A DNA stretch of 64,000 nt from Parafrankia sp. EUN1f (lineage in GTDB: Bacteria > Actinomycetota > Actinomycetes > Frankiales > Frankiaceae): NCBI RefSeq assembly GCF_000177675.1, contig NZ_ADGX01000016.1, positions 1-64,000 of the forward strand. Direction: 5' to 3'. Positions 1-64,000 of the stretch are shown here, in pieces. Every line of letters starts with the position of its first letter. Positions within the stretch are counted from its first letter, which is position 1. Below the pieces are notes generated by a model. The model worked only from the letters and a program-made list of their open reading frames with translations. It was not told the origin of the DNA and made no database searches. The position numbers were made by a program, and so were the translations under genes.

Positions 1-2
1 CG

Positions 3-1109
3 TGGTTCGAGCGCACCGGTACGGGCACGCCCGGCGCGGCAGCGGGTGCGGGCGCGGGCGCGGCACATAATCGGCCGCCAGCGGCGTCGGGTGGCGGCAG
101 GCCGGCGCCCGCGGCGGAGCCCGGGTCGGCACCGCTGCCCGGGGCCAGTGCGGTCGACCCTCCGACGATGCGGGTGGACCTGCGTCGCGTCAGCGCCCGC
201 CGCCCGGATGCCACGCCCGCCGCTGTCGAGCCGGGTGCGGTCCCGGTACCCGAACAGCCCGGCATCGGCGCCAGCAGGGGCGGCGCCGGCAACGGCGGCG
301 GGAGCGGCGCTGGCGAGACGGGTGCGGACGCGCCGCCCACGACCGGCGTTCCACGTGCCGTCGTCAGCCGGGACGCTGTTGCCCATTCGTGGCATCACAC
401 CGAGGCGACCGCGGCCGATCCCGTCCCGTCGCGGCCCGTCGAGCAGCCGCGGCCCGTAGAGCAACTGCGGACCGTGGAGCGGCCGCGGCCGGTGGAGCGG
501 CCGGCGGTTCGGACGCGACCCGATCCGACCACGAAGACCGCCGACGCCTTCGACGATCCATCCGAGTCCGCCGAGGTAGAGCCGCGTTCCGACCAGACCC
601 GTCCGGGGCCGGCCCACGCCAGGACCTCGCCACCACCGTCCCGGCGGCGAGAAGGGGGCCTGCTGCTTCTCGCCGGTGGCGCGTCCGCCGTGGCGGCGTT
701 TCTGCCGTGGAGCACCCTGACGGGCGGCGACGAGACGCGAACCTTCGACGGTGTGACGGCCGGTGACGGCCGGCTTTCCCTCGTCGCGGGGCTTGTGCTC
801 ATCGCTGTCGGTGTCAGCTGGCTGCGCGGCGCTGCGCGTCAGGGGACGGGACGTCCGGGGGCGGGATGGCTGGGCGACGGGAGTTCGGCCGGAACCGCGA
901 TGGCCCGGTTGGCGGCCCTGCTGATCGTCGCTGTGTCCGGTTTTGACCTGGCGTTCGGCCCGCCGCCGTTGGCGTCCTTCCGGGGGATATCGGCTGATGT
1001 GTTTGAGCTCCGCCCGGAACTGGGCGTGGGTGTCACGCTGGTTGCCGGTCTTGTCGCACTGTTCGCGTCGACCCGCCGCGGTCGAGGCGGGCGCGCGAAG
1101 CGTCGCTGA
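3..1109 (+). CDS. Four-helix membrane protein, 5' end outside window
   Basis: The frame is open from the first bases of the window, so the real start lies upstream. An ATG at 168 exists, but Ala/Gly/Pro-rich sequence of the same style runs through it. The visible 368 residues have a long charged, low-complexity N-terminal part, with degenerate RPVEQ/RPVER repeats around nt 430-510. The C-terminal block has four predicted membrane segments (roughly nt 657-717, 765-825, 900-955 and 1020-1075). That block matches the layout of the gene that follows, including a Trp just after helix 1 and a Gly-rich helix 2. No catalytic motif is visible and I do not recognise a function. The protein is probably membrane-anchored with a cytoplasmic disordered tail. 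Confidence 0.6.
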   Translation, partial: WFERTGTGTPGAAAGAGAGAAHNRPPAASGGGRPAPAAEPGSAPLPGASAVDPPTMRVDLRRVSARRPDATPAAVEPGAVPVPEQPGIGASRGGAGNGGGSGAGETGADAPPTTGVPRAVVSRDAVAHSWHHTEATAADPVPSRPVEQPRPVEQLRTVERPRPVERPAVRTRPDPTTKTADAFDDPSESAEVEPRSDQTRPGPAHARTSPPPSRRREGGLLLLAGGASAVAAFLPWSTLTGGDETRTFDGVTAGDGRLSLVAGLVLIAVGVSWLRGAARQGTGRPGAGWLGDGSSAGTAMARLAALLIVAVSGFDLAFGPPPLASFRGISADVFELRPELGVGVTLVAGLVALFASTRRGRGGRAKRR

Positions 1110-1318
1110 CCCACTCGTCCATCGCGCCGGCGTCTGGTCGCGTTACGTGGTACCACCATCGCGGGCGGTGGAGCCGCCCGGCCGGTCGCGGCCGGGGGCC
1201 GCGGCCGATCCACGGTCGCGCCCGGGTGCTCACTGCGCTGCGGGGTGATTCGGGGTCGGAACCGGTTGAGATAGCCGCCTGGCGGGCACGCCGGTTCCGC
1301 GTCGATGGGGGAGGAACG

Positions 1319-2086
1319 GTGGGTGAGCAGCAGCAGGCGAGTCCCTGGGCCCGCCCGGCCGGGGCACAGCGGGCGGTTCCGATGGAGGCGGCTCAGGTGG
1401 GGGAGGCGCCGGAGAGCGACGGTCGCCTGGCCGCCTGGCGAGCCGCGGCGGCCGCCACGGCCGATCCCCGGTGGGCGAAACAACCGGGTGAGCCTGAGCT
1501 CTCGCTCCCTGAGTGGGAGTGGCAGCCGGCGGGCGATGACCGCCGTCCCGGCGCAGCGCACGTTTCCGAAGGAGAGCGCGGAGCACCGGTCGGGGACGAG
1601 ATCGATCCGGCGCCGGTCCGGTCCGCTCACCGGGCGAGACACACCTTCGCGGCGCTGTGCCCGCCGCTGGTCGTTGTCGCCGGTGGAGCGGCGGTCATCG
1701 GCTCGACGATGACCTGGGCGACGGTGCACGCGTTCGGCCTGATGGAGTTCGCCGTCCGGGGGACGGATCCGGACCAGCATGGCCACCTCACGATTCTGCT
1801 GGGCATCCTCGCGATGGCGGCGGGCCTGCTGCTGGCCGGGCGGCGGGTCGACTGGGGGCGGATGCTGGCCGCGGTCGCGGGTCTGATGCTGGCGGTCACC
1901 GCCGTCGTCGACGTGGCCCGGCTGCGCGCGGGCGGGGTGCTCGTCGGCTCGGGGATCGACGCCACCGTCGATCTGGGCCCGGGTCTGTTCGTGGTCGGTG
2001 CCAGCGGGGTGGTGCTGGTCCTCGCGGGGGTGTTGGTGCGTTACACGGCGCTGGTACGCAGGGCCGACGCGCCGACCGACAACTGA
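1319..2086 (+). CDS. Four-helix membrane protein, paralogue of the preceding gene
   Basis: I chose the GTG at 1319 because a purine-rich GGGGGAGGAA ribosome site ends about three bases before it. An in-frame upstream ATG (1226) lacks one. The 255-residue product has a soluble, charged first half, then four predicted membrane segments (approx. nt 1645-1715, 1785-1845, 1860-1920 and 1980-2050) ending in a short basic tail. The helix pattern and the Trp after helix 1 resemble the upstream neighbour, so the two look like a tandem duplication that diverged in the soluble part. No enzymatic motif is seen and the function is unknown. A strong hairpin lies about 50 bp downstream. Confidence 0.65.
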   Translation: MGEQQQASPWARPAGAQRAVPMEAAQVGEAPESDGRLAAWRAAAAATADPRWAKQPGEPELSLPEWEWQPAGDDRRPGAAHVSEGERGAPVGDEIDPAPVRSAHRARHTFAALCPPLVVVAGGAAVIGSTMTWATVHAFGLMEFAVRGTDPDQHGHLTILLGILAMAAGLLLAGRRVDWGRMLAAVAGLMLAVTAVVDVARLRAGGVLVGSGIDATVDLGPGLFVVGASGVVLVLAGVLVRYTALVRRADAPTDN

Positions 2087-2133
2087 CCGGCCGCGTGCGC
2101 GCAGGGGAACCCGGGGCCGCGCACCCAGGGTTG

Positions 2134-2173
2134 CCCCCACCCGCATGACCCCCGAACAGGGGTCCGGTGGGGG
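2134..2173 (+). terminator. Nested GC-rich hairpin downstream of membrane gene
   Basis: An outer arm CCCCCACC (2134-2141) pairs with GGTGGGGG (2166-2173), and an inner arm ACCCC pairs with GGGGT around a six-base loop. There is no T-tract, as is common for actinobacterial terminators. The position, about 50 bp after the stop at 2086, supports a terminator. Confidence 0.55.
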
Positions 2174-2373
2174 CCGGATTTGGGTCATGACGGCGTGGGG
2201 CTGATCGGGAAGACTTCATATCAAGGCACACGGGTGACGGGGGAATCGGAGTTTCGGGCCTGGGGGGGATTCGGGCTCTGATCACACTCGTGGGCCTCGG
2301 GCGCGCACTCTGTCGGGCAGAGGGGGGCGCGAGGCATGCGCCGGACGCGGGGATCCGGCGTGCGCCAGGTGGT

Positions 2374-2400
2374 GGGCACCGGCTGCCCGAGCCGGTGCCC
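2374..2400 (-). terminator. Perfect 11-bp hairpin beyond the response regulator stop
   Basis: GGGCACCGGCT (2374-2384) and AGCCGGTGCCC (2390-2400) form a perfect stem around five bases. It lies about 85 bp past the stop of the reverse-strand response regulator and could terminate transcription from both sides. Confidence 0.5.
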
Positions 2401-2484
2401 AGCACACATCCACCTGCACGTGGACACGTCTGCACGTTGACAACGCAGAGCCAACGAGGTCGGCTGAGGCTGGGGGCTGGCTGG

Positions 2485-3126
2485 TCAGGTTCCGTCGAGG
2501 TGACCGTCCTCGACCGCGAGGCGGTAGAGATCGACCTTCGTGTCGGCGTGGCGGCCGGCCCGGCGATACTTCATCCGTACCCGGTCGATGTACTGCTTCG
2601 CGGTCTCCGGGGAGACGTCCATCTTGCGGGCGACGGTCTTGAGCGGCATCCCGGTGGCGTAGAGCCGGAGGGCCTCCAGTTCCTGCGGTGAGAGCTGCGG
2701 CCGATCGGGTGCCTTGTCGGTGAGCAGCATGAAGGCCAGCTGGGGCGAGACCCAGCCATTGCCCTCGCTGGCCGCGCGGATCGCCGTTCCTAGTTCCTCG
2801 ACGTCATCGGTCTTCGTCACGAAGCCGCACGCGCCGGCGCGCATCGCGGCGCGGACGCCGTCCGGATCGGCCAGCGCGCTGAAGACGATCACCGCGGTGC
2901 CGGCCTGGATGAGGCGCCGGATGTTGTCAGGTGCCTGCGACCCGTCGCCCAGATCGAGGTCGAGCAGGACGACGGCGGCGTCGCGGCCGGGGCCCGCCAG
3001 CAGCGCGCGGATCGACGTCGCCGTTGCCACGAGCTCCAGGCCCTCGACGCCCGCGAGGACGTCGGCGAGGCCGCGCAGCACGATGGGGTGATCGTCGACC
3101 GCCGCGACGGGGACGATCGTGCTCAC
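2485..3126 (-). CDS. NarL/LuxR-type response regulator
   Basis: The 213-residue protein has a receiver domain (about residues 5-120) and a C-terminal LuxR-type helix-turn-helix (about 145-205). Receiver residues are in place: the acidic pair D11/D12, phospho-acceptor D56 in VVLLDLDLGDG, S84 and K106. The output domain begins with LSPQELEALRLYATG, the usual opening of the family, so it should be a phosphorylation-controlled transcription factor. Translation starts at a GTG. No histidine kinase lies beside it, so it is an orphan regulator whose partner is encoded elsewhere. The next gene upstream on the same strand (EgtE-like) is 208 bp away and is probably not cotranscribed. Confidence 0.9.
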   Translation of the reverse strand: MSTIVPVAAVDDHPIVLRGLADVLAGVEGLELVATATSIRALLAGPGRDAAVVLLDLDLGDGSQAPDNIRRLIQAGTAVIVFSALADPDGVRAAMRAGACGFVTKTDDVEELGTAIRAASEGNGWVSPQLAFMLLTDKAPDRPQLSPQELEALRLYATGMPLKTVARKMDVSPETAKQYIDRVRMKYRRAGRHADTKVDLYRLAVEDGHLDGT

Positions 3127-3334
3127 CGCGCCGCCGCTTCCTGCTTCGCCGCTCTGTGGATCACGATCCCTCCATGGTTCTACCCGATCGCGGCATTAGG
3201 CATGACGTGTCCGCACCCCCCCACAGAGGTCCGCCACCGGACACCATGTCCGTAGGGGAGTCATTTCAGCAGATCTCCGCTGGATGCCGCCAGCAGGTTC
3301 CTGGGCGCCATCGCTGCCGAGACGGTTTGAAATG

Positions 3335-4705
3335 CTACGGGGAGATTTGTCGCACGGAGGTTGTCTCCAGGGTGGCTTCCCGGTCGCTGTCCGGGCGGCC
3401 CCACCGGTCGAGCGCCTCGGCGAGCTGATCGATCTCGGCGGGAATGGTGTCGACATGGGCGCTGATCCGCAGCACGGGCCCGGTCAGCTCCGGCGCCCGG
3501 CCGACCGGGATCGGGCCGGTCAGTATCCGTGCCCGGCGGTACAGAGCCTGCGAGGTGGCGAGTGGGTCCGCGTTCGGCGGCGGCCGCAGCGTGACGATCC
3601 CGCAGGGGGAGTCGGCCTCCTCCCCGAGCCGCCAGCCGGCGACCCCGTCCAGTGCCCGGCGTGCGTGCCGGGCGAGCGCGGCGATCCGGGTGCGCATCGC
3701 CGAAAGGTCCTCGGTGAACAGCTCCGAGAGCGCGGTGGCCAGCCCGACCCGGCTCGCCACCGAGGCCTCCCCCACCGAGAGCCTGGCCATGCCCGCCAAC
3801 GGACGCCCGGCTGCCTCGGGGCGCCCGCCGGGATCCCACAGGTCCACCGGGTGCGCGGAGTACAGGCTGGGGGCTCCGACGCCCAGCCGTTCGACGACCT
3901 CGGGTCGCACCGCGACGAAGCCCGCGCCACGCGGGCCGCACAGCCATTTGCGCGAGGTGCCCGTCCAGGCTGACGCCGCGATCCCGGTGACATCGACCTG
4001 GCCGAGTGACTGCGCGACATCGAGAACCAGATCGACTCCGGCCGCCGCGCAGCGGGCCGCCACCTCCGCCGCCGGCTGGACCACCCCACGCTGGCTGGGA
4101 ACCTGCGGGAACGTCACCAGGGCAAGATCCTCGAGGCCGGCACGCCAGCGACCGGCGGCACCGCCGCCCGGCGGGTGCAGCCCCGCGCGGTCGAGCCGGC
4201 CGAGGTCGATCCGCCCCAGCTCGTCGACCGGCAGCTCGAGCAGCTCCAGCCCGTCCCGGGCTGCCCGGGACGCGAGCAGCAGCAGGTTGGCGCCGTAGTC
4301 ACCGGGCACGACGCCGATCCGTGATCCGGGCGGCAGCGGCCACGCGGCGAGCAGTGCCCCGAAACCCGTCGTGGCCGAATACTGGAAGGCCACATCGTCG
4401 GCCGTGAGCCCGGGCCCCAGCAGCGCGGCGAGGCGGGCACGTGCCCCCGCCAGGGCCTCGGCGGCCTCCATCTCGGCGACATACGCGCCGGCCAGGACCT
4501 CCCGGCGCAGATGGTCCACCTGGGCGGTGATCGTGGCGATGCTCGGCCGGCTGGCCGCCGCCGCATCCAGGTGGACGACGCCATCCTGCGCCCGGGCGGC
4601 ACGCCATCGCCGGCCGAGCTCTGCCTGCGGCACCAGCGGCGTCGCGCTGTCCGGCCGGCCGGTCGGGGCAGCCGCGACGTCCGGTTCGGGTGGCGTCTGA
4701 TCCAC
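3335..4705 (-). CDS. egtE: Class V aminotransferase-fold PLP enzyme, EgtE-like
   Basis: The 456-residue protein shows the class V aminotransferase/cysteine-desulfurase fold. The Schiff-base lysine is K253 in TGTSRKWLCGPRGAGF, and the PLP-binding Asp/Gln pair is D229 and Q232 in LVLDVAQSLGQ. Stretches such as the opening HLDAAAASRPS, the central PGDYGANL and SRKWL..GPRG resemble, from memory, mycobacterial EgtE, the lyase that cleaves hercynylcysteine sulfoxide to ergothioneine. No egtB, egtC or egtD lies beside it in this window, which weakens the assignment; a generic isopenicillin epimerase-like or desulfurase-like enzyme is the alternative. The start is GTG. Upstream is a divergent promoter region shared with the panE-like gene. 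Confidence 0.65.
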   Translation of the reverse strand: MDQTPPEPDVAAAPTGRPDSATPLVPQAELGRRWRAARAQDGVVHLDAAAASRPSIATITAQVDHLRREVLAGAYVAEMEAAEALAGARARLAALLGPGLTADDVAFQYSATTGFGALLAAWPLPPGSRIGVVPGDYGANLLLLASRAARDGLELLELPVDELGRIDLGRLDRAGLHPPGGGAAGRWRAGLEDLALVTFPQVPSQRGVVQPAAEVAARCAAAGVDLVLDVAQSLGQVDVTGIAASAWTGTSRKWLCGPRGAGFVAVRPEVVERLGVGAPSLYSAHPVDLWDPGGRPEAAGRPLAGMARLSVGEASVASRVGLATALSELFTEDLSAMRTRIAALARHARRALDGVAGWRLGEEADSPCGIVTLRPPPNADPLATSQALYRRARILTGPIPVGRAPELTGPVLRISAHVDTIPAEIDQLAEALDRWGRPDSDREATLETTSVRQISP

Positions 4706-4939
4706 CCCGTCAGTCTCGCAGCCGTCCGCGTGGCCGCAAAGCCATTACGTCGGCGCTGTCCGTGGCGGCCGGTGGGTTCGCCACCCAGGTCGCCCGCGGG
4801 CGACGGCGCGGGCGAATCGGAGCCCGGAGCTCCGTTATTCTGCGCGGATGTCTGTCTGTGTCCGGCCCGGATCGCCGTACCGCCTCGGGGCGGAGACCAC
4901 CACGCCGCCGGCGGGGCTCCTCGGGCGGGGGCGGGCGGT

Positions 4940-6052
4940 ATGACAGCGACGGCGCCAGGGCGGGACGCCGCCGTGTTCCAGGGGCGGGTGGTGCCGGGCG
5001 ACCGGCCGGGAAACGGGCCGGAGCGCCCGCAGGAGGAGCGTCTGAAGGCGAAGCGGCCGCGGCCGGCGCGGGTGGCGGTCGTGGGGGCCGGTGCGGTCGG
5101 CACCTACCTCGCCGCACGCGCCAGCGAGGCCGGCGCCCAGGTGGTGCTCTGTGCCCGCCGCGGTGGCTTCGAGCGGATTCAGGTCGTCAGCGCGCCGGGC
5201 GGCCCGGCCGCCGAGCGGCCGATGAGGGTGATCACGGATCCCGCCGAGCTGGGCCAAACGGTCGACTGGGTGGTGGTGGCGACCAAGGCGCACCAGACCC
5301 CCGCCGCCCTGGGCTGGCTGCACGCGGCCCTGGAGCTTCGTCGCGACGTCGGCGTGGTCGTCGCGCAGAACGGTGTGCGCCAGGCCGATCAGGTCAGCCC
5401 GCCGGTGCCCCACGACTGCGTGTTGCCCGCCGTGGTCTACATCAACGCGGAGCTGGCCGGGCCGGGCGTCGTGCGGCATCTGGCGTACGGCGTGCTCCAG
5501 GTGCCCGACTGCGCGCTCGGTGAGCGGTTCGCCCGGGTCCTGCCGGTGGGCGACGTCCGCCTCGTCGACGATGTCGTCACCGCCGCCTGGTCGAAGCTGC
5601 TCAGCAACAGCGCGGCCAACTCCCTGACCGCCCTGACCAGCCGTGGCCTGGAGGTGATGCGGCGTCCCGACGTCGGCGCGCTCGCGCTGGCGGTGATGCG
5701 GGAGACCGCCGCGGTGGGCCGCGCGGACGGCGCACGGCTGCCCGCGGACGCCCCCGAACGCACCCTGGACCGGATCTGCAACCAGCCGGCGGGCGCGGGG
5801 ACCTCGATGCTGCGTGACCGGCTGGCGGGGCGCCCGCTGGAGCATGAGGCGCTGATCGGCGCCGTCGTCCGCATCGGTGAGGAGGTCGGGGTGGCGACCC
5901 CGACCTGCTCCACGTTGCTGCCCCTGCTCGCCGCCATCAACGTGGCCGCCAGCCCCGACGTCAGGCGGGGAGAGGCGTCAGGAGGCGCGCTCGGGGACGG
6001 CGTCGGCGACGATGTGCTCGGCGATGGCCAGCGACGCGGTGGCGCCCGGTGA
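4940..6052 (+). CDS. panE: 2-dehydropantoate 2-reductase (ketopantoate reductase)-like
   Basis: The 370-residue product has a Rossmann N-terminal domain with the nucleotide loop GAGAVG (residues 49-54) behind a 40-residue extension. A helical C-terminal domain follows, typical of the PanE/ApbA family, which reduces ketopantoate to pantoate with NADPH for coenzyme A synthesis. The family lysine is plausibly in AAWSKLLSNSAANSLTAL. ATG 4940 is preceded by a G-rich stretch. An alternative shorter start would remove the N-terminal extension. The last 75 bp overlap, tail to tail, the end of the reverse-strand lhgO gene. Many actinomycetes carry several PanE paralogues, so pantothenate synthesis is likely but not certain. 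Confidence 0.8.
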   Translation: MTATAPGRDAAVFQGRVVPGDRPGNGPERPQEERLKAKRPRPARVAVVGAGAVGTYLAARASEAGAQVVLCARRGGFERIQVVSAPGGPAAERPMRVITDPAELGQTVDWVVVATKAHQTPAALGWLHAALELRRDVGVVVAQNGVRQADQVSPPVPHDCVLPAVVYINAELAGPGVVRHLAYGVLQVPDCALGERFARVLPVGDVRLVDDVVTAAWSKLLSNSAANSLTALTSRGLEVMRRPDVGALALAVMRETAAVGRADGARLPADAPERTLDRICNQPAGAGTSMLRDRLAGRPLEHEALIGAVVRIGEEVGVATPTCSTLLPLLAAINVAASPDVRRGEASGGALGDGVGDDVLGDGQRRGGAR

Positions 6053-7261
6053 CGGCGCGTTGCGCACGTGGACGACGCGCCCGCGCACCGCGAGCACGAA
6101 GTCGTCGACGAGGCTGCCGTCCCGCGCGACCGCCTGGGCACGGACGCCGGCGGGCCCGCGCACCACGTCGGCGGACCGCAGCTCGGGCACGTACCGCCGT
6201 GCTTCGGCGACGAACGCCCGCTTGCTCGCGGTGCGCAGCATCTCCTTGGCGCCGGTGCGCCAGTGCGTCCGCGCCATCTTCTGGAAGCCCGGCCACGCCA
6301 GGGTCTGGCGCAGGTCGCCCCGGTCGAAGGTGCCCAGGGTGTAGCCCTCCCGGGCGGTGGCGAGGACGGCGTTCGGGCCGACCAGGATCTCCCCGTCCAC
6401 CCGCTTGGTCAGGTGGATGCCCAGGAACGGGTAGCGCGGATCGGGCACCGGGTAGATCAGGCCACGCACCAGGCCACGACGCTCGGGCCGCAGCAGCCAG
6501 TAGTCACCCCGGAAGGGAATGATCCGCGGCGAGCTGTCCTCGCCGGTGAGCGCGGCGACCTCGTCCGAGTGCAGGCCCGCGCACGAGATCAGCAGGTCGA
6601 ACGGCCCGACCGACTCGGAGACCGTCTCAACCAGGCCGTTGTCGGTGGTGGCCGTGTGCCGGGTGCCGTTCGGCCTGATCGACGCCTTGCCCCGGACCCG
6701 CACCCGCAGCCGCACACCGGCCGCGCCGTCGTCGACGCCGATCACCTCCGCGCCGGTGCGGACCGTGCCACCGGCGTCGAGGATGTCCGCGCGCAGGGCC
6801 CGCGCGACGGCCGGGTAGTCGACGATCGCGGTGGTGGGGGAGTGCAGCGCGGCGACGCCCCGGGCATGCGGCTCGATCGCGCGCAGCTCGGCCGCGTCCA
6901 GCATGCGGGTGTCGGGCACACCGTTCGCCTCCGCGCGCCCGGCGATGTCCGCGAGCCGGTCGAGCTCGCTGTCATCGACAGCGACCACGACCTTGCCGCA
7001 CTCGTCGTAGCGGATGCCGCGGGACTCGCAGTACTCGCGAAGCATCCCCACCCCGCGCCGGCACAGCGTCGCCTTGAGCGAGCCCGGCTTGTAGTACAGG
7101 CCGGCGTGCACGACGCCGCTGTTGCGCCCGGTCTGGTGCTGGGCGACGTCGTGCTCCTTCTCGAACACGGTGACCGTCGATCCGGGCACGACCTGCCCGA
7201 GCCGGCGGGCAACTGCCAGGCCCAGGATCCCGCCGCCGATGACCGCGATCCGCTCCGCCAC
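5978..7261 (-). CDS. lhgO: L-2-hydroxyglutarate oxidase (FAD-dependent)
   Basis: The protein is a DAO-type flavoprotein with an N-terminal dinucleotide-binding motif IAVIGGGILGLAVARRLG. Family-typical stretches follow: QTGRNSGVVHAGLYYKPGSL, the IPFRGDYW and YPVPDPRYPFLGIHLT region, and a C-terminal GPAGVRAQAV. These are characteristic of LhgO, which oxidises L-2-hydroxyglutarate to 2-oxoglutarate and passes electrons to the membrane quinone pool. I chose GTG 7261 because GGAGG sits eight bases upstream; upstream GTGs at 7276 and 7285 would add 5-8 residues. The length (about 427) fits the family. Its 3' end overlaps panE by 75 bp in convergent orientation. Confidence 0.88.
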   Translation of the reverse strand: MAERIAVIGGGILGLAVARRLGQVVPGSTVTVFEKEHDVAQHQTGRNSGVVHAGLYYKPGSLKATLCRRGVGMLREYCESRGIRYDECGKVVVAVDDSELDRLADIAGRAEANGVPDTRMLDAAELRAIEPHARGVAALHSPTTAIVDYPAVARALRADILDAGGTVRTGAEVIGVDDGAAGVRLRVRVRGKASIRPNGTRHTATTDNGLVETVSESVGPFDLLISCAGLHSDEVAALTGEDSSPRIIPFRGDYWLLRPERRGLVRGLIYPVPDPRYPFLGIHLTKRVDGEILVGPNAVLATAREGYTLGTFDRGDLRQTLAWPGFQKMARTHWRTGAKEMLRTASKRAFVAEARRYVPELRSADVVRGPAGVRAQAVARDGSLVDDFVLAVRGRVVHVRNAPSPGATASLAIAEHIVADAVPERAS

Positions 7262-7460
7262 CCGTGCCGCCTCCACTCGTCCCACTCACTGCCACTGCCG
7301 CTGCCATGCCACCGCCCGGTGCCCCGGTGCCGGGCCCGACCTCGGTCCAGTATCGCGGTGCACCCTGCGTGACCGTCCCCGGCTGCCGCCTCCGTGAGGC
7401 TTTTTCGTCTCACGGCCCACCGCAGACACGCCGGGGGTCCGAGCCGACGGCGGAGAAGGC

Positions 7461-9350
7461 TCAGCCGAAGAAGTGGCCCGGCGGGTGCGCGCGGTCGGCG
7501 CGGGAACGGGGCCGCCCGCGCAGCGCCTCGGTGAGCGTCCGCGCGGTGTTGACCAGCGGGACGTGGCTGAACGCCTGGGGGAAGTTGCCGGTCATGCGCC
7601 CCAGCTTCGGGTCGTACTCCTCGGCGAGCAGCCCGACGTCGTTGCGCAGCGACAGCAGGCGCTCGAACAGCTCCTGGGCCTCGTGCACCCGGCCGGACAG
7701 GGCGTAGTTGTCGGCGAGCCAGAAGGTGCAGGCGAGGAAGGCCCCCTCGCCGGCGGGCAGGCCGTCCACGGCACCGTCCTCGGCGGTCGGGTAGCGCATC
7801 ACGAACCCGTCCTCCATCAGCTCACGCTCGATCGCCGCGACGGTGCCGACGACCCGCGGGTCGGTCGCCGGCAGGAAGCCGACCAGCGACATGTAGAGCA
7901 GCGCGGCGTCGAGCTCCTGCGAGCCGTAGTACTGGGTGAAGGTGTTGCGGTCGCTGTCGAAGCCGCGTGCGCACACCTCGTGGTGGATCTCGTCGCGCAG
8001 CGCGGACCAGCGGTCGACCGGCCCGGGCAGCCCGGACTCGATGATCCCCCGCACCGCGCGGTCGGCGGCGACCCAGGCCATGATCTTCGAGTGGACGAAG
8101 TGCCGGCGGGGCCCCCGCACCTCCCAGATGCCCTCGTCGGTCTTGCGCCAACCGGTCTCCAGGAAGTCCATGAGCTTGGTCTGCAGCTGCCAGGAGTCGT
8201 CCCGGCCGTTCTCCTCGGGTGAGTGGATCCCGGAGAGGAACAGGTCCCGGGCGGAGCCCGGCCGGCGGTTGGCGACCGCCATCCGGGCCACGTGCAGGGC
8301 GTCCAGGACCTCCCCGTAGACGTCCAGCTGGAACTGGTCGACGGCGGCGTTGCCCACCCGCACGGGGGAGGAGTTCTCGTAGCCCGGCAGCCACGGGACC
8401 TCGTACTCGGGCAGCCGGCGCTCGCCCGCGACCCCGTACATGATCTGCACCCGCGACGGATCGCCGGCCACCGCCCGCAGCAGCCACTCCCGCCAGGCGG
8501 TCGCCTCGCTGGTGAAACCGGCGTCGAGCAGCGCGAGCAGGGTGATCGTGGCGTCGCGCAGCCAGCAGTAGCGGTAGTCCCAGTTGCGGACGCCGCCGAT
8601 GTGCTCGGGCAGCGAGGTGGTGACCGCGGCGACGATCCCCCCGGTGGGCGCGTAGGTGAGCGCCTTGAGCGTGATCAGCGACCGGCGCACGGCCGGCTGC
8701 CACTGGCCGTCGTAGGTGCAGCCTGCCATCCAGTCCGACCACCAGGCCTCGGTCTGGCTGATCATTCGCCGGATGTCCTGCGGCGCGGGCGCCGGTTCGT
8801 GCGAGGGCCGCCAGGTCAGCGAGAACGGGACGGACTGCCCCGCCGACACGCTGAACTCGGCGTAGGTGGCCATGTCGTGCCCCTCCATCGGGGCGGTGGT
8901 CCACAGCGTCACCGAATCGGGCCCGGCGATGGCGGCGACGGAGTGCTCGTCGAGCCGGCGCACCCAGGGCACGATCGAGCCGTAGTCGAACCGGAAACGC
9001 GTCTCCGAACGCATCCGGACGGTGCCCTCCAGGCACTCCACCAGGCGCAGGACGACGTGCGCGCCCGCCCGGGGGAACATCGCGTCGACGATGCGGACCG
9101 TGCCCGACGCCGTGGTCATGTCGGTTTCCAGCACCAGCGTGTCGCCCCGGTAGCGACGGCTGATCCCCAGCACCGGCTCGGCCGGCGCGATCCGCCAGTG
9201 GCCGGACTCGTTGTCACCGAGCAGCGCCGCGAAGCAGGCCGGTGAGTCGAACCGAGGCAGGCACAGCCAGTCGATCGAGCCGTCGCGCGAGACCAGCGCC
9301 GCCGAATGTGTGTCTCCTATCAGCGCGTAATCCTCGATCAGGGATGGCAC
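7461..9350 (-). CDS. Glycoside hydrolase family 15 protein (trehalase/glucoamylase-like)
   Basis: The 629-residue protein opens with SLIEDYALIGDTHSAALVSRDGSIDWLCLPRFDSPA, split here as SLIEDYALIGD and IDWLCLPRFDSPACFA, the standard start of bacterial GH15 enzymes. The N-terminal beta-sandwich (about 1-215) is followed by the (alpha/alpha)6 catalytic barrel, with WDYRYCWLRDA (around nt 8560-8595) and QFQLDVYGEVLDAL. Acid and base glutamates are expected in the barrel. Mycobacterial relatives act as trehalases; others hydrolyse glucans or dextran, so the substrate is open. No signal peptide is visible, implying an intracellular role in sugar storage or osmolyte turnover. GTG 9350 follows an AGGAG site. 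It is transcribed away from the small gene at 9563. Confidence 0.88.
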   Translation of the reverse strand: MPSLIEDYALIGDTHSAALVSRDGSIDWLCLPRFDSPACFAALLGDNESGHWRIAPAEPVLGISRRYRGDTLVLETDMTTASGTVRIVDAMFPRAGAHVVLRLVECLEGTVRMRSETRFRFDYGSIVPWVRRLDEHSVAAIAGPDSVTLWTTAPMEGHDMATYAEFSVSAGQSVPFSLTWRPSHEPAPAPQDIRRMISQTEAWWSDWMAGCTYDGQWQPAVRRSLITLKALTYAPTGGIVAAVTTSLPEHIGGVRNWDYRYCWLRDATITLLALLDAGFTSEATAWREWLLRAVAGDPSRVQIMYGVAGERRLPEYEVPWLPGYENSSPVRVGNAAVDQFQLDVYGEVLDALHVARMAVANRRPGSARDLFLSGIHSPEENGRDDSWQLQTKLMDFLETGWRKTDEGIWEVRGPRRHFVHSKIMAWVAADRAVRGIIESGLPGPVDRWSALRDEIHHEVCARGFDSDRNTFTQYYGSQELDAALLYMSLVGFLPATDPRVVGTVAAIERELMEDGFVMRYPTAEDGAVDGLPAGEGAFLACTFWLADNYALSGRVHEAQELFERLLSLRNDVGLLAEEYDPKLGRMTGNFPQAFSHVPLVNTARTLTEALRGRPRSRADRAHPPGHFFG

Positions 9351-9562
9351 GGCTTGTTCTCCTAGCTCGGGTCGGTACCTCGGTTGTCTGACGGTCGTGA
9401 CCGGGTTACGCCAGGTGGGGGGAACTGGCTGCCAGTGCTACGCCGCACAAGGTCGTTCACCTTACGGACCCCGCGCACGGTTTACGTTGGGGGTACCGGT
9501 GTCCGCCACCGAGAGACTTCACCGGACCAGAATTCGTGCCCCGTGGTGACAGGAACCGCCTG

Positions 9563-9964
9563 ATGACGACGACCTCCCGTCCGACCTGGATTCGCCAGAC
9601 GCTGGACTATCTGGCGGACCCGCGCCGCCGAACGGCGGTGGTGCTGGGCGCGCTGGCAACCGCCGGCCTGGTGGCCTTCGGTGTCTACGCCGTCGTGGCC
9701 GGCCCGCCGCCGCAGGTGGAGGCGGTCGTCGTCTTCGACCCGGAGGCGACCACCGCGGAGAAGGAGGCCGTGCGGGCCGCCTGCCCGACGGTGGGCAAGG
9801 CGATCCAGGAGCCACCGGACAGGAACGGTCTCGCGACCAGCCGGGTCTATCCGCTGCGCTATGACATCTCACAGGCCTCCTCGGTGGACCGCGCGGCGAT
9901 CTACCGCTGTGTGCAGGCGCAGCCGAAGGTGACGGGTATGAGCGAGTTCACGCAGGGTCAGTAG
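9563..9964 (+). CDS. Small single-pass membrane protein with FtsX-like external domain
   Basis: Starting at ATG 9563 (AGGAA about eight bases upstream), the 133-residue product has a short basic cytoplasmic tail and one membrane segment near residues 28-48. The extracellular domain begins VEAVVVFDPEATTAEKEAVRAAC and has two more cysteines or Cys-flanked turns. The extracellular part recalls the small external domain of FtsX permeases (a secreted module seen on its own in actinomycetes), but this is from memory and tentative. An earlier in-frame start at 9536 lacks a ribosome site. The stop overlaps the end of the convergent PGPGW gene by seven bases. Confidence 0.6.
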   Translation: MTTTSRPTWIRQTLDYLADPRRRTAVVLGALATAGLVAFGVYAVVAGPPPQVEAVVVFDPEATTAEKEAVRAACPTVGKAIQEPPDRNGLATSRVYPLRYDISQASSVDRAAIYRCVQAQPKVTGMSEFTQGQ

Positions 9965-10488
9965 CCGGCCCGCCCGCCGGCCCGCCCGCCGGCCGGCTCG
10001 TGGCCGTGCCTGGTCTCGTGCTCGGCCTGCTCTCGTTCCCGCTCGCGCTGGTCGAGCAGCTCGGCGGGGGTCGGCAGCCCGGCCTCCCGGGCCTGCCTGG
10101 CCTGCCAGAGGCTCACGATCATGGTCGCCAGCACCACCAGGCCGGAGAAGATCAGGCTGCCGCCCGACCAGGGTGACGAGGCGGGCAGCGTGTCGACGGC
10201 GATCCAGGCGACCCCCGCGGCGACCATGCCGAGCCCGAACACGATGGTGAAGGCGCTGGACAGCGCGTTGGCGGCGGCCTGGTCCGCCAGGTCGGCCGCC
10301 TTCTGGCGCGCCTGCTCGAACCGGTGCCGGGCCCATTCGTACTCGAGGCTGAGGATGAAGAAGCCGAGGGCGATGATGAGGAAGCCGGGGCCGGGCAGCG
10401 CGAGCATCGCCACACCGAGCCCGAGAACCGCCAGACCGACCACCGTCAGGACGATCCGCCGGATCAGCCGGCCGCTTCGATTGAGCAC
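9958..10488 (-). CDS. PGPGW-family membrane protein
   Basis: The protein has paired hydrophobic segments around the diagnostic LPGPGFLIIALGFFILS motif of the putative transmembrane PGPGW family (here PGPGF). A charged helical stretch and two more membrane segments follow, then a charged Gln/Glu/Arg-rich C-terminal tail. I place the start at GTG 10488, with AAGGGGA eight bases upstream; a GTG at 10530 would add 14 residues without a better site. The family's molecular role is not known. It is convergent with the 9563 gene. Confidence 0.75.
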   Translation of the reverse strand: MLNRSGRLIRRIVLTVVGLAVLGLGVAMLALPGPGFLIIALGFFILSLEYEWARHRFEQARQKAADLADQAAANALSSAFTIVFGLGMVAAGVAWIAVDTLPASSPWSGGSLIFSGLVVLATMIVSLWQARQAREAGLPTPAELLDQREREREQAEHETRHGHEPAGGRAGGRAGY

Positions 10489-10926
10489 GATGGCGTCCCC
10501 TTCGGCCCGGGTGACGGGCCTGTGTCTCACGCCCGCGTGCGCGGGCTCCCCGGATCAACGGCTCGTCCCGGGTGCGGCGTTCCCGCATCCTGGCTGGTTG
10601 CCGGGTTGTCCTCAGTGAAGTGTGCGCGATGGCGCCCCCTGGCGGGGAGTGGATTCGGTCGCGCGGCTTGTCGGTCGCGCGACTGCGGCGCTGCGTCCGG
10701 TGGGTCCGCCAACCCGGTTCGCCGGACCCACCGGGCTAATCTGACGGCGGGTGGAACTCACGGCCATGGTGTCTGCGTCACTCATGCAGAGGTGCCCGTG
10801 ATGTCACCGGTGTCGTGGATGCCTTGAAGGTCGTGGACGCCCGCGCGACGGTGGAGCGGGGGCCGGACATCGCCCCGGGCATCGGGTGCACCCGGAGCCC
10901 AACGTCAGTGCTGACGGAGGAAATGA
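10489..10926. other. Divergent intergenic region with a long hairpin
   Basis: This region separates the reverse PGPGW gene from the forward khtT-like gene and must hold both promoters. A perfect 12-bp inverted repeat lies at 10697-10734. No coding frame with a ribosome site is seen. Confidence 0.4.
10697..10734. terminator. Perfect 12-bp hairpin in divergent spacer
   Basis: CCGGTGGGTCCG (10697-10708) and CGGACCCACCGG (10723-10734) flank a 14-base loop. Because both neighbours are transcribed away from it, it may be a regulatory site or insulator, rather than an ordinary terminator. Confidence 0.35.
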
Positions 10927-11409
10927 GTGGACGTCGAGGAGACCCCGCTGCCGGGAATCGGGCTGCGGCACGACTTCAGTACCCGATCGGGGCGCCGGCT
11001 CGGTGTCGTGACTCGCCATGACGGGCGTCGTGACCTGGTCATCTACGATGCCGAGGACCCGGACGCATCCCGCGAATCGATCACGCTCACCGCGGAGGAG
11101 GGAGACGTTCTCTCCGAGCTGCTCGGCGCCCCGCACATCGTGGAGAAGCTCGCGGACATCTCGCGGGCGTTCGCCGGGCTCGTCGGTGACCAGATCCAGA
11201 TCCTCGCCGGCTCGCCGTACGCCAACCGCCTCCTGGGCGACACGCAGGCACGAACCCGAACCGGTGCGTCCATCGTCGCCGTCGTCCGGGACCACCAGGT
11301 GCTCGCCTCCCCGCGCCCGGACTTCCGGTTCAGCGTGGGGGACGTGGTGGTCGTCGTCGGCACCCCGGAGAACACCACGGCCGTCGGCCGACTGCTACGC
11401 GAGGGCTGA
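10927..11409 (+). CDS. khtT: K+/H+ antiporter regulatory subunit, KhtT-like (RCK_C domain)
   Basis: The 160-residue soluble protein has an N-terminal KhtT-type domain (about 1-70) and a C-terminal RCK_C/TrkA-C domain (about 80-160). That domain ends in the typical strand FRFSVGDVVVVVGTPENTTAVGRLL. In Bacillus KhtT gates the KhtU antiporter in response to nucleotide and pH. The GTG start is preceded by GGAGGAAA. The antiporter gene follows 23 bp downstream in the same orientation, so the two form an operon for potassium efflux and cytoplasmic pH control. Confidence 0.85.
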   Translation: MDVEETPLPGIGLRHDFSTRSGRRLGVVTRHDGRRDLVIYDAEDPDASRESITLTAEEGDVLSELLGAPHIVEKLADISRAFAGLVGDQIQILAGSPYANRLLGDTQARTRTGASIVAVVRDHQVLASPRPDFRFSVGDVVVVVGTPENTTAVGRLLREG

Positions 11410-11432
11410 CCGAAGGGAGCAACCGCAGACCC

Positions 11433-12647
11433 GTGCACGACACCGCGACGACCTTCCTGGAGCTGGGCGCCGTCCTGTTCGTGCTCGGAGTGCTGGGTCA
11501 CCTCGCGTCCCGCTTCAGCATCTCGCCGATCCCGCTCTACCTCGTCGCCGGCCTGGCGTTCGGGCACGGCGGCCTGCTGCCGCTGGGCGCGAGCGAGGAG
11601 TTCATCGAGATCGGCGCCGAGCTCGGCGTCATCCTGCTGCTGCTCACCCTCGGGCTGGAGTACACCGCCGAGGAACTGCTGTACGGCCTGCGCAGACAGG
11701 CCTCCGCCGGGGTGCTGGACCTGACGGTCAACGCCGTGCCCGGTGTGGTCGCGGCATTCGTGCTCGGCTGGGGGCCGCTGGCCGCGGTGGTCATGGGCGG
11801 GGTGACCGCGATCTCGTCGTCCGGGATCATCGCCAAGGTGCTGGGAGACCTCGGCCGCATCGGTAACCGGGAGACGCCGGTGGTGCTCTCGGTGCTGGTG
11901 CTGGAGGACCTGGCCATGGCCGCGTACCTGCCGGTGCTCACCGCGCTGCTGGCCCATCACACGCTCGCCCGCGGCTCGCTGACCGTCGCGGTGGCGCTCG
12001 GCGCCCTCGTCGCCGTCCTCTACATCGCGCTGCGGCACAGCGAGAAGGTGACCCTGCTGGTCTACAGCGCGCGGTCCGACCGCAACGACGAGGTGCTGCT
12101 GCTGCGGTCGCTGGGCCTGACCATGTTCGTGGCTGGGGTCGCCCAGCGGATGCAGGTCTCGGCCGCGGTCGGGGCGTTCCTGGTGGGTATCGCGCTGTCC
12201 GGGCCGGTCGCCGAGGGCGCCCGGGAGGTGCTGACACCGCTGCGTGACCTGTTCGCCGCGGTCTTCTTCGTCTTCTTCGGCCTGCAGACCGACCCGGCGC
12301 ACATCCCGTCGGCGCTGCCCGCCGCCTCGCTGCTCGCCGTGTCCGGCGTGATCACCAAGGTCGCCACCGGCTGGTGGGCGGCCCGCCGCGCCGGCATCGC
12401 GTCGATGGGCCGGTACCGGGCCGGTGCGGCGCTCGTCGCCCGGGGTGAGTTCTCGATCGTCATCGCCGGTCTCGCCGTCGTCGCCGGGGTGAACGCGAAG
12501 CTCGGCCCGCTGGCGGCCTGTTATGTGCTGTTGATGGCGGTCCTCGGCCCGCTCGCCGCCCGGTTCGTGGAGCCGACGGTTCGGACCTTCCGCCGCTGGT
12601 CACAGAGGCGGCAGCCGTCGGGACCCACCGTCACCGGCGACGTCTGA
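11433..12647 (+). CDS. khtU: CPA2-type cation:proton antiporter, KhtU/KefB-like
   Basis: The 404-residue polytopic protein has about 12 predicted membrane segments and the CPA2 signature around LYLVAGLAFGHGG. The paired acidic/polar residues typical of the exchange site lie in VTAISSSGIIAKVL and VLVLEDLAMAAYLPVLTALL. It lacks a C-terminal Rossmann/RCK domain, as expected when the regulatory domain is supplied by the adjacent KhtT-like subunit. It probably exports K+ (or another monovalent cation) in exchange for protons at the plasma membrane. The start is GTG with a weak GGGAG site about 12 bases away. Confidence 0.85.
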   Translation: MHDTATTFLELGAVLFVLGVLGHLASRFSISPIPLYLVAGLAFGHGGLLPLGASEEFIEIGAELGVILLLLTLGLEYTAEELLYGLRRQASAGVLDLTVNAVPGVVAAFVLGWGPLAAVVMGGVTAISSSGIIAKVLGDLGRIGNRETPVVLSVLVLEDLAMAAYLPVLTALLAHHTLARGSLTVAVALGALVAVLYIALRHSEKVTLLVYSARSDRNDEVLLLRSLGLTMFVAGVAQRMQVSAAVGAFLVGIALSGPVAEGAREVLTPLRDLFAAVFFVFFGLQTDPAHIPSALPAASLLAVSGVITKVATGWWAARRAGIASMGRYRAGAALVARGEFSIVIAGLAVVAGVNAKLGPLAACYVLLMAVLGPLAARFVEPTVRTFRRWSQRRQPSGPTVTGDV

Positions 12648-12715
12648 GGAAATCGGCGGCGCAACTTCGCCCCGGTGGCGGGAACCGCCCGCGATGTTTG
12701 GCAGGATGACGTTCC

Positions 12716-13489
12716 ATGAGCGGACTTCTCGAAGGCAAGCGCGTTCTCGTCACCGGTGTCCTGACCGAGGCGTCGATCGCGTTCAGTGTCGCCCGCATCG
12801 CCCAGGAACAGGGCGCCTCGGTGGTGCTCACCGGTTTCGGCCGCGGCCTGTCGCTCACCCGCCGCATCGCGCGCCGCCTGCCCGTCGAGGCTCCCGTCAT
12901 CGAGCTCGACGTGACGGACGAGGAGCACCTGGCCGGGCTCTCCGCGAAGGTCCTCGAACACGTCGACGGGCTCGACGGCGTGCTGCACGCGATCGGGTTC
13001 GCGCCGGAGTCCGTCCTGGGCGGGAAGCCGTTCGTCGAGGCGGCCTGGTCCGAGGTCGGAACCGCCCTGCAGGTGTCCACCTGGTCGATCGCGTCACTGA
13101 CCCGGGCGACCCTGCCGCTGTTCGGTGAGCGGGCCAGCATCGTCGGCCTGGACTTCGACGCCACCGTCGCCTGGCCGTCGTACGACTGGATGGGCGTCGC
13201 CAAGGCCGGCCTCGCCTCCGCCACCCGCTATCTCGCGCGTGACCTCGGGCCGCGCGGGGTCCGGGTCAACCTGGTCTCGGCCGGCCCGCTGCGCACCATG
13301 GCGGCGAAGAGCATCCCCGGCTTCGGCCAGTTCGAGGAGGTCTGGGGCACCCGCGCGCCGCTCGGCTGGGACATCCAGGACACGACGCCGGCCGCGCAGG
13401 CCTGCGTCGCGCTCCTGTCGGACTGGTTCCCCGCGACCACCGGTGAGATCGTGCACGTCGACGGTGGCTTCCACGCCGTGGGGGTGTGA
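12716..13489 (+). CDS. fabI: Enoyl-[acyl-carrier-protein] reductase (FabI/InhA)
   Basis: The 257-residue short-chain dehydrogenase has the FabI-type nucleotide motif (GVLTEASIA, residues 14-22, with S20). Its active site matches mycobacterial InhA position for position: F147, Y156, M159 and K163 in SYDWMGVAKAGL correspond to InhA F149, Y158, M161 and K165. It carries out the last reductive step of each type II fatty-acid cycle with NADH. In mycobacteria inhA follows mabA and precedes the ferrochelatase gene. Here the fabG partner and hemH lie 4.5-6 kb downstream, separated by a reverse-strand insert. A strong terminator hairpin begins six bases after the stop. Confidence 0.93.
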   Translation: MSGLLEGKRVLVTGVLTEASIAFSVARIAQEQGASVVLTGFGRGLSLTRRIARRLPVEAPVIELDVTDEEHLAGLSAKVLEHVDGLDGVLHAIGFAPESVLGGKPFVEAAWSEVGTALQVSTWSIASLTRATLPLFGERASIVGLDFDATVAWPSYDWMGVAKAGLASATRYLARDLGPRGVRVNLVSAGPLRTMAAKSIPGFGQFEEVWGTRAPLGWDIQDTTPAAQACVALLSDWFPATTGEIVHVDGGFHAVGV

Positions 13490-13494
13490 CCGGG

Positions 13495-13541
13495 CCGTCC
13501 ACCCGTGCGTGCGCCGTGCCGCGGCCGGCACGGGTGGACGG
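13495..13541 (+). terminator. 14-bp stem terminator after fabI
   Basis: CCGTCCACCCGTGC (13495-13508) pairs perfectly with GCACGGGTGGACGG (13528-13541) around a 19-base loop. It begins six bases after the fabI stop and probably ends the fabI transcript. Confidence 0.7.
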
Positions 13542-13622
13542 GCCGAGTGGATCAGGTGGGCTGAGTAGGTCGGGCGGGCCGAGTTGGATCAGGTTCGCGC
13601 GGTGCTCCGATGTGGGCGGTGA

Positions 13623-14348
13623 TCAGGCGTGCCGGGCGGCGGCGGAGGCTGTCCCCAGCCAGGTGTGGGGGTTGCCCTCCCAGCACCAGCCCAGCTTCGG
13701 TGCCCGCCCGGAGATCCACATCGCCGGCACCCTCCGGTCCCCCCGCCGTGATCCGGAGAGCATGAAGCAGTTGTTCTTCTCCAGCACCTCCGGGAAATGG
13801 GTGACCAGGGCGATGCCCTCGTGGATCGTCAGCGGTGTGCGCCTGCGTTCCAGCACGGCGGGCAGCGCGTCCGCGGGTCGGATCCCGCGGAACTCCTCAC
13901 CGCGTTCGACGTCGGTCAGCAGATAGACGTCCGAACGCGGCAGGTTGAGGATCGGCAGTGGTCGGTAGGGCGCGAGTCCTCCCTCACCGTGGTTGCGGTC
14001 CACGGTCCCGGCGTCGGCCCGGCCGGAGAGGGTGAGCAACGGCACGATGTCCTCGGCCCGGACGAGCTCCTCCGACACGACCAGGACGAACGGAACCCAG
14101 GAACGGGTCGCGGGGCGGTAGGGGCCGGGCATGGCGGCGTGGGCCACGGTCCGCAGCGGCTCGCAGAGCGCCTCGAAGTCCGTGGCCTCCAGGCCGGTCA
14201 GCGCCGGGTACCCCAACCGCACCAGACCCGCTACCTGCCTGTTGAACGCCTGGTCGAGCGGATCGGCCCAGGCGGCGGATCCATCCGCGCCCGGATCGAA
14301 CGTGGCGCTTCGCGCGGCGGTGCTCAACGTCGCAGCGCGGCTCGGCAT
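13623..14348 (-). CDS. DUF5701-like conserved protein
   Basis: The 241-residue soluble protein has an opening FNRQVAGLVRLGYPALTGL and later PFVLVVSEELVRAEDIVPLL and CWEGNPHTWLG. I associate these from memory with the actinobacterial DUF5701 family. No known catalytic motif, signal or membrane segment is present, and the function is unknown. ATG 14348 is preceded by AGGGGA. It is the last gene of a reverse-strand block (DUF167, E1-like, DUF5701) sitting between fabI and fabG, with a 228-bp gap containing a hairpin between it and the E1-like gene. It is therefore probably transcribed separately. Confidence 0.65.
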   Translation of the reverse strand: MPSRAATLSTAARSATFDPGADGSAAWADPLDQAFNRQVAGLVRLGYPALTGLEATDFEALCEPLRTVAHAAMPGPYRPATRSWVPFVLVVSEELVRAEDIVPLLTLSGRADAGTVDRNHGEGGLAPYRPLPILNLPRSDVYLLTDVERGEEFRGIRPADALPAVLERRRTPLTIHEGIALVTHFPEVLEKNNCFMLSGSRRGDRRVPAMWISGRAPKLGWCWEGNPHTWLGTASAAARHA

Positions 14349-14395
14349 GCGGCATCCCCTCGGTTTCCCTGGACGATCTGTGGCGGTGTGAGACG

Positions 14396-14430
14396 CCGGT
14401 CACCGGCATGGAACCCAGGTCGGTGACCGG
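14396..14430 (-). terminator. Hairpin between E1-like gene and DUF5701 gene
   Basis: CCGGTCACC (14396-14404) pairs with GGTGACCGG (14422-14430). It lies about 150 bp beyond the stop of the E1-like gene on the reverse strand and upstream of the DUF5701 start. Confidence 0.45.
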
Positions 14431-14576
14431 ACGTCCCACCCACAACGCCGAGTGTTCCCAGGGGGTTCCGGCGGTTGTCGGGATGGGCAGCCACGGAAAG
14501 GGGTGGCGCCGCTGCATGCCGTGTCGGAAACACGGCCCGGCCGCGGCGGGCGGCCCGGTCGCGTCGGGCGGCGCGA

Positions 14577-17531
14577 TCAGCCGGTGGCGGCCTCGTCGAT
14601 CAGGTCGAGGGCCGCTCCCACGATCGTCGCCGTGTCCACCGGAACCCGACCGCCGGCGGATGAGCCACCGGGGAAACCGGGCGACGGCGCCGGATACGCC
14701 ACCGGCCTGGCCGAGCCGAGCGTCGTGATGTGCTCCCCGTGCACGCCGGCCAGGAAGCCCAGCACCCTGGGGTCACCGTCGACGACCGTCAGCAGCGGGC
14801 CACGCCGGCCGGGTGGGAACAGCTCGGTGAGGATCGCGTCGTCGGCGTCCGCCAGCCCGCGCCGCGCCGAGAGCGCGTCGAACAGCAGGTCGGGCGAGGT
14901 CACGCAGACCACGCCGATCTCCCGGCGCAGGCCCGCGCTGAGCTCGTCCGCGGCCCGGAGCACTTCCGGCATGACAGCGCCCATCCCGACCAGGGTCAGC
15001 GGAGCCGCCGGCTCCCCGTCCCGCAGCCGGTAGCCGCCAGCCAGCACACCCGCGCGCCGCCGCCACCAGACCGTGGGGTCGGTGGACAGGCCGGCCAGCC
15101 GCTGGTCCACCACCCGTGCGCTGAGCCGGACCAGGCTGGACGCGCCGTCGACGCGCCCGAGCCGGCCCAGGGCCTCCAACAGGCACCAGACCAGATCCTG
15201 GGCGAACGCCGGTTCCCAGCAGGTGATGCCCTCGACGCCGACCAGGCCGTGACGCCAGCCGCCCGGCCGGACCGGGTCCACCCCGGTGTCCGCGACGGCC
15301 AGCAACGATCGCCCGTCACCGGCGCTGCTGGTCGACCAGCCCGGCAGCACCCGCGGGGCCGCCATCTCGTCGGCCACACCGATCGGCAGCAGCGGCAGGC
15401 CGAGCCTGCTCCAGGCGACACCGAGGGAGGCCAGCACACCACCGAACGCCGTCGCCGACAGCCCGCCGGCGACATGGCGCCCGCCACCCGCGCCACCCGC
15501 GCCGGTGGGGTCGGTCGTTCCGCGCAGGACCGGCGAGGCGGGGTTCTCACCGTTCTCGTCGCCGTTCTCGGCTGTCGCGTCGATCCAGCCGGTCAGGACG
15601 TGGTCGGCCTCGCGGGTCGAGACCGTCACCACCGCCGCGGCGGCCTCCGGCGCCAGCGCCGGCAGATCCCGCAGCGTGGCGCCGAAGACCTCCTGGGTCG
15701 ACCGGTGCCCCAGAAACGGACGTCCGGTGTCGACCGGCAGCGTCGCGGGGGTGGCGAGGGCCGGCGGAACGCGGTCGAGGTACGCCGCCACGTGCCGGGC
15801 GAGGCGACCACCCGGTGAGGCCGGGGGCAGCGACACGACCGGCCAGCGACCCGGTCCCGGGACCAGGTCACGGCCCGGTCCCACCGGCGCGTCGCCGGGA
15901 TGCGCCGTGGAGGACTGCGCGTCCCAGGACGACAGCGCGTCCTGCGCCTGGGAGAACTGCGCGTGCTGCGCCTGGGAGGGCTGCGTGTGCTGCGCCTGGG
16001 AGGGCTGCGTGTGCTGCGCCTCCCAGGAGGGCCGCGCGTCCTGGACGGGCTGCGGGGCCGGCGGGCGCGCCGGGCTCGGCAACGGACCGGTGAAGGCGAA
16101 GAGCACGGTGGGGCGGTCGGCGGCGACCTCGTCGAAGGCGTCGATGATCAGCGGCAGGTCGTGGCCACCGAGGTCACGAAGCGCCGACAGGATCTCCTCG
16201 TCGCTGAGTGCGTCGAGCAGGCGGCTCACCCCGACGCCACCGGCCCCCGGCCCGGCGAGCCGGCGCCGCAGCTCGGCACCCTCGAGGAGAAGCAGCGAAA
16301 GGTACTCGCCGGGCGGCATCGCGTCGAGGCGGGCACGCAGCGCCGCACCGCCCGGGGCGCGGAAGAGCGCGCTGAGCCGGCGGCCGTACCGCAGCGTCAG
16401 CACCTGCCAGCCGGCCGCCTCGAACATCCGTGCCGCGCGCGCGGGTGTCCCGACCCCGCCGGCCGGCGCGGTCGGCTCGGTGAATCCGGCGTCGCCGCCG
16501 CTGCCGGCGGCGGTCGGGGCGCCGGTGACGAGAACCACCCAGAACAGCTCGCCCAGGTGGGAGATCCGTTCGTCGGCGATCGCCTCCCAGACCGCGGGGT
16601 CGCGCAGCTCCGCGAAGTCGATCAGGCAGATCTGTCGCCCGTGTGGGGCCCGGTCGAAACGCTGACCGGCGAAGCGGCCGGCCAGCGCCGACCAGATCGT
16701 CCCGTTCGGCCCGATGTTGCCGACGCCGGTCGCGCGTGGTGACTTCCTGGCAGCCGTGGGCATGGCAGGGGGTGCCGTACCGGCTGCGCCGCCTGCGCTG
16801 CCGGCGCTTTGGGTGCTGCCTGTGCTGTGGGTGCTGCCTGTGCTGTCGACGGTGGCGCCCCGCAGCACCTGGTGGACGGCGCCGAGCAGCGGCCCGGCAT
16901 GCGGTGTGACGGAAACCCTGTCCTCGACCCGGAGGGTGTCGAACCACAGCGCCGTGGCGATCGTGGCGGCGGCCGCGCACATCGCTCGGTCGGCGTCGGC
17001 TCCGCGTGGCCCGCGTGAGCCGGTCGCGACCGCGTGGTCGATGCCGGCCGCGGTGAGCGCGCGCAGGCGCTCCTCGATGGCGGCCAGGGCCCCCAGGTCG
17101 AGCACACCGCCGGGAGGCCCAGGAACGATCTCCGCCGCCCCGGACGGATCATCGGGCCGCGCCAGGTCGCCGACGGATCCGCCGTCGACCGCGTGGGCGC
17201 CGACTGGGCCGCCGGAGACGCCGGCCCCGGTTTCCCGAACGCCGCCCGGCATTCCTCCGGGAACGCCCAGGGGCCCGGTTCCGGGGGTGGCCCCGCTCTC
17301 GGGAACGGCTCCGGGCCTGGTTTCGGGCCTGGTTTCAGCGGCGGCCTCGTTCCCGGGAACGGCGCCGTTCCCGGGAACGGCGACGCGGCGGGACCCGGTC
17401 TCGTCGTCGACAGCGCCGGCGGGCCGCGGTGGACCCTCCGCGCCGAGTGTCACCTCGTCACGCCCGCCGTAGCCGTACCCGTGCTCCCCGGCCCGGACGT
17501 CCGTCCTGCGCAATCCTCGTCTCCGTCCCAT
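14577..17531 (-). CDS. Degenerate transketolase/pyruvate dehydrogenase E1-like protein
   Basis: The 984-residue protein resembles the homodimeric AceE/transketolase-like E1 family. Matching parts are VSVTPHAGPLLGAVHQVL (near 207-224), AGWQVLTLRYGRRLSALF, a LSDEEILSALRDLGGHDL block, LPLLPIGVADE and a C-terminal LLTVVDGDPRVLGFL. In relatives the thiamine-diphosphate/Mg motif is G-D-x-E followed about 30 residues later by an Asn. Here the equivalent reads LIDFAELRDP (residues 303-312) and LVTGAP, and the glutamate of the GIAEMN element is replaced (GLSATA). It is probably catalytically dead. The N-terminal 140 residues and an internal stretch with three to four copies of QAQHTQPS are low-complexity. 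The start lies 12 bp after the DUF167 stop, so they form one transcript. Confidence 0.7.
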   Translation of the reverse strand: MGRRRGLRRTDVRAGEHGYGYGGRDEVTLGAEGPPRPAGAVDDETGSRRVAVPGNGAVPGNEAAAETRPETRPGAVPESGATPGTGPLGVPGGMPGGVRETGAGVSGGPVGAHAVDGGSVGDLARPDDPSGAAEIVPGPPGGVLDLGALAAIEERLRALTAAGIDHAVATGSRGPRGADADRAMCAAAATIATALWFDTLRVEDRVSVTPHAGPLLGAVHQVLRGATVDSTGSTHSTGSTQSAGSAGGAAGTAPPAMPTAARKSPRATGVGNIGPNGTIWSALAGRFAGQRFDRAPHGRQICLIDFAELRDPAVWEAIADERISHLGELFWVVLVTGAPTAAGSGGDAGFTEPTAPAGGVGTPARAARMFEAAGWQVLTLRYGRRLSALFRAPGGAALRARLDAMPPGEYLSLLLLEGAELRRRLAGPGAGGVGVSRLLDALSDEEILSALRDLGGHDLPLIIDAFDEVAADRPTVLFAFTGPLPSPARPPAPQPVQDARPSWEAQHTQPSQAQHTQPSQAQHAQFSQAQDALSSWDAQSSTAHPGDAPVGPGRDLVPGPGRWPVVSLPPASPGGRLARHVAAYLDRVPPALATPATLPVDTGRPFLGHRSTQEVFGATLRDLPALAPEAAAAVVTVSTREADHVLTGWIDATAENGDENGENPASPVLRGTTDPTGAGGAGGGRHVAGGLSATAFGGVLASLGVAWSRLGLPLLPIGVADEMAAPRVLPGWSTSSAGDGRSLLAVADTGVDPVRPGGWRHGLVGVEGITCWEPAFAQDLVWCLLEALGRLGRVDGASSLVRLSARVVDQRLAGLSTDPTVWWRRRAGVLAGGYRLRDGEPAAPLTLVGMGAVMPEVLRAADELSAGLRREIGVVCVTSPDLLFDALSARRGLADADDAILTELFPPGRRGPLLTVVDGDPRVLGFLAGVHGEHITTLGSARPVAYPAPSPGFPGGSSAGGRVPVDTATIVGAALDLIDEAATG
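15945..16023. repeat. In-frame 24-bp tandem repeat in the E1-like gene
   Basis: About three and a half copies of a 24-bp unit encode QAQHTQPS and variants on the reverse strand. The copies are nearly identical at DNA level, which points to recent slippage or expansion inside a linker that replaces conserved sequence of the family. Confidence 0.75.
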
Positions 17532-17543
17532 CGCGTCGACGAA

Positions 17544-17909
17544 CTACCGGGAGTCCAGACGTGCAGGCGGAGTGGAATGTTGCGCGAGTTCCGCGACTCT
17601 CGCGGCGACGATGTCGTCCGGCGCGTCCACGGCCACGAACTTGACCCTCCCGATCGAGCGGCTCAGCGTCACATCGGCTCGCCGCACTCCCAGCGCCTGC
17701 GCGATCGCGCGCAGCGCGGCCTCGTTCGCGCGCCCCTCGACCGCGGGTTCCCGTACCCGCACGACCAGCAGCTGGCCGTGGATCGGGTCGGCGGTCACCG
17801 GACCCACAGCGGTCCGGTCGGAGGCGGGACGAACCCGGATGGCAACGTGCACCCGGCTATCGTCCCTGACGCGTCCGTGCACGGGGAGCGCGAGTGTCAC
17901 CGGCGCCAC
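17544..17909 (-). CDS. DUF167 (YggU-like) protein
   Basis: The 121-residue protein carries the DUF167 core: VHVAIRVRPASDRTAVG, LLVVRVREPAVEGRANEAAL, ALGVRRADVTLSRSIGRVKFVAV. Family members are small mixed alpha/beta proteins with no established biochemical role. The core is usually about 75-100 residues, and here a short N-terminal and C-terminal extension is present. The gene is the first of the reverse-strand block inserted between fabI and fabG and reads into the E1-like gene with a 12-bp gap. Its GTG start faces the divergent fabG promoter region, only 39 bp from the fabG ATG. Confidence 0.8.
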   Translation of the reverse strand: MAPVTLALPVHGRVRDDSRVHVAIRVRPASDRTAVGPVTADPIHGQLLVVRVREPAVEGRANEAALRAIAQALGVRRADVTLSRSIGRVKFVAVDAPDDIVAARVAELAQHSTPPARLDSR

Positions 17910-17948
17910 CTGCCGCTTGCTTCCCGCCTGACGGTTACGATCCGGCCC

Positions 17949-18665
17949 ATGGTCGAGAACGAAGGTCGAGTGGCACTGGTGACCGGCGGCAACCGCGGGA
18001 TCGGGGCGGCCTGCGCGGCGGCGCTCGCCGCGTCGGGCGACCGGGTCGCGGTGGCCAGCCGCGGTGGCGAGGCGCCGGCCGGGATGTTCGGCGTCCGGCT
18101 CGACGTCACGAGCGCGGACAGTGTCGACAAGGCCTTCGCCGAGGTCGAGGCGGAGCTGGGCCCCGTCGAGATCCTCGTCTCGAACGCGGGCCTGGTGCGT
18201 GACACGCTGCTGCCGATGATGTCCGAGGAGGCCTTCCAGGACGTCGTCGACACCAACCTGCTCGGCGCCTACCGGGTGGCCAAGCGCGCCTCCCGCTCCA
18301 TGATCCGCAAGCGCTCCGGCCGGCTGATCTTCGTCTCGTCGGTGGTGGGGCTTTCGGGCGGTCCCGGGCAGTCGAACTACGCCGCCTCCAAGGCCGGCCT
18401 GGTCGGCTTCGCGCGGTCGCTGGCGCGCGAGCTCGGCGGGCGTGGGATCACGTCCAACGTGATCGCCCCCGGCCCGATTCGCACCGACATGACCGATGCG
18501 CTGACGGACGCCCAGCGTGAGTACCTCGTGTCCGCCACCCCCGCCAAGCGGATGGGCGAGCCGGCGGAGGTCGCCGCGGCGGTGGTGTTCCTCGCCTCAC
18601 CCGGCGCCGCCTACATCAACGGTGCGGTGCTCCCGGTCGACGGCGGCGCGGGCATGGGCCACTGA
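17949..18665 (+). CDS. fabG: 3-oxoacyl-[acyl-carrier-protein] reductase
   Basis: The 238-residue classical short-chain dehydrogenase has GGNRGIG (13-19) for NADPH binding, N103, and the catalytic S131, Y144 and K148 in GQSNYAASKAG. It reduces beta-ketoacyl-ACP in the fatty-acid cycle and is the MabA counterpart of the InhA-like enzyme at 12716. The ATG at 17949 has no clear ribosome site, and the 39-bp spacer to the divergent DUF167 gene suggests a leaderless or nearly leaderless message. Upstream in-frame starts fall in the antisense of the E1-like gene and are not credible. It is followed, after 368 bp, by a small gene and hemH. Confidence 0.92.
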   Translation: MVENEGRVALVTGGNRGIGAACAAALAASGDRVAVASRGGEAPAGMFGVRLDVTSADSVDKAFAEVEAELGPVEILVSNAGLVRDTLLPMMSEEAFQDVVDTNLLGAYRVAKRASRSMIRKRSGRLIFVSSVVGLSGGPGQSNYAASKAGLVGFARSLARELGGRGITSNVIAPGPIRTDMTDALTDAQREYLVSATPAKRMGEPAEVAAAVVFLASPGAAYINGAVLPVDGGAGMGH

Positions 18666-19033
18666 CCCCTTCCGCACCTCACCACCGCCCGACCACCACC
18701 CGGACCCATCCGGGGCACGGCCCCCTGTCACCGCCCCGCTCGTTCCGCCGGCCGGCTGGCCACCGTGAGCTACCCAGGTCATCCAGGCCAGCCGAGCCGA
18801 ACAGCTGAGCATCCGGCCGACCCGCCCGCGCGGTCGTCGACGGGCCGGTTGACGGGTCGTCGGCCGGTGTCGATGACCGGATGGTGGCAGTTCCTTGCAC
18901 GGGCACAGATCTGTCGGGGCCAGCGGTCGACGCGGCGTGCAGGATAGGCCACGGTGGTAAGCGGCGAGACGGCTGGAAAGCCGGCGCCACCGGCGGGGTT
19001 GGCCGGGCGACACGCGGATGCTCGGAGGTGGCG
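18666..19033. other. Intergenic region, no gene seen
   Basis: The spacer between fabG and the 19034 gene is GC-rich and repetitive in CCGG and CACC runs. I see no coding frame with a ribosome site. The promoter for the 19034-hemH pair must lie near its 3' end. Confidence 0.35.
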
Positions 19034-19339
19034 ATGAGTGTGATCAAGGTCGAACCGGCGGGCGGCCGTGGTTACCAGGTGGAGGTCGCGGAGGAGACGG
19101 CGCCCGGGGTGCACGGGCTCACCTTCTCCTATCGCGTGCGGGTGGACGACGACGTGATCACGGCCCTGGAGCTCGACCCCGACGATGACGCGGCGCTGGT
19201 CGCGCTGGTGCGGGAATCCTTCGGCTACCTGCTCGCCCGTGAGCCGGCGACCGCGATCCTCCAGGCCTTCGACCTCTCGACGATCTCCCGGTACTTCCCG
19301 TCCTATCTGGAGGAGATCCGGGAGCGGGTGCCACGCTGA
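19034..19339 (+). CDS. Small conserved actinobacterial protein of unknown function
   Basis: ATG 19034 is preceded by GGAGG at a good distance. The 101-residue acidic protein is soluble, with beta-rich first half (VIKVEPAGGRGYQVEVAEE) and a helical second half ending SRYFPSYLEEIRERVP. I recognise no domain. It lies 42 bp upstream of hemH in the same direction and is probably cotranscribed with it. Confidence 0.7.
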   Translation: MSVIKVEPAGGRGYQVEVAEETAPGVHGLTFSYRVRVDDDVITALELDPDDDAALVALVRESFGYLLAREPATAILQAFDLSTISRYFPSYLEEIRERVPR

Positions 19340-19381
19340 CCGAGGGCCGGTGACCATCGCAGGAGCGGGAAGGAGGACAGG

Positions 19382-20749
19382 GTGACGAACGGCGCGGGTG
19401 CTGACCGCGGCGGGCCGGGTGGGCTGAGCGGGCCGGGTGGGCTGGACGTGGACGCGCTGCTCCTCGTCTCCTTCGGGGGCCCCGAGGGGCCTGGCGACGT
19501 CATGCCCTTCCTGCGGAACGTGACGCGCGGCCGGGCCGTACCCGAGCTTCGCCTCGCCGAGGTCGCCGCGCACTACGATCACTTCGATGGGCGCAGCCCC
19601 ATCAACGACCAGAACCGGGCGCTGCTCGCCGCGCTGCGCGAACGTCTCGCGCCGCTGCCCGTGTACTGGGGCAACCGCAACTGGGCGCCCTACCTGGCCG
19701 ACACGGTGGCTCGCATGCGCGCCGACGGCGTGCGCCGGGCGGCCTGCTTCGTCACGGCGGCGTTCGCGTCGTACTCGGGCTGCCGGCAGTACCGCGAGGA
19801 CCTGGCCGAGGCGCTGCGGCAGGTGGGCCCGGGCGCACCCGACTTCGTGAAGCTGCGGCTGTTCTTCGACCACCCCGGCTTCGTCGAACCGATGGTCGAT
19901 CACTGCGTCCGGGCGGTCGGGTCGCTGCCCGCCGCGGTCCGGGACGGCGCCCGGCTGGTTTTCACGGCCCATGCGCTACCGCTCGAGCAGGCCGTGGTGA
20001 GCGGTCCCGACGGTGGCGCGTACGAACGCCAGCTGCGGGCGACCGCGGAGGTGATCGCCGCTCGGGTCGGCGCGCGGCTCGGTCGTTCGCATCCGTGGCA
20101 GCTCGCCTTCTGCAGCCGCAGCGGCCCACCCGGTGTGCCCTGGCTGGAGCCGGACATCAACGACGCCCTGGCGGCGCTCGCCGAGGACGGCGAGCGGGCC
20201 GCCGTGATCGTGCCGGTCGGCTTCGTCAGCGACCACATGGAGGTCGTCTACGACCTGGATGTGGAGGCGGTCCGCACCGCCGGGGAGCACGGCATCGCCG
20301 TGGCCCGCGCCGGCACCGTCGGGACGGACCCGCGCTTCGTCGACATGGTGGCCGACCTCCTCGCCGAGCGGCGGCATCCTGACTGGGATCGACCGGCGTT
20401 GAGCGAGCAGGGCCCCGCGCACGACGTCTGCCCGCTGCACTGCTGTGACCCGGCCGGGCCGCTCGCGTTCTGGGCGAGGACGGGGGTGAACGGCTCCCGG
20501 GTGGTGATGACGGGCGGCGCGGGCACCCGCGCGCACGGCCGGCCGGGTGTGAGGCGCCCGGCAGCCGCCGGTGTTCCCGCGGATCTGTGCGGGCGGGGGC
20601 ACGGGCGTTCCGGTCTGTCGGAACCCGGGCTCTGCGGGCAGCCGAACGACCCGGGGCCCGCGGATGGTGGACCCCGCGGTGAAGCGACGATACTGGTGGA
20701 GGAGCGGGCAAGCGTCGCGCGGCCCGACTCACCTCCCGCAGGCGAATAA
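19382..20749 (+). CDS. hemH: Ferrochelatase ([2Fe-2S]-type, likely coproporphyrin ferrochelatase)
   Basis: The first 365 residues form a complete ferrochelatase with the active-site histidine H197 in FTAHALPLEQ and the acidic E287 in SDHMEVVYDLD. Cysteines C134 (YSGCRQY) and C350/C354/C355 (DVCPLHCCDP) suggest the iron-sulfur cluster known from mycobacterial ferrochelatases, although the exact spacing should be compared. In actinobacteria the enzyme usually inserts iron into coproporphyrin III. GTG 19382 follows an AGGAGG site. An unusual low-complexity C-terminal tail of about 90 residues, Gly/Pro/Arg-rich with two extra cysteines, follows the normal end. Its position after fabG echoes the mabA-inhA-hemZ order of mycobacteria. 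Confidence 0.9.
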   Translation: MTNGAGADRGGPGGLSGPGGLDVDALLLVSFGGPEGPGDVMPFLRNVTRGRAVPELRLAEVAAHYDHFDGRSPINDQNRALLAALRERLAPLPVYWGNRNWAPYLADTVARMRADGVRRAACFVTAAFASYSGCRQYREDLAEALRQVGPGAPDFVKLRLFFDHPGFVEPMVDHCVRAVGSLPAAVRDGARLVFTAHALPLEQAVVSGPDGGAYERQLRATAEVIAARVGARLGRSHPWQLAFCSRSGPPGVPWLEPDINDALAALAEDGERAAVIVPVGFVSDHMEVVYDLDVEAVRTAGEHGIAVARAGTVGTDPRFVDMVADLLAERRHPDWDRPALSEQGPAHDVCPLHCCDPAGPLAFWARTGVNGSRVVMTGGAGTRAHGRPGVRRPAAAGVPADLCGRGHGRSGLSEPGLCGQPNDPGPADGGPRGEATILVEERASVARPDSPPAGE

Positions 20750-20767
20750 GACGGAGCGATCCGAGAC

Positions 20768-21283
20768 ATGCAGCGATTTGTGTTCGACCCGCCGGAGCGG
20801 TTCGTGGTCGGAACCGTCGGGCAGCCCGGGGACCGTTCGTTCTTCCTCCAGGCCGCGGCCCGCGGCCAGCTCGTCACGGTGGGGCTTGAGAAGACCGAGG
20901 TGACCGCACTCGCCGAAGGGCTGACCGCGCTGCTCGGCCAGGTGGGCCAGACGCAGGGGATCCCGCTGCCCACCGCCGCCGAGGTCGAGGTCGACCTCGC
21001 CCCGCTGGACGCACCGTTCGAGGAGGACTTCCACCTCGGCCAGCTCACCGTCTCGTGGGACGGTCACCGGGTCTTCGTCGAGGCGGCCGGTCTGGCGGCT
21101 GGGGAGGCCCGGGTCGCGGAGGGCGAGAGCGAGGTCGACTCGCTGCGTGTCGGCATGTCGATCGAGCAGACGAAGGCCTTCATCGAACGGGCCCGCAGCA
21201 TCGTCGCCGCCGGGCGCCCGCCGTGCGTGCTGTGCGGGCGGCCCGACGATCCGTCCGGGCACTTCTGCCCCCGTCTGAACTGA
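20768..21283 (+). CDS. DUF3090 protein
   Basis: The 171-residue protein opens MQRFVFDPPERFVVGTVGQPG and ends with a small Cys/His knuckle, CVLCGRPDDPSGHFCPR, both typical of the DUF3090 family of actinobacteria. The terminal CxxC and HxC residues could bind zinc. No function is established. In other actinomycetes the gene is often beside the SCO1 family protein and histidinol-phosphatase-like genes; here it follows hemH by 18 bp and is probably cotranscribed. It converges with the reverse-strand gene at 21291 across seven bases. Confidence 0.88.
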   Translation: MQRFVFDPPERFVVGTVGQPGDRSFFLQAAARGQLVTVGLEKTEVTALAEGLTALLGQVGQTQGIPLPTAAEVEVDLAPLDAPFEEDFHLGQLTVSWDGHRVFVEAAGLAAGEARVAEGESEVDSLRVGMSIEQTKAFIERARSIVAAGRPPCVLCGRPDDPSGHFCPRLN

Positions 21284-21290
21284 CCGCCGC

Positions 21291-22070
21291 TCAGCGGGTG
21301 GCGTAGGCGGGGTCGAAGGCGTCGTACGCGGCCTCGTAGGCCCGGCGGACGGCGGCGGACAGCCCGCGCAGCACGTCGGAGCGGCGGCTGATCTCGCTCG
21401 CGGTGACGGCGGCGCCGTCGTCGAGCGCGGCGAGCTCCAGCAGCTTCGCGAGCCGCTCGGCGCGCGCGAGCAGGGCATGCGCGTTCGGCGGGTAGCCGGG
21501 GCCCAGCCCGGGCCCGGGCTCGGATTCGCCCCGATCCCGCAGCAGCGCGAGCACCTGGGGCCGCGCGCTGGCGATGTCCAGATCGACGAGTGCCGCCGTG
21601 GTCTGCCTGATCGCCACCGAGAGCTCATGATCGGCGGCCCGCAGGCCCGCCGGCGGCGGGGGGACGCGCGCGGCCCGCAGCACCCGCCAGTGGACGGATT
21701 CCATCACGCCCTCGACGGCCGGGCCGTGCACGACGACCGACGGGACGAGCGCCAGCGGCGGGTTCGGCCCGATCACCAGCAGTGCCTCCCCGGCGGTCAG
21801 CGCGTCCTGGTTGAGGTCGGACGGGCCAGGCAGGCTGCTGACATCGCCGGGCACGGGCAGAACCAGGCGCAACCGCTCGGCCCCGACGCGGCGCAGGGCA
21901 CCGAGGCCGAGCACCAGCGGCTCGTCGCCGAGCGTGTGCGGTGCACCGCTGCCCAGGGCCTCGTGCACCCGGGTGATCACGTCGTCGAGGCCGACGAGTC
22001 CAGCCAGCCAGGCATTGCCCCATCCAGCGAGGACACCTGAGCGAGGGGAGGCGGGCATGTCGGCAAGCAC
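21291..22070 (-). CDS. Conserved protein of unknown function, end of GT operon
   Basis: The 259-residue soluble protein has no signal peptide or membrane segment and no motif I can name. Its first half is beta-rich (LRLVLPVPGDVSSLPG, ALLVIGPNPPLALVPSVVV) and its second half helical with many Ala/Arg. An alternative start, ATG 22058, gives four fewer residues. It lies 18 bp after the SGNH hydrolase gene on the same strand, so it is the last gene of a four-gene reverse operon with two glycosyltransferases, although no enzymatic link is evident. Confidence 0.65.
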   Translation of the reverse strand: MLADMPASPRSGVLAGWGNAWLAGLVGLDDVITRVHEALGSGAPHTLGDEPLVLGLGALRRVGAERLRLVLPVPGDVSSLPGPSDLNQDALTAGEALLVIGPNPPLALVPSVVVHGPAVEGVMESVHWRVLRAARVPPPPAGLRAADHELSVAIRQTTAALVDLDIASARPQVLALLRDRGESEPGPGLGPGYPPNAHALLARAERLAKLLELAALDDGAAVTASEISRRSDVLRGLSAAVRRAYEAAYDAFDPAYATR

Positions 22071-22088
22071 ATGCCTACCGTAGGGAAT

Positions 22089-23057
22089 TCACCGGCCCGA
22101 CGCGGTGCCGAGCCGCCGGAAACCGTGGTTTCTTGCCGGTGGATCTCGCCGAATGACCCGCGTGCGACCCGCCAGCCAGGGAATCCCGATCGTGACGACC
22201 CAGTGGAGATGGTCCAGGGTCCCCGGTGGTGGGGGCTCATGGTGCGGATCCGGCAGGTCGGCGAGGATCATCCCGCTCTCCCGCAGTTTCTCCGCGAATG
22301 CCCGTGCGATGAGCCGATGTCCGTGCGGCCCCGGATGCACCCGGTCGACGTCGAACGTCGACCGGCGGTGGATGGCGGGATGCTGGCCGAGGTCGACCAC
22401 GAGCACCCCGGGGTCCCGCGCCGCGGCCGCGTCGATCGCGGCGTTGAGGTGCCCGACGCGTTCGGTGAGCAACCGTGCGAAGGGGCCCGGAAGGGGGAGC
22501 AGGCCACCCGGGTCGGGCAGTTTCGCGGTCAGCACGACCACTCCGGCGGCACGCAGCCGGCCGATGCTCCACACCAGGTCCTGGCGCAGCCGAAGCGGGT
22601 CGAACGTCGGCTTGAAGACGTCGTTCATGCCGGCGACCACGCACGCCAGCGCGGGCCGCAGGGCCAGCGCGACCGGGAGCTGGCGGACGCGGACCTCTCG
22701 GGCCGTGGCGCCCGTCCGGGCCAGGTTCTCGTAGTGCACATGCCCCGGTGGGGCCAGGGTGGCCGCGAGCAGCGCGGCGAAGCCCCGGCCGGCGAGGGCG
22801 GCCGGGGCCCGGTCGCGGCCCATGCTGACGCCGTCGCCCAGACCGGCGGTGAGGCTGTCGCCCAGTGCCACGAAGCGCAGCAACCCGTTCGTGGCGCCCG
22901 CCGCGCCGCCAGCGGGCGACCCGGCTGTGCTGCTGGCGGGGCTGCCAGCGGAGCCGCTGGACGGGCCGCCGAACGGGCCGCCGGCGGGGCTGAGCCGCCG
23001 CGTGTCGTGGGTGTGGACGGTGATGTCGGCGCCGGCGGCGCGCCCGGTCTCGGTCAC
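22089..23057 (-). CDS. SGNH/GDSL-type hydrolase
   Basis: After a 60-residue Gly/Ser/Ala-rich lead, the protein shows block I FVALGDSLTAGLGDG (nucleophile Ser), a Gly in ARTGAT, Asn in VVAGMNDVF and the terminal block V DVDRVHPGPHGH with Asp and His, so the catalytic set is complete. Such enzymes are esterases or lipases, often acting on acylated glycans. No clear signal peptide is present. The GTG start follows the upstream glycosyltransferase stop by 12 bp. The context with two GT4 enzymes suggests trimming of an acylated glycolipid, but that is an inference. Confidence 0.85.
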   Translation of the reverse strand: MTETGRAAGADITVHTHDTRRLSPAGGPFGGPSSGSAGSPASSTAGSPAGGAAGATNGLLRFVALGDSLTAGLGDGVSMGRDRAPAALAGRGFAALLAATLAPPGHVHYENLARTGATAREVRVRQLPVALALRPALACVVAGMNDVFKPTFDPLRLRQDLVWSIGRLRAAGVVVLTAKLPDPGGLLPLPGPFARLLTERVGHLNAAIDAAAARDPGVLVVDLGQHPAIHRRSTFDVDRVHPGPHGHRLIARAFAEKLRESGMILADLPDPHHEPPPPGTLDHLHWVVTIGIPWLAGRTRVIRRDPPARNHGFRRLGTASGR

Positions 23058-23069
23058 GACGTGAGGACG

Positions 23070-24257
23070 TCAGGCGGCGAGCGGGTCGCGCGTCGGGGCC
23101 GGCTCGCTGGCCGGGGGAGCGGGCGCCTCGGCGTCGTGGCACCGCAGGAAGCCGGTGATGGTCGCCTCCCAGGGGAACTGCTCCGCCCGGCTGCGGGCGG
23201 CCGCACGGCGGTGGTCGGGGTCGAGAGCGAGCAGCTCCATCGCGGCGTCGGCGAAGGTGAACCCCGTCCCGGCGGCGCTCAGACCGGCGACCTGGCCGTC
23301 GCCCGTCCCGGCGACCATCTCGGCCAGCGCGCTGGAGTGGTTCACGACCGGCGCGGTGCCGCTCGCCATCGCCTCCAGCGCGGCCAGACCGAAGGTCTCG
23401 ATCGGGCCGGGCGCGAACGCCAGGTCGGCGGTCGCGAGCAGGCCGGCGAGGCGGGCCGGGTCCGCGACGAACCCGAGGAAGGTCACCGGCAGCCCGGTCG
23501 CCATCCGCTCCAGGCGCCCGCGACTGGAACCGTCGCCGGCGATGACGAGCCGGACCGGCACCGCGCGGCGCACCAGCTCGGCCACCGCGGACAGCGCGAT
23601 GTCGACCCGCTTCTCCGGCGAGAGACGGGTCGCCGCGACGATGAGGATCTCCCGGTCGCGGGCGAACGCGCGCCGCAGCGTGCGGTCGTGGTTGGCGGGG
23701 GTGAACCGCTCGAGCTCGACCCCCAGCGGCACCTGGACCAGGTTCTCGGCGCCGATGCGGACGAACTCGGTGGCGGCCCAGCGGGTCGTGGCGACCACCG
23801 TGTCGAACGCGGCGGCGAGCGCGCGGTTGGAATGGTCGGCCGCAGAGCTGACGGGCAGCACCCCGCGCAGCGGCGCGGGCGTCCACAGGCTCAGCAGCCG
23901 GTCGAGCCGCTCGTGGCTGACCACGAGCGAACGGACGCCGGCCTTGCGGGCCCACCGGCCGAGTGGGCGCAGCGTCGCCCGGTCGTGGATCTCGATCCGG
24001 TCCGCGCCGACCTGTTCGGCCACCGCGGCCACCCGCCGCGGGTCGGCCAGGATCCGGTAGCCGGTCCGCGGCAGGAACGGCGCGCGCAGGGTGATGATCC
24101 GCGCGTGTGGCGTGCGCTCCTCGTTGTCCGCTGCTCCCGGAACGATCTGCACCACCTCGTGGCCGGCGGCGGTGTACCCCGTCGCGAGGTGCCGCAGGGT
24201 CGTCCGGATCCCGCCGGAGGCGGGCGCGACGAAGCTCGCCGCCTGAACAATCCTCAT
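23070..24257 (-). CDS. GT4 family glycosyltransferase (second of pair)
   Basis: The 395-residue GT-B fold enzyme begins MRIVQAASFVAPASGGIRTTL, with a glycine-rich acceptor loop. It carries the C-terminal nucleotide-sugar site RLSPEKRVD, VIAGDGSSRGRL and the E-x7-E motif in GPIETFGLAALEAMASGT. Its ATG overlaps the stop of the preceding GT gene (ATGA), implying translational coupling. A mannosyl- or glucosyl-transferase acting on a lipid or glycan carrier at the cytoplasmic face of the membrane is likely. The donor cannot be read from sequence. Confidence 0.88.
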   Translation of the reverse strand: MRIVQAASFVAPASGGIRTTLRHLATGYTAAGHEVVQIVPGAADNEERTPHARIITLRAPFLPRTGYRILADPRRVAAVAEQVGADRIEIHDRATLRPLGRWARKAGVRSLVVSHERLDRLLSLWTPAPLRGVLPVSSAADHSNRALAAAFDTVVATTRWAATEFVRIGAENLVQVPLGVELERFTPANHDRTLRRAFARDREILIVAATRLSPEKRVDIALSAVAELVRRAVPVRLVIAGDGSSRGRLERMATGLPVTFLGFVADPARLAGLLATADLAFAPGPIETFGLAALEAMASGTAPVVNHSSALAEMVAGTGDGQVAGLSAAGTGFTFADAAMELLALDPDHRRAAARSRAEQFPWEATITGFLRCHDAEAPAPPASEPAPTRDPLAA

Positions 24258-25411
24258 CGTCGCCACCTGTCGCTCGTCGTGTTCGTGGGGAGCCGGGTGC
24301 CCAGGACGTCCCGGTAGTGCCCGAGCAGCTCCTCGCCGATCGCGTGCCAGGTGCAGCCCGCGACCGAGGCCCGCGCCGCCGTCGAGAGCCGGGTCCGCAG
24401 CTCGGCGTCCTCTACGAGGCGGAGCACCTCGCGGCGCATGGAGACCGGGTCCCCGGGGGCGTAGTGCAGGCCGGTCCGCTCGTGGTCGATGACGTCGAGC
24501 AGGCCGCCGGCCGCCGGGCCGACCACCGCGACGCCGCTGGCCTTCGCCTCCTGCGCGGCCTGGCAGAACGTCTCGTTGATCCCGGTATGCACGAAGACGT
24601 CCAGGCTGGCGATGGCGGCCGACAGCTCGGTGCCGGTGCGGAAGCCGAGGAAGGCCGCCTCCGGCAGTGCCCGGGCCAGCGCCGGCCGGCACGGGCCGTC
24701 GCCGACGACGACCAGCCGGGCGCCGGGCATGCCGGCGGCTCCCACGAGCAGCTCGACCCGCTTCTCCCGGGCCAGCCGCCCCACATAGCCGACGAGGACC
24801 TCCCCGTTGGGTGCGAGCCTCGCCCGCAGCGCCTCGTCCCGGTGCTCGGGGTTGAAGCGCTCGAGGTCGACGCCACGGCTCCACCGGGCGACCCGCTGCA
24901 CGCCCTCGGACAGCAGCGTGTCGACGGCATCCCACGACGGCGCCAGCGTGCGGCTGGCGAGCCGATGGACGGTCGCCAGCCAGCGCCAGATCGTCCGCTC
25001 GGCCAGCGCCAGCCCGTAGCGGGTCGCGAAGGCGGCGATGTCCGTCTGGTAGACGGCGATGCTCGGCACCCCGAGCCGCCGCGCGGCGTAGGCCGCCTGG
25101 GCCCCCAGACCCGCCGGCGCGGCCAGATGGACGACGTCCGGACGGAACTCGCGCAGCGCCGCCGGCAGCCCCGTCCACGGCGTCGCGAAGCGGAACTCGG
25201 GGTAGCCCGGCATCGGCGCGGACGGGCTCCACAGCACGGGCGCCCCGGCATAGCTGCGCGGCGCGGTGCGGCGAGCCGCCGGCGCCGGCGCCGGCGCGAT
25301 GACGAGGGCCTCGTGACCGGTGTCGCGCAGATGCTCCAGCACCCGGCACACGGAGTTCGTCACACCGTCGATCTGAGGCAGGAACGACTCACTTACCACC
25401 GCGACTCGCAC
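24254..25411 (-). CDS. GT4 family glycosyltransferase, MgtA-like mannosyltransferase
   Basis: The GT-B enzyme begins VRVAVVSESFLPQIDGVTNSV and contains the mid-protein GVDLERFNPEHR, the donor-site VGYVGRLAREKRVELL and GINETFCQAAQEAKASGV (E-x7-E region). These recall, from memory, the actinobacterial GDP-mannose-dependent MgtA/PimB-like alpha-mannosyltransferases that build phosphatidylinositol- or glucuronate-based mannolipids. I start it at GTG 25411, right at the conserved N-terminus; an ATG at 25474 would add 21 unconserved residues. It is the first gene of the four-gene reverse operon (GT, GT, SGNH hydrolase, unknown). Confidence 0.85.
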   Translation of the reverse strand: MRVAVVSESFLPQIDGVTNSVCRVLEHLRDTGHEALVIAPAPAPAARRTAPRSYAGAPVLWSPSAPMPGYPEFRFATPWTGLPAALREFRPDVVHLAAPAGLGAQAAYAARRLGVPSIAVYQTDIAAFATRYGLALAERTIWRWLATVHRLASRTLAPSWDAVDTLLSEGVQRVARWSRGVDLERFNPEHRDEALRARLAPNGEVLVGYVGRLAREKRVELLVGAAGMPGARLVVVGDGPCRPALARALPEAAFLGFRTGTELSAAIASLDVFVHTGINETFCQAAQEAKASGVAVVGPAAGGLLDVIDHERTGLHYAPGDPVSMRREVLRLVEDAELRTRLSTAARASVAGCTWHAIGEELLGHYRDVLGTRLPTNTTSDRWRR

Positions 25412-25695
25412 ACGAGCACGGTGGCAGCGACCGGCGCCCACGTGAGGACTACAATCCGTCCGTCGCGTAAACATTCGGACACGACTTGGTGCGACGGGAA
25501 CTTATGGCCGGGTCCGGCGCCCGTGATCCCGCCGGGTGTCCGATCTCGCGCCACGGATCGTTGAATCGCACGGGCGCGAGTGGGCAGGATGTTGGGGAGG
25601 CACGGGCCACTCCGGGCCTGCTGGCCTTGCCGGCGCCGGGCGGCTGGCCTGGCCCCGGTGGCGTGATCGGTCGACATGGGCAGGCGGCGGTTGAC

Positions 25696-26334
25696 GTGAG
25701 GTGGCGACGAGGCGAGCCCGTGCTGATCACTTCGGCGGCCGAGGCCAGGCCGGAGGAGATCCGCCGTCGCGAGCAGCGCTACGTCCTCACGATGCTGGTC
25801 CGGGTGGTCTGCTTCGTGCTGGCCGTCGTCGCGTTCTCCGGCTGGCTGCGCATCGTCGCGGTGGCTCTCGCCGTGATCCTGCCCTGGATCGCGGTCGTGG
25901 TCGCCAACGGCGGGCCGGCACCGTCCGACCGCCGCCAGGCGGGCTTCGTCCCGAAGGACCCGACCGTCACCGAGCCGCACGCCCTGGCCGCCGGCCACAC
26001 CGTCGTCGACGCCACGGTCGTCGACGGGGAGTGGTCGGCCGACCCGCCGCCCGCCGCCGGCCCGGACTCGGCGGATCATGATGGCAGCGCGGGCAGCGCG
26101 GGCAGCGCGGGCAGCGCGGGCAGTGCGGGCAGCGCGCCCGCCGGGCCCGGCGGGCGCGCGGAGCCCGGCGGTGCAGACGACGTCGGTCCGGGACCTGGGT
26201 GGCGCGACACGGGCGCCACCGCCGACGCGGGGATGATCATCGATGCGGTCGTCGTCGCATCAACTTTCGCGGACGACACACGGGCGGGCCAGGAGTCGGA
26301 CGCCGGGCCCGCGGCCGACCGCGCTGATCGCTGA
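25696..26334 (+). CDS. DUF3099 membrane protein
   Basis: The recognisable core is VLITSAAEARPEEIRRREQRYVLTML, split as VLITSAAEARPEE and RRREQRYVLTMLV, followed by two membrane helices (LVRVVCFVLAVVAFSGWL and IVAVALAVILPWIAVVVANG). This is the DUF3099 layout. GTG 25696 or GTG 25720 are the likely starts; the frame is open back to 25486 but that part looks non-coding. The C-terminal 110 residues are disordered and include six 9-bp tandem repeats encoding (GSA)n. Function is unknown; the family is widespread in actinobacteria near the fabG/fabI/hemH region, which fits here. Confidence 0.75.
   Translation: MRWRRGEPVLITSAAEARPEEIRRREQRYVLTMLVRVVCFVLAVVAFSGWLRIVAVALAVILPWIAVVVANGGPAPSDRRQAGFVPKDPTVTEPHALAAGHTVVDATVVDGEWSADPPPAAGPDSADHDGSAGSAGSAGSAGSAGSAPAGPGGRAEPGGADDVGPGPGWRDTGATADAGMIIDAVVVASTFADDTRAGQESDAGPAADRADR
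26083..26136 (+). repeat. 9-bp tandem repeat in DUF3099 gene
   Basis: Six consecutive copies of GGCAGCGCG (one with a single change) encode a Gly-Ser-Ala run in the disordered tail. Confidence 0.85.
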
Positions 26335-26690
26335 GACCTGGGCGATCTGGTCGAATTTGTGGAATATCTTCCTGTTGCCTAGGCGCCGGTCGCGGAATCC
26401 CGATCCTCGGGCCTCCGCTGTCGCCGCTGCCTCCGAGTAAGAAGTGAGGATTTCGGCTGCTGCTGCAGCGACCGAAATCCTGACTTCTTGCGGATTGTCG
26501 GCCAGTCCCCTACCCGCACTCGGCTTCGGCTGCGGATCCACTCCTCGACCCGCCGCCTGAGGTCGTCGGTGGGCGATCTGGCCGAGTTTCCGCCGCTGCA
26601 TCTGACAGGTACCCCTCTGCGCCGTGAAGGGTGCATCCACCTGCATCGATCCGCGCCCTGGCGGGTGGGGTCGGCGCTAGCCTGACCTGC
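26335..26690. other. Intergenic region holding dispersed repeat copy 1
   Basis: No gene is seen between the DUF3099 gene and the CoA-transferase. Most of the region is taken up by the hairpin-bearing repeat at 26392-26501. The remainder has lower GC than its flanks (26341-26385) and no coding signal. Confidence 0.6.
26392..26501 (+). repeat. Dispersed hairpin repeat, copy 1
   Basis: A segment of about 110 bp contains an 18-bp inverted repeat with one mismatch: arms AAGAAGTGAGGATTTCGG (26439-26456) and CCGAAATCCTGACTTCTT (26472-26489) around a 15-base loop. The same element, including the flanking GCGGAATCCCGA and the CTTGCGGATTG edge, occurs in reverse orientation at 45163-45281. It carries no gene. 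It may be a REP/MITE-like element or a bidirectional terminator that has been mobilised. Confidence 0.75.
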
Positions 26691-27872
26691 GTGCTTCCGC
26701 TTGAGGGTGTGACCGTCGTCAGTCTGGAACATGCCGTGGCCCTGCCGTTCGCGACCCGGCACCTCGCCGAGCTGGGTGCGCGGGTGATCAAGGTCGAGCG
26801 TCCGGGGCGTGGTGACTTCGCGCGGGACTACGACCGGGCGGTGCGCGGCGGGATGTCGGCGCACTTCTCCTGGCTCAACCGCTCGAAGGAGTCGCTGACG
26901 CTGGACCTGAAGGTGCCGCGCGCCCGCGAGGTGCTGGACCTGCTGGTCGCCCGGGCCGACGTCGTCGCTCAGAACCTCGGGCCGGGTGCCGCCGCCCGCC
27001 TCGGGCTGGACGCGCAGACCCTCGTCGGCCGCCACCCGGCGCTGGTCGCCGTGAACGTGTCCGGCTACGGTCCGGCCGGGCCGTACCGGGCCCGCAAGGC
27101 CTACGACATGCTCGTGCAGGCCGAGTCGGGGCTGATCGCGGTCACGGGCAGCCCGCAGCAGCCGGCGAAGGCCGGCTTCGCCGCCGGGGACGTCGCCGCG
27201 GGCAGCTACGTCATCCAGGCCGTGCTGGCCGCGCTGCTGCGGCGGGCGCGCTCCGGTGCCGGCGCGGCGCTGGACGTCGCGATGCTCGACGCGCTGACGG
27301 AGTGGATGGGCTACCCGATGCAGACCGTGGAGCACACCGGGCAGGAGATGGCCCGGTCGGGCATCAGCCACCAGTCGATCGCGCCCTACGACGCCTACCG
27401 CACGGCGGACGGTGACGACGTCCTGATCGGCGTGCAGAACGACGGGGAGTGGCGCCGGCTGGCCGAGGGCCCGCTCGCCCGCCCGGAGCTCGTCGACGAC
27501 CCCGCGTTCGCGACGAACCTGGCCAGGGTGCGCAACCGGGAGGGGACCGACGCCGTGGTCGCCGCGGAGGTCGCGAAGCTGGGCACCGCCGAGCTGGAGG
27601 CGGGCCTGGACGCCGCGGGCATCGCCTACGCGCGGGTCAACACGGTCGCGGGCGTGCTCGCACATCCCCAGCTCGCGGCCCGTGAACGCTGGGTGGAGGT
27701 CGGCTCGCCGGTGGGCCCGGTCCGGCAGTCCCGCCCGGTGGTCGAGTTCCCGGGGGAGAACGCCCGCCTGGACCCGGTTCCGGCGCTGGGAGAGCACACC
27801 GACACCATCCTGCGCGAGCTCGATCTCTCCACCGAGGAGATCGCCGGTCTGCGCGCCGACGGCGCGATCTGA
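26691..27872 (+). CDS. Class III CoA-transferase (CaiB/BaiF family)
   Basis: The 393-residue protein starts LPLEGVTVVSLEHAVALPFATRHLAELGARVIKVE, split as LPLEGVTVVSLEHAVALPF and LGARVIKVE, the conserved family N-terminus. It has the catalytic-aspartate region KAYDMLVQAESGLI and the typical SGYGPAGPYRARKAYD and WMGYPM elements. It moves CoA from one acyl-CoA to a free carboxylate. The true pair of substrates (formyl/oxalyl, carnitine, succinyl/mesaconyl and others) cannot be told from sequence. I place the start at GTG 26691, which sits exactly at the conserved N-terminus and has no clear ribosome site. It stands alone and converges with uricase. Confidence 0.87.
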   Translation: MLPLEGVTVVSLEHAVALPFATRHLAELGARVIKVERPGRGDFARDYDRAVRGGMSAHFSWLNRSKESLTLDLKVPRAREVLDLLVARADVVAQNLGPGAAARLGLDAQTLVGRHPALVAVNVSGYGPAGPYRARKAYDMLVQAESGLIAVTGSPQQPAKAGFAAGDVAAGSYVIQAVLAALLRRARSGAGAALDVAMLDALTEWMGYPMQTVEHTGQEMARSGISHQSIAPYDAYRTADGDDVLIGVQNDGEWRRLAEGPLARPELVDDPAFATNLARVRNREGTDAVVAAEVAKLGTAELEAGLDAAGIAYARVNTVAGVLAHPQLAARERWVEVGSPVGPVRQSRPVVEFPGENARLDPVPALGEHTDTILRELDLSTEEIAGLRADGAI

Positions 27873-27992
27873 GGGGCTGATGGCCACGCCGCGCTGGCCA
27901 CCCGGGACGGGGACGCGGCGCGTGCGCTGGGGCTGGGGGGGCGACCGCCGGGCGACCGGGTGGTGATCACACCGGCCTGACCGGCCCGGATG

Positions 27993-28901
27993 TCAGCAGA
28001 ACCCCGGGGTGGCCTCCCAGGCGATCGGCGCGGCCGGAACGTCGTCCCGCAGGACCGTGCCCTCGATGCGGCCGTAGGGGCGGTCCGCCGCGAGGTAGAC
28101 GCTGTCGGGGTTGTCCAGGCCGAACGGTGCCAGATCGACCAGGAAATGATGCTTGTTCGGCATCGACATGCGGATCTCGGCAACCTCCGGGAAGGCCGCC
28201 AGCACCTTTTCGCCCATGTGGTAAAGGGTCTGTTGCAGGGCGAGGCTGTGCAGGTCCGCGAACGTCTCGACCAGCGTGCGCGGGATCTCCGTGGCCAGTC
28301 GCGCGAAATCAGCGCCGGTGATCCCACCGTCGGTGGCGGTGTAGCGCCACCGTGCCGTGACCTCGGTGGCGAGGATCCGGTCGGAGGTTTCCGCCAGTGT
28401 TGTGTGGCGGTCCCGGGGAAATCCGTGGAACTCCGAGCCGGTCGTCTTGAGCACGACCAGCCCGGCGATTCCGGAGACGACGTGCACGTCGTCGGCGTCG
28501 ATGGTGACCACCGTGGTTCGCCGGCTCTGCCCGGACCGGATGAAGGAGTGGTCGTGGGCCTGCCCGGCGATGTCGATCCGGTCCCACGCGAACTGCTCTA
28601 TCTCGACCCGTGCGCCGGTGATCCAGTCGTACGCGGCGGTGAAATGCCGGCCCAGCCGGATCCCGAACTGTTCGATCTCGCCGACACCCCCTTCGCGAGC
28701 GAAGGCGTAGACGACGTTTTTCTGGGTGTCCGTCGCGAGCACGTGGCTGTTATCACCCTGGATGTGGGCCGCGGTGAAGTCGCCGCGCAGCGCGGTGGAC
28801 ACATTCAGGTCGCTGATCCGGTGGACCGGGGTGGATCGGTCGACGTGGACGAGGCGCACCTCGGCCTTGCCGTACTGGTTCGGTCCGAGAACGATGGGCA
28901 T
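27993..28901 (-). CDS. Urate oxidase (uricase)
   Basis: The 302-residue protein has uricase landmarks: GPNQYGKAEVRLVHVDR, the NSHVLATDTQKNVVYAFAR signature with the catalytic Thr, and MPNKHHFLVDLAPFGLDNP. It oxidises urate to 5-hydroxyisourate in purine breakdown, without a cofactor. ATG 28901 is preceded by GAAAGG; a GTG six bases upstream overlaps that site and is less likely. No other purine-catabolism genes lie alongside, so it is probably a single-gene unit with its promoter in the long spacer upstream. Confidence 0.92.
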   Translation of the reverse strand: MPIVLGPNQYGKAEVRLVHVDRSTPVHRISDLNVSTALRGDFTAAHIQGDNSHVLATDTQKNVVYAFAREGGVGEIEQFGIRLGRHFTAAYDWITGARVEIEQFAWDRIDIAGQAHDHSFIRSGQSRRTTVVTIDADDVHVVSGIAGLVVLKTTGSEFHGFPRDRHTTLAETSDRILATEVTARWRYTATDGGITGADFARLATEIPRTLVETFADLHSLALQQTLYHMGEKVLAAFPEVAEIRMSMPNKHHFLVDLAPFGLDNPDSVYLAADRPYGRIEGTVLRDDVPAAPIAWEATPGFC

Positions 28902-29741
28902 GAGCACCTTTCGGGTCGGCGGCGGCTGGCCCGCCCGAGGCAGCCGGCTGGTGGCCAGACGATCCCGGCTCCCGGCGCCGGCGCACCCGGCGAGGAAGCC
29001 CCATTCTGGGGTGCCCGGCCGCGCCGACCTGTTGTGGTGGCGTTTCGCCTCTGTTTCCGGCGTGAGGTTCCGGAGGGGGCTGACCGGTCGGCACTTCGGT
29101 GCCCTGTCGGTTCCGCGATCGGATGGCGCCGGCCTGAAGTCGGTACATCACTTCCGGGGGGCGGTGTTCGGCACGCTCGGGCGCTTTCCGGCGCCTTCGA
29201 CGGTCGGAGTGCCCGGGGGCGTCCGGGCGCGTGGTCGGCCGAAATCCGAGCACGCGAATCCGTACGGCACCAAGGCGCGACTGCGCTGCGTGCAATATCT
29301 GGCACGTCTGGTAGTGGTAAGTGTCTACTCGCGGACAAATCCGGTACTGGCCCCGGTGCGGCTTCTCCTCGGCGCGCAACTTTGTATATGAGTCGTGCGT
29401 CGGACGAATCGGCGCTGGGAGGGGTTTATGGCGGTGGGCCGGGGAGTGTCACTCTCCGAGATCGGAATATTAGCGGCGGGTAGTTGTTCTGCGGGTGTGG
29501 CCGGGTTTTCCTATGATCGACGGGACGTCGTTCGCGGTCGTGGGTACGGTCCGCTCGTGGGTGGTCGAGCATGTGCACTTTCTGTTTCTGGCCGATCCCT
29601 TTCGGTGAGGCCGTTGCGGTTCGTCGCCGCGTCGCGGCGCCCGGTGGTCACCGGCCCTGGTGATCCGGTGCCGGGCGATCCGCGAGCCGACGGAAGGCCC
29701 TACACCTCGTCGTTGCTCCGGTCTTCGGAAGAAGGCATCGC
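28902..29741. other. Long divergent intergenic region, no convincing gene
   Basis: This 840-bp spacer separates reverse-strand uricase from the forward L,D-transpeptidase gene and should hold both promoters. GC content falls toward 29280-29500, where AT-richer patches such as AATATCTGGC and TTTGTATATG occur. One frame at 29428-29757 has an ATG with GGGAGGGG about four bases upstream, but its product is unremarkable and overlaps the next start by 16 bases. I regard it as doubtful. Other frames are GC-artefacts. Confidence 0.4.
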
Positions 29742-31076
29742 ATGTCCCGCTCGATGATGAGCCCGGCTCGATTTCTCCGTGGCGGTCTGCTGCCCGCCTC
29801 CCGTTCCGTCCGCCAGCGTGGCGGCGGGGTCGCCGCCCTCCTGCTCGCCGTGGCGCTGCTGGCGTCGTGCTCGTCCGGTGGCGGTGGTGGCGACGAGGCG
29901 GCGCCGCAGACCTCGCCCCCGCCGGCGACACCGACGCTGACCGTCACCCCGGCTGACGGCGCGGCCGGCATCGCGCTGACCGAGGCGGTCGTGGTGACGA
30001 GCAACGCGCCGCTCGCGTCGGTCACGGTCGCGCGGGGCGCGAGCGCCAAGGAGAAGACCGAACCGGGCACGCTGGAGGGAACCTTCTCCGCGGACCACCG
30101 GACGTGGACCTCGGCGAGCGGGCTGTTCTCCGACAGCCGCTACGACATCCAGGCCACCACCGCCCAGACGGCGGGCCTGACCGGCACGAAGAGCATCACG
30201 TCGAGCTTCACCACCGGCATCCCGGACAAGGCGTTCAAGGTGTCCTGGGAGCCGGTGGCCGGCCAGACCGTCGGGGTGGGCGCTCCGATCAGCCTCACCT
30301 TCAGCGCGCCGGTGACGGACCGTGCCGCGGTGCAGCGTCGCCTCGCGGTCAGCGCCGACCCGCCGGTGCTCGGCGCCTGGCGCTGGATGTCGGACCGCCT
30401 GGTGATGTGGCGGCCCCAGGAGTACTGGGCGCCCGGGACCAAGGTGCACGTGGCGGCGAACCTGGCCGGCTACGACTCCGGCACCGGCTGGATCGGCGTC
30501 AAGGACCGCACGATGGACTTCACCATCGGTGCCGCCCAGGTCAGCGAGGTCGACGCGTCGACCCACAGAATGCAGGTCTACCAGAACGGGCAGCTGGTCC
30601 GGACCATGCTGATCAGCGGCGGCAAGCCGGGCTCACTGACCATGGAAGGCCCGCACAACGTGCTCGGCAAGGCCCCCATGGTGATCATGGACTCGGCCAC
30701 GGTGGGCATTCCGGTGGGCAGCCCCGACTACTACCGCGAGGAGGTGCAGTGGGCCGTCCACTACACCAGCGGTGGGCAGTACGTGCACTCCGCGCCGTGG
30801 TCGGTGCCCTCACAGGGGCGGGCGAACGTCTCGCACGGGTGCGTGAACGCGTCGCCCGCTGATGCGGAGTGGTTCTACAACTTCAGTCAGTTTGGCGACA
30901 TCATCAATATCAAGAACACCGGGCGGCCGGCCGACACGTCGCAGCTCGGGAACGAGTGGTCCGTCCCGTGGGCGACCTGGAAGGCCGGCAGCGCCCTGCC
31001 CGTCGACGAGTCGTCGGACAGCTCCACGCTGGCCGGGGGCTCCTCCGGTGCAGGTGCCTCGGCCGGCGGCGCCTGA
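29742..31076 (+). CDS. L,D-transpeptidase lipoprotein (Ldt, YkuD fold)
   Basis: The 444-residue protein has a basic N-terminus and a lipobox LLASC (C43), so it is anchored outside the membrane. Two Ig-like domains (about 60-160 and 160-255) lead to the catalytic YkuD domain (about 255-400), with the active-site motif SHGCVN (catalytic C367) and an upstream His in YVHSAPW. It forms 3-3 cross-links in peptidoglycan. The build matches mycobacterial LdtMt2-type enzymes, including Trp residues after the catalytic domain (WSVPWATWKAG). ATG 29742 is preceded by AGAAGG. A Ser/Gly-rich tail ends the protein, and a long stem-loop follows the gene. Confidence 0.92.
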   Translation: MSRSMMSPARFLRGGLLPASRSVRQRGGGVAALLLAVALLASCSSGGGGGDEAAPQTSPPPATPTLTVTPADGAAGIALTEAVVVTSNAPLASVTVARGASAKEKTEPGTLEGTFSADHRTWTSASGLFSDSRYDIQATTAQTAGLTGTKSITSSFTTGIPDKAFKVSWEPVAGQTVGVGAPISLTFSAPVTDRAAVQRRLAVSADPPVLGAWRWMSDRLVMWRPQEYWAPGTKVHVAANLAGYDSGTGWIGVKDRTMDFTIGAAQVSEVDASTHRMQVYQNGQLVRTMLISGGKPGSLTMEGPHNVLGKAPMVIMDSATVGIPVGSPDYYREEVQWAVHYTSGGQYVHSAPWSVPSQGRANVSHGCVNASPADAEWFYNFSQFGDIINIKNTGRPADTSQLGNEWSVPWATWKAGSALPVDESSDSSTLAGGSSGAGASAGGA

Positions 31077-31171
31077 CGTGCCTGACCGCTTCGGCGGCGC
31101 GGGTGAGGCTCCGGGGCGGGATTCCTCGGATCGCGGGGCCATGAAGGGTGGGTGACACCCGGTGCGGTGAC

Positions 31172-31213
31172 GGGCGGGTGGTCACGGAGACGTCTCTCGG
31201 TGGCCACCCGCCC
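31172..31213 (+). terminator. Long stem-loop after the L,D-transpeptidase gene
   Basis: GGGCGGGTGG (31172-31181) pairs with CCACCCGCCC (31204-31213), and the stem extends four more pairs with one G-T. It lies about 95 bp after the stop and before the next gene's start. Confidence 0.55.
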
Positions 31214-31311
31214 TTGCGCTCGAGAACGGCTGCCCATGATTGGCTTGTCGGCGCAAGCTGGACGAAGAGAGTCGGACACGGCGAGCCGCGGGACGGACCG
31301 GGAGTCGAGGC

Positions 31312-32349
31312 GTGGTGGATCAGACGAACCGGGACAGTCGGAACGACCTGGGTGGCGAGGCCCTCCGGTCGACGCAGACCGGCCAGGCCGGGCCGGGTGG
31401 GTCGAGTGCCCCCGGAGGGCAGGGCGGGCCCAGCGGCGGGCGATGGTGGCGGCGGCTGCGAAACCCGGCTACCGGCCTGCCGAAGCTGTGGGTCGAGGCC
31501 GTCCTGCTGGTGTCGCTCTACTACGTCTACACGGCGACCAGAGGCGCGGCCGACGCCTCCGCCGCGGATGCGAACCGACTCGGCTGGGACATCCTGCACC
31601 TGCAGGAACGGCTGCACATCAACATCGAGCTGAGCCTCAACAGCTGGCTGCAGAGCGTGCCGGCGCTGGCGGTCATCTGCTGCTACTACTACGCGACCCT
31701 GCACTTCGTGGTCACACCCTCGCTGCTGGTCTGGATGTACCGGCGCAACCCGGGGCGGTATGTCCGCGCCCGGTGGACCCTGGTCTTCACCACGCTGATC
31801 GCGCTGTGCGGCTTCTTCCTGTTCCCCACCACCCCGCCGCGCCTGCTGCCCGGGACGTCCTACGTCGACACGATGTCCCATTTCGAGGGCTGGGGCTGGT
31901 GGAGCGGAAGCGCGAGTGCCGCTCCGGACGGTCTGGAGGGGCTGGCCAACCAGTACGCCGCGATGCCCTCGCTGCACTGCGCGTGGGCCCTGTGGTCGGG
32001 CTTCCTGCTCGCCCGGTTCGCCCGCCGGCCGGTCGTGCGGGTGCTCGGCTGCCTGTATCCGGCGGCGACGGTCTTCATCGTGATGGCGACGTCGAACCAC
32101 TACATCCTGGACGCGGTGGCCGGCTGGGCCGTGCTCGGTGTGAGCACGCTGCTCGCTTTCGCGATCACGGTCCGCCACCGCAGCCGGCGGGCCGCGGACG
32201 TCCCGCCTGCCACCCCCGCGGACGCCGAGGCGGGGGTGACGACGGCGGAGGTGGCCGCGCGGGAGGAAGCCGCGGCGGGTACGGCGGCGGCGGGCACGGC
32301 CGTGGGCACGACGGCGGCGGTTTCGCGCACCCGCGTCAGCGAGGCGTGA
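31312..32349 (+). CDS. PAP2/Aur1-like phosphatase family membrane protein
   Basis: The protein has about six predicted membrane segments after a 60-residue hydrophilic, Gly-rich lead. The phosphatase-like signature is split over AMPSLHCAWALW (PSLH) and SNHYILDAVAGW (H...D), which supply the catalytic His and Asp. An FPTTPPRLLPG loop resembles the inositol-phosphorylceramide/phosphatidylinositol-transfer branch of the superfamily. It probably acts on a phospholipid or polyprenyl phosphate at the membrane. I start at GTG 31312 (GGGAG seven bases upstream); GTG 31315 is equally possible. The C-terminal 45 residues are Ala/Thr-rich and disordered. Confidence 0.8.
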   Translation: MVDQTNRDSRNDLGGEALRSTQTGQAGPGGSSAPGGQGGPSGGRWWRRLRNPATGLPKLWVEAVLLVSLYYVYTATRGAADASAADANRLGWDILHLQERLHINIELSLNSWLQSVPALAVICCYYYATLHFVVTPSLLVWMYRRNPGRYVRARWTLVFTTLIALCGFFLFPTTPPRLLPGTSYVDTMSHFEGWGWWSGSASAAPDGLEGLANQYAAMPSLHCAWALWSGFLLARFARRPVVRVLGCLYPAATVFIVMATSNHYILDAVAGWAVLGVSTLLAFAITVRHRSRRAADVPPATPADAEAGVTTAEVAAREEAAAGTAAAGTAVGTTAAVSRTRVSEA

Positions 32350-32498
32350 CGGGGCTGGCCGCGGCGGTTCCTGTGCTGGCGTGAGCCTTCCCCCGGTGTG
32401 ATGCCGATGTCGGGCATATGGGAAAGTTTCCGTACGCTGCGGTGTCTCGCAGTGTCCCCATCGCGTATCCCCCCTTGAGTAGGGAGCACGGAGTATCC

Positions 32499-33728
32499 AT
32501 GTCCTCGCTGTCGGTGGCGCTTTTTCGGCGCCCCCGTCCGGTCGCGTTCGTCGTCTCGCTGCTGGTCGCCTGGGTGCTGCTGGGGCTGCTGGCGCTCTGG
32601 CTGCGGCGTGGCCCGATCGAGGACGACCTGGGTACCCGGGCGGCGGACGCGGTCCGCGCGGCCGGTGTCAGCCGGGCGCGGGTCAGCGTCGAAGGCCGTG
32701 ACATCGTCCTGCACGGCCGTTTCGAGAGCCCGCAGGAGGCCCGGGAAGCCCAGCGGGTGGCAGCGGTGTCCGGCAGTACCTCCGTGCGGCTGTCCGGGGA
32801 CGCGGTCGTCGCCACCGAGCCGTCCCGGCCGATCGTCATCGGGGTGAGTGGTACCGGCGGCACACCGGCCGACCTGGCCTTCAGTGCCACCGTTCCGGAC
32901 AGCGCGACGCGGGCCCAGCTGCTCGGCGCGGCAGCGGATGTCTCCGGCGGTTCCGTCTCGGCGACCGTCACCGTTGATCCCAAGGTGGCGACACCGGCGC
33001 TGGAGTCCTTCGGTGACGTGGCCAGGGCGCTCGGAAGGCAGCCGGGTGTCCGGTCCGTGACGATCGACGGTTCGTCGCTGGTGCTCCAGGGCACGGTCGC
33101 GGATCGGGCCGCGGGCACCGTGATCGGGGCGGAGGTGCTGGCGGCCGTCCGGCACCGGGTTCCGGACGCCTCGCTCGACAATCGGCTGACGGTCGGTGCC
33201 GAGGTGGACCTCGACCCGGCCACGGGTGCGGTCAGCCCCGTCGCGGCCGATTCCACGAGCGACGATTCGGCGGCCCCCGGTTCGTCGGTCACTGCTCCGT
33301 CGGTCACTGCTCCGTCGGCTCCTGATCCGTCAGCCACTGGTTCCGCCGGTGCTGTTCCCGAGGCCGGGCGTACCCAGGGCGCGCTGCAGGCCGCGCTCGA
33401 GGGAACCAGCCTGACTTTCGCGGTAGGGGAGTCGACCCTCGACGCGTCCGTGCGGGCGGGTCTGGACAAGGTCGCCCAGGCCCTGCTGCCGGGAGACCTC
33501 ACCGTGCTGGTCGGCGGGCATACGGACAGCACCGGCCCGCTGGCCTTCAACCAGGCGCTGTCGATGGACCGGGCCAGGGCCGCCCGTGAATACCTGGTGC
33601 AGCGGGGCGTGCCTGCCGAGCGGGTGCGGGTGGCCGGCTTCGGACCGGAGCGCCCGGTCGCGGACAACGCGACCGTGGCAGGTCGCGCCGCCAATCGCCG
33701 GGTGGACGTGACCGCGGTCACGGGCTGA
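32499..33728 (+). CDS. OmpA-domain/BON-like envelope protein, ArfA-like
   Basis: ATG 32499 with GGAG nearby gives 409 residues. There is one N-terminal membrane helix (FVVSLLVAWVLLGLLALWL), a middle region with two repeated beta-alpha modules resembling BON domains (about 45-110 and 135-220), and a Ser/Thr/Pro-rich linker. The linker contains an exact 15-bp duplication coding SVTAP. A C-terminal OmpA peptidoglycan-binding domain (about 300-405) has GGHTDSTG, RARAAREYL and RRVDV. The build matches the mycobacterial ArfA/OmpATb type, tethering membrane to cell wall. It follows a PAP2-like enzyme and may share its promoter region. Confidence 0.82.
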   Translation: MSSLSVALFRRPRPVAFVVSLLVAWVLLGLLALWLRRGPIEDDLGTRAADAVRAAGVSRARVSVEGRDIVLHGRFESPQEAREAQRVAAVSGSTSVRLSGDAVVATEPSRPIVIGVSGTGGTPADLAFSATVPDSATRAQLLGAAADVSGGSVSATVTVDPKVATPALESFGDVARALGRQPGVRSVTIDGSSLVLQGTVADRAAGTVIGAEVLAAVRHRVPDASLDNRLTVGAEVDLDPATGAVSPVAADSTSDDSAAPGSSVTAPSVTAPSAPDPSATGSAGAVPEAGRTQGALQAALEGTSLTFAVGESTLDASVRAGLDKVAQALLPGDLTVLVGGHTDSTGPLAFNQALSMDRARAAREYLVQRGVPAERVRVAGFGPERPVADNATVAGRAANRRVDVTAVTG

Positions 33729-34133
33729 GAAGTCGGCGGCCGGCACCTTCGGCCCGGGTAGTACTTCCGACGTCCTGTCGAGTGGCGGCGCGGCCTTCGG
33801 GTCCGAACAGCAAACGCGGATTCTCGGCGGCGGGCGGGGGTGACCCTGCGGCCTCGCCTTCCCGGCCCGCCGGGGCTCGTGGGGCCCCGCCGCGACCGCC
33901 TGGGAGCCGCTGGCCCGTCTGGCATCCCCCTCGGCACCTGCTGGCATCCGTCGAGATCCGCCGGCGCTCGCAGGGACCCGCGGTGAGGCTGTGCCTGCTG
34001 CGCGTGCGGTGCTTCCAGAAGGGCGATGTCGCTCGTCGTGTGGTGACTCGGATGCGACCGAGAGTGGTTTTCGTCGCCGAAGCCGCTGGGGGTTGTCACC
34101 CTGCGCATCGGGGGTTTGCGGTCGGTGTGTGGC

Positions 34134-34152
34134 GTAGGTAAGGCTGTCTTGC
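34134..34152 (+). promoter_or_regulatory. Weak IdeR/DtxR-like iron box (distal)
   Basis: GTAGGTAAGGCTGTCTTGC matches the mycobacterial IdeR consensus TTAGGTTAGGCTAACCTAA at about 12 of 19 positions, mostly in the left half. Alone it would be weak; its tandem position 50 bp from a better box makes it worth noting. Confidence 0.35.
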
Positions 34153-34183
34153 GTCTGCCGCCCACTCCGTGGCACTCTAGCGA

Positions 34184-34202
34184 TTAGGGAAGCCTTAGCT
34201 AA
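34184..34202 (+). promoter_or_regulatory. IdeR/DtxR-like iron box (proximal) for bfd-bfr
   Basis: TTAGGGAAGCCTTAGCTAA matches the IdeR consensus TTAGGTTAGGCTAACCTAA at about 14 of 19 positions, including TTAGG on the left and the CTAA end. It lies 90 bp before bfd. In mycobacteria iron-bound IdeR activates bfrA through paired boxes, so the same logic is plausible here. Confidence 0.55.
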
Positions 34203-34291
34203 GCCTGAGCCTCGGCGCGAAGGGATCCCGGAACGGTAACGACAACCTCTCGGCGCTTCGGCGTCGACATCTCCGGGCGTGGTGAGGTGCG

Positions 34292-34486
34292 GTGCTCGTC
34301 TGTTCGTGCTTTGCTGTCTCCGATCGGACGCTACGTAGCGTGATCGCATCGGGTGCGTGTGATGCAGAGGAGATCGGTGCGAGGTGTGACGCCGGCACGG
34401 GGTGCGGCGGATGCCTCGAGGAGATCGACGAGATGCTCGATGCGGCGGTGCCGCTTCGCCGTCGTCCGGTCGCCAGATCAGCCTAG
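34292..34486 (+). CDS. bfd: Bacterioferritin-associated ferredoxin
   Basis: This 64-residue protein has the four cysteine ligands of Bfd at exactly the positions of the E. coli protein: C4 and C6 (VCSCF) and C38 and C41 (GTGCGGC). It should bind a [2Fe-2S] cluster and donate electrons to bacterioferritin to release stored iron. The start is a GTG, preceded by GTGAGG. It lies 181 bp before bfr in the same direction, with a 9-bp hairpin between them that could attenuate read-through so that the two proteins are made in unequal amounts. Candidate iron boxes lie upstream. Confidence 0.88.
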   Translation: MLVCSCFAVSDRTLRSVIASGACDAEEIGARCDAGTGCGGCLEEIDEMLDAAVPLRRRPVARSA

Positions 34487-34487
34487 G

Positions 34488-34524
34488 GACCCACCGGGGC
34501 CTCCGGGAGTGATCTCGGTGGGTC
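34488..34524 (+). terminator. Hairpin between bfd and bfr
   Basis: GACCCACCG (34488-34496) and CGGTGGGTC (34516-34524) form a 9-bp stem starting two bases after the bfd stop. It may be a terminator or attenuator. Confidence 0.5.
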
Positions 34525-34667
34525 GGAGCGGAAACCCGCTGCCGTCTGCGGGATCCGCTTGTTCGCGCGGTATTCTGGCACGCCGGTCAAGGGCTTCGTG
34601 ATGCCTTCGCGCGCCCGCCGAGTCGCCCGTGGAGGTTTCCGGGCGAAATTGGTGGAGGTAGTCGGCG

Positions 34668-35147
34668 ATGCGTGGCGACGAACAGATCGTCGAGCGGCTG
34701 AACGCAGTTCTGACAAATGAGCTGACCGCGGTCAACCAGTATTTCCTGCATTCCAGGATGCAGCGGAACTGGGGATACAAGCACATCTCCGAGCACTACT
34801 ACCATGAGTCGATCGACGAGATGAAGCACGCCGATCGACTCATCCATCGAGTTCTCTACCTGGGCGGTCTTCCGAACCTGCAGCGCCTGAACACGCTCCG
34901 CATCGGGGAGACGGTTCCCGAGCAGCTGGAGCTCGACCGCCAGCATGAATCCGAGGCCGTCGACGTTCTCCGCGAGGCGATCGCCCTGTTCCGGTCAAAG
35001 GGCGACATCGGCTCCGCGGTCCTGCTGGAGGACATTCTGACCTCCGAGGAGGAGCACATCGACTGGTTGGACGCCCAGCTCGAGCTCATCTCCCAGCTCG
35101 GCGCCACCGAGTACCTCTCGCAGCAGATCCACGAACACGACGACTAG
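34668..35147 (+). CDS. bfr: Bacterioferritin
   Basis: The 159-residue four-helix protein has all ferroxidase ligands at family positions (E18, E51, H54, E94, E127, H130) and the heme-ligand M52. It is therefore a heme-containing 24-mer bacterioferritin that oxidises Fe(II) and stores it as a mineral core. ATG 34668 follows GGTGGAGG. It is paired with bfd upstream, giving storage and release functions side by side. A strong hairpin begins nine bases after the stop. Confidence 0.96.
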   Translation: MRGDEQIVERLNAVLTNELTAVNQYFLHSRMQRNWGYKHISEHYYHESIDEMKHADRLIHRVLYLGGLPNLQRLNTLRIGETVPEQLELDRQHESEAVDVLREAIALFRSKGDIGSAVLLEDILTSEEEHIDWLDAQLELISQLGATEYLSQQIHEHDD

Positions 35148-35156
35148 GGAGAGACC

Positions 35157-35203
35157 GGGGTACGGCTCACGGGGCCGAACGGCCCGCGGATCGGTCGTAC
35201 CCC
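35157..35203 (+). terminator. Hairpin after bfr
   Basis: GGGGTACG (35157-35164) pairs with CGTACCCC (35196-35203), enclosing a second GC-rich stem. Its placement right after bfr makes a terminator likely. Confidence 0.6.
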
Positions 35204-35286
35204 GACCGGGAGGATTCGGAGGCTCGTTCCGCCGGCGGGGCACTCGGCCCGCTGCGCCAGTCATGCGCGACAATATCGGGGACAAT

Positions 35287-35303
35287 CACCTGGGTACCCG
35301 GTG
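35287..35303. promoter_or_regulatory. Near-perfect palindrome upstream of MMPL gene
   Basis: CACCTGGGTACCCGGTG has matching CACC/GGTG ends around the palindrome GGGTACCC, with one mismatch pair. It lies about 45 bp before the ATG and has the size of a TetR-type operator. No TetR gene is adjacent. Confidence 0.35.
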
Positions 35304-35346
35304 AACGTGGGTGCTCTGTTGGCCCACGCGCACCGAGGGACGCCAG

Positions 35347-37908
35347 ATGACCGACAGCGGCGGCGGCTCGCCGACCGACAGCGACGGCTCCACAGTTCCG
35401 AGCCCACGTGAGGAAACACAGTCCGACCCGGCCGTCGTCGCCTCCGGTGTTCCGCCGGAGGACGCATCCGCCGAATCCGGCTCCAGCACGTCCACGGCGC
35501 CCGCGGTGCCGTCCGCGAGATCGGCGCCGGACGCCCCGCCCAGGCCCGTCGGGCTCGAGACCTCTGAGGCCGAGCGGCAGCTTCTTCTCGGCCATCCGCC
35601 GGCGCCGGCGCCGTCCACGGTAGTGGCAGCTGCGCTGTCCGGCGGTGGTGTCAGCAGCGGCGGTGTGGGTGGTGGCGGTGTGGGTGGGGGCGGTGGCGGT
35701 GTCGGAGGGGGAGTGGAGCCTGCTGCGGCGGTGCACCGGCCGGCTCGGAAGATCCTGTATCTCCTTGTTGGCCTCGCGGTGATCCTTTTCCTGCTCGGTG
35801 GGTTCGGCGGCCAGTTCCAGGCCAGGCTGGCGGAGGTCCAGAAGAACGACAACGCCGCGTTCCTGCCCGGGTCGGCCGAGTCGACCCGGGTGGACAAGGA
35901 GGCGGAGAGGTTCCGCTCCGAGCAGACGCTGCCCGGTTTCATCGTCTATCAGCGCGTGGGCGGGCTGACGCAGGAGGATCGCGCGAAGATCGCCGCGGAT
36001 GCGCGGGCCTTCCGGTCCATCGCGGGTGTCGACCCGAACCAGATCGCCGCGCCCCAGTTCTCGCAGGACGGCAGCGTTGCGAACGTGGCGGTGCCGCTCA
36101 TCGGCAAGAGGGGCGACGTCGAGGTTCCGGGCGATGAGCTGGTAGACGTCGAGAAGGATGTCGTCGAGCTGGCGAAGTCGGACGTGCCGGACGGCCTGAT
36201 CGTGCACAGCGCGGGCCCCGGTGGCCTTCTTGTGGCCTTCATCGAGGCGTTCGAGGGCATTGACGGTGTGCTCCTGCTGGCCGCCGGCCTGGTTGTGATC
36301 GTCATCCTTCTGGTGGTCTACCGCAGCCCGGTGCTGTGGTTCTTTCCGCTGTTCAGCGCCGTCATCGCGCTGGGGGTCTCGGTCCTGATCGTCTACCCGT
36401 TGGCCAAGCACGATGTGCTGACCCTCAACGGGCAGAGCCAGGGCATCCTCTTCGTGCTGGTCATCGGCGCCGGAACCGACTACGCGCTGCTGCTCATCAG
36501 CCGCTATCGCGAGGAACTGCACGCCTACCCCGCAAGACTGGACGCGATGATCGCGGCCTGGCGGGGCGCCGCACCCGCGATCGCTGCCTCGGCGATCACG
36601 GTCGTGCTCGGGCTGCTCTGCCTCGCGCTCGGCGAACTCAACTCGAACAAGAGCCTCGGCCCCGTCACCGCGATCGGTATCGCCTGCACCGCGCTCGTGA
36701 TGCTCACCTTCCTGCCGGTGTTCCTGGTGCTGTTCGGCCGGTGGGTCTTCTGGCCGCGGATTCCACGCGTCGACCGGCAGGCCGACCTGGCCACGCACGG
36801 TGCGTGGGCGCGGTTCGCCGCCAGGCTCGCCGGCCGGCCGCGGCTGGCCTGGGTCTCGACCGCTGTCATCCTGTTGGCCTGCGCCGGCGCGATGACGACG
36901 CTGAAGGTCGACGGCCTGTCGACGACGGACAGCTTCACCAGCGAGCCGGACGCGATCCTCGGCCAGCGGATCTATGACGCCCACTTCAGCCAGGGAGCCG
37001 GCGCACCGGCGGTGATCATCGCGAACCTGGACCGTCAGGACGAGGTCGTCGCGGCCGCGTCGAAGGTTCCGGGCGTCGCGACCGGCCCCGGCTCCGTGTG
37101 CGTCCAGGTCGACTACGCGAAGCTGGCGCGGGCGTTCGCCGCCGACAGCACGTCGATCAGGCCGGGTGCGGACGGTTGCCTGCCGCCCGCGCTGCAGGTC
37201 ACGGCCGCCGATGGCCGCATCGCCATCGATGCCGGCCTCACCCACCGCTACGACACACCCGAGGCCTTCGAGACGGTCCGGGCGCTGCGCGACGCGCTCC
37301 ACCCCATTGCAGGGGCCGATGCCCTGGTGGGTGGCGCGTCGGCGATCAACTACGACACGCAGCGGGCGTCCGCGCACGACCGGAACCTGATCATTCCCAT
37401 CGTCCTCGTGGTCATCCTGATCGTGCTCGGCGTGCTGCTGCGGGCGCTCATGGCCCCGCTGCTGCTGATCGCGACGGTGGTCCTGTCCTTCGCGGCGACG
37501 CTCGGTGTCAGCGCGGTGTTCTTCAACCACGTCTTCGGCTTCGCCGACTCCGATCCGGGTTTCCCGCTCTTCGCGTTCGTCTTCCTGGTCGCTCTCGGCA
37601 TCGACTACAACATCTTCCTGATGACCCGGGTGCGGGAGGAGACGCTCGAACACGGGACCCGTGCGGGGATCGTCCGTGGCCTGTCGGTGACCGGCGGCGT
37701 GATCACCTCGGCGGGGGTCGTGCTGGCGGCGACCTTCGCGGTCCTCGGTGTTCTCCCGCTGGTCTTCCTCGCCGAGGTGGGCTTCGCCGTGGCCTTCGGC
37801 GTCCTGCTTGACACGATCATCGTGCGTTCCGTCCTGGTACCCGCGCTCAGCCACGACATCGGAAAGAAGATCTGGTGGCCGTCCGCCCTGGCGAAGGGCG
37901 TGGACTGA
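35347..37908 (+). CDS. MMPL/RND-family transporter
   Basis: The 853-residue protein has the two-fold RND layout: a membrane segment, a large external loop, then five clustered helices, repeated. Conserved Asp-containing helices are seen as GAGTDYALLLISRYREEL and ALGIDYNIFLMTRVREE, the MMPL proton-relay motifs. It probably exports lipids, glycolipids or hydrophobic compounds using the proton gradient. ATG 35347 (GAGGGACG upstream) is preferred to an earlier in-frame start. The cytoplasmic N-terminal 130 residues are disordered and contain a Gly/Val repeat (nt 35640-35715). A 24-bp duplicated hairpin follows the stop. Confidence 0.9.
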   Translation: MTDSGGGSPTDSDGSTVPSPREETQSDPAVVASGVPPEDASAESGSSTSTAPAVPSARSAPDAPPRPVGLETSEAERQLLLGHPPAPAPSTVVAAALSGGGVSSGGVGGGGVGGGGGGVGGGVEPAAAVHRPARKILYLLVGLAVILFLLGGFGGQFQARLAEVQKNDNAAFLPGSAESTRVDKEAERFRSEQTLPGFIVYQRVGGLTQEDRAKIAADARAFRSIAGVDPNQIAAPQFSQDGSVANVAVPLIGKRGDVEVPGDELVDVEKDVVELAKSDVPDGLIVHSAGPGGLLVAFIEAFEGIDGVLLLAAGLVVIVILLVVYRSPVLWFFPLFSAVIALGVSVLIVYPLAKHDVLTLNGQSQGILFVLVIGAGTDYALLLISRYREELHAYPARLDAMIAAWRGAAPAIAASAITVVLGLLCLALGELNSNKSLGPVTAIGIACTALVMLTFLPVFLVLFGRWVFWPRIPRVDRQADLATHGAWARFAARLAGRPRLAWVSTAVILLACAGAMTTLKVDGLSTTDSFTSEPDAILGQRIYDAHFSQGAGAPAVIIANLDRQDEVVAAASKVPGVATGPGSVCVQVDYAKLARAFAADSTSIRPGADGCLPPALQVTAADGRIAIDAGLTHRYDTPEAFETVRALRDALHPIAGADALVGGASAINYDTQRASAHDRNLIIPIVLVVILIVLGVLLRALMAPLLLIATVVLSFAATLGVSAVFFNHVFGFADSDPGFPLFAFVFLVALGIDYNIFLMTRVREETLEHGTRAGIVRGLSVTGGVITSAGVVLAATFAVLGVLPLVFLAEVGFAVAFGVLLDTIIVRSVLVPALSHDIGKKIWWPSALAKGVD

Positions 37909-37921
37909 TCCGGGGCCCTGC

Positions 37922-37984
37922 CCGACTCGGCCCTGCCAGGCCGGCCGACTCGACCCTGCCAGGCCGGCCGACCCGGCCTGGCAG
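37922..37984 (+). terminator. Duplicated 24-bp unit forming a 12-bp stem after MMPL gene
   Basis: Two copies of a 24-bp unit (CTGCCAGGCCGG core, at 37932 and 37956) are followed by the complement CCGGCCTGGCAG (37973-37984). Either left arm can pair with the single right arm, giving alternative perfect 12-bp stems. It lies just past the transporter stop. Confidence 0.65.
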
Positions 37985-38023
37985 GCTGGAACGCCGCCCG
38001 GGCGACGTGCTTTGCTGGGGCGG

Positions 38024-38269
38024 ATGGACGACACGAAGATCTTCGAGCGCATCGACACCCTGGTGGCGGAGGAACACAGCCTGCGGCTGCGCCGATCCCA
38101 GGGGGACATCGACTCGGACGCCGAGCGCGACCGTCTCGTCGAGCTGGAGCAGACCCTCGACCAGTGCTGGGATCTGCTCCGCCGGCGCCGCGCGGCCCGC
38201 TCCGTCGGAGCGGACCCGGACGACACGCACGCCGGCTCCGGCAACCAGGTCGAGGGCTACCTGCAGTGA
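38024..38269 (+). CDS. DUF2630 protein
   Basis: The 81-residue helical protein matches the DUF2630 layout: IFERIDTLVAEEHSLRLR, a central RLVELEQTLDQCWDLLRRRR and the terminal VEGYLQ. It looks like a small coiled-coil hairpin and its role is unknown. ATG 38024 has a GGCGGATGG context with modest ribosome site. It is separated from the MMPL gene by a strong hairpin, so it is probably transcribed on its own. It converges with the MFS gene. Confidence 0.85.
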   Translation: MDDTKIFERIDTLVAEEHSLRLRRSQGDIDSDAERDRLVELEQTLDQCWDLLRRRRAARSVGADPDDTHAGSGNQVEGYLQ

Positions 38270-38300
38270 GGCGCAGGTAGCACGGTGAGGTGCGGGCGGC

Positions 38301-39758
38301 TCAGTTGGTCGAGGGGCGGCGCGGCCTGAGCAGTCCCGCCGTGACAGCGATGCTGACCACCATCAGGGCCGCGCCTCCGAGCCACGTCGCGTGGTAGCCG
38401 GCCGTGAGGTCGTGTGCGTTCAGCGCACCGGCGCCCGCCGCGCTCTCGGTGCGCCACGCCGCGAGCGTCGTCAGGGCGGCCAGTCCCAGCGCCCCGCCTA
38501 CCTGCAGCGTCGTGTTGCTCAGCCCGGAGGCCAGGCCGGCGTCATCCTCGGGCACTCCCGACATGGTGAGCTGCGTGAACGCCGGCAGCGCCAGGCCGCC
38601 CCCGCAGCCGAGAATGATCGCCGCCGGCAGGATGTCCAGCGCGTACGAGGCGTCGGGCGAGAGGCGTGCCAGCAGCAGGAGGCCGACAGCCAGCAGTCCC
38701 AGGCCCGGCAGCGCGACCAGCCCTGGACCGAGATGCTCGGCGAGCCAGCCGGTGAGTCCCAGCGAGAACACACCGATCGTGATCGCCACGGGCAGGAAGG
38801 CCAGGCCGGTCGCCGCCGCGCCGTAGCCGAGGACGCGCTGGAGGAAGAGCGCGAGGGTGAACTGGAACGCGAACAGCCCGCCGGTCATCAACAGCTGCGC
38901 CACGTTCCCCACGGCCAGCGGCCGGGAGGAGAACAACCGGGGTGGTAGGAGGGGCTGCCGGGTCCGCAGCTGCCGGGCCGCGAACCCGACCAGCAGCCCC
39001 AGCGAGAGGAAGCCGAGTCCGAGCGTGCAGGCGGACGTCCAGCCGGCGTCGTCGCTGCCCACGATCGTGAAGATGCCGATCATGAGGCCGCCGGTGACGA
39101 GTACGGCGCCGAGTGCGTCCGCTCCGGCGGCGAGGCCCAGGCCACGGTCCTGCGGCAGGACCCGCAGGGACAGACCGACCGCGACCAGGCCGACCGGCAC
39201 GTTCACGAAGAAGACCCAGTGCCAGGTGAGCACCTCGATCAGGAGGCCGCCGGCGAGCAGTCCGATCGAGGCTCCGGCGGCACCGACGAAGCTCGACACC
39301 CCGAGTGCCCGAGCCTGAGCCCGAGGTTCGGGGAAGGTCACCACGATCATTCCGAGGACGACCGACGAGGCGAGTGCACCCCCGACTCCCTGGATGAACC
39401 GTGCGATGAGCAGCATCTCGGGGCTTGCGGCCAGCCCGCAGAACAGCGACGCGACGGTGAACAGGGCGAGACCGCCGACGAAGACCCGCCGTCGACCGAC
39501 GAGGTCGCCGATCCGCCCGGCCAGCAGAAGCAGCCCGCCGAAGGCCACCAGGTAGGCGTTGACCACCCAGGCCAGTCCGGATTCCGAGAAGCCCAGATCG
39601 TCCTGGATGGCGGACAGTGCGACGGTGACGATGGTGCCGTCGAGGATGACCATGAGCATGGCGGCGCACAGGACGATCAGTGCGAGCCAGCGGGGTGGAC
39701 CTGGTTCGGCCGCCTCGGGGCGTGTCTGGACCGGCGCCGGGAGCATGAGCTCGGACAT
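38301..39758 (-). CDS. MFS drug transporter, DHA2 (14-helix, EmrB/QacA) family
   Basis: The 485-residue protein has 14 predicted membrane helices, motif A between helices 2 and 3 (GRIGDLVGRRRVFVGGL), and the motif C-like GSSFVGAAGAS-type region in VSSFVGAAGASIGLLAGG. The first-helix MLMVILDGTIVTVALSAI is typical of DHA2 exporters (Asp in helix 1). It probably pumps hydrophobic drugs or metabolites outward. The start at ATG 39758 gives the usual N-terminus. It diverges from a HxlR-type regulator that is the likely local repressor, with a perfect small palindrome between them. Confidence 0.9.
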   Translation of the reverse strand: MSELMLPAPVQTRPEAAEPGPPRWLALIVLCAAMLMVILDGTIVTVALSAIQDDLGFSESGLAWVVNAYLVAFGGLLLLAGRIGDLVGRRRVFVGGLALFTVASLFCGLAASPEMLLIARFIQGVGGALASSVVLGMIVVTFPEPRAQARALGVSSFVGAAGASIGLLAGGLLIEVLTWHWVFFVNVPVGLVAVGLSLRVLPQDRGLGLAAGADALGAVLVTGGLMIGIFTIVGSDDAGWTSACTLGLGFLSLGLLVGFAARQLRTRQPLLPPRLFSSRPLAVGNVAQLLMTGGLFAFQFTLALFLQRVLGYGAAATGLAFLPVAITIGVFSLGLTGWLAEHLGPGLVALPGLGLLAVGLLLLARLSPDASYALDILPAAIILGCGGGLALPAFTQLTMSGVPEDDAGLASGLSNTTLQVGGALGLAALTTLAAWRTESAAGAGALNAHDLTAGYHATWLGGAALMVVSIAVTAGLLRPRRPSTN

Positions 39759-39817
39759 GTGTGAACTCCAAAGGGGCACCTTTTGTTACAGGGCCCACTA
39801 CTTGTTGCGGGGGGAAC

Positions 39818-39828
39818 GGTCAGTGACC
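39818..39828. promoter_or_regulatory. Palindrome between MFS gene and HxlR regulator
   Basis: GGTCAGTGACC has perfect 5-bp arms around one central base and sits 42-52 bp before the regulator's ATG in the divergent spacer. It is a candidate operator for the HxlR protein. Confidence 0.4.
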
Positions 39829-39869
39829 ATGCTGGGGGAGCGTTCACACCGGCGGAAGAAGGCACTTTC

Positions 39870-40280
39870 ATGTCCCAGCGGAACATCGATGTGACGGCTG
39901 GCGGCCTCACCGTGGATCAGGCCGTCATCGAGGCCTGCCCGATCATGGAGGTGCTCGACCAGGTCAGCGGCAAGTGGAGCGTCAGCATCCTGATCGCGGC
40001 CGCGCACGGCCCGGTCCGCTTCACCGAGCTGGAACGCGGTATCGACGGCATCAGCCGGCGCATGCTGACCCTGACCCTGCGCCGGCTGGAACGAGACGGG
40101 CTGCTGACTCGCAAGGTCTATCCGACCGTGCCACCGAAGACGGAGTACACCGCCACGAGCGTGGCGCGTGAGCTTTTCGCGCCGCTTTCCGCGCTCCGCG
40201 ACTGGGCGGAGCGCCACCAGATGACCATTGCCTCAGCCCGGCACGAGTACGACCACCGGGCGGCGGAAACCGGGAGCTGA
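39870..40280 (+). CDS. HxlR-family winged-helix regulator
   Basis: The 136-residue protein has the HxlR signature: CPIMEVLDQVSGKWSVSILIAA near the N-terminus, with the conserved Cys, then RFTELERGIDGISRRMLTLTL and YTATSVARELFAPLSALRDWAE. Members often sense electrophiles or redox stress through the N-terminal Cys (here in IEACPIM) and repress neighbouring genes. ATG 39870 follows GAAGAAGG. Being divergent from the DHA2 exporter, it probably controls that gene and itself. Confidence 0.9.
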   Translation: MSQRNIDVTAGGLTVDQAVIEACPIMEVLDQVSGKWSVSILIAAAHGPVRFTELERGIDGISRRMLTLTLRRLERDGLLTRKVYPTVPPKTEYTATSVARELFAPLSALRDWAERHQMTIASARHEYDHRAAETGS

Positions 40281-40300
40281 GAGCGGGAGCCGAGGGCGAG

Positions 40301-41764
40301 TCAGCCCTGCTCGGCGGCCTCCACGGCGGGTGCCGGGGGGCTCGTGACATCGGGACGTATCGGCAGGGAGACCCGGAACCGGGTGTCGCCGGGCACCGAG
40401 GTCACCGTCAGGTTGCCGTGGTGGCGGTTGACGACGATGCGCCATGAGATGTCCAGGCCCAGCCCGGTTCCCTCGCCGACCGGCTTGGTCGTGAAGAACG
40501 GCTCGAAGATCCGGTCCCGGATGTCCGCCGGGACACCCGGGCCGCTGTCCCGGATCTCGACCACCAGGTCGTCGTGGTCCGCGGCGGTGACGACGGTGAG
40601 GGTGCCCGCGCCCCCCATCGCCGCCGCGGCGTTGTCGATGAGGTTCGTCCACACCTGGTTGAGCTCGGCGGCATGGACCGGGATCTCCGGCAGCGCCCGG
40701 TCGTATTCACGCACGATCCGCACACCTGCGAGCTTCGCGCCCAGCATGGCCAACGTGCTGTCCAGCAGCTCGTGGACGTCCGCCTGCCGGTAGGGCGCCC
40801 GGTCGAGCTGGGAGTACTGCTTGGTCGCGGCGAGCAGGCCGGAGATCCGGTTCGTGGAGTCCTCGATCTCCTTCATCAGCAGCTCGCTCTCGACGGTGTA
40901 CATCAGCCAGCGGACCGCGCCCTCCAGGATCTGCGGGGGCACGGTGCCCGCGACCCGTTCCAGCCAGTCGACGTCGAAGCCGGCCTGGACGAAGGTGGGC
41001 GCCAGCTGCCAGCCGCCCGCGATGCCCTGATCGTCGAGCCAGTCCGAGATGCTGTCCTCCCGGTCGCTGGTCTCCATCGGCGTGAGCGTCGGCGCCTTGC
41101 CGACCCGTTCCGCCGCCTCCTCCTGCAGGGCGATCAGCGCTTCCAGCGCCGGGCGGTCGTACGGTCCGGCGGCGATGAGGCCCAGCTTGTGCCGCATGCC
41201 GGCGACCCGTTCGCGCAGCGACGCCGTCGCCCGCACCGCGGCGGCGGCCGGGTTGTTGAGCTCGTGGGTCAGGCCCGCCGACAGCGAGCCGAGCGCCAGG
41301 AGGCGCTCGCGCTGGCCGGTCTGCTGCTGCAGGTTCTGCAGCCCGAAGAACAGCCCTTCGAGCATGTGGACGGCCATCGGGAACCACTCGCGCATGAGCT
41401 GCGCCAGCGCAACCCCATCGAGCACGACGAAGCGTGACGGGGACGTCACTCGCATCGAGTTGGTGTACTGCTGCGGCACCCGGTCGCCCAGGTAGGCGAA
41501 CCAGGCGCCGGCGTAGACCCCGCGCTGGTCGGTGCGGGTGACCTCGACGTCGTCGTCGCCGATCCGCCGGGTGAGCACCAGCGAGCCCTCGACCAGCACG
41601 TAGAAGCAGGTGGCCGGTTCACCCTCACGGAACACCGGGCCGGGCTCGATGAGCTCGACGTGGCCGTTGCGGCAGATCCAGTCAAGCTGCTCGTCGGTGA
41701 GCTTCTCGAACAGGAACAAGGTGCGCAGCTCGTCGATGTCGCAGGGCAGCCTGCCACCCGTCAT
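40301..41764 (-). CDS. Soluble histidine kinase with N-terminal cyclic-nucleotide-binding domain
   Basis: The 487-residue protein has no membrane segment. A cNMP/CRP-like domain (about 10-135, with FREGEPATCFYVLVEGSLVL) is followed by a dimerisation/phosphoacceptor helix with H167 in LSAGLTHELNNPAAAAVRA. A central helical insert (about 185-330) leads to the ATP-binding HATPase_c domain: N-box NQVWTNLIDNAAAAM, G1 DSGPGV, F-box IFEPFFTTK, G2 GTGLGL. All kinase motifs are intact. ATG 41764 follows GGGGAGG. It lies 20 bp downstream of the receiver-flavoenzyme gene, so the two form an operon, and the kinase probably phosphorylates that receiver in response to a cyclic nucleotide or similar ligand. 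Confidence 0.9.
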   Translation of the reverse strand: MTGGRLPCDIDELRTLFLFEKLTDEQLDWICRNGHVELIEPGPVFREGEPATCFYVLVEGSLVLTRRIGDDDVEVTRTDQRGVYAGAWFAYLGDRVPQQYTNSMRVTSPSRFVVLDGVALAQLMREWFPMAVHMLEGLFFGLQNLQQQTGQRERLLALGSLSAGLTHELNNPAAAAVRATASLRERVAGMRHKLGLIAAGPYDRPALEALIALQEEAAERVGKAPTLTPMETSDREDSISDWLDDQGIAGGWQLAPTFVQAGFDVDWLERVAGTVPPQILEGAVRWLMYTVESELLMKEIEDSTNRISGLLAATKQYSQLDRAPYRQADVHELLDSTLAMLGAKLAGVRIVREYDRALPEIPVHAAELNQVWTNLIDNAAAAMGGAGTLTVVTAADHDDLVVEIRDSGPGVPADIRDRIFEPFFTTKPVGEGTGLGLDISWRIVVNRHHGNLTVTSVPGDTRFRVSLPIRPDVTSPPAPAVEAAEQG

Positions 41765-41784
41765 GTCAGCCTCCCCGTGGCCGA

Positions 41785-43524
41785 TCAGCGCCCGGCCAGA
41801 TAACGATGCACCAGCGCGACCGCCATCGCGCCCTCACCCACGGCCGACGCGACCCGTTTGACCGACTCGGCGCGCGCGTCGCCGGCCACGAACACACCCG
41901 GCAGGCTGCTCTCGAGGTGGTACGGATCCCGGTCCGGGGCCCAGCCGGCCGGACGCCGGCCGTCGACGATGAGATCCGGCCCGGCCAGCACGAACCCGTG
42001 CTCGTCGCGGGTGACGACCCCGTCGAGCCAGTCGGTGCGGGGCGCGGCACCGATGAAGACGAACAACCAGTGGGTGTCGACCTTCTCCGTCTGGCCCGTC
42101 GAACTGTCCCGCAGCACGAGGCCTTCGAGATGGTCGGTGCCGTGCGCCGACACGACCTCGGTGCAGGTCCGGACCGTGATGTTCGCGACGGCCGCGATCT
42201 GCTCGATGAGGTAGTGCGACATCGAGGCCTCAAGCCCGGAACCCCGGACGAGCATCGTGACCGACCGGGCGTGCCGGGCGAAGTACATCGCCGCCTGCCC
42301 GGCGGAGTTCGCCCCACCCACGATGTAGACGTCCTCGCCGCTGCAGCTCGGAGCCTCCGTGAGCGCCGAACCGTAGAAGACGCCCTGGCCGGTCAGGTCG
42401 CCGAGGCCCGGGGCGTTGAGCTGGCGGTAGGAGACACCGGTCGCGAGGATGACCGCGTGGGCGTCGATCCGGCCACCGTCACCGAGCACCAGCCGCCGGG
42501 CGGGGCCGGCGGTCTCCAGGGCGACCGCGTCGGCGGTGGTCAGCAGCTCCGCGCCGAACTTGAGCGCCTGGCGGCGGGCCCGGTCGGTGAGCTGCGAACC
42601 GGAGACACCGTCGGGGAACCCCAGATAGTTCTCGATCCGGGAGCTCTGCCCGGCCTGGCCGCCGGTCGCGTGCCGTTCGACGAGGAGCGTCCGCAGACCC
42701 TCGGAGGCTCCGTACACCGCCGCGCCGAGGCCCGCCGGCCCGCCGCCGACCACGATCAGGTCGTAGAAGTCGCCGGCCGGCGCCGTCGCGAGCCCGACCT
42801 GGTTCGCGAGCTCGACGTCGCTCGGGTTGACGAGCGCGGTGCCGTCGGTGGTGATCACGCACGGGATCGAGTCGGGTTCCGCACCGGCCGCGGCCAGCAG
42901 CCGCTCGCCCTCCGGCTCGTCCGCCAGGTACCAGCGGTACGGCACGTGGTTGCGGGCCAGGAAGTCACGCACCTCGTAGGAACGGGCCGACCAGCGGTGC
43001 CCGACCACCCTGGTCTCGGCGACGGGCTGACGGTCCGCCGCCCGCCAGGCCTCGAGCAGCGCGTCCAGAACCGGGTAGAGCTTCTCCTCCGGCGGATCCC
43101 AGGGCTTGAGCAGGTAATGGTCGAGATCGATGACGTTGATCGCGTCGATCGCCGCGTTGGTGTCCGCGTAGGCGGTCAGCAGGACGCGACGGGCCGCGGG
43201 GAACAGGTCCATCGCCTGCTCCAGGAACTCGATGCCGTTCATGCCCGGCATCCGGTAGTCCGCCAGGATGACGGCCACCTCGCCCCCACGCAGCTTGATC
43301 TCGCGCAGTGCCTCCAGCGCCTGGGACCCGGACTCGGCCCGCACGATCCGCCACGACCCGCCGTAACGCCGGCGCAGGTCACGGGCGACCGCCCGCGAGA
43401 CGTTCACGTCGTCGTCGACCGTCAGCAGCACAGGCCGATCCCCGCCCCGCCCGGCCGAGGCGGCATCGCCGGTGCCGGTGCCGGTGCCGGGCGCCGGATG
43501 TGCCGACGTCTCGGTGGCAGTCAC
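41785..43524 (-). CDS. Receiver domain fused to thioredoxin-reductase-like flavoprotein
   Basis: The 579-residue protein has three modules. A response-regulator receiver (about 30-155) has phospho-acceptor D89 in ILADYRMPG, acidic D37-D39, Thr in LLTAYAD and Lys in LLKPW. A thioredoxin/glutaredoxin-like segment follows (about 170-250). A low-molecular-weight thioredoxin-reductase-like domain (about 253-579) has FAD motif VVGGGPAGLGA, NAD(P) motif IVGGANSAGQA and FAD-closing GVFVAGDARAE. The disulfide motif CxxC expected just before the NAD(P) loop is missing; it reads APSCSGED with one Cys. The receiver therefore appears to control enzyme activity rather than DNA binding. The start is GTG. 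Confidence 0.9.
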   Translation of the reverse strand: MTATETSAHPAPGTGTGTGDAASAGRGGDRPVLLTVDDDVNVSRAVARDLRRRYGGSWRIVRAESGSQALEALREIKLRGGEVAVILADYRMPGMNGIEFLEQAMDLFPAARRVLLTAYADTNAAIDAINVIDLDHYLLKPWDPPEEKLYPVLDALLEAWRAADRQPVAETRVVGHRWSARSYEVRDFLARNHVPYRWYLADEPEGERLLAAAGAEPDSIPCVITTDGTALVNPSDVELANQVGLATAPAGDFYDLIVVGGGPAGLGAAVYGASEGLRTLLVERHATGGQAGQSSRIENYLGFPDGVSGSQLTDRARRQALKFGAELLTTADAVALETAGPARRLVLGDGGRIDAHAVILATGVSYRQLNAPGLGDLTGQGVFYGSALTEAPSCSGEDVYIVGGANSAGQAAMYFARHARSVTMLVRGSGLEASMSHYLIEQIAAVANITVRTCTEVVSAHGTDHLEGLVLRDSSTGQTEKVDTHWLFVFIGAAPRTDWLDGVVTRDEHGFVLAGPDLIVDGRRPAGWAPDRDPYHLESSLPGVFVAGDARAESVKRVASAVGEGAMAVALVHRYLAGR

Positions 43525-43700
43525 CGCTGTGCCGGGGAGGCTGCTGGGTGAGCTGGCTGGCGGGCCACAGGTGGTCGACGGCGTTCGGTCACGGGCTCAG
43601 TCTAGGTTGCTCACCCGCATCAGCCGGCCGGTCCGGGGCCAACGCCCTGGAAAGGGGCGTAGTGGGTGGACGACGTGGCGCGACGCCGGTGCCAGGATGA

Positions 43701-44342
43701 TCAATGCTCCCGGTGCTCGAGAGCCTCCTGCCGGCCCAGGAACCGGCGGATCTGATCGCTCGCGGACGCACCGGCGGGCCGGATGCCGCCCGCCCGCGCC
43801 GGGCCCTCTTCTCGGTCCCCGCCCGCGGCTCCCGACGATCGCCCGGCCTTGCCACCGCCGCCCGCCGGCGTGGAACTCGGGGGAATACCGCCGGGCAGGT
43901 GCCCGACCAGCACCGTGTCGACCGGGACGAGCGGAACGATGCCGTCGAGAATCAGCTGGCCCGGCGCGCGGTCTCCCTCCCAGGCGCCGCCGGGCCGTTG
44001 GACGAAGAGCTCCTGCCCGTACACCGCGAAGCGCAGCGACACCGGCCCCGGCCGGGCGGAGCGCGCAGGCGCACCCGTGCCCCGGCCCGCGGCGATTCCC
44101 ACGTCCTGTTGTCCGGCACCGAGATCGGCACCGACTCTCAGGCGTTCCGCGGCCGCCCTTATCCGCCGTGGGCTCAGACCGGCGCGGCGCAGCGCGGCCA
44201 CGGCTCTGGCCTGGGTCAGCTCGCCACGCCCCGGACGTACCAGGCCGGAGCGACGCCAGTAGGCCAGCTGGCTGGGCGTGACGTGGCCGGTGTCGGAGGA
44301 TTCCGGAGCAGGCCTGGCCGTTCGGCGCATCCTGTCCGTCAC
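43701..44342 (-). CDS. MerR-like helix-turn-helix protein
   Basis: The 213-residue protein has an N-terminal MerR-type winged helix: TPSQLAYWRRSGLVRPG then LTQARAVAALRRAGLSPRRIRAAAERL (split here at the domain turn). A beta-rich middle with LRFAVYGQELFVQRPGGAW and a disordered Gly/Pro/Ala C-terminus follow. No effector-domain motif is recognised. It diverges from a second MerR-family gene at 44537, separated by 194 bp. Coding signal is fair but both strands are open here, so the exact start is uncertain. Confidence 0.6.
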   Translation of the reverse strand: MTDRMRRTARPAPESSDTGHVTPSQLAYWRRSGLVRPGRGELTQARAVAALRRAGLSPRRIRAAAERLRVGADLGAGQQDVGIAAGRGTGAPARSARPGPVSLRFAVYGQELFVQRPGGAWEGDRAPGQLILDGIVPLVPVDTVLVGHLPGGIPPSSTPAGGGGKAGRSSGAAGGDREEGPARAGGIRPAGASASDQIRRFLGRQEALEHREH

Positions 44343-44474
44343 CCGGCGAATGTAACCGCCGGGGTCATATCAGGCTCGTCCGAGGTGCTGCCACGCTTCC
44401 CGCGCCGGCGACAGCGGGGCAAAGTGGCGCCGGTACTGGTCCGGGCGGACGGTCGGCTCCGAATCAGGCTGGCC

Positions 44475-44500
44475 TTGACGCCGACGTGAACGTCTAGCGT
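44475..44500 (+). promoter_or_regulatory. MerR-type promoter/operator before the 44537 gene
   Basis: A TTGACG box (44475-44480), a dyad GACGTGAACGTC (44483-44494, five-base arms) and TAGCGT (44495-44500) lie 37-62 bp before the ATG. Dyads set inside a promoter are typical of MerR autoregulation, although the spacing between the two boxes here is shorter than the usual 19-20. Confidence 0.5.
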
Positions 44501-44536
44501 CGACGATGACGCGGCACGACGGCGAAGGAGACACGG

Positions 44537-45139
44537 ATGCGCATCGGTGAGTTGGCACGGCTCGCCGGCACCAGTCCTCGGGCACTGCGGTACTACGAGG
44601 AACACGGGCTGCTCCCAGCCAGGCGGATGTCCAACGGCTACCGGGACTACGACGCCGCGGACCTCCGCGCGGTCGAGGAGATCAGGGCCCGGGTCGCCGA
44701 GGGCTTCGCGCTCGCCGAGACGCGCCCCTTCGTCGAATGCCTCCGGGCCGGGCACGGGAGCGGTGACGCCTGCCCGGATTCCATCGACGGCTACCGACGC
44801 CGGATCGCCGAGATCGACGACGAGGTGGCTCGCCTTCTCCAGGCGCGGGAGCGGCTCGCCGCACGACTGGAGTCGGCTCACCGCGCCGGCGGGGCACCAC
44901 CGGCTCCGATGTCCGCCGAAGCAAGCATTCCCGGCCCCTGGCGGGATTTCCGAGGTCTCGATGCCTCCGCCGAGCGGCCGGGGTGCGCGCTGTTCCCGCC
45001 TGGCGCGCAGCGCGACAACGGGCCGCCCGGTCACCCATCGGATCGGCCGGAGACCACGGGCGGCCCGCTTTGGATGGACGAGGTGCACGCGGTCATCAAC
45101 GCCCGCCGCCGCGCAGCGCCAGAAATTCGCCCTCAATAG
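44537..45139 (+). CDS. MerR-family transcriptional regulator
   Basis: The 200-residue protein starts MRIGELARLAGTSPRALRYY, continues EEHGLLPARRMSNGYRDYD, the canonical MerR DNA-binding domain, then a coiled-coil dimerisation helix (about 80-118). Two cysteines (FVECLRAG and DACPDSIDG) are placed like those of a common actinobacterial MerR clade and might bind a metal or sense redox state. ATG 44537 follows GAAGGAGA. Residues 120-200 form an atypical disordered tail that is unlikely to be conserved. A dyad promoter element lies upstream, and dispersed repeat copy 2 begins 24 bp after the stop. Confidence 0.87.
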   Translation: MRIGELARLAGTSPRALRYYEEHGLLPARRMSNGYRDYDAADLRAVEEIRARVAEGFALAETRPFVECLRAGHGSGDACPDSIDGYRRRIAEIDDEVARLLQARERLAARLESAHRAGGAPPAPMSAEASIPGPWRDFRGLDASAERPGCALFPPGAQRDNGPPGHPSDRPETTGGPLWMDEVHAVINARRRAAPEIRPQ

Positions 45140-45162
45140 GAACAAACAGGGCGCGGAGCCAT

Positions 45163-45281
45163 CTGGCAATCGGCAAGAAGTGAGGATTTCGGTTGCTACA
45201 GCAGCTAAATCCTCCACTTCTTGCTTGGAAGCAGCGGGCAGCGGGCAGCGGGCGGCGGAAGTTCGAGGCTCGGGATTCCGC
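45163..45281 (-). repeat. Dispersed hairpin repeat, copy 2 (inverted)
   Basis: This is the reverse-complement counterpart of 26392-26501. The hairpin arms are GCAAGAAGTGAGGATTT (45173-45189) and AAATCCTCCACTTCTTGC (45207-45224), with one bulged base, and the far edge carries TCGGGATTCCGC (45270-45281). A short GCGGGCA-type tandem run lies between arm and edge. No gene is encoded. Coordinates of the edges are approximate. Confidence 0.72.
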
Positions 45282-45341
45282 AACGGGCTCCATGAACGCC
45301 GAATTCCCATGACGACACCGACGCGAGGGAGTTTTCAGCTC

Positions 45342-45716
45342 ATGAACACATCTGACGTCCTGGGCCGCCCGGATCTGGTGGAGGACGACGCCGAGGCCGC
45401 GGTGCGGCACGCGGACGATGAGACGTTCGGCCAGATCGTGCTGGGTTCCCCGGTGCCCGTTCTCGTCGACTTCCACGCGGACTGGTGCCCGCCGTGCCGG
45501 CTGATGCGGCCGATCCTCGGGCAGATCGCGGCCGAGCTGGCGGGGCGCCTGCGAGTGGTCGAGGTGGATGTCGACGCCAGCCCGAAAACGGCCTTGGCCT
45601 ACGGCGTGCTGGCGATGCCGACCATGGTCGTGGTCCGGGACGGCGTCCAGATGGCGACCATGGTGGGAGCGCGCAGCCGACGGCGCCTGCTGGAGGACCT
45701 CGCCCCGCACCTGTAG
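45342..45716 (+). CDS. Thioredoxin
   Basis: The 124-residue protein contains the thioredoxin core with active site ADWCPPCRLM (WCPPC rather than the more usual WCGPC), cis-Pro in VLAMPTMVVV and buried Asp in VLVDFHADW. It reduces protein disulfides in the cytoplasm, or serves a specific partner given the altered CPPC pair. ATG 45342 is chosen because GAGGGAG precedes it; an ATG 33 bases upstream also exists. The dispersed repeat copy 2 lies just upstream. Confidence 0.88.
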   Translation: MNTSDVLGRPDLVEDDAEAAVRHADDETFGQIVLGSPVPVLVDFHADWCPPCRLMRPILGQIAAELAGRLRVVEVDVDASPKTALAYGVLAMPTMVVVRDGVQMATMVGARSRRRLLEDLAPHL

Positions 45717-45857
45717 GGCATGTGGGTTCGTGGCGACCCCGCCGGCGAGGTACCCGCGGCAGGGCGTGCCCGGGCCGCGAGGCGTGACCACCAGCAATCT
45801 GGCGCTCTCATGCAACGGTTCTGGAGCGTTGGGGCGGTGGCTCCGTAGGCTCGCGGT

Positions 45858-46568
45858 GTGAGCGAGCGCCTGTACTTCCGTCAGCTTCTGTCCGGTCGTG
45901 ACTTCGCGGTGGGGGATCCCGCCGCGACGCAGATGGTCAACTTCGTCTACCTCATCGGTGATCGGGAGACCCGCGAAGCTGTCGTCGTCGACCCGGCCTA
46001 CCGGGTCGGGGACCTGCTCGACATCCTCGCCGCCGACGACATGCGGCTGACCGGGGCGCTGGTGACGCATCACCACGCCGACCACGTGGGTGGCACGGCC
46101 TTCGGCATCGAGCTGGAGGGCATCCGTGAGCTGCTCGAACGCACCTCGGTGCCGATCCACCTGCAGCGGGACGAGGCGGAGTGGGTGCGCCGGGGGACCG
46201 GTGTGGGCCAGGCGGAGCTCGTCGAGCACTCCGACGACGACGTCGTCACCGTCGGCGCGGTCGACATCCGGCTGCTGCACACTCCGGGGCACACTCCGGG
46301 GAGCCAGTGCTTCCTGGTCGACGGGCGCCTCGTCGCGGGGGACACGCTGTTCCTCGAAGGATGCGGGCGGATGGACTTCCCCGGTGGCGACGCCGCCGCG
46401 ATGTACGACAGCCTGCGCCGGCTCGGTGCCCTGGCGGACGACGTGACCGTCTACCCGGGCCACCGGTACTCGGCGGAGTCCTCCGCCGAGCTGAGCGTCG
46501 TGCGCAAGATGAACTACGTCTTCCGGCCGACGAGTTCGAAGCAGTGGCTCGCGATGCTCGGTGCCTGA
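45858..46568 (+). CDS. MBL-fold metallo-hydrolase (glyoxalase II/persulfide dioxygenase-like)
   Basis: The 236-residue protein has the metallo-beta-lactamase metal motif HHHADHVGG, a later His in LLHTPGHTPGSQCF, Asp in VAGDTLFLEGCGRMD and a final His in VYPGHRY. The GCGRMDFPGG stretch resembles the ETHE1/persulfide-dioxygenase and hydroxyacylglutathione-hydrolase branch. It is expected to bind one or two metal ions and act on a thioester or persulfide. GTG 45858 has no strong ribosome site. The upstream thioredoxin, 141 bp away, supports a sulfur or redox role. Confidence 0.87.
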   Translation: MSERLYFRQLLSGRDFAVGDPAATQMVNFVYLIGDRETREAVVVDPAYRVGDLLDILAADDMRLTGALVTHHHADHVGGTAFGIELEGIRELLERTSVPIHLQRDEAEWVRRGTGVGQAELVEHSDDDVVTVGAVDIRLLHTPGHTPGSQCFLVDGRLVAGDTLFLEGCGRMDFPGGDAAAMYDSLRRLGALADDVTVYPGHRYSAESSAELSVVRKMNYVFRPTSSKQWLAMLGA

Positions 46569-46696
46569 CGGCCGGGGCCTGGATGCCCGATGCCTGGACG
46601 GCCCGGCCTGGACCAGTTGACGTCGCGGCTGTGAGGCCGGACCTTGGGGCTGGCGGGCGTGACGGGGCTGGTGCGGGTGACGCGGCTGTTGGGGTG

Positions 46697-47038
46697 ATGG
46701 AGATGGTGGCAGTGGGTGCTGCATCCGAGCCGGCGGCTGGGGTCGGCTCCGACGAGCTGGGTGGTCCGGGCCGGCCCTGCGTGGAGATCGAGTACTGCAC
46801 CCGCTGCCGATGGCTTCCACGCGCCGCGTGGCTGGCCCAGGAGCTGCTCACGACCTTCGAAACCGATCTCGGCTCGGTCGCGCTCGTGCCGGGTAGTGGC
46901 GGCGTGTTCACCGTCCGGCTCGATGGTGAGGTGCTGTGGGACCGGCGTGAGCAGGGCTTTCCCGAACCGTCCGCGGTCAAGCGCGCCCTGCGTGACAGGG
47001 TCGCGCCGGGGCGCCCGCTGGGGCACGTCGAGCACTGA
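46697..47038 (+). CDS. SelT/SelW/SelH-family (Rdx) protein, Cys form
   Basis: The conserved part (about 35-105) reads VEIEYCTRCRWLPRAAWLAQEL then a central GSGGVFTVRLDG and EGFPE-like REQGFPEPSAVKRALRD, the bacterial SelW-like thioredoxin fold with CxxC in place of selenocysteine. Such proteins are thought to be small thiol redox factors. The start is uncertain: ATG 46697 gives 113 residues, with alternatives at 46703 and further in. Its position next to thioredoxin and MBL-fold genes fits a thiol-redox neighbourhood. Confidence 0.8.
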   Translation: MEMVAVGAASEPAAGVGSDELGGPGRPCVEIEYCTRCRWLPRAAWLAQELLTTFETDLGSVALVPGSGGVFTVRLDGEVLWDRREQGFPEPSAVKRALRDRVAPGRPLGHVEH

Positions 47039-47130
47039 CCGCGGCGGTCACATCGGGCCTTGCGACCAGTGCCGACGTCTCCCGTCGTCGGGTGCCCCCT
47101 GTTTCGACATGTTCGTCGATCCGGGCCCGG

Positions 47131-47922
47131 TCAGCGTGTTCCGAACACCTGCGTCCAGTAGTAGCGGTAGGAGCCGCCTTCGGCGTAGCCGACGCCGATG
47201 TGGGTGTAGGCGCAGTTGAGGATGTTGGCGCGGTGACCCGAGCTGCCCATCCACATCTGGATGGTGGCTGCCGGGGTTGCCGAACCGGCCGCGATGTTCT
47301 CGCCGACGTAGGTGGACGGGAAGCCGGCAGCCCGGGCCCGGTCGCCCGCCGAGGTGCCGTCGAGGCCGGAGTGGCTGAAGTAGTTGTTCGCGGCCATGTC
47401 CGCGGAGTGGGCCTGGGCCGCGGCGGACAGGCTGGCGTCGACGGCGAGCGGTCCGCATCCGGCCGCCTGCCGCTCGACGTTGGTCAGCCGGACGACCTCG
47501 TCCTGCCGGGTGCCCGCCGCCGGGGCCGGTGCCGGTGCCGTGGATGGTGCCGGGACCGGTCGCGGCGATGGGCTCGGCGGGGTCGTCGCGGGCCTGGTGG
47601 TCGTGGGCGGCGGTACCGGTGCTGGGACCTGCGCCTGGGTGGTCGCCGGCGCCGGGATCGGTCCGGCGGGGGCGGTGGATGTGGCCGGAGCCGAGGCTGT
47701 CGGTGTCGCCGCGGCCGCGGTCGTGGTTGGCGCTGTCGGTGTGGCCGGTGCAGGCCCGGCCGGCGTCGCCGTGGCGGGTGAGGCGCTCGGCGTCGCTGTG
47801 GCTGTCGTCGGCCGGCCGCCGTTGTCGGCCAGGTCGATCGGATCGGTACGGCAGGATGAGACGGCCGCGACAAGGGCGGCGGCGACTGCTGCGCTGGCGA
47901 CGGTCTTACGAACCGGGGCCAT
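47131..47922 (-). CDS. CAP-domain (SCP/PR-1) lipoprotein
   Basis: ATG 47922 with AAAGGAG gives 263 residues: a signal peptide ending in lipobox VSSC (C24), a 105-residue Pro/Thr/Ala linker, then a CAP domain (about 140-263). The CAP domain shows HSADMAANNYFSHSG, GENIAAG and GHRANILN, the residues that line its cleft. It is exported and anchored outside the membrane. Bacterial CAP proteins are of uncertain activity (binding or hydrolysis has been suggested). Longer frames upstream cross a spacer without ribosome site. Confidence 0.9.
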   Translation of the reverse strand: MAPVRKTVASAAVAAALVAAVSSCRTDPIDLADNGGRPTTATATPSASPATATPAGPAPATPTAPTTTAAAATPTASAPATSTAPAGPIPAPATTQAQVPAPVPPPTTTRPATTPPSPSPRPVPAPSTAPAPAPAAGTRQDEVVRLTNVERQAAGCGPLAVDASLSAAAQAHSADMAANNYFSHSGLDGTSAGDRARAAGFPSTYVGENIAAGSATPAATIQMWMGSSGHRANILNCAYTHIGVGYAEGGSYRYYWTQVFGTR

Positions 47923-48031
47923 TGGAGACTCCTTTGGCGATCTCCCCCCTCGCAACGCCTCGAACTGTAGCGAACCGGACAAACGCCTGCCGCGTCGGGT
48001 GGCCGCTTCCAGGCCGGGCTGGTCCGGGGTT

Positions 48032-49168
48032 CTACAGCCCGGGCTTGGTCTGGCTGTAGACCTCGACGTGCTTGCGGTCGATCGTGAGCCACACGGTCGT
48101 GCCGCGGACGAGCCGCAGCTCCGCCAGCCGCCGGGCCGGAATCTCGGCACGCACCACGGGTGCGGTGGAGATCTGCACCCGTACCTGGTCGCCCAGCTGC
48201 TCCACGGACGTCACCGGTCCGGTGAGGACCAGGACGCCTTCCGCGCGCAGGGGCTCCTCGATGTGCACACCGACATCCGACGGGCGCAGCGCGACGAGGA
48301 CCTTCCCGGCCGGCGCGTCGGAAGGCCCCAGGAGCGTGACCGGCGCTCCACTGCCACCGCCTTCGCCACCGCCACCACTGCCTGTGTCGAGGGTGACCAC
48401 GCCGCCCGAGCTGGTGCCGGGGAACAGGTTCAGCCCGGCCAGCCGTGCGACGTACGGCGTGTGCGGGCGAGTGATCACCTCGACCGGGGTGCCGCGCTGC
48501 ACCACCCGGCCGCGTTCGAGCACGGCGACGTCGTCGGCCAGGGTCAACGCGTCCACCGGGTCGTGGGTGACCAGGACGACGGGGACGTCCAGGGTGGGCA
48601 GCAGCGCCCGGATCTCGGCGCGGACCTCCAGGCGGGTGCCCGCGTCAAGCGCCGCGAGCGGTTCGTCCAGCAGGAGGAGGCCCGGGTCGGGGGCCAGTGC
48701 GCGCGCGAGCGCGACCCGTTGCGCCTGCCCGCCGGACAGCGCGTTCGGGCGCAGGTGCGCGACCTCCGTGAGGCCGAGCCGAGCGAGCCACTGCCGGGCG
48801 GCGGCGCGGGCCGCCCCCCGGCGGACCCGATGACGTACCCGCGGTCCGAACGCGACGTTGTCGATGGCGTTCAGATGCGGGAAGAGCAGATAGTCCTGGA
48901 AGACGTACCCGGTTCCGCGGTGCTCGGGCGAGACGAAGTGCCGGTTCTCGGGCTGGTCGAGGACGACTCCGTTCAGCACGATCTGCCCGGACCGCAGCGG
49001 AACGAGCCCGGCGAGGGCGCGCAGCAGGGTGCTCTTGCCGGCGCCGTTGGGACCGAGGACGGCGAGGGTGCGCCCCGGCTGGACGGCCAGCTCGGCGTCG
49101 AGGTCCAGCGTGCCCAGCTCGATGCCGATGCGGGCGACGAGGCCGGTCCCGTCGGATTTTATGATCAC
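48032..49168 (-). CDS. modC: Molybdate ABC transporter ATP-binding protein
   Basis: The 378-residue ATPase has Walker A GPNGAGKST, Q-loop in GYVFQDYLLFPHL, signature LSGGQAQRVALARAL, Walker B LLLLDEPLAALD and switch VTHDP. A C-terminal MOP/TOBE-like domain (about 300-370) carries LRPSDVGVHIEEP and LVRGTTVWLTI. GTG 49168 overlaps the modB stop (GTGA), showing translational coupling. A Gly-rich linker (GSGGGGEGGGSG) precedes the C-terminal domain. With ModA and ModB it imports molybdate. Confidence 0.92.
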   Translation of the reverse strand: MIIKSDGTGLVARIGIELGTLDLDAELAVQPGRTLAVLGPNGAGKSTLLRALAGLVPLRSGQIVLNGVVLDQPENRHFVSPEHRGTGYVFQDYLLFPHLNAIDNVAFGPRVRHRVRRGAARAAARQWLARLGLTEVAHLRPNALSGGQAQRVALARALAPDPGLLLLDEPLAALDAGTRLEVRAEIRALLPTLDVPVVLVTHDPVDALTLADDVAVLERGRVVQRGTPVEVITRPHTPYVARLAGLNLFPGTSSGGVVTLDTGSGGGGEGGGSGAPVTLLGPSDAPAGKVLVALRPSDVGVHIEEPLRAEGVLVLTGPVTSVEQLGDQVRVQISTAPVVRAEIPARRLAELRLVRGTTVWLTIDRKHVEVYSQTKPGL

Positions 49169-50031
49169 ACGATCCCCTGGGCCTGTCGGCTGTTCCACCA
49201 GCGGCCGCGCAGGGCGACGAGCACGACGATGCTGACGCTCAGCAGCACGAGGGACAACGCGATGGCCTTCTCCGGATCTACCTCCATGGCCAGGTAGACG
49301 GCGAGTGGCATGGTCTGGGTGGTCTTCGGGAAGTTGCCGGCGAACGTGATCGTCGCGCCGAACTCGCCGAGCGCCCGGGCCCAGCACAGAACGGCACCAG
49401 CCCCGATCGCGGGAAGGATCATGGGCAGGGTCACGCGGCGGAAGGTCGTCACCCGGCTGGCGCCCAGCGTCGCCGCGGCCTCCTCGAAGCGCTGGTCGGC
49501 GGCGCTCAGCGCGCCCTCGACCGACAGGACGAGGAAAGGCATGGCGACGAAGATCTGCGCGAGGATCACCGCGTCGGTGGTGAACGGGATGGTGAGCCCG
49601 AACCAGTTGTCGAGGTGGCGGCCGACGATGCCACGCCGCCCCAGCACGAGCAACAACGAGACACCGCCCACGACGGGCGGGAGGACCAGCGGAATGGTCA
49701 CCAGTGCGTGGATCAGGTCTCGCCCCGGGAAGGACGCGCGGGACAGCGCCCACGCGAGCGGGACGCCGAACACCATGCAGATGGCCGTGGCGATGGTGGC
49801 TGTCCGCACCGAGAGCCACAGCGCATGCCGGGTCGACGGGTCGGTGAGCAGATCGGGCAGTGACTCCCACGGCGCCCTGATGATCAGGGCGAGCAGCGGG
49901 AACAGCAGAAAGACGGTGGCGAGCGCCGCCGGCACGGCGAGCGGCCAGGGAGCGCGGACCCGTGCCTCGCGGCGTGCGCGGGTCACAGGCCGCGTGCGGG
50001 CTGCTCGCCGTGCCGGGCGGCGGGTGGTCAC
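49165..50031 (-). CDS. modB: Molybdate ABC transporter permease
   Basis: The 288-residue protein has six or so membrane helices and the EAA loop EEAAATLGASRVTTFRRVTLPMILPAI that contacts ModC (written here only in part: EEAAATLGAS). The helices around GARALGEFGATITFAGNFP are typical of ModB. GTG 50031 overlaps the modA stop by four bases, so modA-modB-modC are translated as a coupled unit. The N-terminal 25 residues are strongly basic. Confidence 0.92.
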   Translation of the reverse strand: MTTRRPARRAARTRPVTRARREARVRAPWPLAVPAALATVFLLFPLLALIIRAPWESLPDLLTDPSTRHALWLSVRTATIATAICMVFGVPLAWALSRASFPGRDLIHALVTIPLVLPPVVGGVSLLLVLGRRGIVGRHLDNWFGLTIPFTTDAVILAQIFVAMPFLVLSVEGALSAADQRFEEAAATLGASRVTTFRRVTLPMILPAIGAGAVLCWARALGEFGATITFAGNFPKTTQTMPLAVYLAMEVDPEKAIALSLVLLSVSIVVLVALRGRWWNSRQAQGIV

Positions 50032-50855
50032 TTCGCCGGGCCGAAGCCGGCTTCGGTGAGCACCTTGGTGCCGTCGGCGGACAGGACGTAGTCAACGAAG
50101 GCCTTCGCGGTCTCCGCGTCCTTCGACTCCTTCAGCGCCACGATCGGGTAGCTGGTCTTCGCGTTGACGTCGGCCGGGATCTCGACGCCGATGACCTTCT
50201 TCGGGTCGGCCGAGGCGACATCGGTCCGGTAGACGAGGCCGGCGTCGACCTCACCGAGGCTGACGGAGGTCAGGACGGCCTTCACGTCGGCGCCGTAGGT
50301 CACCGGGGTGACCTTTTCGCCGGCCTTGTCGAGAACCGTGGTGGCGGCCACGCCGCACGGTACCTGCGCCTCGCACAGCGCGACCTTCACGCCGGCCTCG
50401 TCGAGGTCACCGATCTCGTCGATCTTGGCCGGGTTGTCCGCCGGCACCGCGATCTCGAGCGAGTTCGTGGCGAAGGTCGTCGGACCGGTGGCGTTGCCCG
50501 CGTCGACGACCTCGGTCATGTTCTTCGCGCTCGCGGAGGCGAACACGTCCGCCGGCGCGCCCGAGTTGATCTGCTGCGCCAGGGCCGAGCTGGCGGCGAA
50601 GGAGAACGTGACGGTCGTGCCGGGGTGGGCCGCCTCGAACTGCTTGCCCAGCGTGGTGAACGTCTCGGTCAGCGAGGCCGCGGCGAGAACGGTGATCTTG
50701 TGAGGCTCCGCCGACGCGGTGGCGCTGGCGGAGGGAGCGGCGGTGGCCGTGTCGTCATCGGACCCGCAGCCCGCCGCGAGGAGCGCGAGGGCGGGGACCA
50801 GGACGAGGGGAACGGCGAGGCGAGAGACACGGGCTTTGCGCCCTGTACGGATCAT
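50028..50855 (-). CDS. modA: Molybdate-binding lipoprotein
   Basis: From ATG 50855 (276 residues), a signal peptide ends at lipobox LLAAGC (C30). The periplasmic-binding fold opens ITVLAAASLTETFTTLGKQF and has SSALAQQINSGAPADVFASAS, GLVYRTDV and AFVDYVLSADG, all typical of ModA oxyanion-binding proteins. It captures molybdate or tungstate outside the cell. Earlier starts GTG 50861 or TTG 50882 would add two to nine residues. It is the first gene of modABC and diverges from a PPOX-fold gene; no ModE site is obvious. Confidence 0.9.
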   Translation of the reverse strand: MIRTGRKARVSRLAVPLVLVPALALLAAGCGSDDDTATAAPSASATASAEPHKITVLAAASLTETFTTLGKQFEAAHPGTTVTFSFAASSALAQQINSGAPADVFASASAKNMTEVVDAGNATGPTTFATNSLEIAVPADNPAKIDEIGDLDEAGVKVALCEAQVPCGVAATTVLDKAGEKVTPVTYGADVKAVLTSVSLGEVDAGLVYRTDVASADPKKVIGVEIPADVNAKTSYPIVALKESKDAETAKAFVDYVLSADGTKVLTEAGFGPAK

Positions 50856-50960
50856 CGACACGGATGCACGATACAGCCGCAATCGCGGAATCTGTCTGCT
50901 TCTTCAGTCCGCGTTTACGGATCGGTAACCGCCTGCCTGTGCGCATGGGAGGCTGGCTCC

Positions 50961-51527
50961 ATGACGGTTGATCTCAGCGGGCGCGGTGCGGCCTTCCTCG
51001 AGTTCTGGCGGGAGCGGCATCTGTGCAGCCTGACCACGGTGCGTCCCGACGGTACGGCCCACGTCGTACCGGTCGGTGTGACGCTGGAGCCGGCGGCCGG
51101 CCTGGCCAGGGTGATCACATTTCGGCGTTCACGCAAGGTTGCACTGATAATGGGTCGTGATGGGGTCACGGTGGGTGAGCGTTTCGCCGAGGCGGGGTCG
51201 GCTGCGGTGTCATTCGGCGACGAAACCGACCCCTTTGATGGTGAATTGTCCAAAATTGAAGTGCGTGCTGGCGCTATTGCCGCCTCGGAGCATGCGTCGG
51301 GTCGGGTTGCGTCACGGCCGGGATCGGCGCCGGGCGTGCCCGTGGCGGTGTGTCAGATCGACGGGCCTCGGTGGTCGACCCTCGAAGGGCTGGCGGTCGT
51401 CCGGGACGACCCGGCCGCGGTCGCCGAGGCGGTGCGTCGTTACGCCGAGCGGTACCGAACCCCGCGGGTGAACCCGGAACGCGTCGTCCTGGAGATCTCG
51501 ATAACCCGGGTTCTCGGCACGCTCTGA
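50961..51527 (+). CDS. PPOX-fold (FMN/F420-binding) protein with internal insertion
   Basis: The protein has the split-barrel start FWRERHLCSLTTVRPDGTAHVVPVGV and end PVAVCQIDGPRWSTLEGLAVV, of the actinobacterial F420/FMN-dependent PPOX family (usually about 130-145 residues). Between SRKVALI and PVAVCQIDG there is an extra stretch of about 55 residues (nt 51150-51340) where relatives run directly on. The inserted DNA has visibly lower GC and rarer codons (AAA, ATT, TTG). ATG 50961 follows GGGAGGC. The cofactor-binding halves appear intact, so the protein may still fold with a surface loop. Confidence 0.8.
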   Translation: MTVDLSGRGAAFLEFWRERHLCSLTTVRPDGTAHVVPVGVTLEPAAGLARVITFRRSRKVALIMGRDGVTVGERFAEAGSAAVSFGDETDPFDGELSKIEVRAGAIAASEHASGRVASRPGSAPGVPVAVCQIDGPRWSTLEGLAVVRDDPAAVAEAVRRYAERYRTPRVNPERVVLEISITRVLGTL

Positions 51528-51742
51528 CCAGGAGTTTCGACGTTCTATCCCTGGAGAAACCGTGATGCGGATCACGGCATCTGTTACGGGCGGGTTACGC
51601 GCGGAGTGGCCTGGTGGCGATCACTGATGACTCGAACCAGCGGGTGGATCGCGGCGATGGCCGACACGGCGCGGTGACCGACAGACCGGGCTGTTGCGGA
51701 CATTAGACTTCGCACTCCGGGCGGCGCGGTACGGGAGGTGCG

Positions 51743-53656
51743 GTGATCGCTGGGGTTGCGGGCCTGGCCGCGGCTGCGTCATCGGTCGGGATGCTGATCG
51801 TCACCGCCGACGGCCGGGTGGCGTGGGTCAACGACGCGCTCGTCGAGCTGGTCACCGGTACGCGTGACCCGGACTCGCCGTTCGAGTCCCGCCTCGCGGT
51901 CGCCGAAGCCGGGCTGCCGCTCACCGGGCTGCACCCAGGTGCCCCACCGGTGGTCCTCGACTGGATCGCGGTCGACGGAACGTCGCATCTGCTGCGGATC
52001 ACCTGCCGTGACATGAGCGCGGGCCAGCCCTCGGAGCTGCTGCTCTTCGAGATCGTGGATCTGGCGGACGAGGCGGTGGCGAGCAGCCTCGGCCTGCTGC
52101 CCGGATCTGTCGGCGCGGCCGTCGACGCCACGCCGGTTGTTCCGACGCGGGATCCGGATGATCCGGCGGAAGGCACCGACCTGCCGGGCGGCGCCGCGGC
52201 GCCGGGCGGTGCAGGCGGGCTGGGCGGTGCAGGCGGGCTGAGCGACGGAGCCGGGTCGTCCGGTGATGTGGTGTTGCCCGGTGAAGACGCGGTGGTGCCG
52301 TCGGACGGACCCGCGCCGGATGGCGGAGCGGTTGCCGAGGTCGGGGCAGCGGCGGCGGCCGGGGTGTCCACCGATCCGCTGACCGGGCTGCTCACCCGGT
52401 ACGCGATGGCGGAGGACCTGGAGATCCGGACGACAGGCGTCCAGACAGCGGTGGGCTCGCTGCTTCTGCTTGACGTCGATCATCTTGCCGATGTCAACGA
52501 TCTGCAGGGCTACTCGGTGGGCGACGCTGTGCTCCGGGCCGTGGCCGGCCTGCTGCGGGAGGAACTGCCGGCGGACACCGTGCTCGGGCGCCTCGGTGGG
52601 GACGAGTTCGCCGTCCTCCTGCGCGAGGGCGGGGGAGACGAGGGCCTCGCGATCGCCGAACGTCTGTGCGCCGCGGTCGCCGCCCGCACCGCCGCGGCCG
52701 AGGAGGTCGCGGTGCAGGCCACCGTCAGCATCGGCGTGGTCCCGCTGGAGCTTGCGGCCGGCAGCGAGGCCGCCTTCGCCTGGGCGGACCTCGCGCTGCG
52801 GGAGGCCAAGCGGGTGGGGCGCAACCGGGCCCGGCTGTTCACCCGTGAGCAGTACGACGAGGCGGCGTTGCGGGTCACGGTGACCAGCAGGGTGGCGGCG
52901 GCGCTCGACAACGGCCAGATGTCGCTGGACGTCCTGCCCGTCGTCGACCTCGCGAGCCGCGAGGTGATCGGCTTCGAGCTGCTCTCCCGGCTGCGGGACG
53001 GGATCTGGCCCGAGCTGGGCCCGCGCGGCTTCCTGGCTGCCGCCGAGCACACCGACCTCGGTCTGCACCTCGATCGCTGGGTCGTGCTGCGCGCCGTGAA
53101 CGCACTGCTCAGCGGACTGTCCGGGCGGCTCTACGTGAACCTCGCGGCCCGCTCACTGCGGGATCCGGCCTTCGGCGACTTCGTCCTCTCGACCTTGCGG
53201 GATGGTCGTGTCGACCCCTCCCGCCTGGGCCTGGAGATCTCAGAGAGTGCCGCGGTGGCGAATCCGGACGCCGCGCGGCGCCTCGCCGAGCAGCTCGGCG
53301 CGGCCGGCTGCGCCGTCCTGCTCGACGACTTCGGGATGACCACCGGGGCGGTGACGGCGCTGCGGAACCTTCCGCTGTGGGCGGTGAAGATCGATACGGG
53401 GCTTGTTCGCACCATCGACACCAGTCCGCGTGATCGGGCCCTGGTCGAGGCGGTCGTTCAGATCGCACGGTCGGCAGGAATGATCGTGATCGCCGAGGGC
53501 GTCGATCGTGCCACGCTGCCGCCGACGCTGCTCGACATCGGTGTCGGGATTGCGCAGGGTTATCACGTCGGACGTCCACGGCGCCTGACCGAGCTGCTCG
53601 GTGGTCCGGACGGGGATGACGTCACGACGGTGATGAGCCTGGGTGGCCGTCGCTGA
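51743..53656 (+). CDS. PAS-GGDEF-EAL cyclic-di-GMP turnover protein
   Basis: The 637-residue soluble protein has an N-terminal PAS-like sensor (about 10-110), a disordered Gly/Ala/Asp linker, a GGDEF domain (about 212-370) and an EAL domain (about 385-630). The cyclase motif LGGDEF is intact but the RxxD inhibitory site before it is absent. The EAL side keeps the catalytic residues in variant form: FELLSRL for EAL, YVNLA, LEISES, LLDDFGM, AVKIDTGL, AEGVD and QGYHVGRP. It could synthesise and degrade cyclic di-GMP. GTG 51743 follows GGGAGG. Confidence 0.92.
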   Translation: MIAGVAGLAAAASSVGMLIVTADGRVAWVNDALVELVTGTRDPDSPFESRLAVAEAGLPLTGLHPGAPPVVLDWIAVDGTSHLLRITCRDMSAGQPSELLLFEIVDLADEAVASSLGLLPGSVGAAVDATPVVPTRDPDDPAEGTDLPGGAAAPGGAGGLGGAGGLSDGAGSSGDVVLPGEDAVVPSDGPAPDGGAVAEVGAAAAAGVSTDPLTGLLTRYAMAEDLEIRTTGVQTAVGSLLLLDVDHLADVNDLQGYSVGDAVLRAVAGLLREELPADTVLGRLGGDEFAVLLREGGGDEGLAIAERLCAAVAARTAAAEEVAVQATVSIGVVPLELAAGSEAAFAWADLALREAKRVGRNRARLFTREQYDEAALRVTVTSRVAAALDNGQMSLDVLPVVDLASREVIGFELLSRLRDGIWPELGPRGFLAAAEHTDLGLHLDRWVVLRAVNALLSGLSGRLYVNLAARSLRDPAFGDFVLSTLRDGRVDPSRLGLEISESAAVANPDAARRLAEQLGAAGCAVLLDDFGMTTGAVTALRNLPLWAVKIDTGLVRTIDTSPRDRALVEAVVQIARSAGMIVIAEGVDRATLPPTLLDIGVGIAQGYHVGRPRRLTELLGGPDGDDVTTVMSLGGRR

Positions 53657-53754
53657 CCAGGCCACCACGGCCTCGCGGGACCGTTCGCGGCCGCTTCGAA
53701 CCGCTCTGGAACATGCACGGGTTTCGCTGATCCGGTCGCTCCGGAGTGGTCGCT

Positions 53755-55074
53755 GTGCGTAGTGTCAGAGCTGTGGTTGGGGCGTCGGGGTCGGCGCCGT
53801 CGCGGCGCGCCCGGCTGGGCTCCCGGGCGTTTTCCGCGCGTGGGGGTCGCCCGTTCCGATGGCCGCCCTCGACGGGGTCGCTCTGGTCAGGGGCAGCGGC
53901 AGCCGCGGTGCTGGGGGGAACACTGCTGGCCACCTTCGGGCCGCCGCCCGCCGGTGACAGCGCGCCGGAGGGCCATCCTCCGCCGGCTGCCGCGGCGGCT
54001 GTGCCGTCGCGACCCGACCAGGTGCCGCCCGACGAGGCGCCGCCCCCCGACCAACCAGGGCCGTATGCGGTGGGCTACCAGACCCTGATCGTGCCGAACC
54101 CCGACCGCCCCGACCGCACCCTGACGACGTCGGTCTGGTATCCGACCTGGAAGGGGCCGACGCGTGCCGGTGAAAGGCCGCAGGACGGCGCCGCACGCTA
54201 CCCGGTGGCGTCCGACATCGCGGTGCCGTCGCGAGTCGCCCAGCAGGGGAGGTCGATCGCGCCCGGCCGTTTCCCGCTGGTGGTGATCTCGCACGGCAGC
54301 GCGGGCAGCCGGGTGCAGCTCGCCTATCTCGCCGAGGCGCTGGCGACGCACGGCTTTGTCGTGGCCGCGCCGGACCATCCGGGCGACACCATGATCGAGG
54401 CTGCCGAGGGTCGGCAGGCACCACTGGTGGAGCTGGCCAGCGACCGGCTGGTGGATGTCTCGAACGTCATCAGCGCGTTCACCGATGACGACTGCCCGCT
54501 CTCCAGCATCGTCCGGGCCGATGAGATCGGGGTGGTCGGCTTCTCCTTCGGTGGTCTGACCTCGGTCGTCTCCACGGTCGGATTCCTGCGCGCCCCGGCC
54601 GACCCTCGGGTGCGGGCCGTCGTCGGCATCGCCCCGGCCACCGAGGTCGTCCCGGCGCGGCTGCTCGGCCGTGTTCGGGTACCGGCCCTGCTGATCGGCG
54701 GTCGCCTGGACGGTGCGGTTCCGTTTGAGCGCAACGCGAGACGTGCGTTCGACGAGCTCACCGGCGCGCGCCCGCGCTACCTGGTCACGGTGGCGGGCGG
54801 GACGCACAACTCGTTCACCGAGATCTGCGCGCAGGCCGCGGCGGCCCGCGGGCACGACGTCGAGGACGGAGTGCGCGTTCGGCTGGAGGTGACGGAGGAG
54901 CTGACCTGCCGACCACCAGCCATCGACATCGACCGTGCGCAAGGCCTGGCTACCTACTACACGGTGGCTTTCCTCGAGAGCCGGCTGGCCGGCGTGCCGG
55001 GCTACGACAGCTATCTCACCGTGGCGGCGGCGGCAGAACGCCACCCCGAAGGCGAGCTCCGCGTGGCGAGCTGA
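53755..55074 (+). CDS. Membrane-anchored or secreted alpha/beta hydrolase
   Basis: The product (439 residues from GTG 53755, GGAG eight bases before) has one hydrophobic segment near residue 50, a Pro-rich stalk, then an alpha/beta-hydrolase domain. Catalytic motifs are oxyanion VVISHGSAG, nucleophile GFSFGG, a likely acid in GGRLDGAV and His in AGGTHNSF. It resembles the PAF-acetylhydrolase/dienelactone-like lipase group found in actinomycete exported proteins. The substrate is unknown. It follows the cyclic-di-GMP gene by about 100 bp but there is no functional tie. Confidence 0.82.
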   Translation: MRSVRAVVGASGSAPSRRARLGSRAFSARGGRPFRWPPSTGSLWSGAAAAAVLGGTLLATFGPPPAGDSAPEGHPPPAAAAAVPSRPDQVPPDEAPPPDQPGPYAVGYQTLIVPNPDRPDRTLTTSVWYPTWKGPTRAGERPQDGAARYPVASDIAVPSRVAQQGRSIAPGRFPLVVISHGSAGSRVQLAYLAEALATHGFVVAAPDHPGDTMIEAAEGRQAPLVELASDRLVDVSNVISAFTDDDCPLSSIVRADEIGVVGFSFGGLTSVVSTVGFLRAPADPRVRAVVGIAPATEVVPARLLGRVRVPALLIGGRLDGAVPFERNARRAFDELTGARPRYLVTVAGGTHNSFTEICAQAAAARGHDVEDGVRVRLEVTEELTCRPPAIDIDRAQGLATYYTVAFLESRLAGVPGYDSYLTVAAAAERHPEGELRVAS

Positions 55075-55314
55075 GCCCGGCAGGAAACGTCTGTGGTCTG
55101 ATCAGCCGCTACGCTGCCGTTCACCTGCGATGACGCGTCGAGTGACGGCGATGCCACCGTCGTGGACGGCCAATCAGATGACCGCCCCCGATCACGGCGG
55201 CTACGGTTGCCCGACCGGCCGGTGCCGACTCTCCCGGCGGCTGGCCGGCCGTCGCCGGTGTGGCGGGCAGCGTCCAGCGGTACGGCGATGTGACCCGCGA
55301 GGAGGTCGACCAGC

Positions 55315-55890
55315 ATGTCCGCTCGCCAGATCCGGCGGTTTCACCTGGAGCGAGAGGTAGATGTGTCCGGAGTCTCGGGCACCGGGGCGGTGGCATACGG
55401 AGTGCAGGCTCCGGACGGTACCTGCGTGTTGTGGTGGAACTCCGACCACGGGTCCGTCGCCATCTACCCGTCGATGCAATCACTTTTGGCGATACACGGC
55501 CACGGAGGGATGACCAACGCCGTGTACATCGACGGCCCGGAGGCGGCCGGCCGGGCCGCTGCCCTCGCGCCACCCGAGCCCGGTGCGACCGAACTGACCG
55601 ACGCGGTCGGCGCGACCGGCGCGACCGCGCATGACGCGCCCAGGTCGTCGGTGGGTGCGCCGCGTGCCAGGCGGGTACCCGCAGCCGCCAGGGTCGGCGG
55701 CGGGCGGGGCGCGGTGGCACGCGGCGCCGGCCGGAACGGGCGTGGGCGCATCGCCAAGCCCTCCTGGGGAGCAACCGCCGGCCTGATCATCGGGCGGGCG
55801 GCCACGCGGGGTGGTGCCGCCCGGGCCCTGCCTGTTCAGGCCAGCGGGCGGAAGCACGGCGCGGTCGGGCCATCCGGGTCGATGGTGTAG
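55315..55890 (+). CDS. Unknown protein with actinobacterial RRFHLERE-type domain
   Basis: ATG 55315 follows GAGGAGG. The first 75 residues (RRFHLEREVDVSGVSGTG, then CVLWWNSDHGSVAIYPSM and HGHGGMTNAVYIDG) look like a small beta-sheet domain that I have seen in actinobacterial proteins of unknown function. The rest is a disordered Ala/Arg/Gly tail. The last 55 bp overlap the end of the reverse gene at 55836, which hints that the coding tail of one of them is longer than the functional protein. I have no functional call. Confidence 0.65.
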   Translation: MSARQIRRFHLEREVDVSGVSGTGAVAYGVQAPDGTCVLWWNSDHGSVAIYPSMQSLLAIHGHGGMTNAVYIDGPEAAGRAAALAPPEPGATELTDAVGATGATAHDAPRSSVGAPRARRVPAAARVGGGRGAVARGAGRNGRGRIAKPSWGATAGLIIGRAATRGGAARALPVQASGRKHGAVGPSGSMV

Positions 55891-56474
55891 AGGGCAAGCG
55901 TGCCGGCCATGTCCTGAGGGTCGACTCCGATCATTCGCATGTCATCGGCGAGGCTGGCCATCACGCCGAGGGCATGGCGCAGCATGACGGCGGCCATGCC
56001 GCGCGGGCTGTCGACCTGGGCGCGGAACTCGACCGCGGAACCGGCGTCGGACGTCAGCGCCGCCAGCGTGCCCAACCTGATTCGATCGGTCAACGTCTCC
56101 CAGACCCGCTCCGACTCCGGAGCCTCCGGGCTACGCCATACCTGGCGATAGGTCATCGCGGCGACCACCGCGGCCGGGGGGCGCCCCGTCCGCAGGTGGA
56201 TCGTGACCGTCCACATCGCCAGCAGCCAGGACAGTGCTGTCATCGTGCGATGGGGGTCATCCTCCACTCGTTCGACGAGCTGTTGCTCGGCGGCAAATCT
56301 GGTCTGAACTGACAGCCATGCCACGACGAGTCGCTCTATGTCGACGACGTCGATCATGGGTAGTTCACGGGGATGGGGACGGGCGAGCGCGGCGGCCCGC
56401 CGTGAGCTGGTATCTACCAGGGCCAACGCCCCCGCGTCCGGGAGAGTCTGCCAGGCAAGTCCCGACAGCGGCAT
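55836..56474 (-). CDS. Unknown actinobacterial protein
   Basis: The protein (212 residues from ATG 56474; GTG 56483 or ATG 56357 also possible) is largely helical and soluble, with WLLAMWTVTIHLRTGRPPAAV and SPRGMAAVMLRHALGVMASLAD. I recognise no family. Start choice is unsettled because no ribosome site precedes any candidate. Its 3' end overlaps the convergent 55315 gene. A long inverted repeat lies just upstream at 56500-56528. Confidence 0.55.
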   Translation of the reverse strand: MPLSGLAWQTLPDAGALALVDTSSRRAAALARPHPRELPMIDVVDIERLVVAWLSVQTRFAAEQQLVERVEDDPHRTMTALSWLLAMWTVTIHLRTGRPPAAVVAAMTYRQVWRSPEAPESERVWETLTDRIRLGTLAALTSDAGSAVEFRAQVDSPRGMAAVMLRHALGVMASLADDMRMIGVDPQDMAGTLALYTIDPDGPTAPCFRPLA

Positions 56475-56499
56475 GGCGCACACGCTAACCCGGCGCGGG

Positions 56500-56528
56500 A
56501 GCTTTAACCATCAGGGTTGATGAAAGCT
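56500..56528. promoter_or_regulatory. AT-rich interrupted inverted repeat
   Basis: AGCTTTAACC (56500-56509) and GGTT-GATG-AAAGCT (56515-56528) form arms AGCTTT/AAAGCT and AACC/GGTT around a short loop. It sits in the spacer upstream of the 55836 gene and could be an operator or a weak terminator. Confidence 0.35.
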
Positions 56529-56683
56529 TGTTGTCAGTTACGTTTCCCGCCCTACCCGTCTGTGCCGGTCGGTCGGTTTTTCTGCCGGTTCTGTCACCTT
56601 TGCTTCCCGATCGGTGACAGGCGATGCCTGGCGGCGCGCCCAGAGTGCCCGGTCAGGGACACAGCGGGGCCGCCGCCGCATCG

Positions 56684-57508
56684 TCACTCGCCCAGAAGGT
56701 CTAGGACGATGGTGGGGGGCTGGGTGGGTGTGGTCGTGATGTGGGTGCGCCAGTGGGTTTCGGCGGCGTCGGGGTCGTGGTGCGCGATGAGGTCGAGCAG
56801 GTGGGTGTGGTCGTGGTGGTTGTGAGGCGTGGGGTGCGGGGGTGGTGTGTGGGTGTCGAGGATGTGGCGGAGCATTCCGGCGATCATGGTGAGGGTCTGG
56901 TTGCCGGCGTGCTCGAGGAGCTGGTGGTGGAAGTGGGCGGGGTCGGGGTGAGTGAGGGCTGTGTGCAGGGCCGTGAGCGTGGCGTCGGTGTGGTGGGTCG
57001 CAAGCAGGCGGACGGCCGCGGGTTCGAGCAGGGTGTGGGCGGTGTGGACGTCAGCGAGAGTGGTGTGGCGGTGTTCGAGGACGAGGCCCGCGTAGCGTGC
57101 GGCGACCTGGCCGTCGGGGGTGTGGACGCGGGCACCGCCGTGGGCGCCGCGGCGGACGGAGATGAGCGCTTCGGATTCGAGGACGCGGAACGCCTCGCGC
57201 AGGGTGGGGCGGGAGACGCCGAACTGCTCCATGAGGACGGCTTCGGGGGGCAGCGCGTCGCCTTCGACGAGTTCGCCGCGGACGATCTGTCGGCGGAGCT
57301 GGGCTGCGACGAGCTCGGCGGTCTTGGGCACCCGCACCTGCTGCCCGACCTTGTTCTCGGGCAGCGGGCCGATGCGCGGTGGGCCCGCCGACCCGGCGCC
57401 TGTTCCGTCGGCTGCCCCCGCTGCGGCGGATTCGCTGCCGCGCCGGGGTACGCGCAGCGCATGCCCTCCGCGCACTGCACTGATGTTGGCCGTATTCAGT
57501 AACGCCAT
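56684..57508 (-). CDS. FadR-subfamily GntR regulator with His-rich C-terminus
   Basis: From ATG 57508 (GGGGGAG upstream) the 274-residue protein has a 60-residue lead and a GntR winged helix (about 63-130: AAQLRRQIVRGELVEGDALP, VLMEQFGVSRPTLREAFRVL). A short FCD-type helical ligand domain (about 140-274) follows. The end is extremely His/Thr/Pro-rich (HTHTPPPHPTPHNHHDHTH). FCD domains often bind a metal with conserved histidines, which may lie in this set. The coding strand is biased toward CAC and ACC codons here, so the other strand is nearly free of A. The likely effector and targets are unknown. Confidence 0.83.
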   Translation of the reverse strand: MALLNTANISAVRGGHALRVPRRGSESAAAGAADGTGAGSAGPPRIGPLPENKVGQQVRVPKTAELVAAQLRRQIVRGELVEGDALPPEAVLMEQFGVSRPTLREAFRVLESEALISVRRGAHGGARVHTPDGQVAARYAGLVLEHRHTTLADVHTAHTLLEPAAVRLLATHHTDATLTALHTALTHPDPAHFHHQLLEHAGNQTLTMIAGMLRHILDTHTPPPHPTPHNHHDHTHLLDLIAHHDPDAAETHWRTHITTTPTQPPTIVLDLLGE

Positions 57509-58236
57509 GACGGTGCTCCCCCAGTTCCTCATGCCGCCGGCATCCGCGGGTTGACGCGGCCGGCCGCATTGGCGGTGTCCATGTCCACGCTCGTCGTTGA
57601 GCAACGGCCGCGCCGGAGGTTCTGGCACGCCCGCGATGACGTCCGCTTGCCTGGCGGACACCACCGTGGGCGCCGAGCGATCGAAACCCGACGACGACTA
57701 CAAGGCCCTGACTACAAGGCGTGCTTGTGAAGTTGCATTGTGGCATCAGATGGACTGGGTTGGTTGGGCTGGGGAGAATCAGACCACGGTGTAAACCACA
57801 AATGGCTTGGCGTAATACGGCCGCGTCGTTACTCAAAGTGGCGAGATCGTAGTGGTCGCCGCCGGGCTCCCGGTGCGTTCCCGGGAGAGCGCTCGGCCCC
57901 GGATCCACATGCCGACCGGCATTCATCGGCTGTGGGCGTCCGATGGCCGAGCGGCGTCGGTGACGTCTCCGCCGAAGCCACGCAATCACACAGGGTCGCG
58001 CTGCGTGGCTGCCCGGATCGCAGAACGATTTCGGTAGCCACTCCGCTCTCGGCGCGTCGCGGCACACACGGTGTCTCCGTCGCCGGCGTGTCGCGCCCGG
58101 GTTGTGGCCGTTGGTGTGCCGCGGAACGCGAACGGGCCCGGCATCGCGGTCGGTGCCACCGCGATGCCGAGCTTCATGCGAACCTGCAAGGCCTGCTGCG
58201 CCGGCCGTTCTTTCCGGGTGGGTCGCTGGGCCTGTG
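57509..58236. other. Gene-poor region upstream of the GntR gene
   Basis: This 730-bp stretch has an AT-richer middle (57640-57830) and no intact gene. It contains the probable GntR promoter and a short remnant on the reverse strand at 58118-58177 resembling the start of a sugar-phosphate isomerase. A 200-codon frame crossing into ahpD on the opposite strand lacks a ribosome site and is not credible. Confidence 0.45.
58118..58177 (-). pseudogene. Possible 5' remnant of a sugar-phosphate isomerase gene
   Basis: From ATG 58177 the reverse strand encodes MKLGIAVAP...GPFAFRG, which resembles the first 20 residues of TIM-barrel sugar phosphate isomerases/epimerases of actinomycetes. After FRG the similarity stops and the frame continues as meaningless sequence. 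No continuation is visible in the other frames nearby. This is a tentative, short match made from memory. Confidence 0.25.
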
Positions 58237-58776
58237 TCAGGTCGCCGCGGCGACCTGTTCGTGTGCCTCGAGGGTCACCGCCGCGGCGTGGACGACCGAG
58301 GCCACCCGGATCGCGTCCTGGATGACCTCCCGGGAGACGTCCCGCTTACGTAGCTCCTGCTCGTGAGCGGTGAGGCACATACCGCAGCCGTTCACGGCCG
58401 AGACGGCCAGCGACCAGAGCTCGAAGTCGACCTTGTCGACGCCCGGGTTGGCGATGGCGTTCATCCGCAGACCGGCCCGCAGCCTGGAGTACTCCTTGTC
58501 CTCCAGCAGATGCATCGTCCGGTAGTAGATGTTGTTCATGGCCATGAGTGCCGCGGCGGTGCGGGCGGCGGTCGCGGCCTCGGGGGTGAGGAACGCCCGG
58601 GCCTCGGCCTCCAGCTCCGCCAGCGCGGTGCGGCCGCGGCTGGCGATCGCGGAGGCCAGTACCGTTCCCCACAGCTGCTGGGGGCTCAGGTTGGACTGCG
58701 ACGTCACCGAACCGAGGTTGAGCCGGATGTCCTTGGCGTAGTCGGGAAGCAGCTCCCGAAGGCGAGCCACCCCCAT
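58237..58776 (-). CDS. ahpD: Alkylhydroperoxidase AhpD
   Basis: The 179-residue protein matches mycobacterial AhpD closely: the active-site cysteines C131 and C134 in [12 protein letters not shown], with H138 and E119, correspond to C130, C133, H137 and E118 of the tuberculosis enzyme. It passes electrons to AhpC and has weak peroxidase activity. ATG 58776 overlaps the ahpC stop (TGATG), showing translational coupling in an ahpC-ahpD operon that is divergent from oxyR. Confidence 0.95.
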
Positions 58777-59336
58777 CAGGCCGCGACCTCCGCGGGGGCC
58801 TTGCCACCGCCGAGCGTGGCCTCGCCCTTCTGCCAGTTGCACGGGCACAGCTCGTCGGTCTGCAGGGCGTCGAGCACGCGCAGCACCTCGGCCGGATTGC
58901 GGCCGACGCTGCCCGCGGTGACCATCACGAACTGGACGACGCCGTCCGGGTCGATGATGAAGGTCGCCCGCTGTGCCACACCGTCGTCCCCGAGCACGCC
59001 GCAGGCCTGGGTCAGCTCGCGCTTGATGTCCGACAGCATCGGGAACGGCAGCTCGCGCAGGTCCTCGTGGCTCTGCCGCCAGGCGAGGTGGACGTACTCG
59101 TTGTCCGTCGACACGCCGAGGACCTGTGCGTCACGGTCGGCGAACTCGCTGTTGAGCCGGCCGAACGCGGCGATCTCGGTCGGGCAGACGAAGGTGAAGT
59201 CCTTCGGCCAGAAGAACACGACGCGCCACTGGCCCGGACGGCTGCTGGAGGTCTCCTGCACGAACGCCGTGTCCGGGTTCAGGGAGACGACCCCGGTCAG
59301 GTCGTAGGCGGGGAAGACGTCGCCGACGGTCAGCAT
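58776..59336 (-). CDS. ahpC: Alkyl hydroperoxide reductase subunit C (2-Cys peroxiredoxin)
   Basis: The 186-residue peroxiredoxin has peroxidatic C51 in DFTFVCPTE and resolving cysteines near 164-166 in ELCPCNW, as in mycobacterial AhpC. It reduces hydrogen peroxide, alkyl peroxides and peroxynitrite, and is recycled through AhpD. The start is ATG 59336. The 112-bp spacer to oxyR contains nested inverted repeats expected for OxyR binding. Confidence 0.95.
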
Positions 59337-59411
59337 TCGAACGATCTCCTGTCTCTGGTACCCCGGGGTGGGGCGACGGGCTCCACTCTTGCGACCGTCT
59401 ACTCAGAAGGG

Positions 59412-59450
59412 AAATCGAAAGATTTGGGGAATCTGATAGCTTGAGGCTAT
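59412..59450. promoter_or_regulatory. OxyR-binding region in the ahpC-oxyR spacer
   Basis: AAATC-GAAA-GATTT (59412-59425), overlapping AGATT-TGGGG-AATCT (59420-59434), and ATAGC-TTGAG-GCTAT (59436-59450) are three short inverted repeats in the AT-rich part of the divergent spacer. The last overlaps the oxyR ATG. ATAG/CTAT dyads are typical of actinobacterial OxyR sites, so control of both ahpCD and oxyR is likely. Confidence 0.6.
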
Positions 59451-60395
59451 GGCTCAACCTCAGCCCACCCTCGCCCAACTCCGGGCGCTGGTGGGTGTGG
59501 CGGATCACCGGCACTTCGGTCGGGCGGCGGCCTCGCTGCACGTCAGTCAGCCCACCCTGTCGAGCGCGGTGGCGGCGCTGGAGCGCACGCTCGGCATCCA
59601 GCTCGTCGAGCGCACCACCCGCAGTGTGCTGCTGACGCCGGTCGGGGAGGAGATCGTCGCGCGGGCCCGTGGGGTCCTCGGGGCGGTGGACGACATCGCG
59701 CAGGTCGCGGTGCGTGCGCAGGTGCCGCTGTCGGGTGATATCAGGCTCGGGGTCATCCCCACCGTGGCGCCCTATCTGCTGCCCCGCCTGCTCCCGTCGC
59801 TGCGCGCCCAGCGGCCGCAGGCGAGCCCGCGGCTGCGGGAGGCCCAGACCGCGGCGCTGCTGGAGGAGCTGCGTGGCGGCGCGCTCGACCTGGCGTTGCT
59901 CGCGCTGCCGACCGACGAGCCCGGAGTCGCCGAGCTGCCGCTCTACGACGAGGATTTCGTCCTGGTGACACCGGTGGATCATCCGATGGCCGGCGGGGAC
60001 GGGCTGCCGGTGGCCGCGCTCGGCGGCCAGGAGCTGCTGCTGCTGGAGGACGGGCACTGCTTCCGGGCCCAGGCTCTCGATGTGTGCCGGGAGGCGGGGG
60101 CGCGGGAGCGCAGCGCGTTGCGTGCCGCGAGCCTGTCGACGATCGTGCAGATGGTCGCCGGTGGGCTGGGGCTCACGCTGGTTCCCGCGGCCGCGGTGGG
60201 CGTTGAGGTGGGGAGGGGCGTGGCCTCGCGACGGCGACCTTCCGCACCCCGGCGCCCCGCCGGCGGATCGGTCTCGCGTATCGGGCGACGTCCGCCCGGG
60301 TGGCCGAATGGAGTCTGCTCGCCGCCGAGATCCGTGCGGCGCTGCCGGGCACCGGCCTGCCGGTGACACCGACCGCGCTGACGGCGGGTTCCTGA
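59449..60395 (+). pseudogene. oxyR: OxyR regulator with apparent -1 frameshift near 3' end
   Basis: The LysR-type regulator has an N-terminal winged helix (LAQLRALVGVADHRHFGRAAAS, given in part) and an effector domain with both redox cysteines in LLEDGHCFRAQALDVCREAG, as in OxyR. The first frame runs on from about 60215 into arginine/proline-rich nonsense and stops at 60366. In the next frame the family-like end appears: GRGLATATFRTPAPRRR, then IGLAYRATSARVAEWSLLAAEI, stopping at 60395. The junction lies in a G-rich run (about 60208-60220), consistent with one missing base: a real mutation or a sequencing error. DNA binding and sensing residues are intact up to the shift. Confidence 0.75.
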
Positions 60396-61108
60396 CGCAT
60401 CCGAGGGGTATCGCCGGCAACGGATTTCGTCAGGTCGGCGTGGTTTTCGTTCGGATTCTCTCCTCATCGGCCGACGTCTTCGGTTGTCATGATTTCTGAT
60501 GCGCCGATTCCGGCGCCGGCTCGCGATCTCGATCTCGATCTCGATCTCGATCTCGATCTCGATCTCGATCTCGATCGAGATCGCGGCGCGTATCCCGACG
60601 GCCGTCCTGGTGGGCTCGTACCGGTCGGACTCGGATGGTGGCCGATGGGTCGTTCCGTCTGCGGATGGGCCGCCGCCCGGTGCCTGTGGCGCTATCGGCC
60701 GCCTGACGATCCGAGTGCGATTAGGGCGATTAGTCATGGTTTAAACTGGTTCTCTGCGGGTAGGGGAGGCGTGCTGGCGGTGGCTGCGGCTTGCCCAGGC
60801 CGGCACGCAGGCGTCGTCCCTGCCCGCTGCGCAGCGGGCAGGGTGACCGTCCGCGGATCTGGCCCGCATGGAATCCGCCATGCGTGGTGGACCGCGCCCG
60901 AACAGGTTCGGAGCCGACTGTGAACAGGCCCGATGTGAACAGGCGAGGCCGCGGCGTGCCCGTGGAGCCGAGGATCCCCGTGCGCGGGATTCATCTGCGC
61001 GGCATGGCAAATCATGACATCCCGCCCGGAATAAATCGGGCCCGGGTGAGCAGCGGTGATACGCCCAGGACATATCCCCGTAACCCGTCGGCCCTAGTGT
61101 AGGTATTC
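60396..61108. other. Gene-poor spacer with hexanucleotide microsatellite
   Basis: No gene is convincing here. Three overlapping frames stay open because the repeat at 60524-60576 contains no stop codon; none has a ribosome site or recognisable product. The 3' end contains the promoter of the GCS2/ATP-grasp gene, whose ATG is close to a TAGTGT box, suggesting a short leader. Confidence 0.5.
60522..60589. repeat. (CGATCT)8 tandem repeat closed by an inverted end
   Basis: Eight perfect CGATCT units (60524-60571) and a partial ninth are followed by GATCGAGATCGCG, the exact complement of the first 13 bases (CGCGATCTCGATC). The tract can therefore fold into a hairpin at its ends or slip during replication. 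Perfect six-base microsatellites are rare in GC-rich genomes. Confidence 0.85.
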
Positions 61109-63754
61109 ATGAGCGACGCGCGGATTGCGGCGGTCGGTGTAGAAGAAGAATTTCACATCCTCGATCTCGAAACACGGCGACTCGTTCCGCGGGCCGCCGA
61201 GATACTGCGTGGGCTCCCCGAAGACCAGTTCTCCCAGGAGCTGCTGAAGTCGGTCGTCGAGACGAACAGCAGGCCGTGCACCGACCTGGCGGACCTGCGG
61301 GCGGACCTGGTCGCCCTGCGTCGTCGCCTCGCCGCCGTCGCGGAGCCGCTCGGCCTGGGCCCGGTGGGCGCCGGAACCGTACCGATCTCCACCCAGGCCC
61401 ACGACGTCTCACCGGACCCGCGATACCTGCAGATGGCGGAGGAATACCAGCTCCTCGCCCGCGAGCAGCTCATCTGCGGCGCTCAGGTCCACGTCGACGT
61501 GGCTGATCGGGACCTGGCGATGGCGGTCACCTCCTGGGTGGCACCGTGGCTGCCGATGCTGCTCGCGCTCTCGGCCTCCTCACCGTTCTGGAACGGCGAG
61601 GACAGCGGCTACGCGAGCATGCGGACGATGGTCTGGCAGCGATGGCCCACCGCCGGCGTCGCCGGCCCGTTCCAGACCGCCGCGGAATACGACCAGCTGG
61701 TGGCGGACCTGGTCAAGACCGGCGTCATCAGCGACCCCGGAATGGTCTATTTCGACGTCCGGCCCTCGGCGCACCTGCCCACCGTCGAGCTGCGCATCTG
61801 CGACGCCTGCCCGGATGTGGACACCGTCATCCTGATCGCCGGCCTGTTCCGGGCGCTGGTGTGCCGGGCGATCGACTCCGTCACGGCAGGCGACCCGGCG
61901 CCACCGCCCCGCAGCGAGCTGCTGCGGGCGGCCACCTGGCGGGCGGCCCGCTCCGGTATCGAGGGCGACCTGGTCGACACGTCCGGCGCCGGCAGCGTGC
62001 CGGCGGAGGAGCTGCTGCGGCGGCTGCTGGCCGAGGTTCGTCCCGAGCTTGAGCAGCTCGGAGACTGGGAGCTGGTGGGGCATCTGGCCGAAGCCGCGGT
62101 CGGGCACGGCAGCGCCGCCTCCCGCCAGCGCCGGGCCCACGCCCGCCGCGGGCTGCTGACGGATGTGGCCGACCTGCTGCTCACCGAGACCCGCGAGTCG
62201 CCGCCCGCGGAGACGGATCCGTTCGATGGCTTCGGCACCCGCGGCAGCGTCGTTGTTGCTGCTGCTGGTGTTGGTGGCGCCGTGGCGTTGCCGCTGCCGG
62301 CGACCCGGGCCGCGCGCTCCCTGCTCGGCCAGTACCAGCCGGCCGGGTTCGACGAGGTCATGTCGGTCGACGAGGGCGTGCGGCCCGCGTACCGCACCGT
62401 CGCGCGTGCCCTGGAACGCCTGGGCCCGGCCGTGCTCGCGGAGCGCGGCGAGGCCATGCAGGCCGAGCAGGTGGAACGCGGCGTGGTCTTCCGCGTCGAC
62501 GGCGAGCAACGCCCGTTCCCGTTTGACCTGGTGCCACGGATCGTCGCCGCGGCCGACTGGGAGCGGCTGCAGGCCGGGCTGACCCAGCGGGTACGGGCGC
62601 TGGAGGCCTTCCTGCGCGACACGTACTCCGAACGGGCTGCGGTCGCCGACGGCGTCATCCCGCCGTGGGTGGTCAACGACTCTCCAGGCCTGCGGCACAC
62701 CGGTCGGGTGCTGTCCCGCGACGGCGCACCGCTGTCCGGTGGGGCCCGGGCGACGGTGGCGGGCATCGATCTCGTCCGCGGCGGCGACGGGGGATGGCTC
62801 GTGCTGGAGGACAACCTGCGAGTGCCCTCCGGGGTCGCCTACGCGATCGAAGCCCGGCAGCTGACGCGTTCGGCGTTGCCCGAGCTCAGCCCGCCGGGTG
62901 CCATCCTGAGCGTCAGCACGGTGCCCGCACTTCTGCACGAGGCACTGGTCGCCGCGGCGCCGCCGGCGGTGCACGGCGAGCCCGCGGTGGCCGTGCTCAC
63001 CACCGGGCCGCGGGACTCGGCCTACTACGAGCACACCTTCCTCGCAGAGGAGATGGGGGTGCCGCTGCTGACCCCGACGGACATCCTGGTCGACGACGAC
63101 ATCCTGTACGCCGTGCCGGGTGGTCGGGGCCGGCGCCGGCGTGTCGACGTCCTGTACCGGCGGGTCGACGAGGACGAGCTGCTCGGGCTGCCCGGCGCCG
63201 ACGGGGCGCCGCTCGGGCCGGGTCTGCTGCGGGCAGTCCGCGCGGGCACGCTGGCGCTGGCGAACGCGCTGGGCAACGGTGTCGCCGACGACAAGGTGGT
63301 GTACGCCTTCGTCGCCCGGATGATCACCTACTACCTGGGTGAGCAGCCCCTGCTCGACGATGTCCCGACCTACGTCTGCGGGGACCCCGACCAACGCGAC
63401 CACGTCCTGGAGAACCTCGACCGGCTCGTCGTCAAGCCCGTCGACGGCTACGGCGGCGCCGGGGTCGTGATCGGCCCGGCCGCCGAGCCCGCGGAGCTGG
63501 CCCAGGCCCGCGCGGGCATCCTGGCCGACCCGCGGGGCTGGATCGGCCAGGAGGTCGTGTCACTGTCGACTCACCCGACCTGGGTGGACGGCGAGCTCGC
63601 GCCCTGTGCGGTGGATCTGCGGGCTTTCGTCTACGCCGGGCGGGAGACGATCGTCGCCCCGGCGGCGCTCAGCCGAGTCGCGCCGGTTGGCAGTCTGATC
63701 GTCAACTCCTCGCGCGGGGGCGGCTCCAAGGACACCTGGCTGCTTCGGTCCTGA
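61109..63754 (+). CDS. GCS2 carboxylate-amine ligase fused to circularly permuted ATP-grasp domain
   Basis: The 881-residue protein has two modules. Residues 5-370 form a YbdK/EgtA-like glutamate-cysteine ligase family 2 domain: GVEEEFHILDLETRRL, the ETNSRPC motif, and FDVRPSAHLPTVELRICDAC, all typical. Residues 405-880 form a circularly permuted ATP-grasp (DUF404/DUF407) domain: PFPFDLVPRIV, VLEDNLRVPSGVAY, DRLVVKPVDGYGGAGVV and VNSSRGGGSKDTW. It is likely an ATP-dependent peptide or amide ligase whose substrates are unknown; such fusions are known in actinomycetes. A small perfect hairpin follows the stop. The start has no ribosome site, so translation may be leaderless. Confidence 0.88.
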   Translation: MSDARIAAVGVEEEFHILDLETRRLVPRAAEILRGLPEDQFSQELLKSVVETNSRPCTDLADLRADLVALRRRLAAVAEPLGLGPVGAGTVPISTQAHDVSPDPRYLQMAEEYQLLAREQLICGAQVHVDVADRDLAMAVTSWVAPWLPMLLALSASSPFWNGEDSGYASMRTMVWQRWPTAGVAGPFQTAAEYDQLVADLVKTGVISDPGMVYFDVRPSAHLPTVELRICDACPDVDTVILIAGLFRALVCRAIDSVTAGDPAPPPRSELLRAATWRAARSGIEGDLVDTSGAGSVPAEELLRRLLAEVRPELEQLGDWELVGHLAEAAVGHGSAASRQRRAHARRGLLTDVADLLLTETRESPPAETDPFDGFGTRGSVVVAAAGVGGAVALPLPATRAARSLLGQYQPAGFDEVMSVDEGVRPAYRTVARALERLGPAVLAERGEAMQAEQVERGVVFRVDGEQRPFPFDLVPRIVAAADWERLQAGLTQRVRALEAFLRDTYSERAAVADGVIPPWVVNDSPGLRHTGRVLSRDGAPLSGGARATVAGIDLVRGGDGGWLVLEDNLRVPSGVAYAIEARQLTRSALPELSPPGAILSVSTVPALLHEALVAAAPPAVHGEPAVAVLTTGPRDSAYYEHTFLAEEMGVPLLTPTDILVDDDILYAVPGGRGRRRRVDVLYRRVDEDELLGLPGADGAPLGPGLLRAVRAGTLALANALGNGVADDKVVYAFVARMITYYLGEQPLLDDVPTYVCGDPDQRDHVLENLDRLVVKPVDGYGGAGVVIGPAAEPAELAQARAGILADPRGWIGQEVVSLSTHPTWVDGELAPCAVDLRAFVYAGRETIVAPAALSRVAPVGSLIVNSSRGGGSKDTWLLRS

Positions 63755-63778
63755 CACCCCGAGGCTTCGGGTCACTGT

Positions 63779-63799
63779 GGTGTTGCGCACAGCAACACC
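63779..63799 (+). terminator. 8-bp hairpin after the ligase gene
   Basis: GGTGTTGC (63779-63786) and GCAACACC (63792-63799) flank a five-base loop, 25 bp beyond the stop. No T-tract follows. Confidence 0.55.
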
Positions 63800-63994
63800 G
63801 CTGTCATCGTGGTGAAACCTCGGCCCAGGAAGGTGGGTGGCGCGGTAGGCGCCGCGTCACCCACTGATCGCACCTGGCGCGCGTCTGCCTGTGACCTTCG
63901 CCGATTTCGGTGACTTCGGTGACCCGGGTGCGTGGACCAGGCCGAGGGGGAGCAGAACGACCGTCTGACCGACCGTATCGACGGGAGCTGGAAC

Positions 63995-64000
63995 ATGTGC
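63995..64000 (+). CDS. Start of next gene (Met-Cys...), truncated by window end
   Basis: ATG 63995 follows GGGAGCTGG at a good spacing and the second codon is TGC, so the product begins Met-Cys. An N-terminal Cys straight after Met is the hallmark of class II glutamine amidotransferases (Ntn hydrolases), such as asparagine synthetase. With only two codons visible this is a hint, not a call. Confidence 0.3.

What the first reader, a model, noticed from the sequence alone, without database searches (positions are those of the whole stretch)
40301..43524. Soluble cNMP-kinase plus receiver-flavoenzyme: a two-component system with an enzyme output
Seen: a gene pair 20 bp apart, coding a histidine kinase with an N-terminal cyclic-nucleotide-type domain and no membrane helix, and a receiver domain (D89) fused via a thioredoxin-like segment to a thioredoxin-reductase-like flavoprotein. 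No DNA-binding output exists. Known: receivers usually control DNA binding. Inferred: phosphorylation may gate an oxidoreductase directly, linking a cyclic nucleotide or cytoplasmic ligand to redox status. It is the best candidate here for a signalling system of unusual design.
Basis: partly seen in the sequence, partly recalled or inferred. Interest (0 to 1): 0.72.

Follow-up and report, generated by a model that had tools for sequence, protein, structure and literature searches.

The report
Kinase-gated, cysteine-free flavoprotein pair
A soil actinobacterium carries a two-gene signalling pair, found side by side in at least four bacterial phyla, in which a soluble sensor kinase most likely switches an enzyme directly rather than genes; the enzyme looks like thioredoxin reductase but has lost its redox cysteines, so its real chemistry is unknown.

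Summary
40301-41764 (-) encodes a soluble cNMP-fold histidine kinase; 41785-43524 (-), 20 bp upstream of it, encodes receiver + glutaredoxin-like segment + thioredoxin-reductase-fold flavoprotein, with no DNA-binding domain. The pair is a widespread unit: adjacent in 78 of 80 actinobacterial loci, and in Deinococcus, Caballeronia and cyanobacteria. Among 44 diverse homologues, 28 of 29 with an intact receiver have a kinase close by; none of 15 with a degenerate receiver does. This supports phosphorylation as the input. The same core is fused to a cNMP domain instead of a receiver in a second gene of this genome, so it takes interchangeable inputs. Two corrections: the core has no CxxC in any of 55 homologues (CATC became SALT), so it is not a dithiol reductase; and this kinase's cNMP domain lacks the canonical phosphate-binding motif, so a cyclic-nucleotide ligand is doubtful. 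A zf-UBP protein is often encoded beside the core and may be its partner. The REC/thioredoxin-reductase combination was already mentioned in a census (PMC5847659); I found no functional study. Phosphotransfer and enzyme gating remain inferred.

The parts
40301..41764 (-). Soluble sensor histidine kinase, 487 aa: cNMP-fold domain (about 10-125), DHp helix 1 with H167, helical insert (204-274) inside the DHp, DHp helix 2 (277-320), HATPase (325-470)
   Evidence: ORF and Pfam; H-box invariant in alignment A2; AF2 model pLDDT 81.9, VIA-align Z 21.9 to ZraS 9jfj, 228 aligned, 4.7 A; no TM stretch
41785..43524 (-). Receiver / Grx-like / TrxR-fold flavoprotein, 579 aa, GTG start
   Evidence: ORF and Pfam; AF2 model pLDDT 78.4
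43090..43425 (-). Receiver domain, residues 34-145 of the flavoprotein; D37, D38, D89, T117, K140
   Evidence: Pfam Response_reg E 5e-13; residues invariant in all 30 kinase-type rows
42799..43014 (-). Grx/Trx-like segment, residues 171-242, serines in place of the CxxC
   Evidence: b-a-b-a-b-b-a order in the model; RWSARS motif; no Pfam/PDB sequence match
41788..42774 (-). TrxR-fold FAD/NAD(P) domain, residues 251-579; SALT (386-389) in place of CATC
   Evidence: Pyr_redox_2 E 3e-29; VIA-align Z 27.9 to 5mh4, 292 aligned, 2.3 A; no CxxC
41765..41784 (-). 20-nt intergenic gap with ribosome-binding site for the kinase
   Evidence: sequence

Best explanation
It is a two-component system whose output is a flavoprotein. 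The soluble kinase senses a cytoplasmic cue through its cNMP-fold domain (ligand unknown), autophosphorylates on H167 and passes phosphate to D89 of the receiver. The receiver state then changes the activity or partner binding of the attached TrxR-fold flavoprotein. That core is a cysteine-free, NAD(P)H-binding flavoenzyme that passes electrons from NAD(P)H through FAD to something other than a disulfide of its own: an external acceptor, a partner protein such as the zf-UBP protein encoded next to many copies, or oxygen. Shown here: the domains, the conserved linkage, the co-conservation of receiver residues with the kinase, the swap of receiver for a cNMP domain, and the absence of CxxC. Inferred: phosphotransfer, gating of the core, NAD(P)H oxidation and the identity of the acceptor.
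For: Linkage: kinase directly downstream on the same strand in 78 of 80 loci, and on plasmids of Deinococcus, Caballeronia, Gloeothece and Nostoc C052. In Nostoc edaphicum a transposase and a bestrophin gene sit between the two. In a separate draw of 396 genomes, 51 of 57 kinase-type flavoprotein places have a kinase within 6 kb, and 61 of 71 kinase places lie by a flavoprotein. Receiver integrity: 28 of 29 intact versus 0 of 15 degenerate have a kinase nearby (Fisher p 7e-11, not corrected for relatedness). Up to three tandem kinases follow one flavoprotein. Input swap: own-genome paralogue L002 has cNMP_binding (E 8e-13) in place of the receiver and a core 48% identical over 415 residues. 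FAD and NAD(P) Rossmann motifs are conserved in 55 cores.
Against: The degenerate-receiver group is essentially one clade, so the receiver/kinase correlation may reflect one or two events rather than 15. Linkage does not show phosphotransfer. The HRRxxxR NADPH motif of thioredoxin reductases is replaced by VRGxxLxxSMSxYL, so NADPH use is not assured. The core could be a sensor or scaffold rather than an active enzyme. L118 has an intact receiver and no kinase within 6 kb.
Confidence: 0.7

Rival explanations
1. The flow of information is reversed: the flavoprotein senses NAD(P)H or redox state through its FAD, and the receiver with the kinase forms a feedback or memory element, or the flavoprotein controls the kinase. 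The core would be a sensor rather than an output enzyme.
For: No redox-active cysteines and no recognisable catalytic residue beyond cofactor binding. The cNMP-fused paralogue shows that the core occurs with sensory-type domains.
Against: In two-component proteins the domain fused to an intact receiver is normally the output (established knowledge). No other effector gene is uniformly linked: zf-UBP is frequent but not universal, and absent next to this pair.
Confidence: 0.13
2. The pair is co-inherited as a stress unit and the receiver only controls oligomerisation or localisation of a constitutively active flavoenzyme.
For: Pseudo-receiver versions keep a conserved core without any linked kinase, so the core can be used without phosphorylation.
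Against: Where a kinase is present, the complete phospho-site is invariant in 30 of 30 rows over four phyla.
Confidence: 0.1
3. It is a regulated thioredoxin or disulfide reductase, as the name 'thioredoxin-disulfide reductase' used for cNMP-fused homologues implies.
For: Strong TrxR fold and family scores (TIGR01292 202.6 bits; Z 27.9 to 5mh4); annotation of homologues.
Against: TIGR01292 score is below its 343.45-bit cut-off. No CxxC in any of 55 cores; CATC is SALT; Grx-like cysteines absent; three homologues have no cysteine at all in the core.
Confidence: 0.05

Closest known systems
REC plus thioredoxin reductase response regulators ('Mycobacterium-like combination', PMC5847659)
   Same: Same domain combination, a receiver joined to a thioredoxin-reductase-fold flavoprotein; listed there in two Heimdallarchaeota
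   Different: That paper only lists the combination. The kinase partner, the loss of all CxxC, the receiver/cNMP swap and the pseudo-receiver branch are described here. I could not check that those archaeal proteins are the same family.
'cyclic nucleotide-binding domain-containing thioredoxin-disulfide reductase' (RefSeq name of homologues, e.g. Deinococcus aquaticus H11)
   Same: Same Grx-like plus TrxR-fold core, about 48-51% identity; no CxxC in the cNMP-fused examples aligned here
   Different: A cNMP domain in cis instead of a receiver; no separate kinase
Thioredoxin reductase (TrxB) and AhpF
   Same: Fold, FAD and NAD(P) Rossmann motifs; AhpF also has a Trx-fold part before its TrxR part
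   Different: No redox cysteines in either part; receiver added; HRRxxxR NADPH motif absent
TrxR-type ferredoxin/flavodoxin-NADP reductases (e.g. Bacillus cereus FNR1 6gar, FNR2 8c16)
   Same: TrxR fold without CxxC that moves electrons from NADPH through flavin (literature knowledge); fold match Z about 22
   Different: Lower similarity than to TrxR; no receiver; acceptor here unknown

Membership tests
Two-component response regulator | Receiver with acidic pair, phospho-Asp, Thr/Ser and Lys | tested here: met
   D37, D38, D89, T117, K140; invariant in 30 kinase-type rows
Two-component response regulator | Accepts phosphate from a cognate kinase | not testable with these tools
   Only inferred from linkage and co-conservation
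Sensor histidine kinase (HisKA type) | H-box His, N-box and G-boxes in DHp and HATPase folds | tested here: met
   H167, N-box and G-box residues invariant; HATPase_c E 3e-23; fold match to ZraS Z 21.9. The DHp carries a helical insert
Cyclic-nucleotide-binding (cNMP) protein | cNMP beta-roll domain | tested here: met
   PF00027 29.3 bits over cut-off 27.5; strands in the model at 34-116
Cyclic-nucleotide-binding (cNMP) protein | Phosphate-binding cassette with conserved Glu and Arg (GE...PRxAT) | tested here: not met
   Window reads YAGAWFAYLGDRVPQQYTNS; canonical only in some partners such as L116, L117, L122, L123
Thioredoxin reductase | CxxC in the NAD(P) domain | tested here: not met
   SALT at 386-389; zero CxxC in 55 cores; own-genome TrxR L003 has CATC
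Thioredoxin reductase | TrxR fold with FAD and NAD(P) Rossmann motifs | tested here: met
   Z 27.9 to 5mh4; conserved GxGPAG and GGxNSAGQ
Thioredoxin reductase | NCBI equivalog cut-off (TIGR01292) | tested here: not met
   202.6 bits against cut-off 343.45
Glutaredoxin/thioredoxin domain | CxxC or CxxS active site | tested here: not met
   RWSARS; serine or other residues in homologues
TrxR-type ferredoxin-NADP reductase | Electron transfer to ferredoxin or flavodoxin | not testable with these tools
   Needs biochemistry

The most novel reading that the evidence does not exclude
A widespread signalling module in which one cysteine-free NAD(P)H flavoprotein core is a common output for interchangeable inputs: a phosphorylated receiver fed by one to three soluble kinases, a cNMP-fold domain in cis, or a degenerate pseudo-receiver. 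It would act on or through a bacterial zf-UBP protein, giving direct, transcription-independent control of electron flow.
Probability: 0.3. Interest if true: 0.8.

Novelty: new variant of a known kind. Interest (0 to 1): 0.55.

Why it matters
Response regulators that control a redox flavoenzyme directly would link sensing to electron flow without new gene expression. The family is common (a core at E <= 1e-90 in 81 of 396 sampled genomes of this phylum) and is annotated as 'FAD-dependent oxidoreductase' or 'thioredoxin-disulfide reductase'; the second name is misleading because the redox cysteines are gone. The kinase-linked, cNMP-fused and pseudo-receiver branches together make it directly testable how one enzyme core is regulated by different inputs.

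Tried and rejected
Dithiol reductase reading: rejected because no CxxC exists in 55 cores. A conserved replacement cysteine (C394): rejected, present in only 28 of 55 rows. Cyclic-nucleotide ligand: not supported for this kinase. DNA-binding output: none found by Pfam. Sequence match of the Grx-like segment to Pfam or PDB: none; the fold-search lists were filled by the TrxR domain, so that segment was not tested by fold search. DUF2630/DHA2-MFS as a conserved partner: DUF2630 found only in Frankia relatives and one Deinococcus, so not a general partner. Literature searches on combined terms found nothing beyond PMC5847659; the library holds only open-licence papers, so absence is weak evidence. 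The first kinase alignment failed because L015 carries an in-frame stop in the matched kinase stretch.

Full report
The window lies in a Frankia/Parafrankia-like genome: the nearest genome loci are Frankia sp. EI5c (96% identity) and Parafrankia colletiae (88%).

Kinase. 487 residues: a cNMP-fold domain, a DHp helix with H167 in GLTHELNNPAAAA, a helical insert between the two DHp helices (204-274 in the model), and an HATPase domain. The model aligns with the ZraS cytoplasmic part at Z 21.9 over 228 residues, rmsd 4.7 A. No hydrophobic stretch is long enough for a membrane helix. The cassette that holds the phosphate of cyclic nucleotides is degenerate here, although some distant partner kinases (L116, L117, L122, L123) keep the canonical GE...PRxAT pattern. 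The cNMP fold is therefore read as a sensor of unknown ligand.

Flavoprotein. Receiver 34-145 with a complete phospho-site; Grx-like segment about 171-242; TrxR-fold domain 251-579. The TrxR part aligns at Z 27.9, 2.3 A over 292 residues, with Lactococcus thioredoxin reductase in its flavin-reducing conformation. The CATC redox motif of TrxR is SALT, and the Grx-like segment has RWSARS in place of CxxC. Across 55 homologues there is no CxxC in the core, no cysteine is conserved throughout, and three have no cysteine there at all. FAD and NAD(P) motifs are conserved. The HRRxxxR motif for NADPH is replaced by a conserved R-x3-L-x3-M-S-x-Y-L motif. That it is not a thioredoxin reductase follows from the sequence; that it is an active NAD(P)H flavoenzyme is inferred.

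Linkage. In 78 of 80 actinobacterial loci a kinase of this family starts directly downstream on the same strand; of the other two, one is cut by a contig end and one has it 3.9 kb away. The order also holds on plasmids of Deinococcus, Caballeronia, Gloeothece and Nostoc C052; in Nostoc edaphicum a transposase and a bestrophin gene separate the two. In 396 genomes drawn across the phylum, 51 of 57 kinase-type flavoprotein places have the kinase within 6 kb, and 61 of 71 kinase places are by such a flavoprotein; two of the six exceptions run into a contig start where the kinase would lie. Six loci have two or three tandem kinases behind a single flavoprotein.

Receiver integrity tracks the kinase. 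In 44 diverse receiver-bearing homologues (window not counted) scanned with a kinase profile, 28 of 29 with the full D/D/D/T/K set have a kinase in the fetched stretch, and 0 of 15 lacking at least one of the five residues (12 of them lacking D89) do (p). The tree of the core puts the degenerate ones in one well-supported clade, so the evidence amounts to one or a few evolutionary events, not 15. It still shows that the phospho-site is kept where the kinase is kept and decays where it is absent.

Input swap. The same genome has a second copy of the core (L002, contig C239), 48% identical over 415 residues, with a cNMP_binding domain in place of the receiver. RefSeq calls such proteins 'cyclic nucleotide-binding domain-containing thioredoxin-disulfide reductase'. 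The core thus takes a receiver, a pseudo-receiver or a cNMP domain at its N-terminus, which makes an output role for the core the simplest reading.

zf-UBP neighbour. A small zf-UBP protein is encoded in 64 of 80 loci, mostly directly behind the kinase, and also next to some cNMP-type and pseudo-receiver-type cores. In this genome it sits just upstream of the cNMP-type copy on C239, not by the pair. Genomes with a core have zf-UBP in 64 of 81 cases, against 31 of 315 without (not corrected for relatedness). In Tsukamurella a mycothiol-dependent formaldehyde dehydrogenase and a metallo-hydrolase follow. The zf-UBP protein as partner is inference.

Prior knowledge. Response regulators with enzyme outputs are a known class, and the REC/thioredoxin-reductase combination was mentioned in passing as 'Mycobacterium-like' (PMC5847659). 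I found no functional study in the library searched. The finding is therefore a variant of a known kind, uncharacterised rather than unprecedented.

Noticed in passing
window 44537-47038 (+): A redox-looking run: MerR regulator, thioredoxin (45330-45716), metallo-beta-lactamase-fold hydrolase (45858-46568) and an Rdx/SelW-family domain in the C-terminal part of 46181-47038.
   Followed up: partly
window 37748-39779: DUF2630 gene and a DHA2-like MFS transporter lie beside the pair; Deinococcus aetherius (L104) has flavoprotein, kinase, DHA2 MFS and DUF2630 in one row. DUF2630 was otherwise seen only in Frankia relatives L015 and L016.
   Followed up: partly
L151 (own genome contig C239): ClpB-like chaperone gene, zf-UBP gene (1432-1698) and the cNMP-type flavoprotein follow each other on the same strand.
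   Followed up: partly
L015 6872-8290: The kinase reading frame of Parafrankia colletiae contains a stop codon in the matched stretch, by mutation or sequencing error.
   Followed up: no
G130, G195, G227, G248: Three tandem kinases behind one receiver-flavoprotein, suggesting several inputs to one output.
   Followed up: no
L104, L106, L110: A low temperature requirement protein A (LtrA) gene recurs near the pair on Deinococcus and Nostoc plasmids.
   Followed up: no
window 35311-37908 (+) and 47131-48150 (-): MMPL-family transporter and a CAP-domain protein.
   Followed up: no
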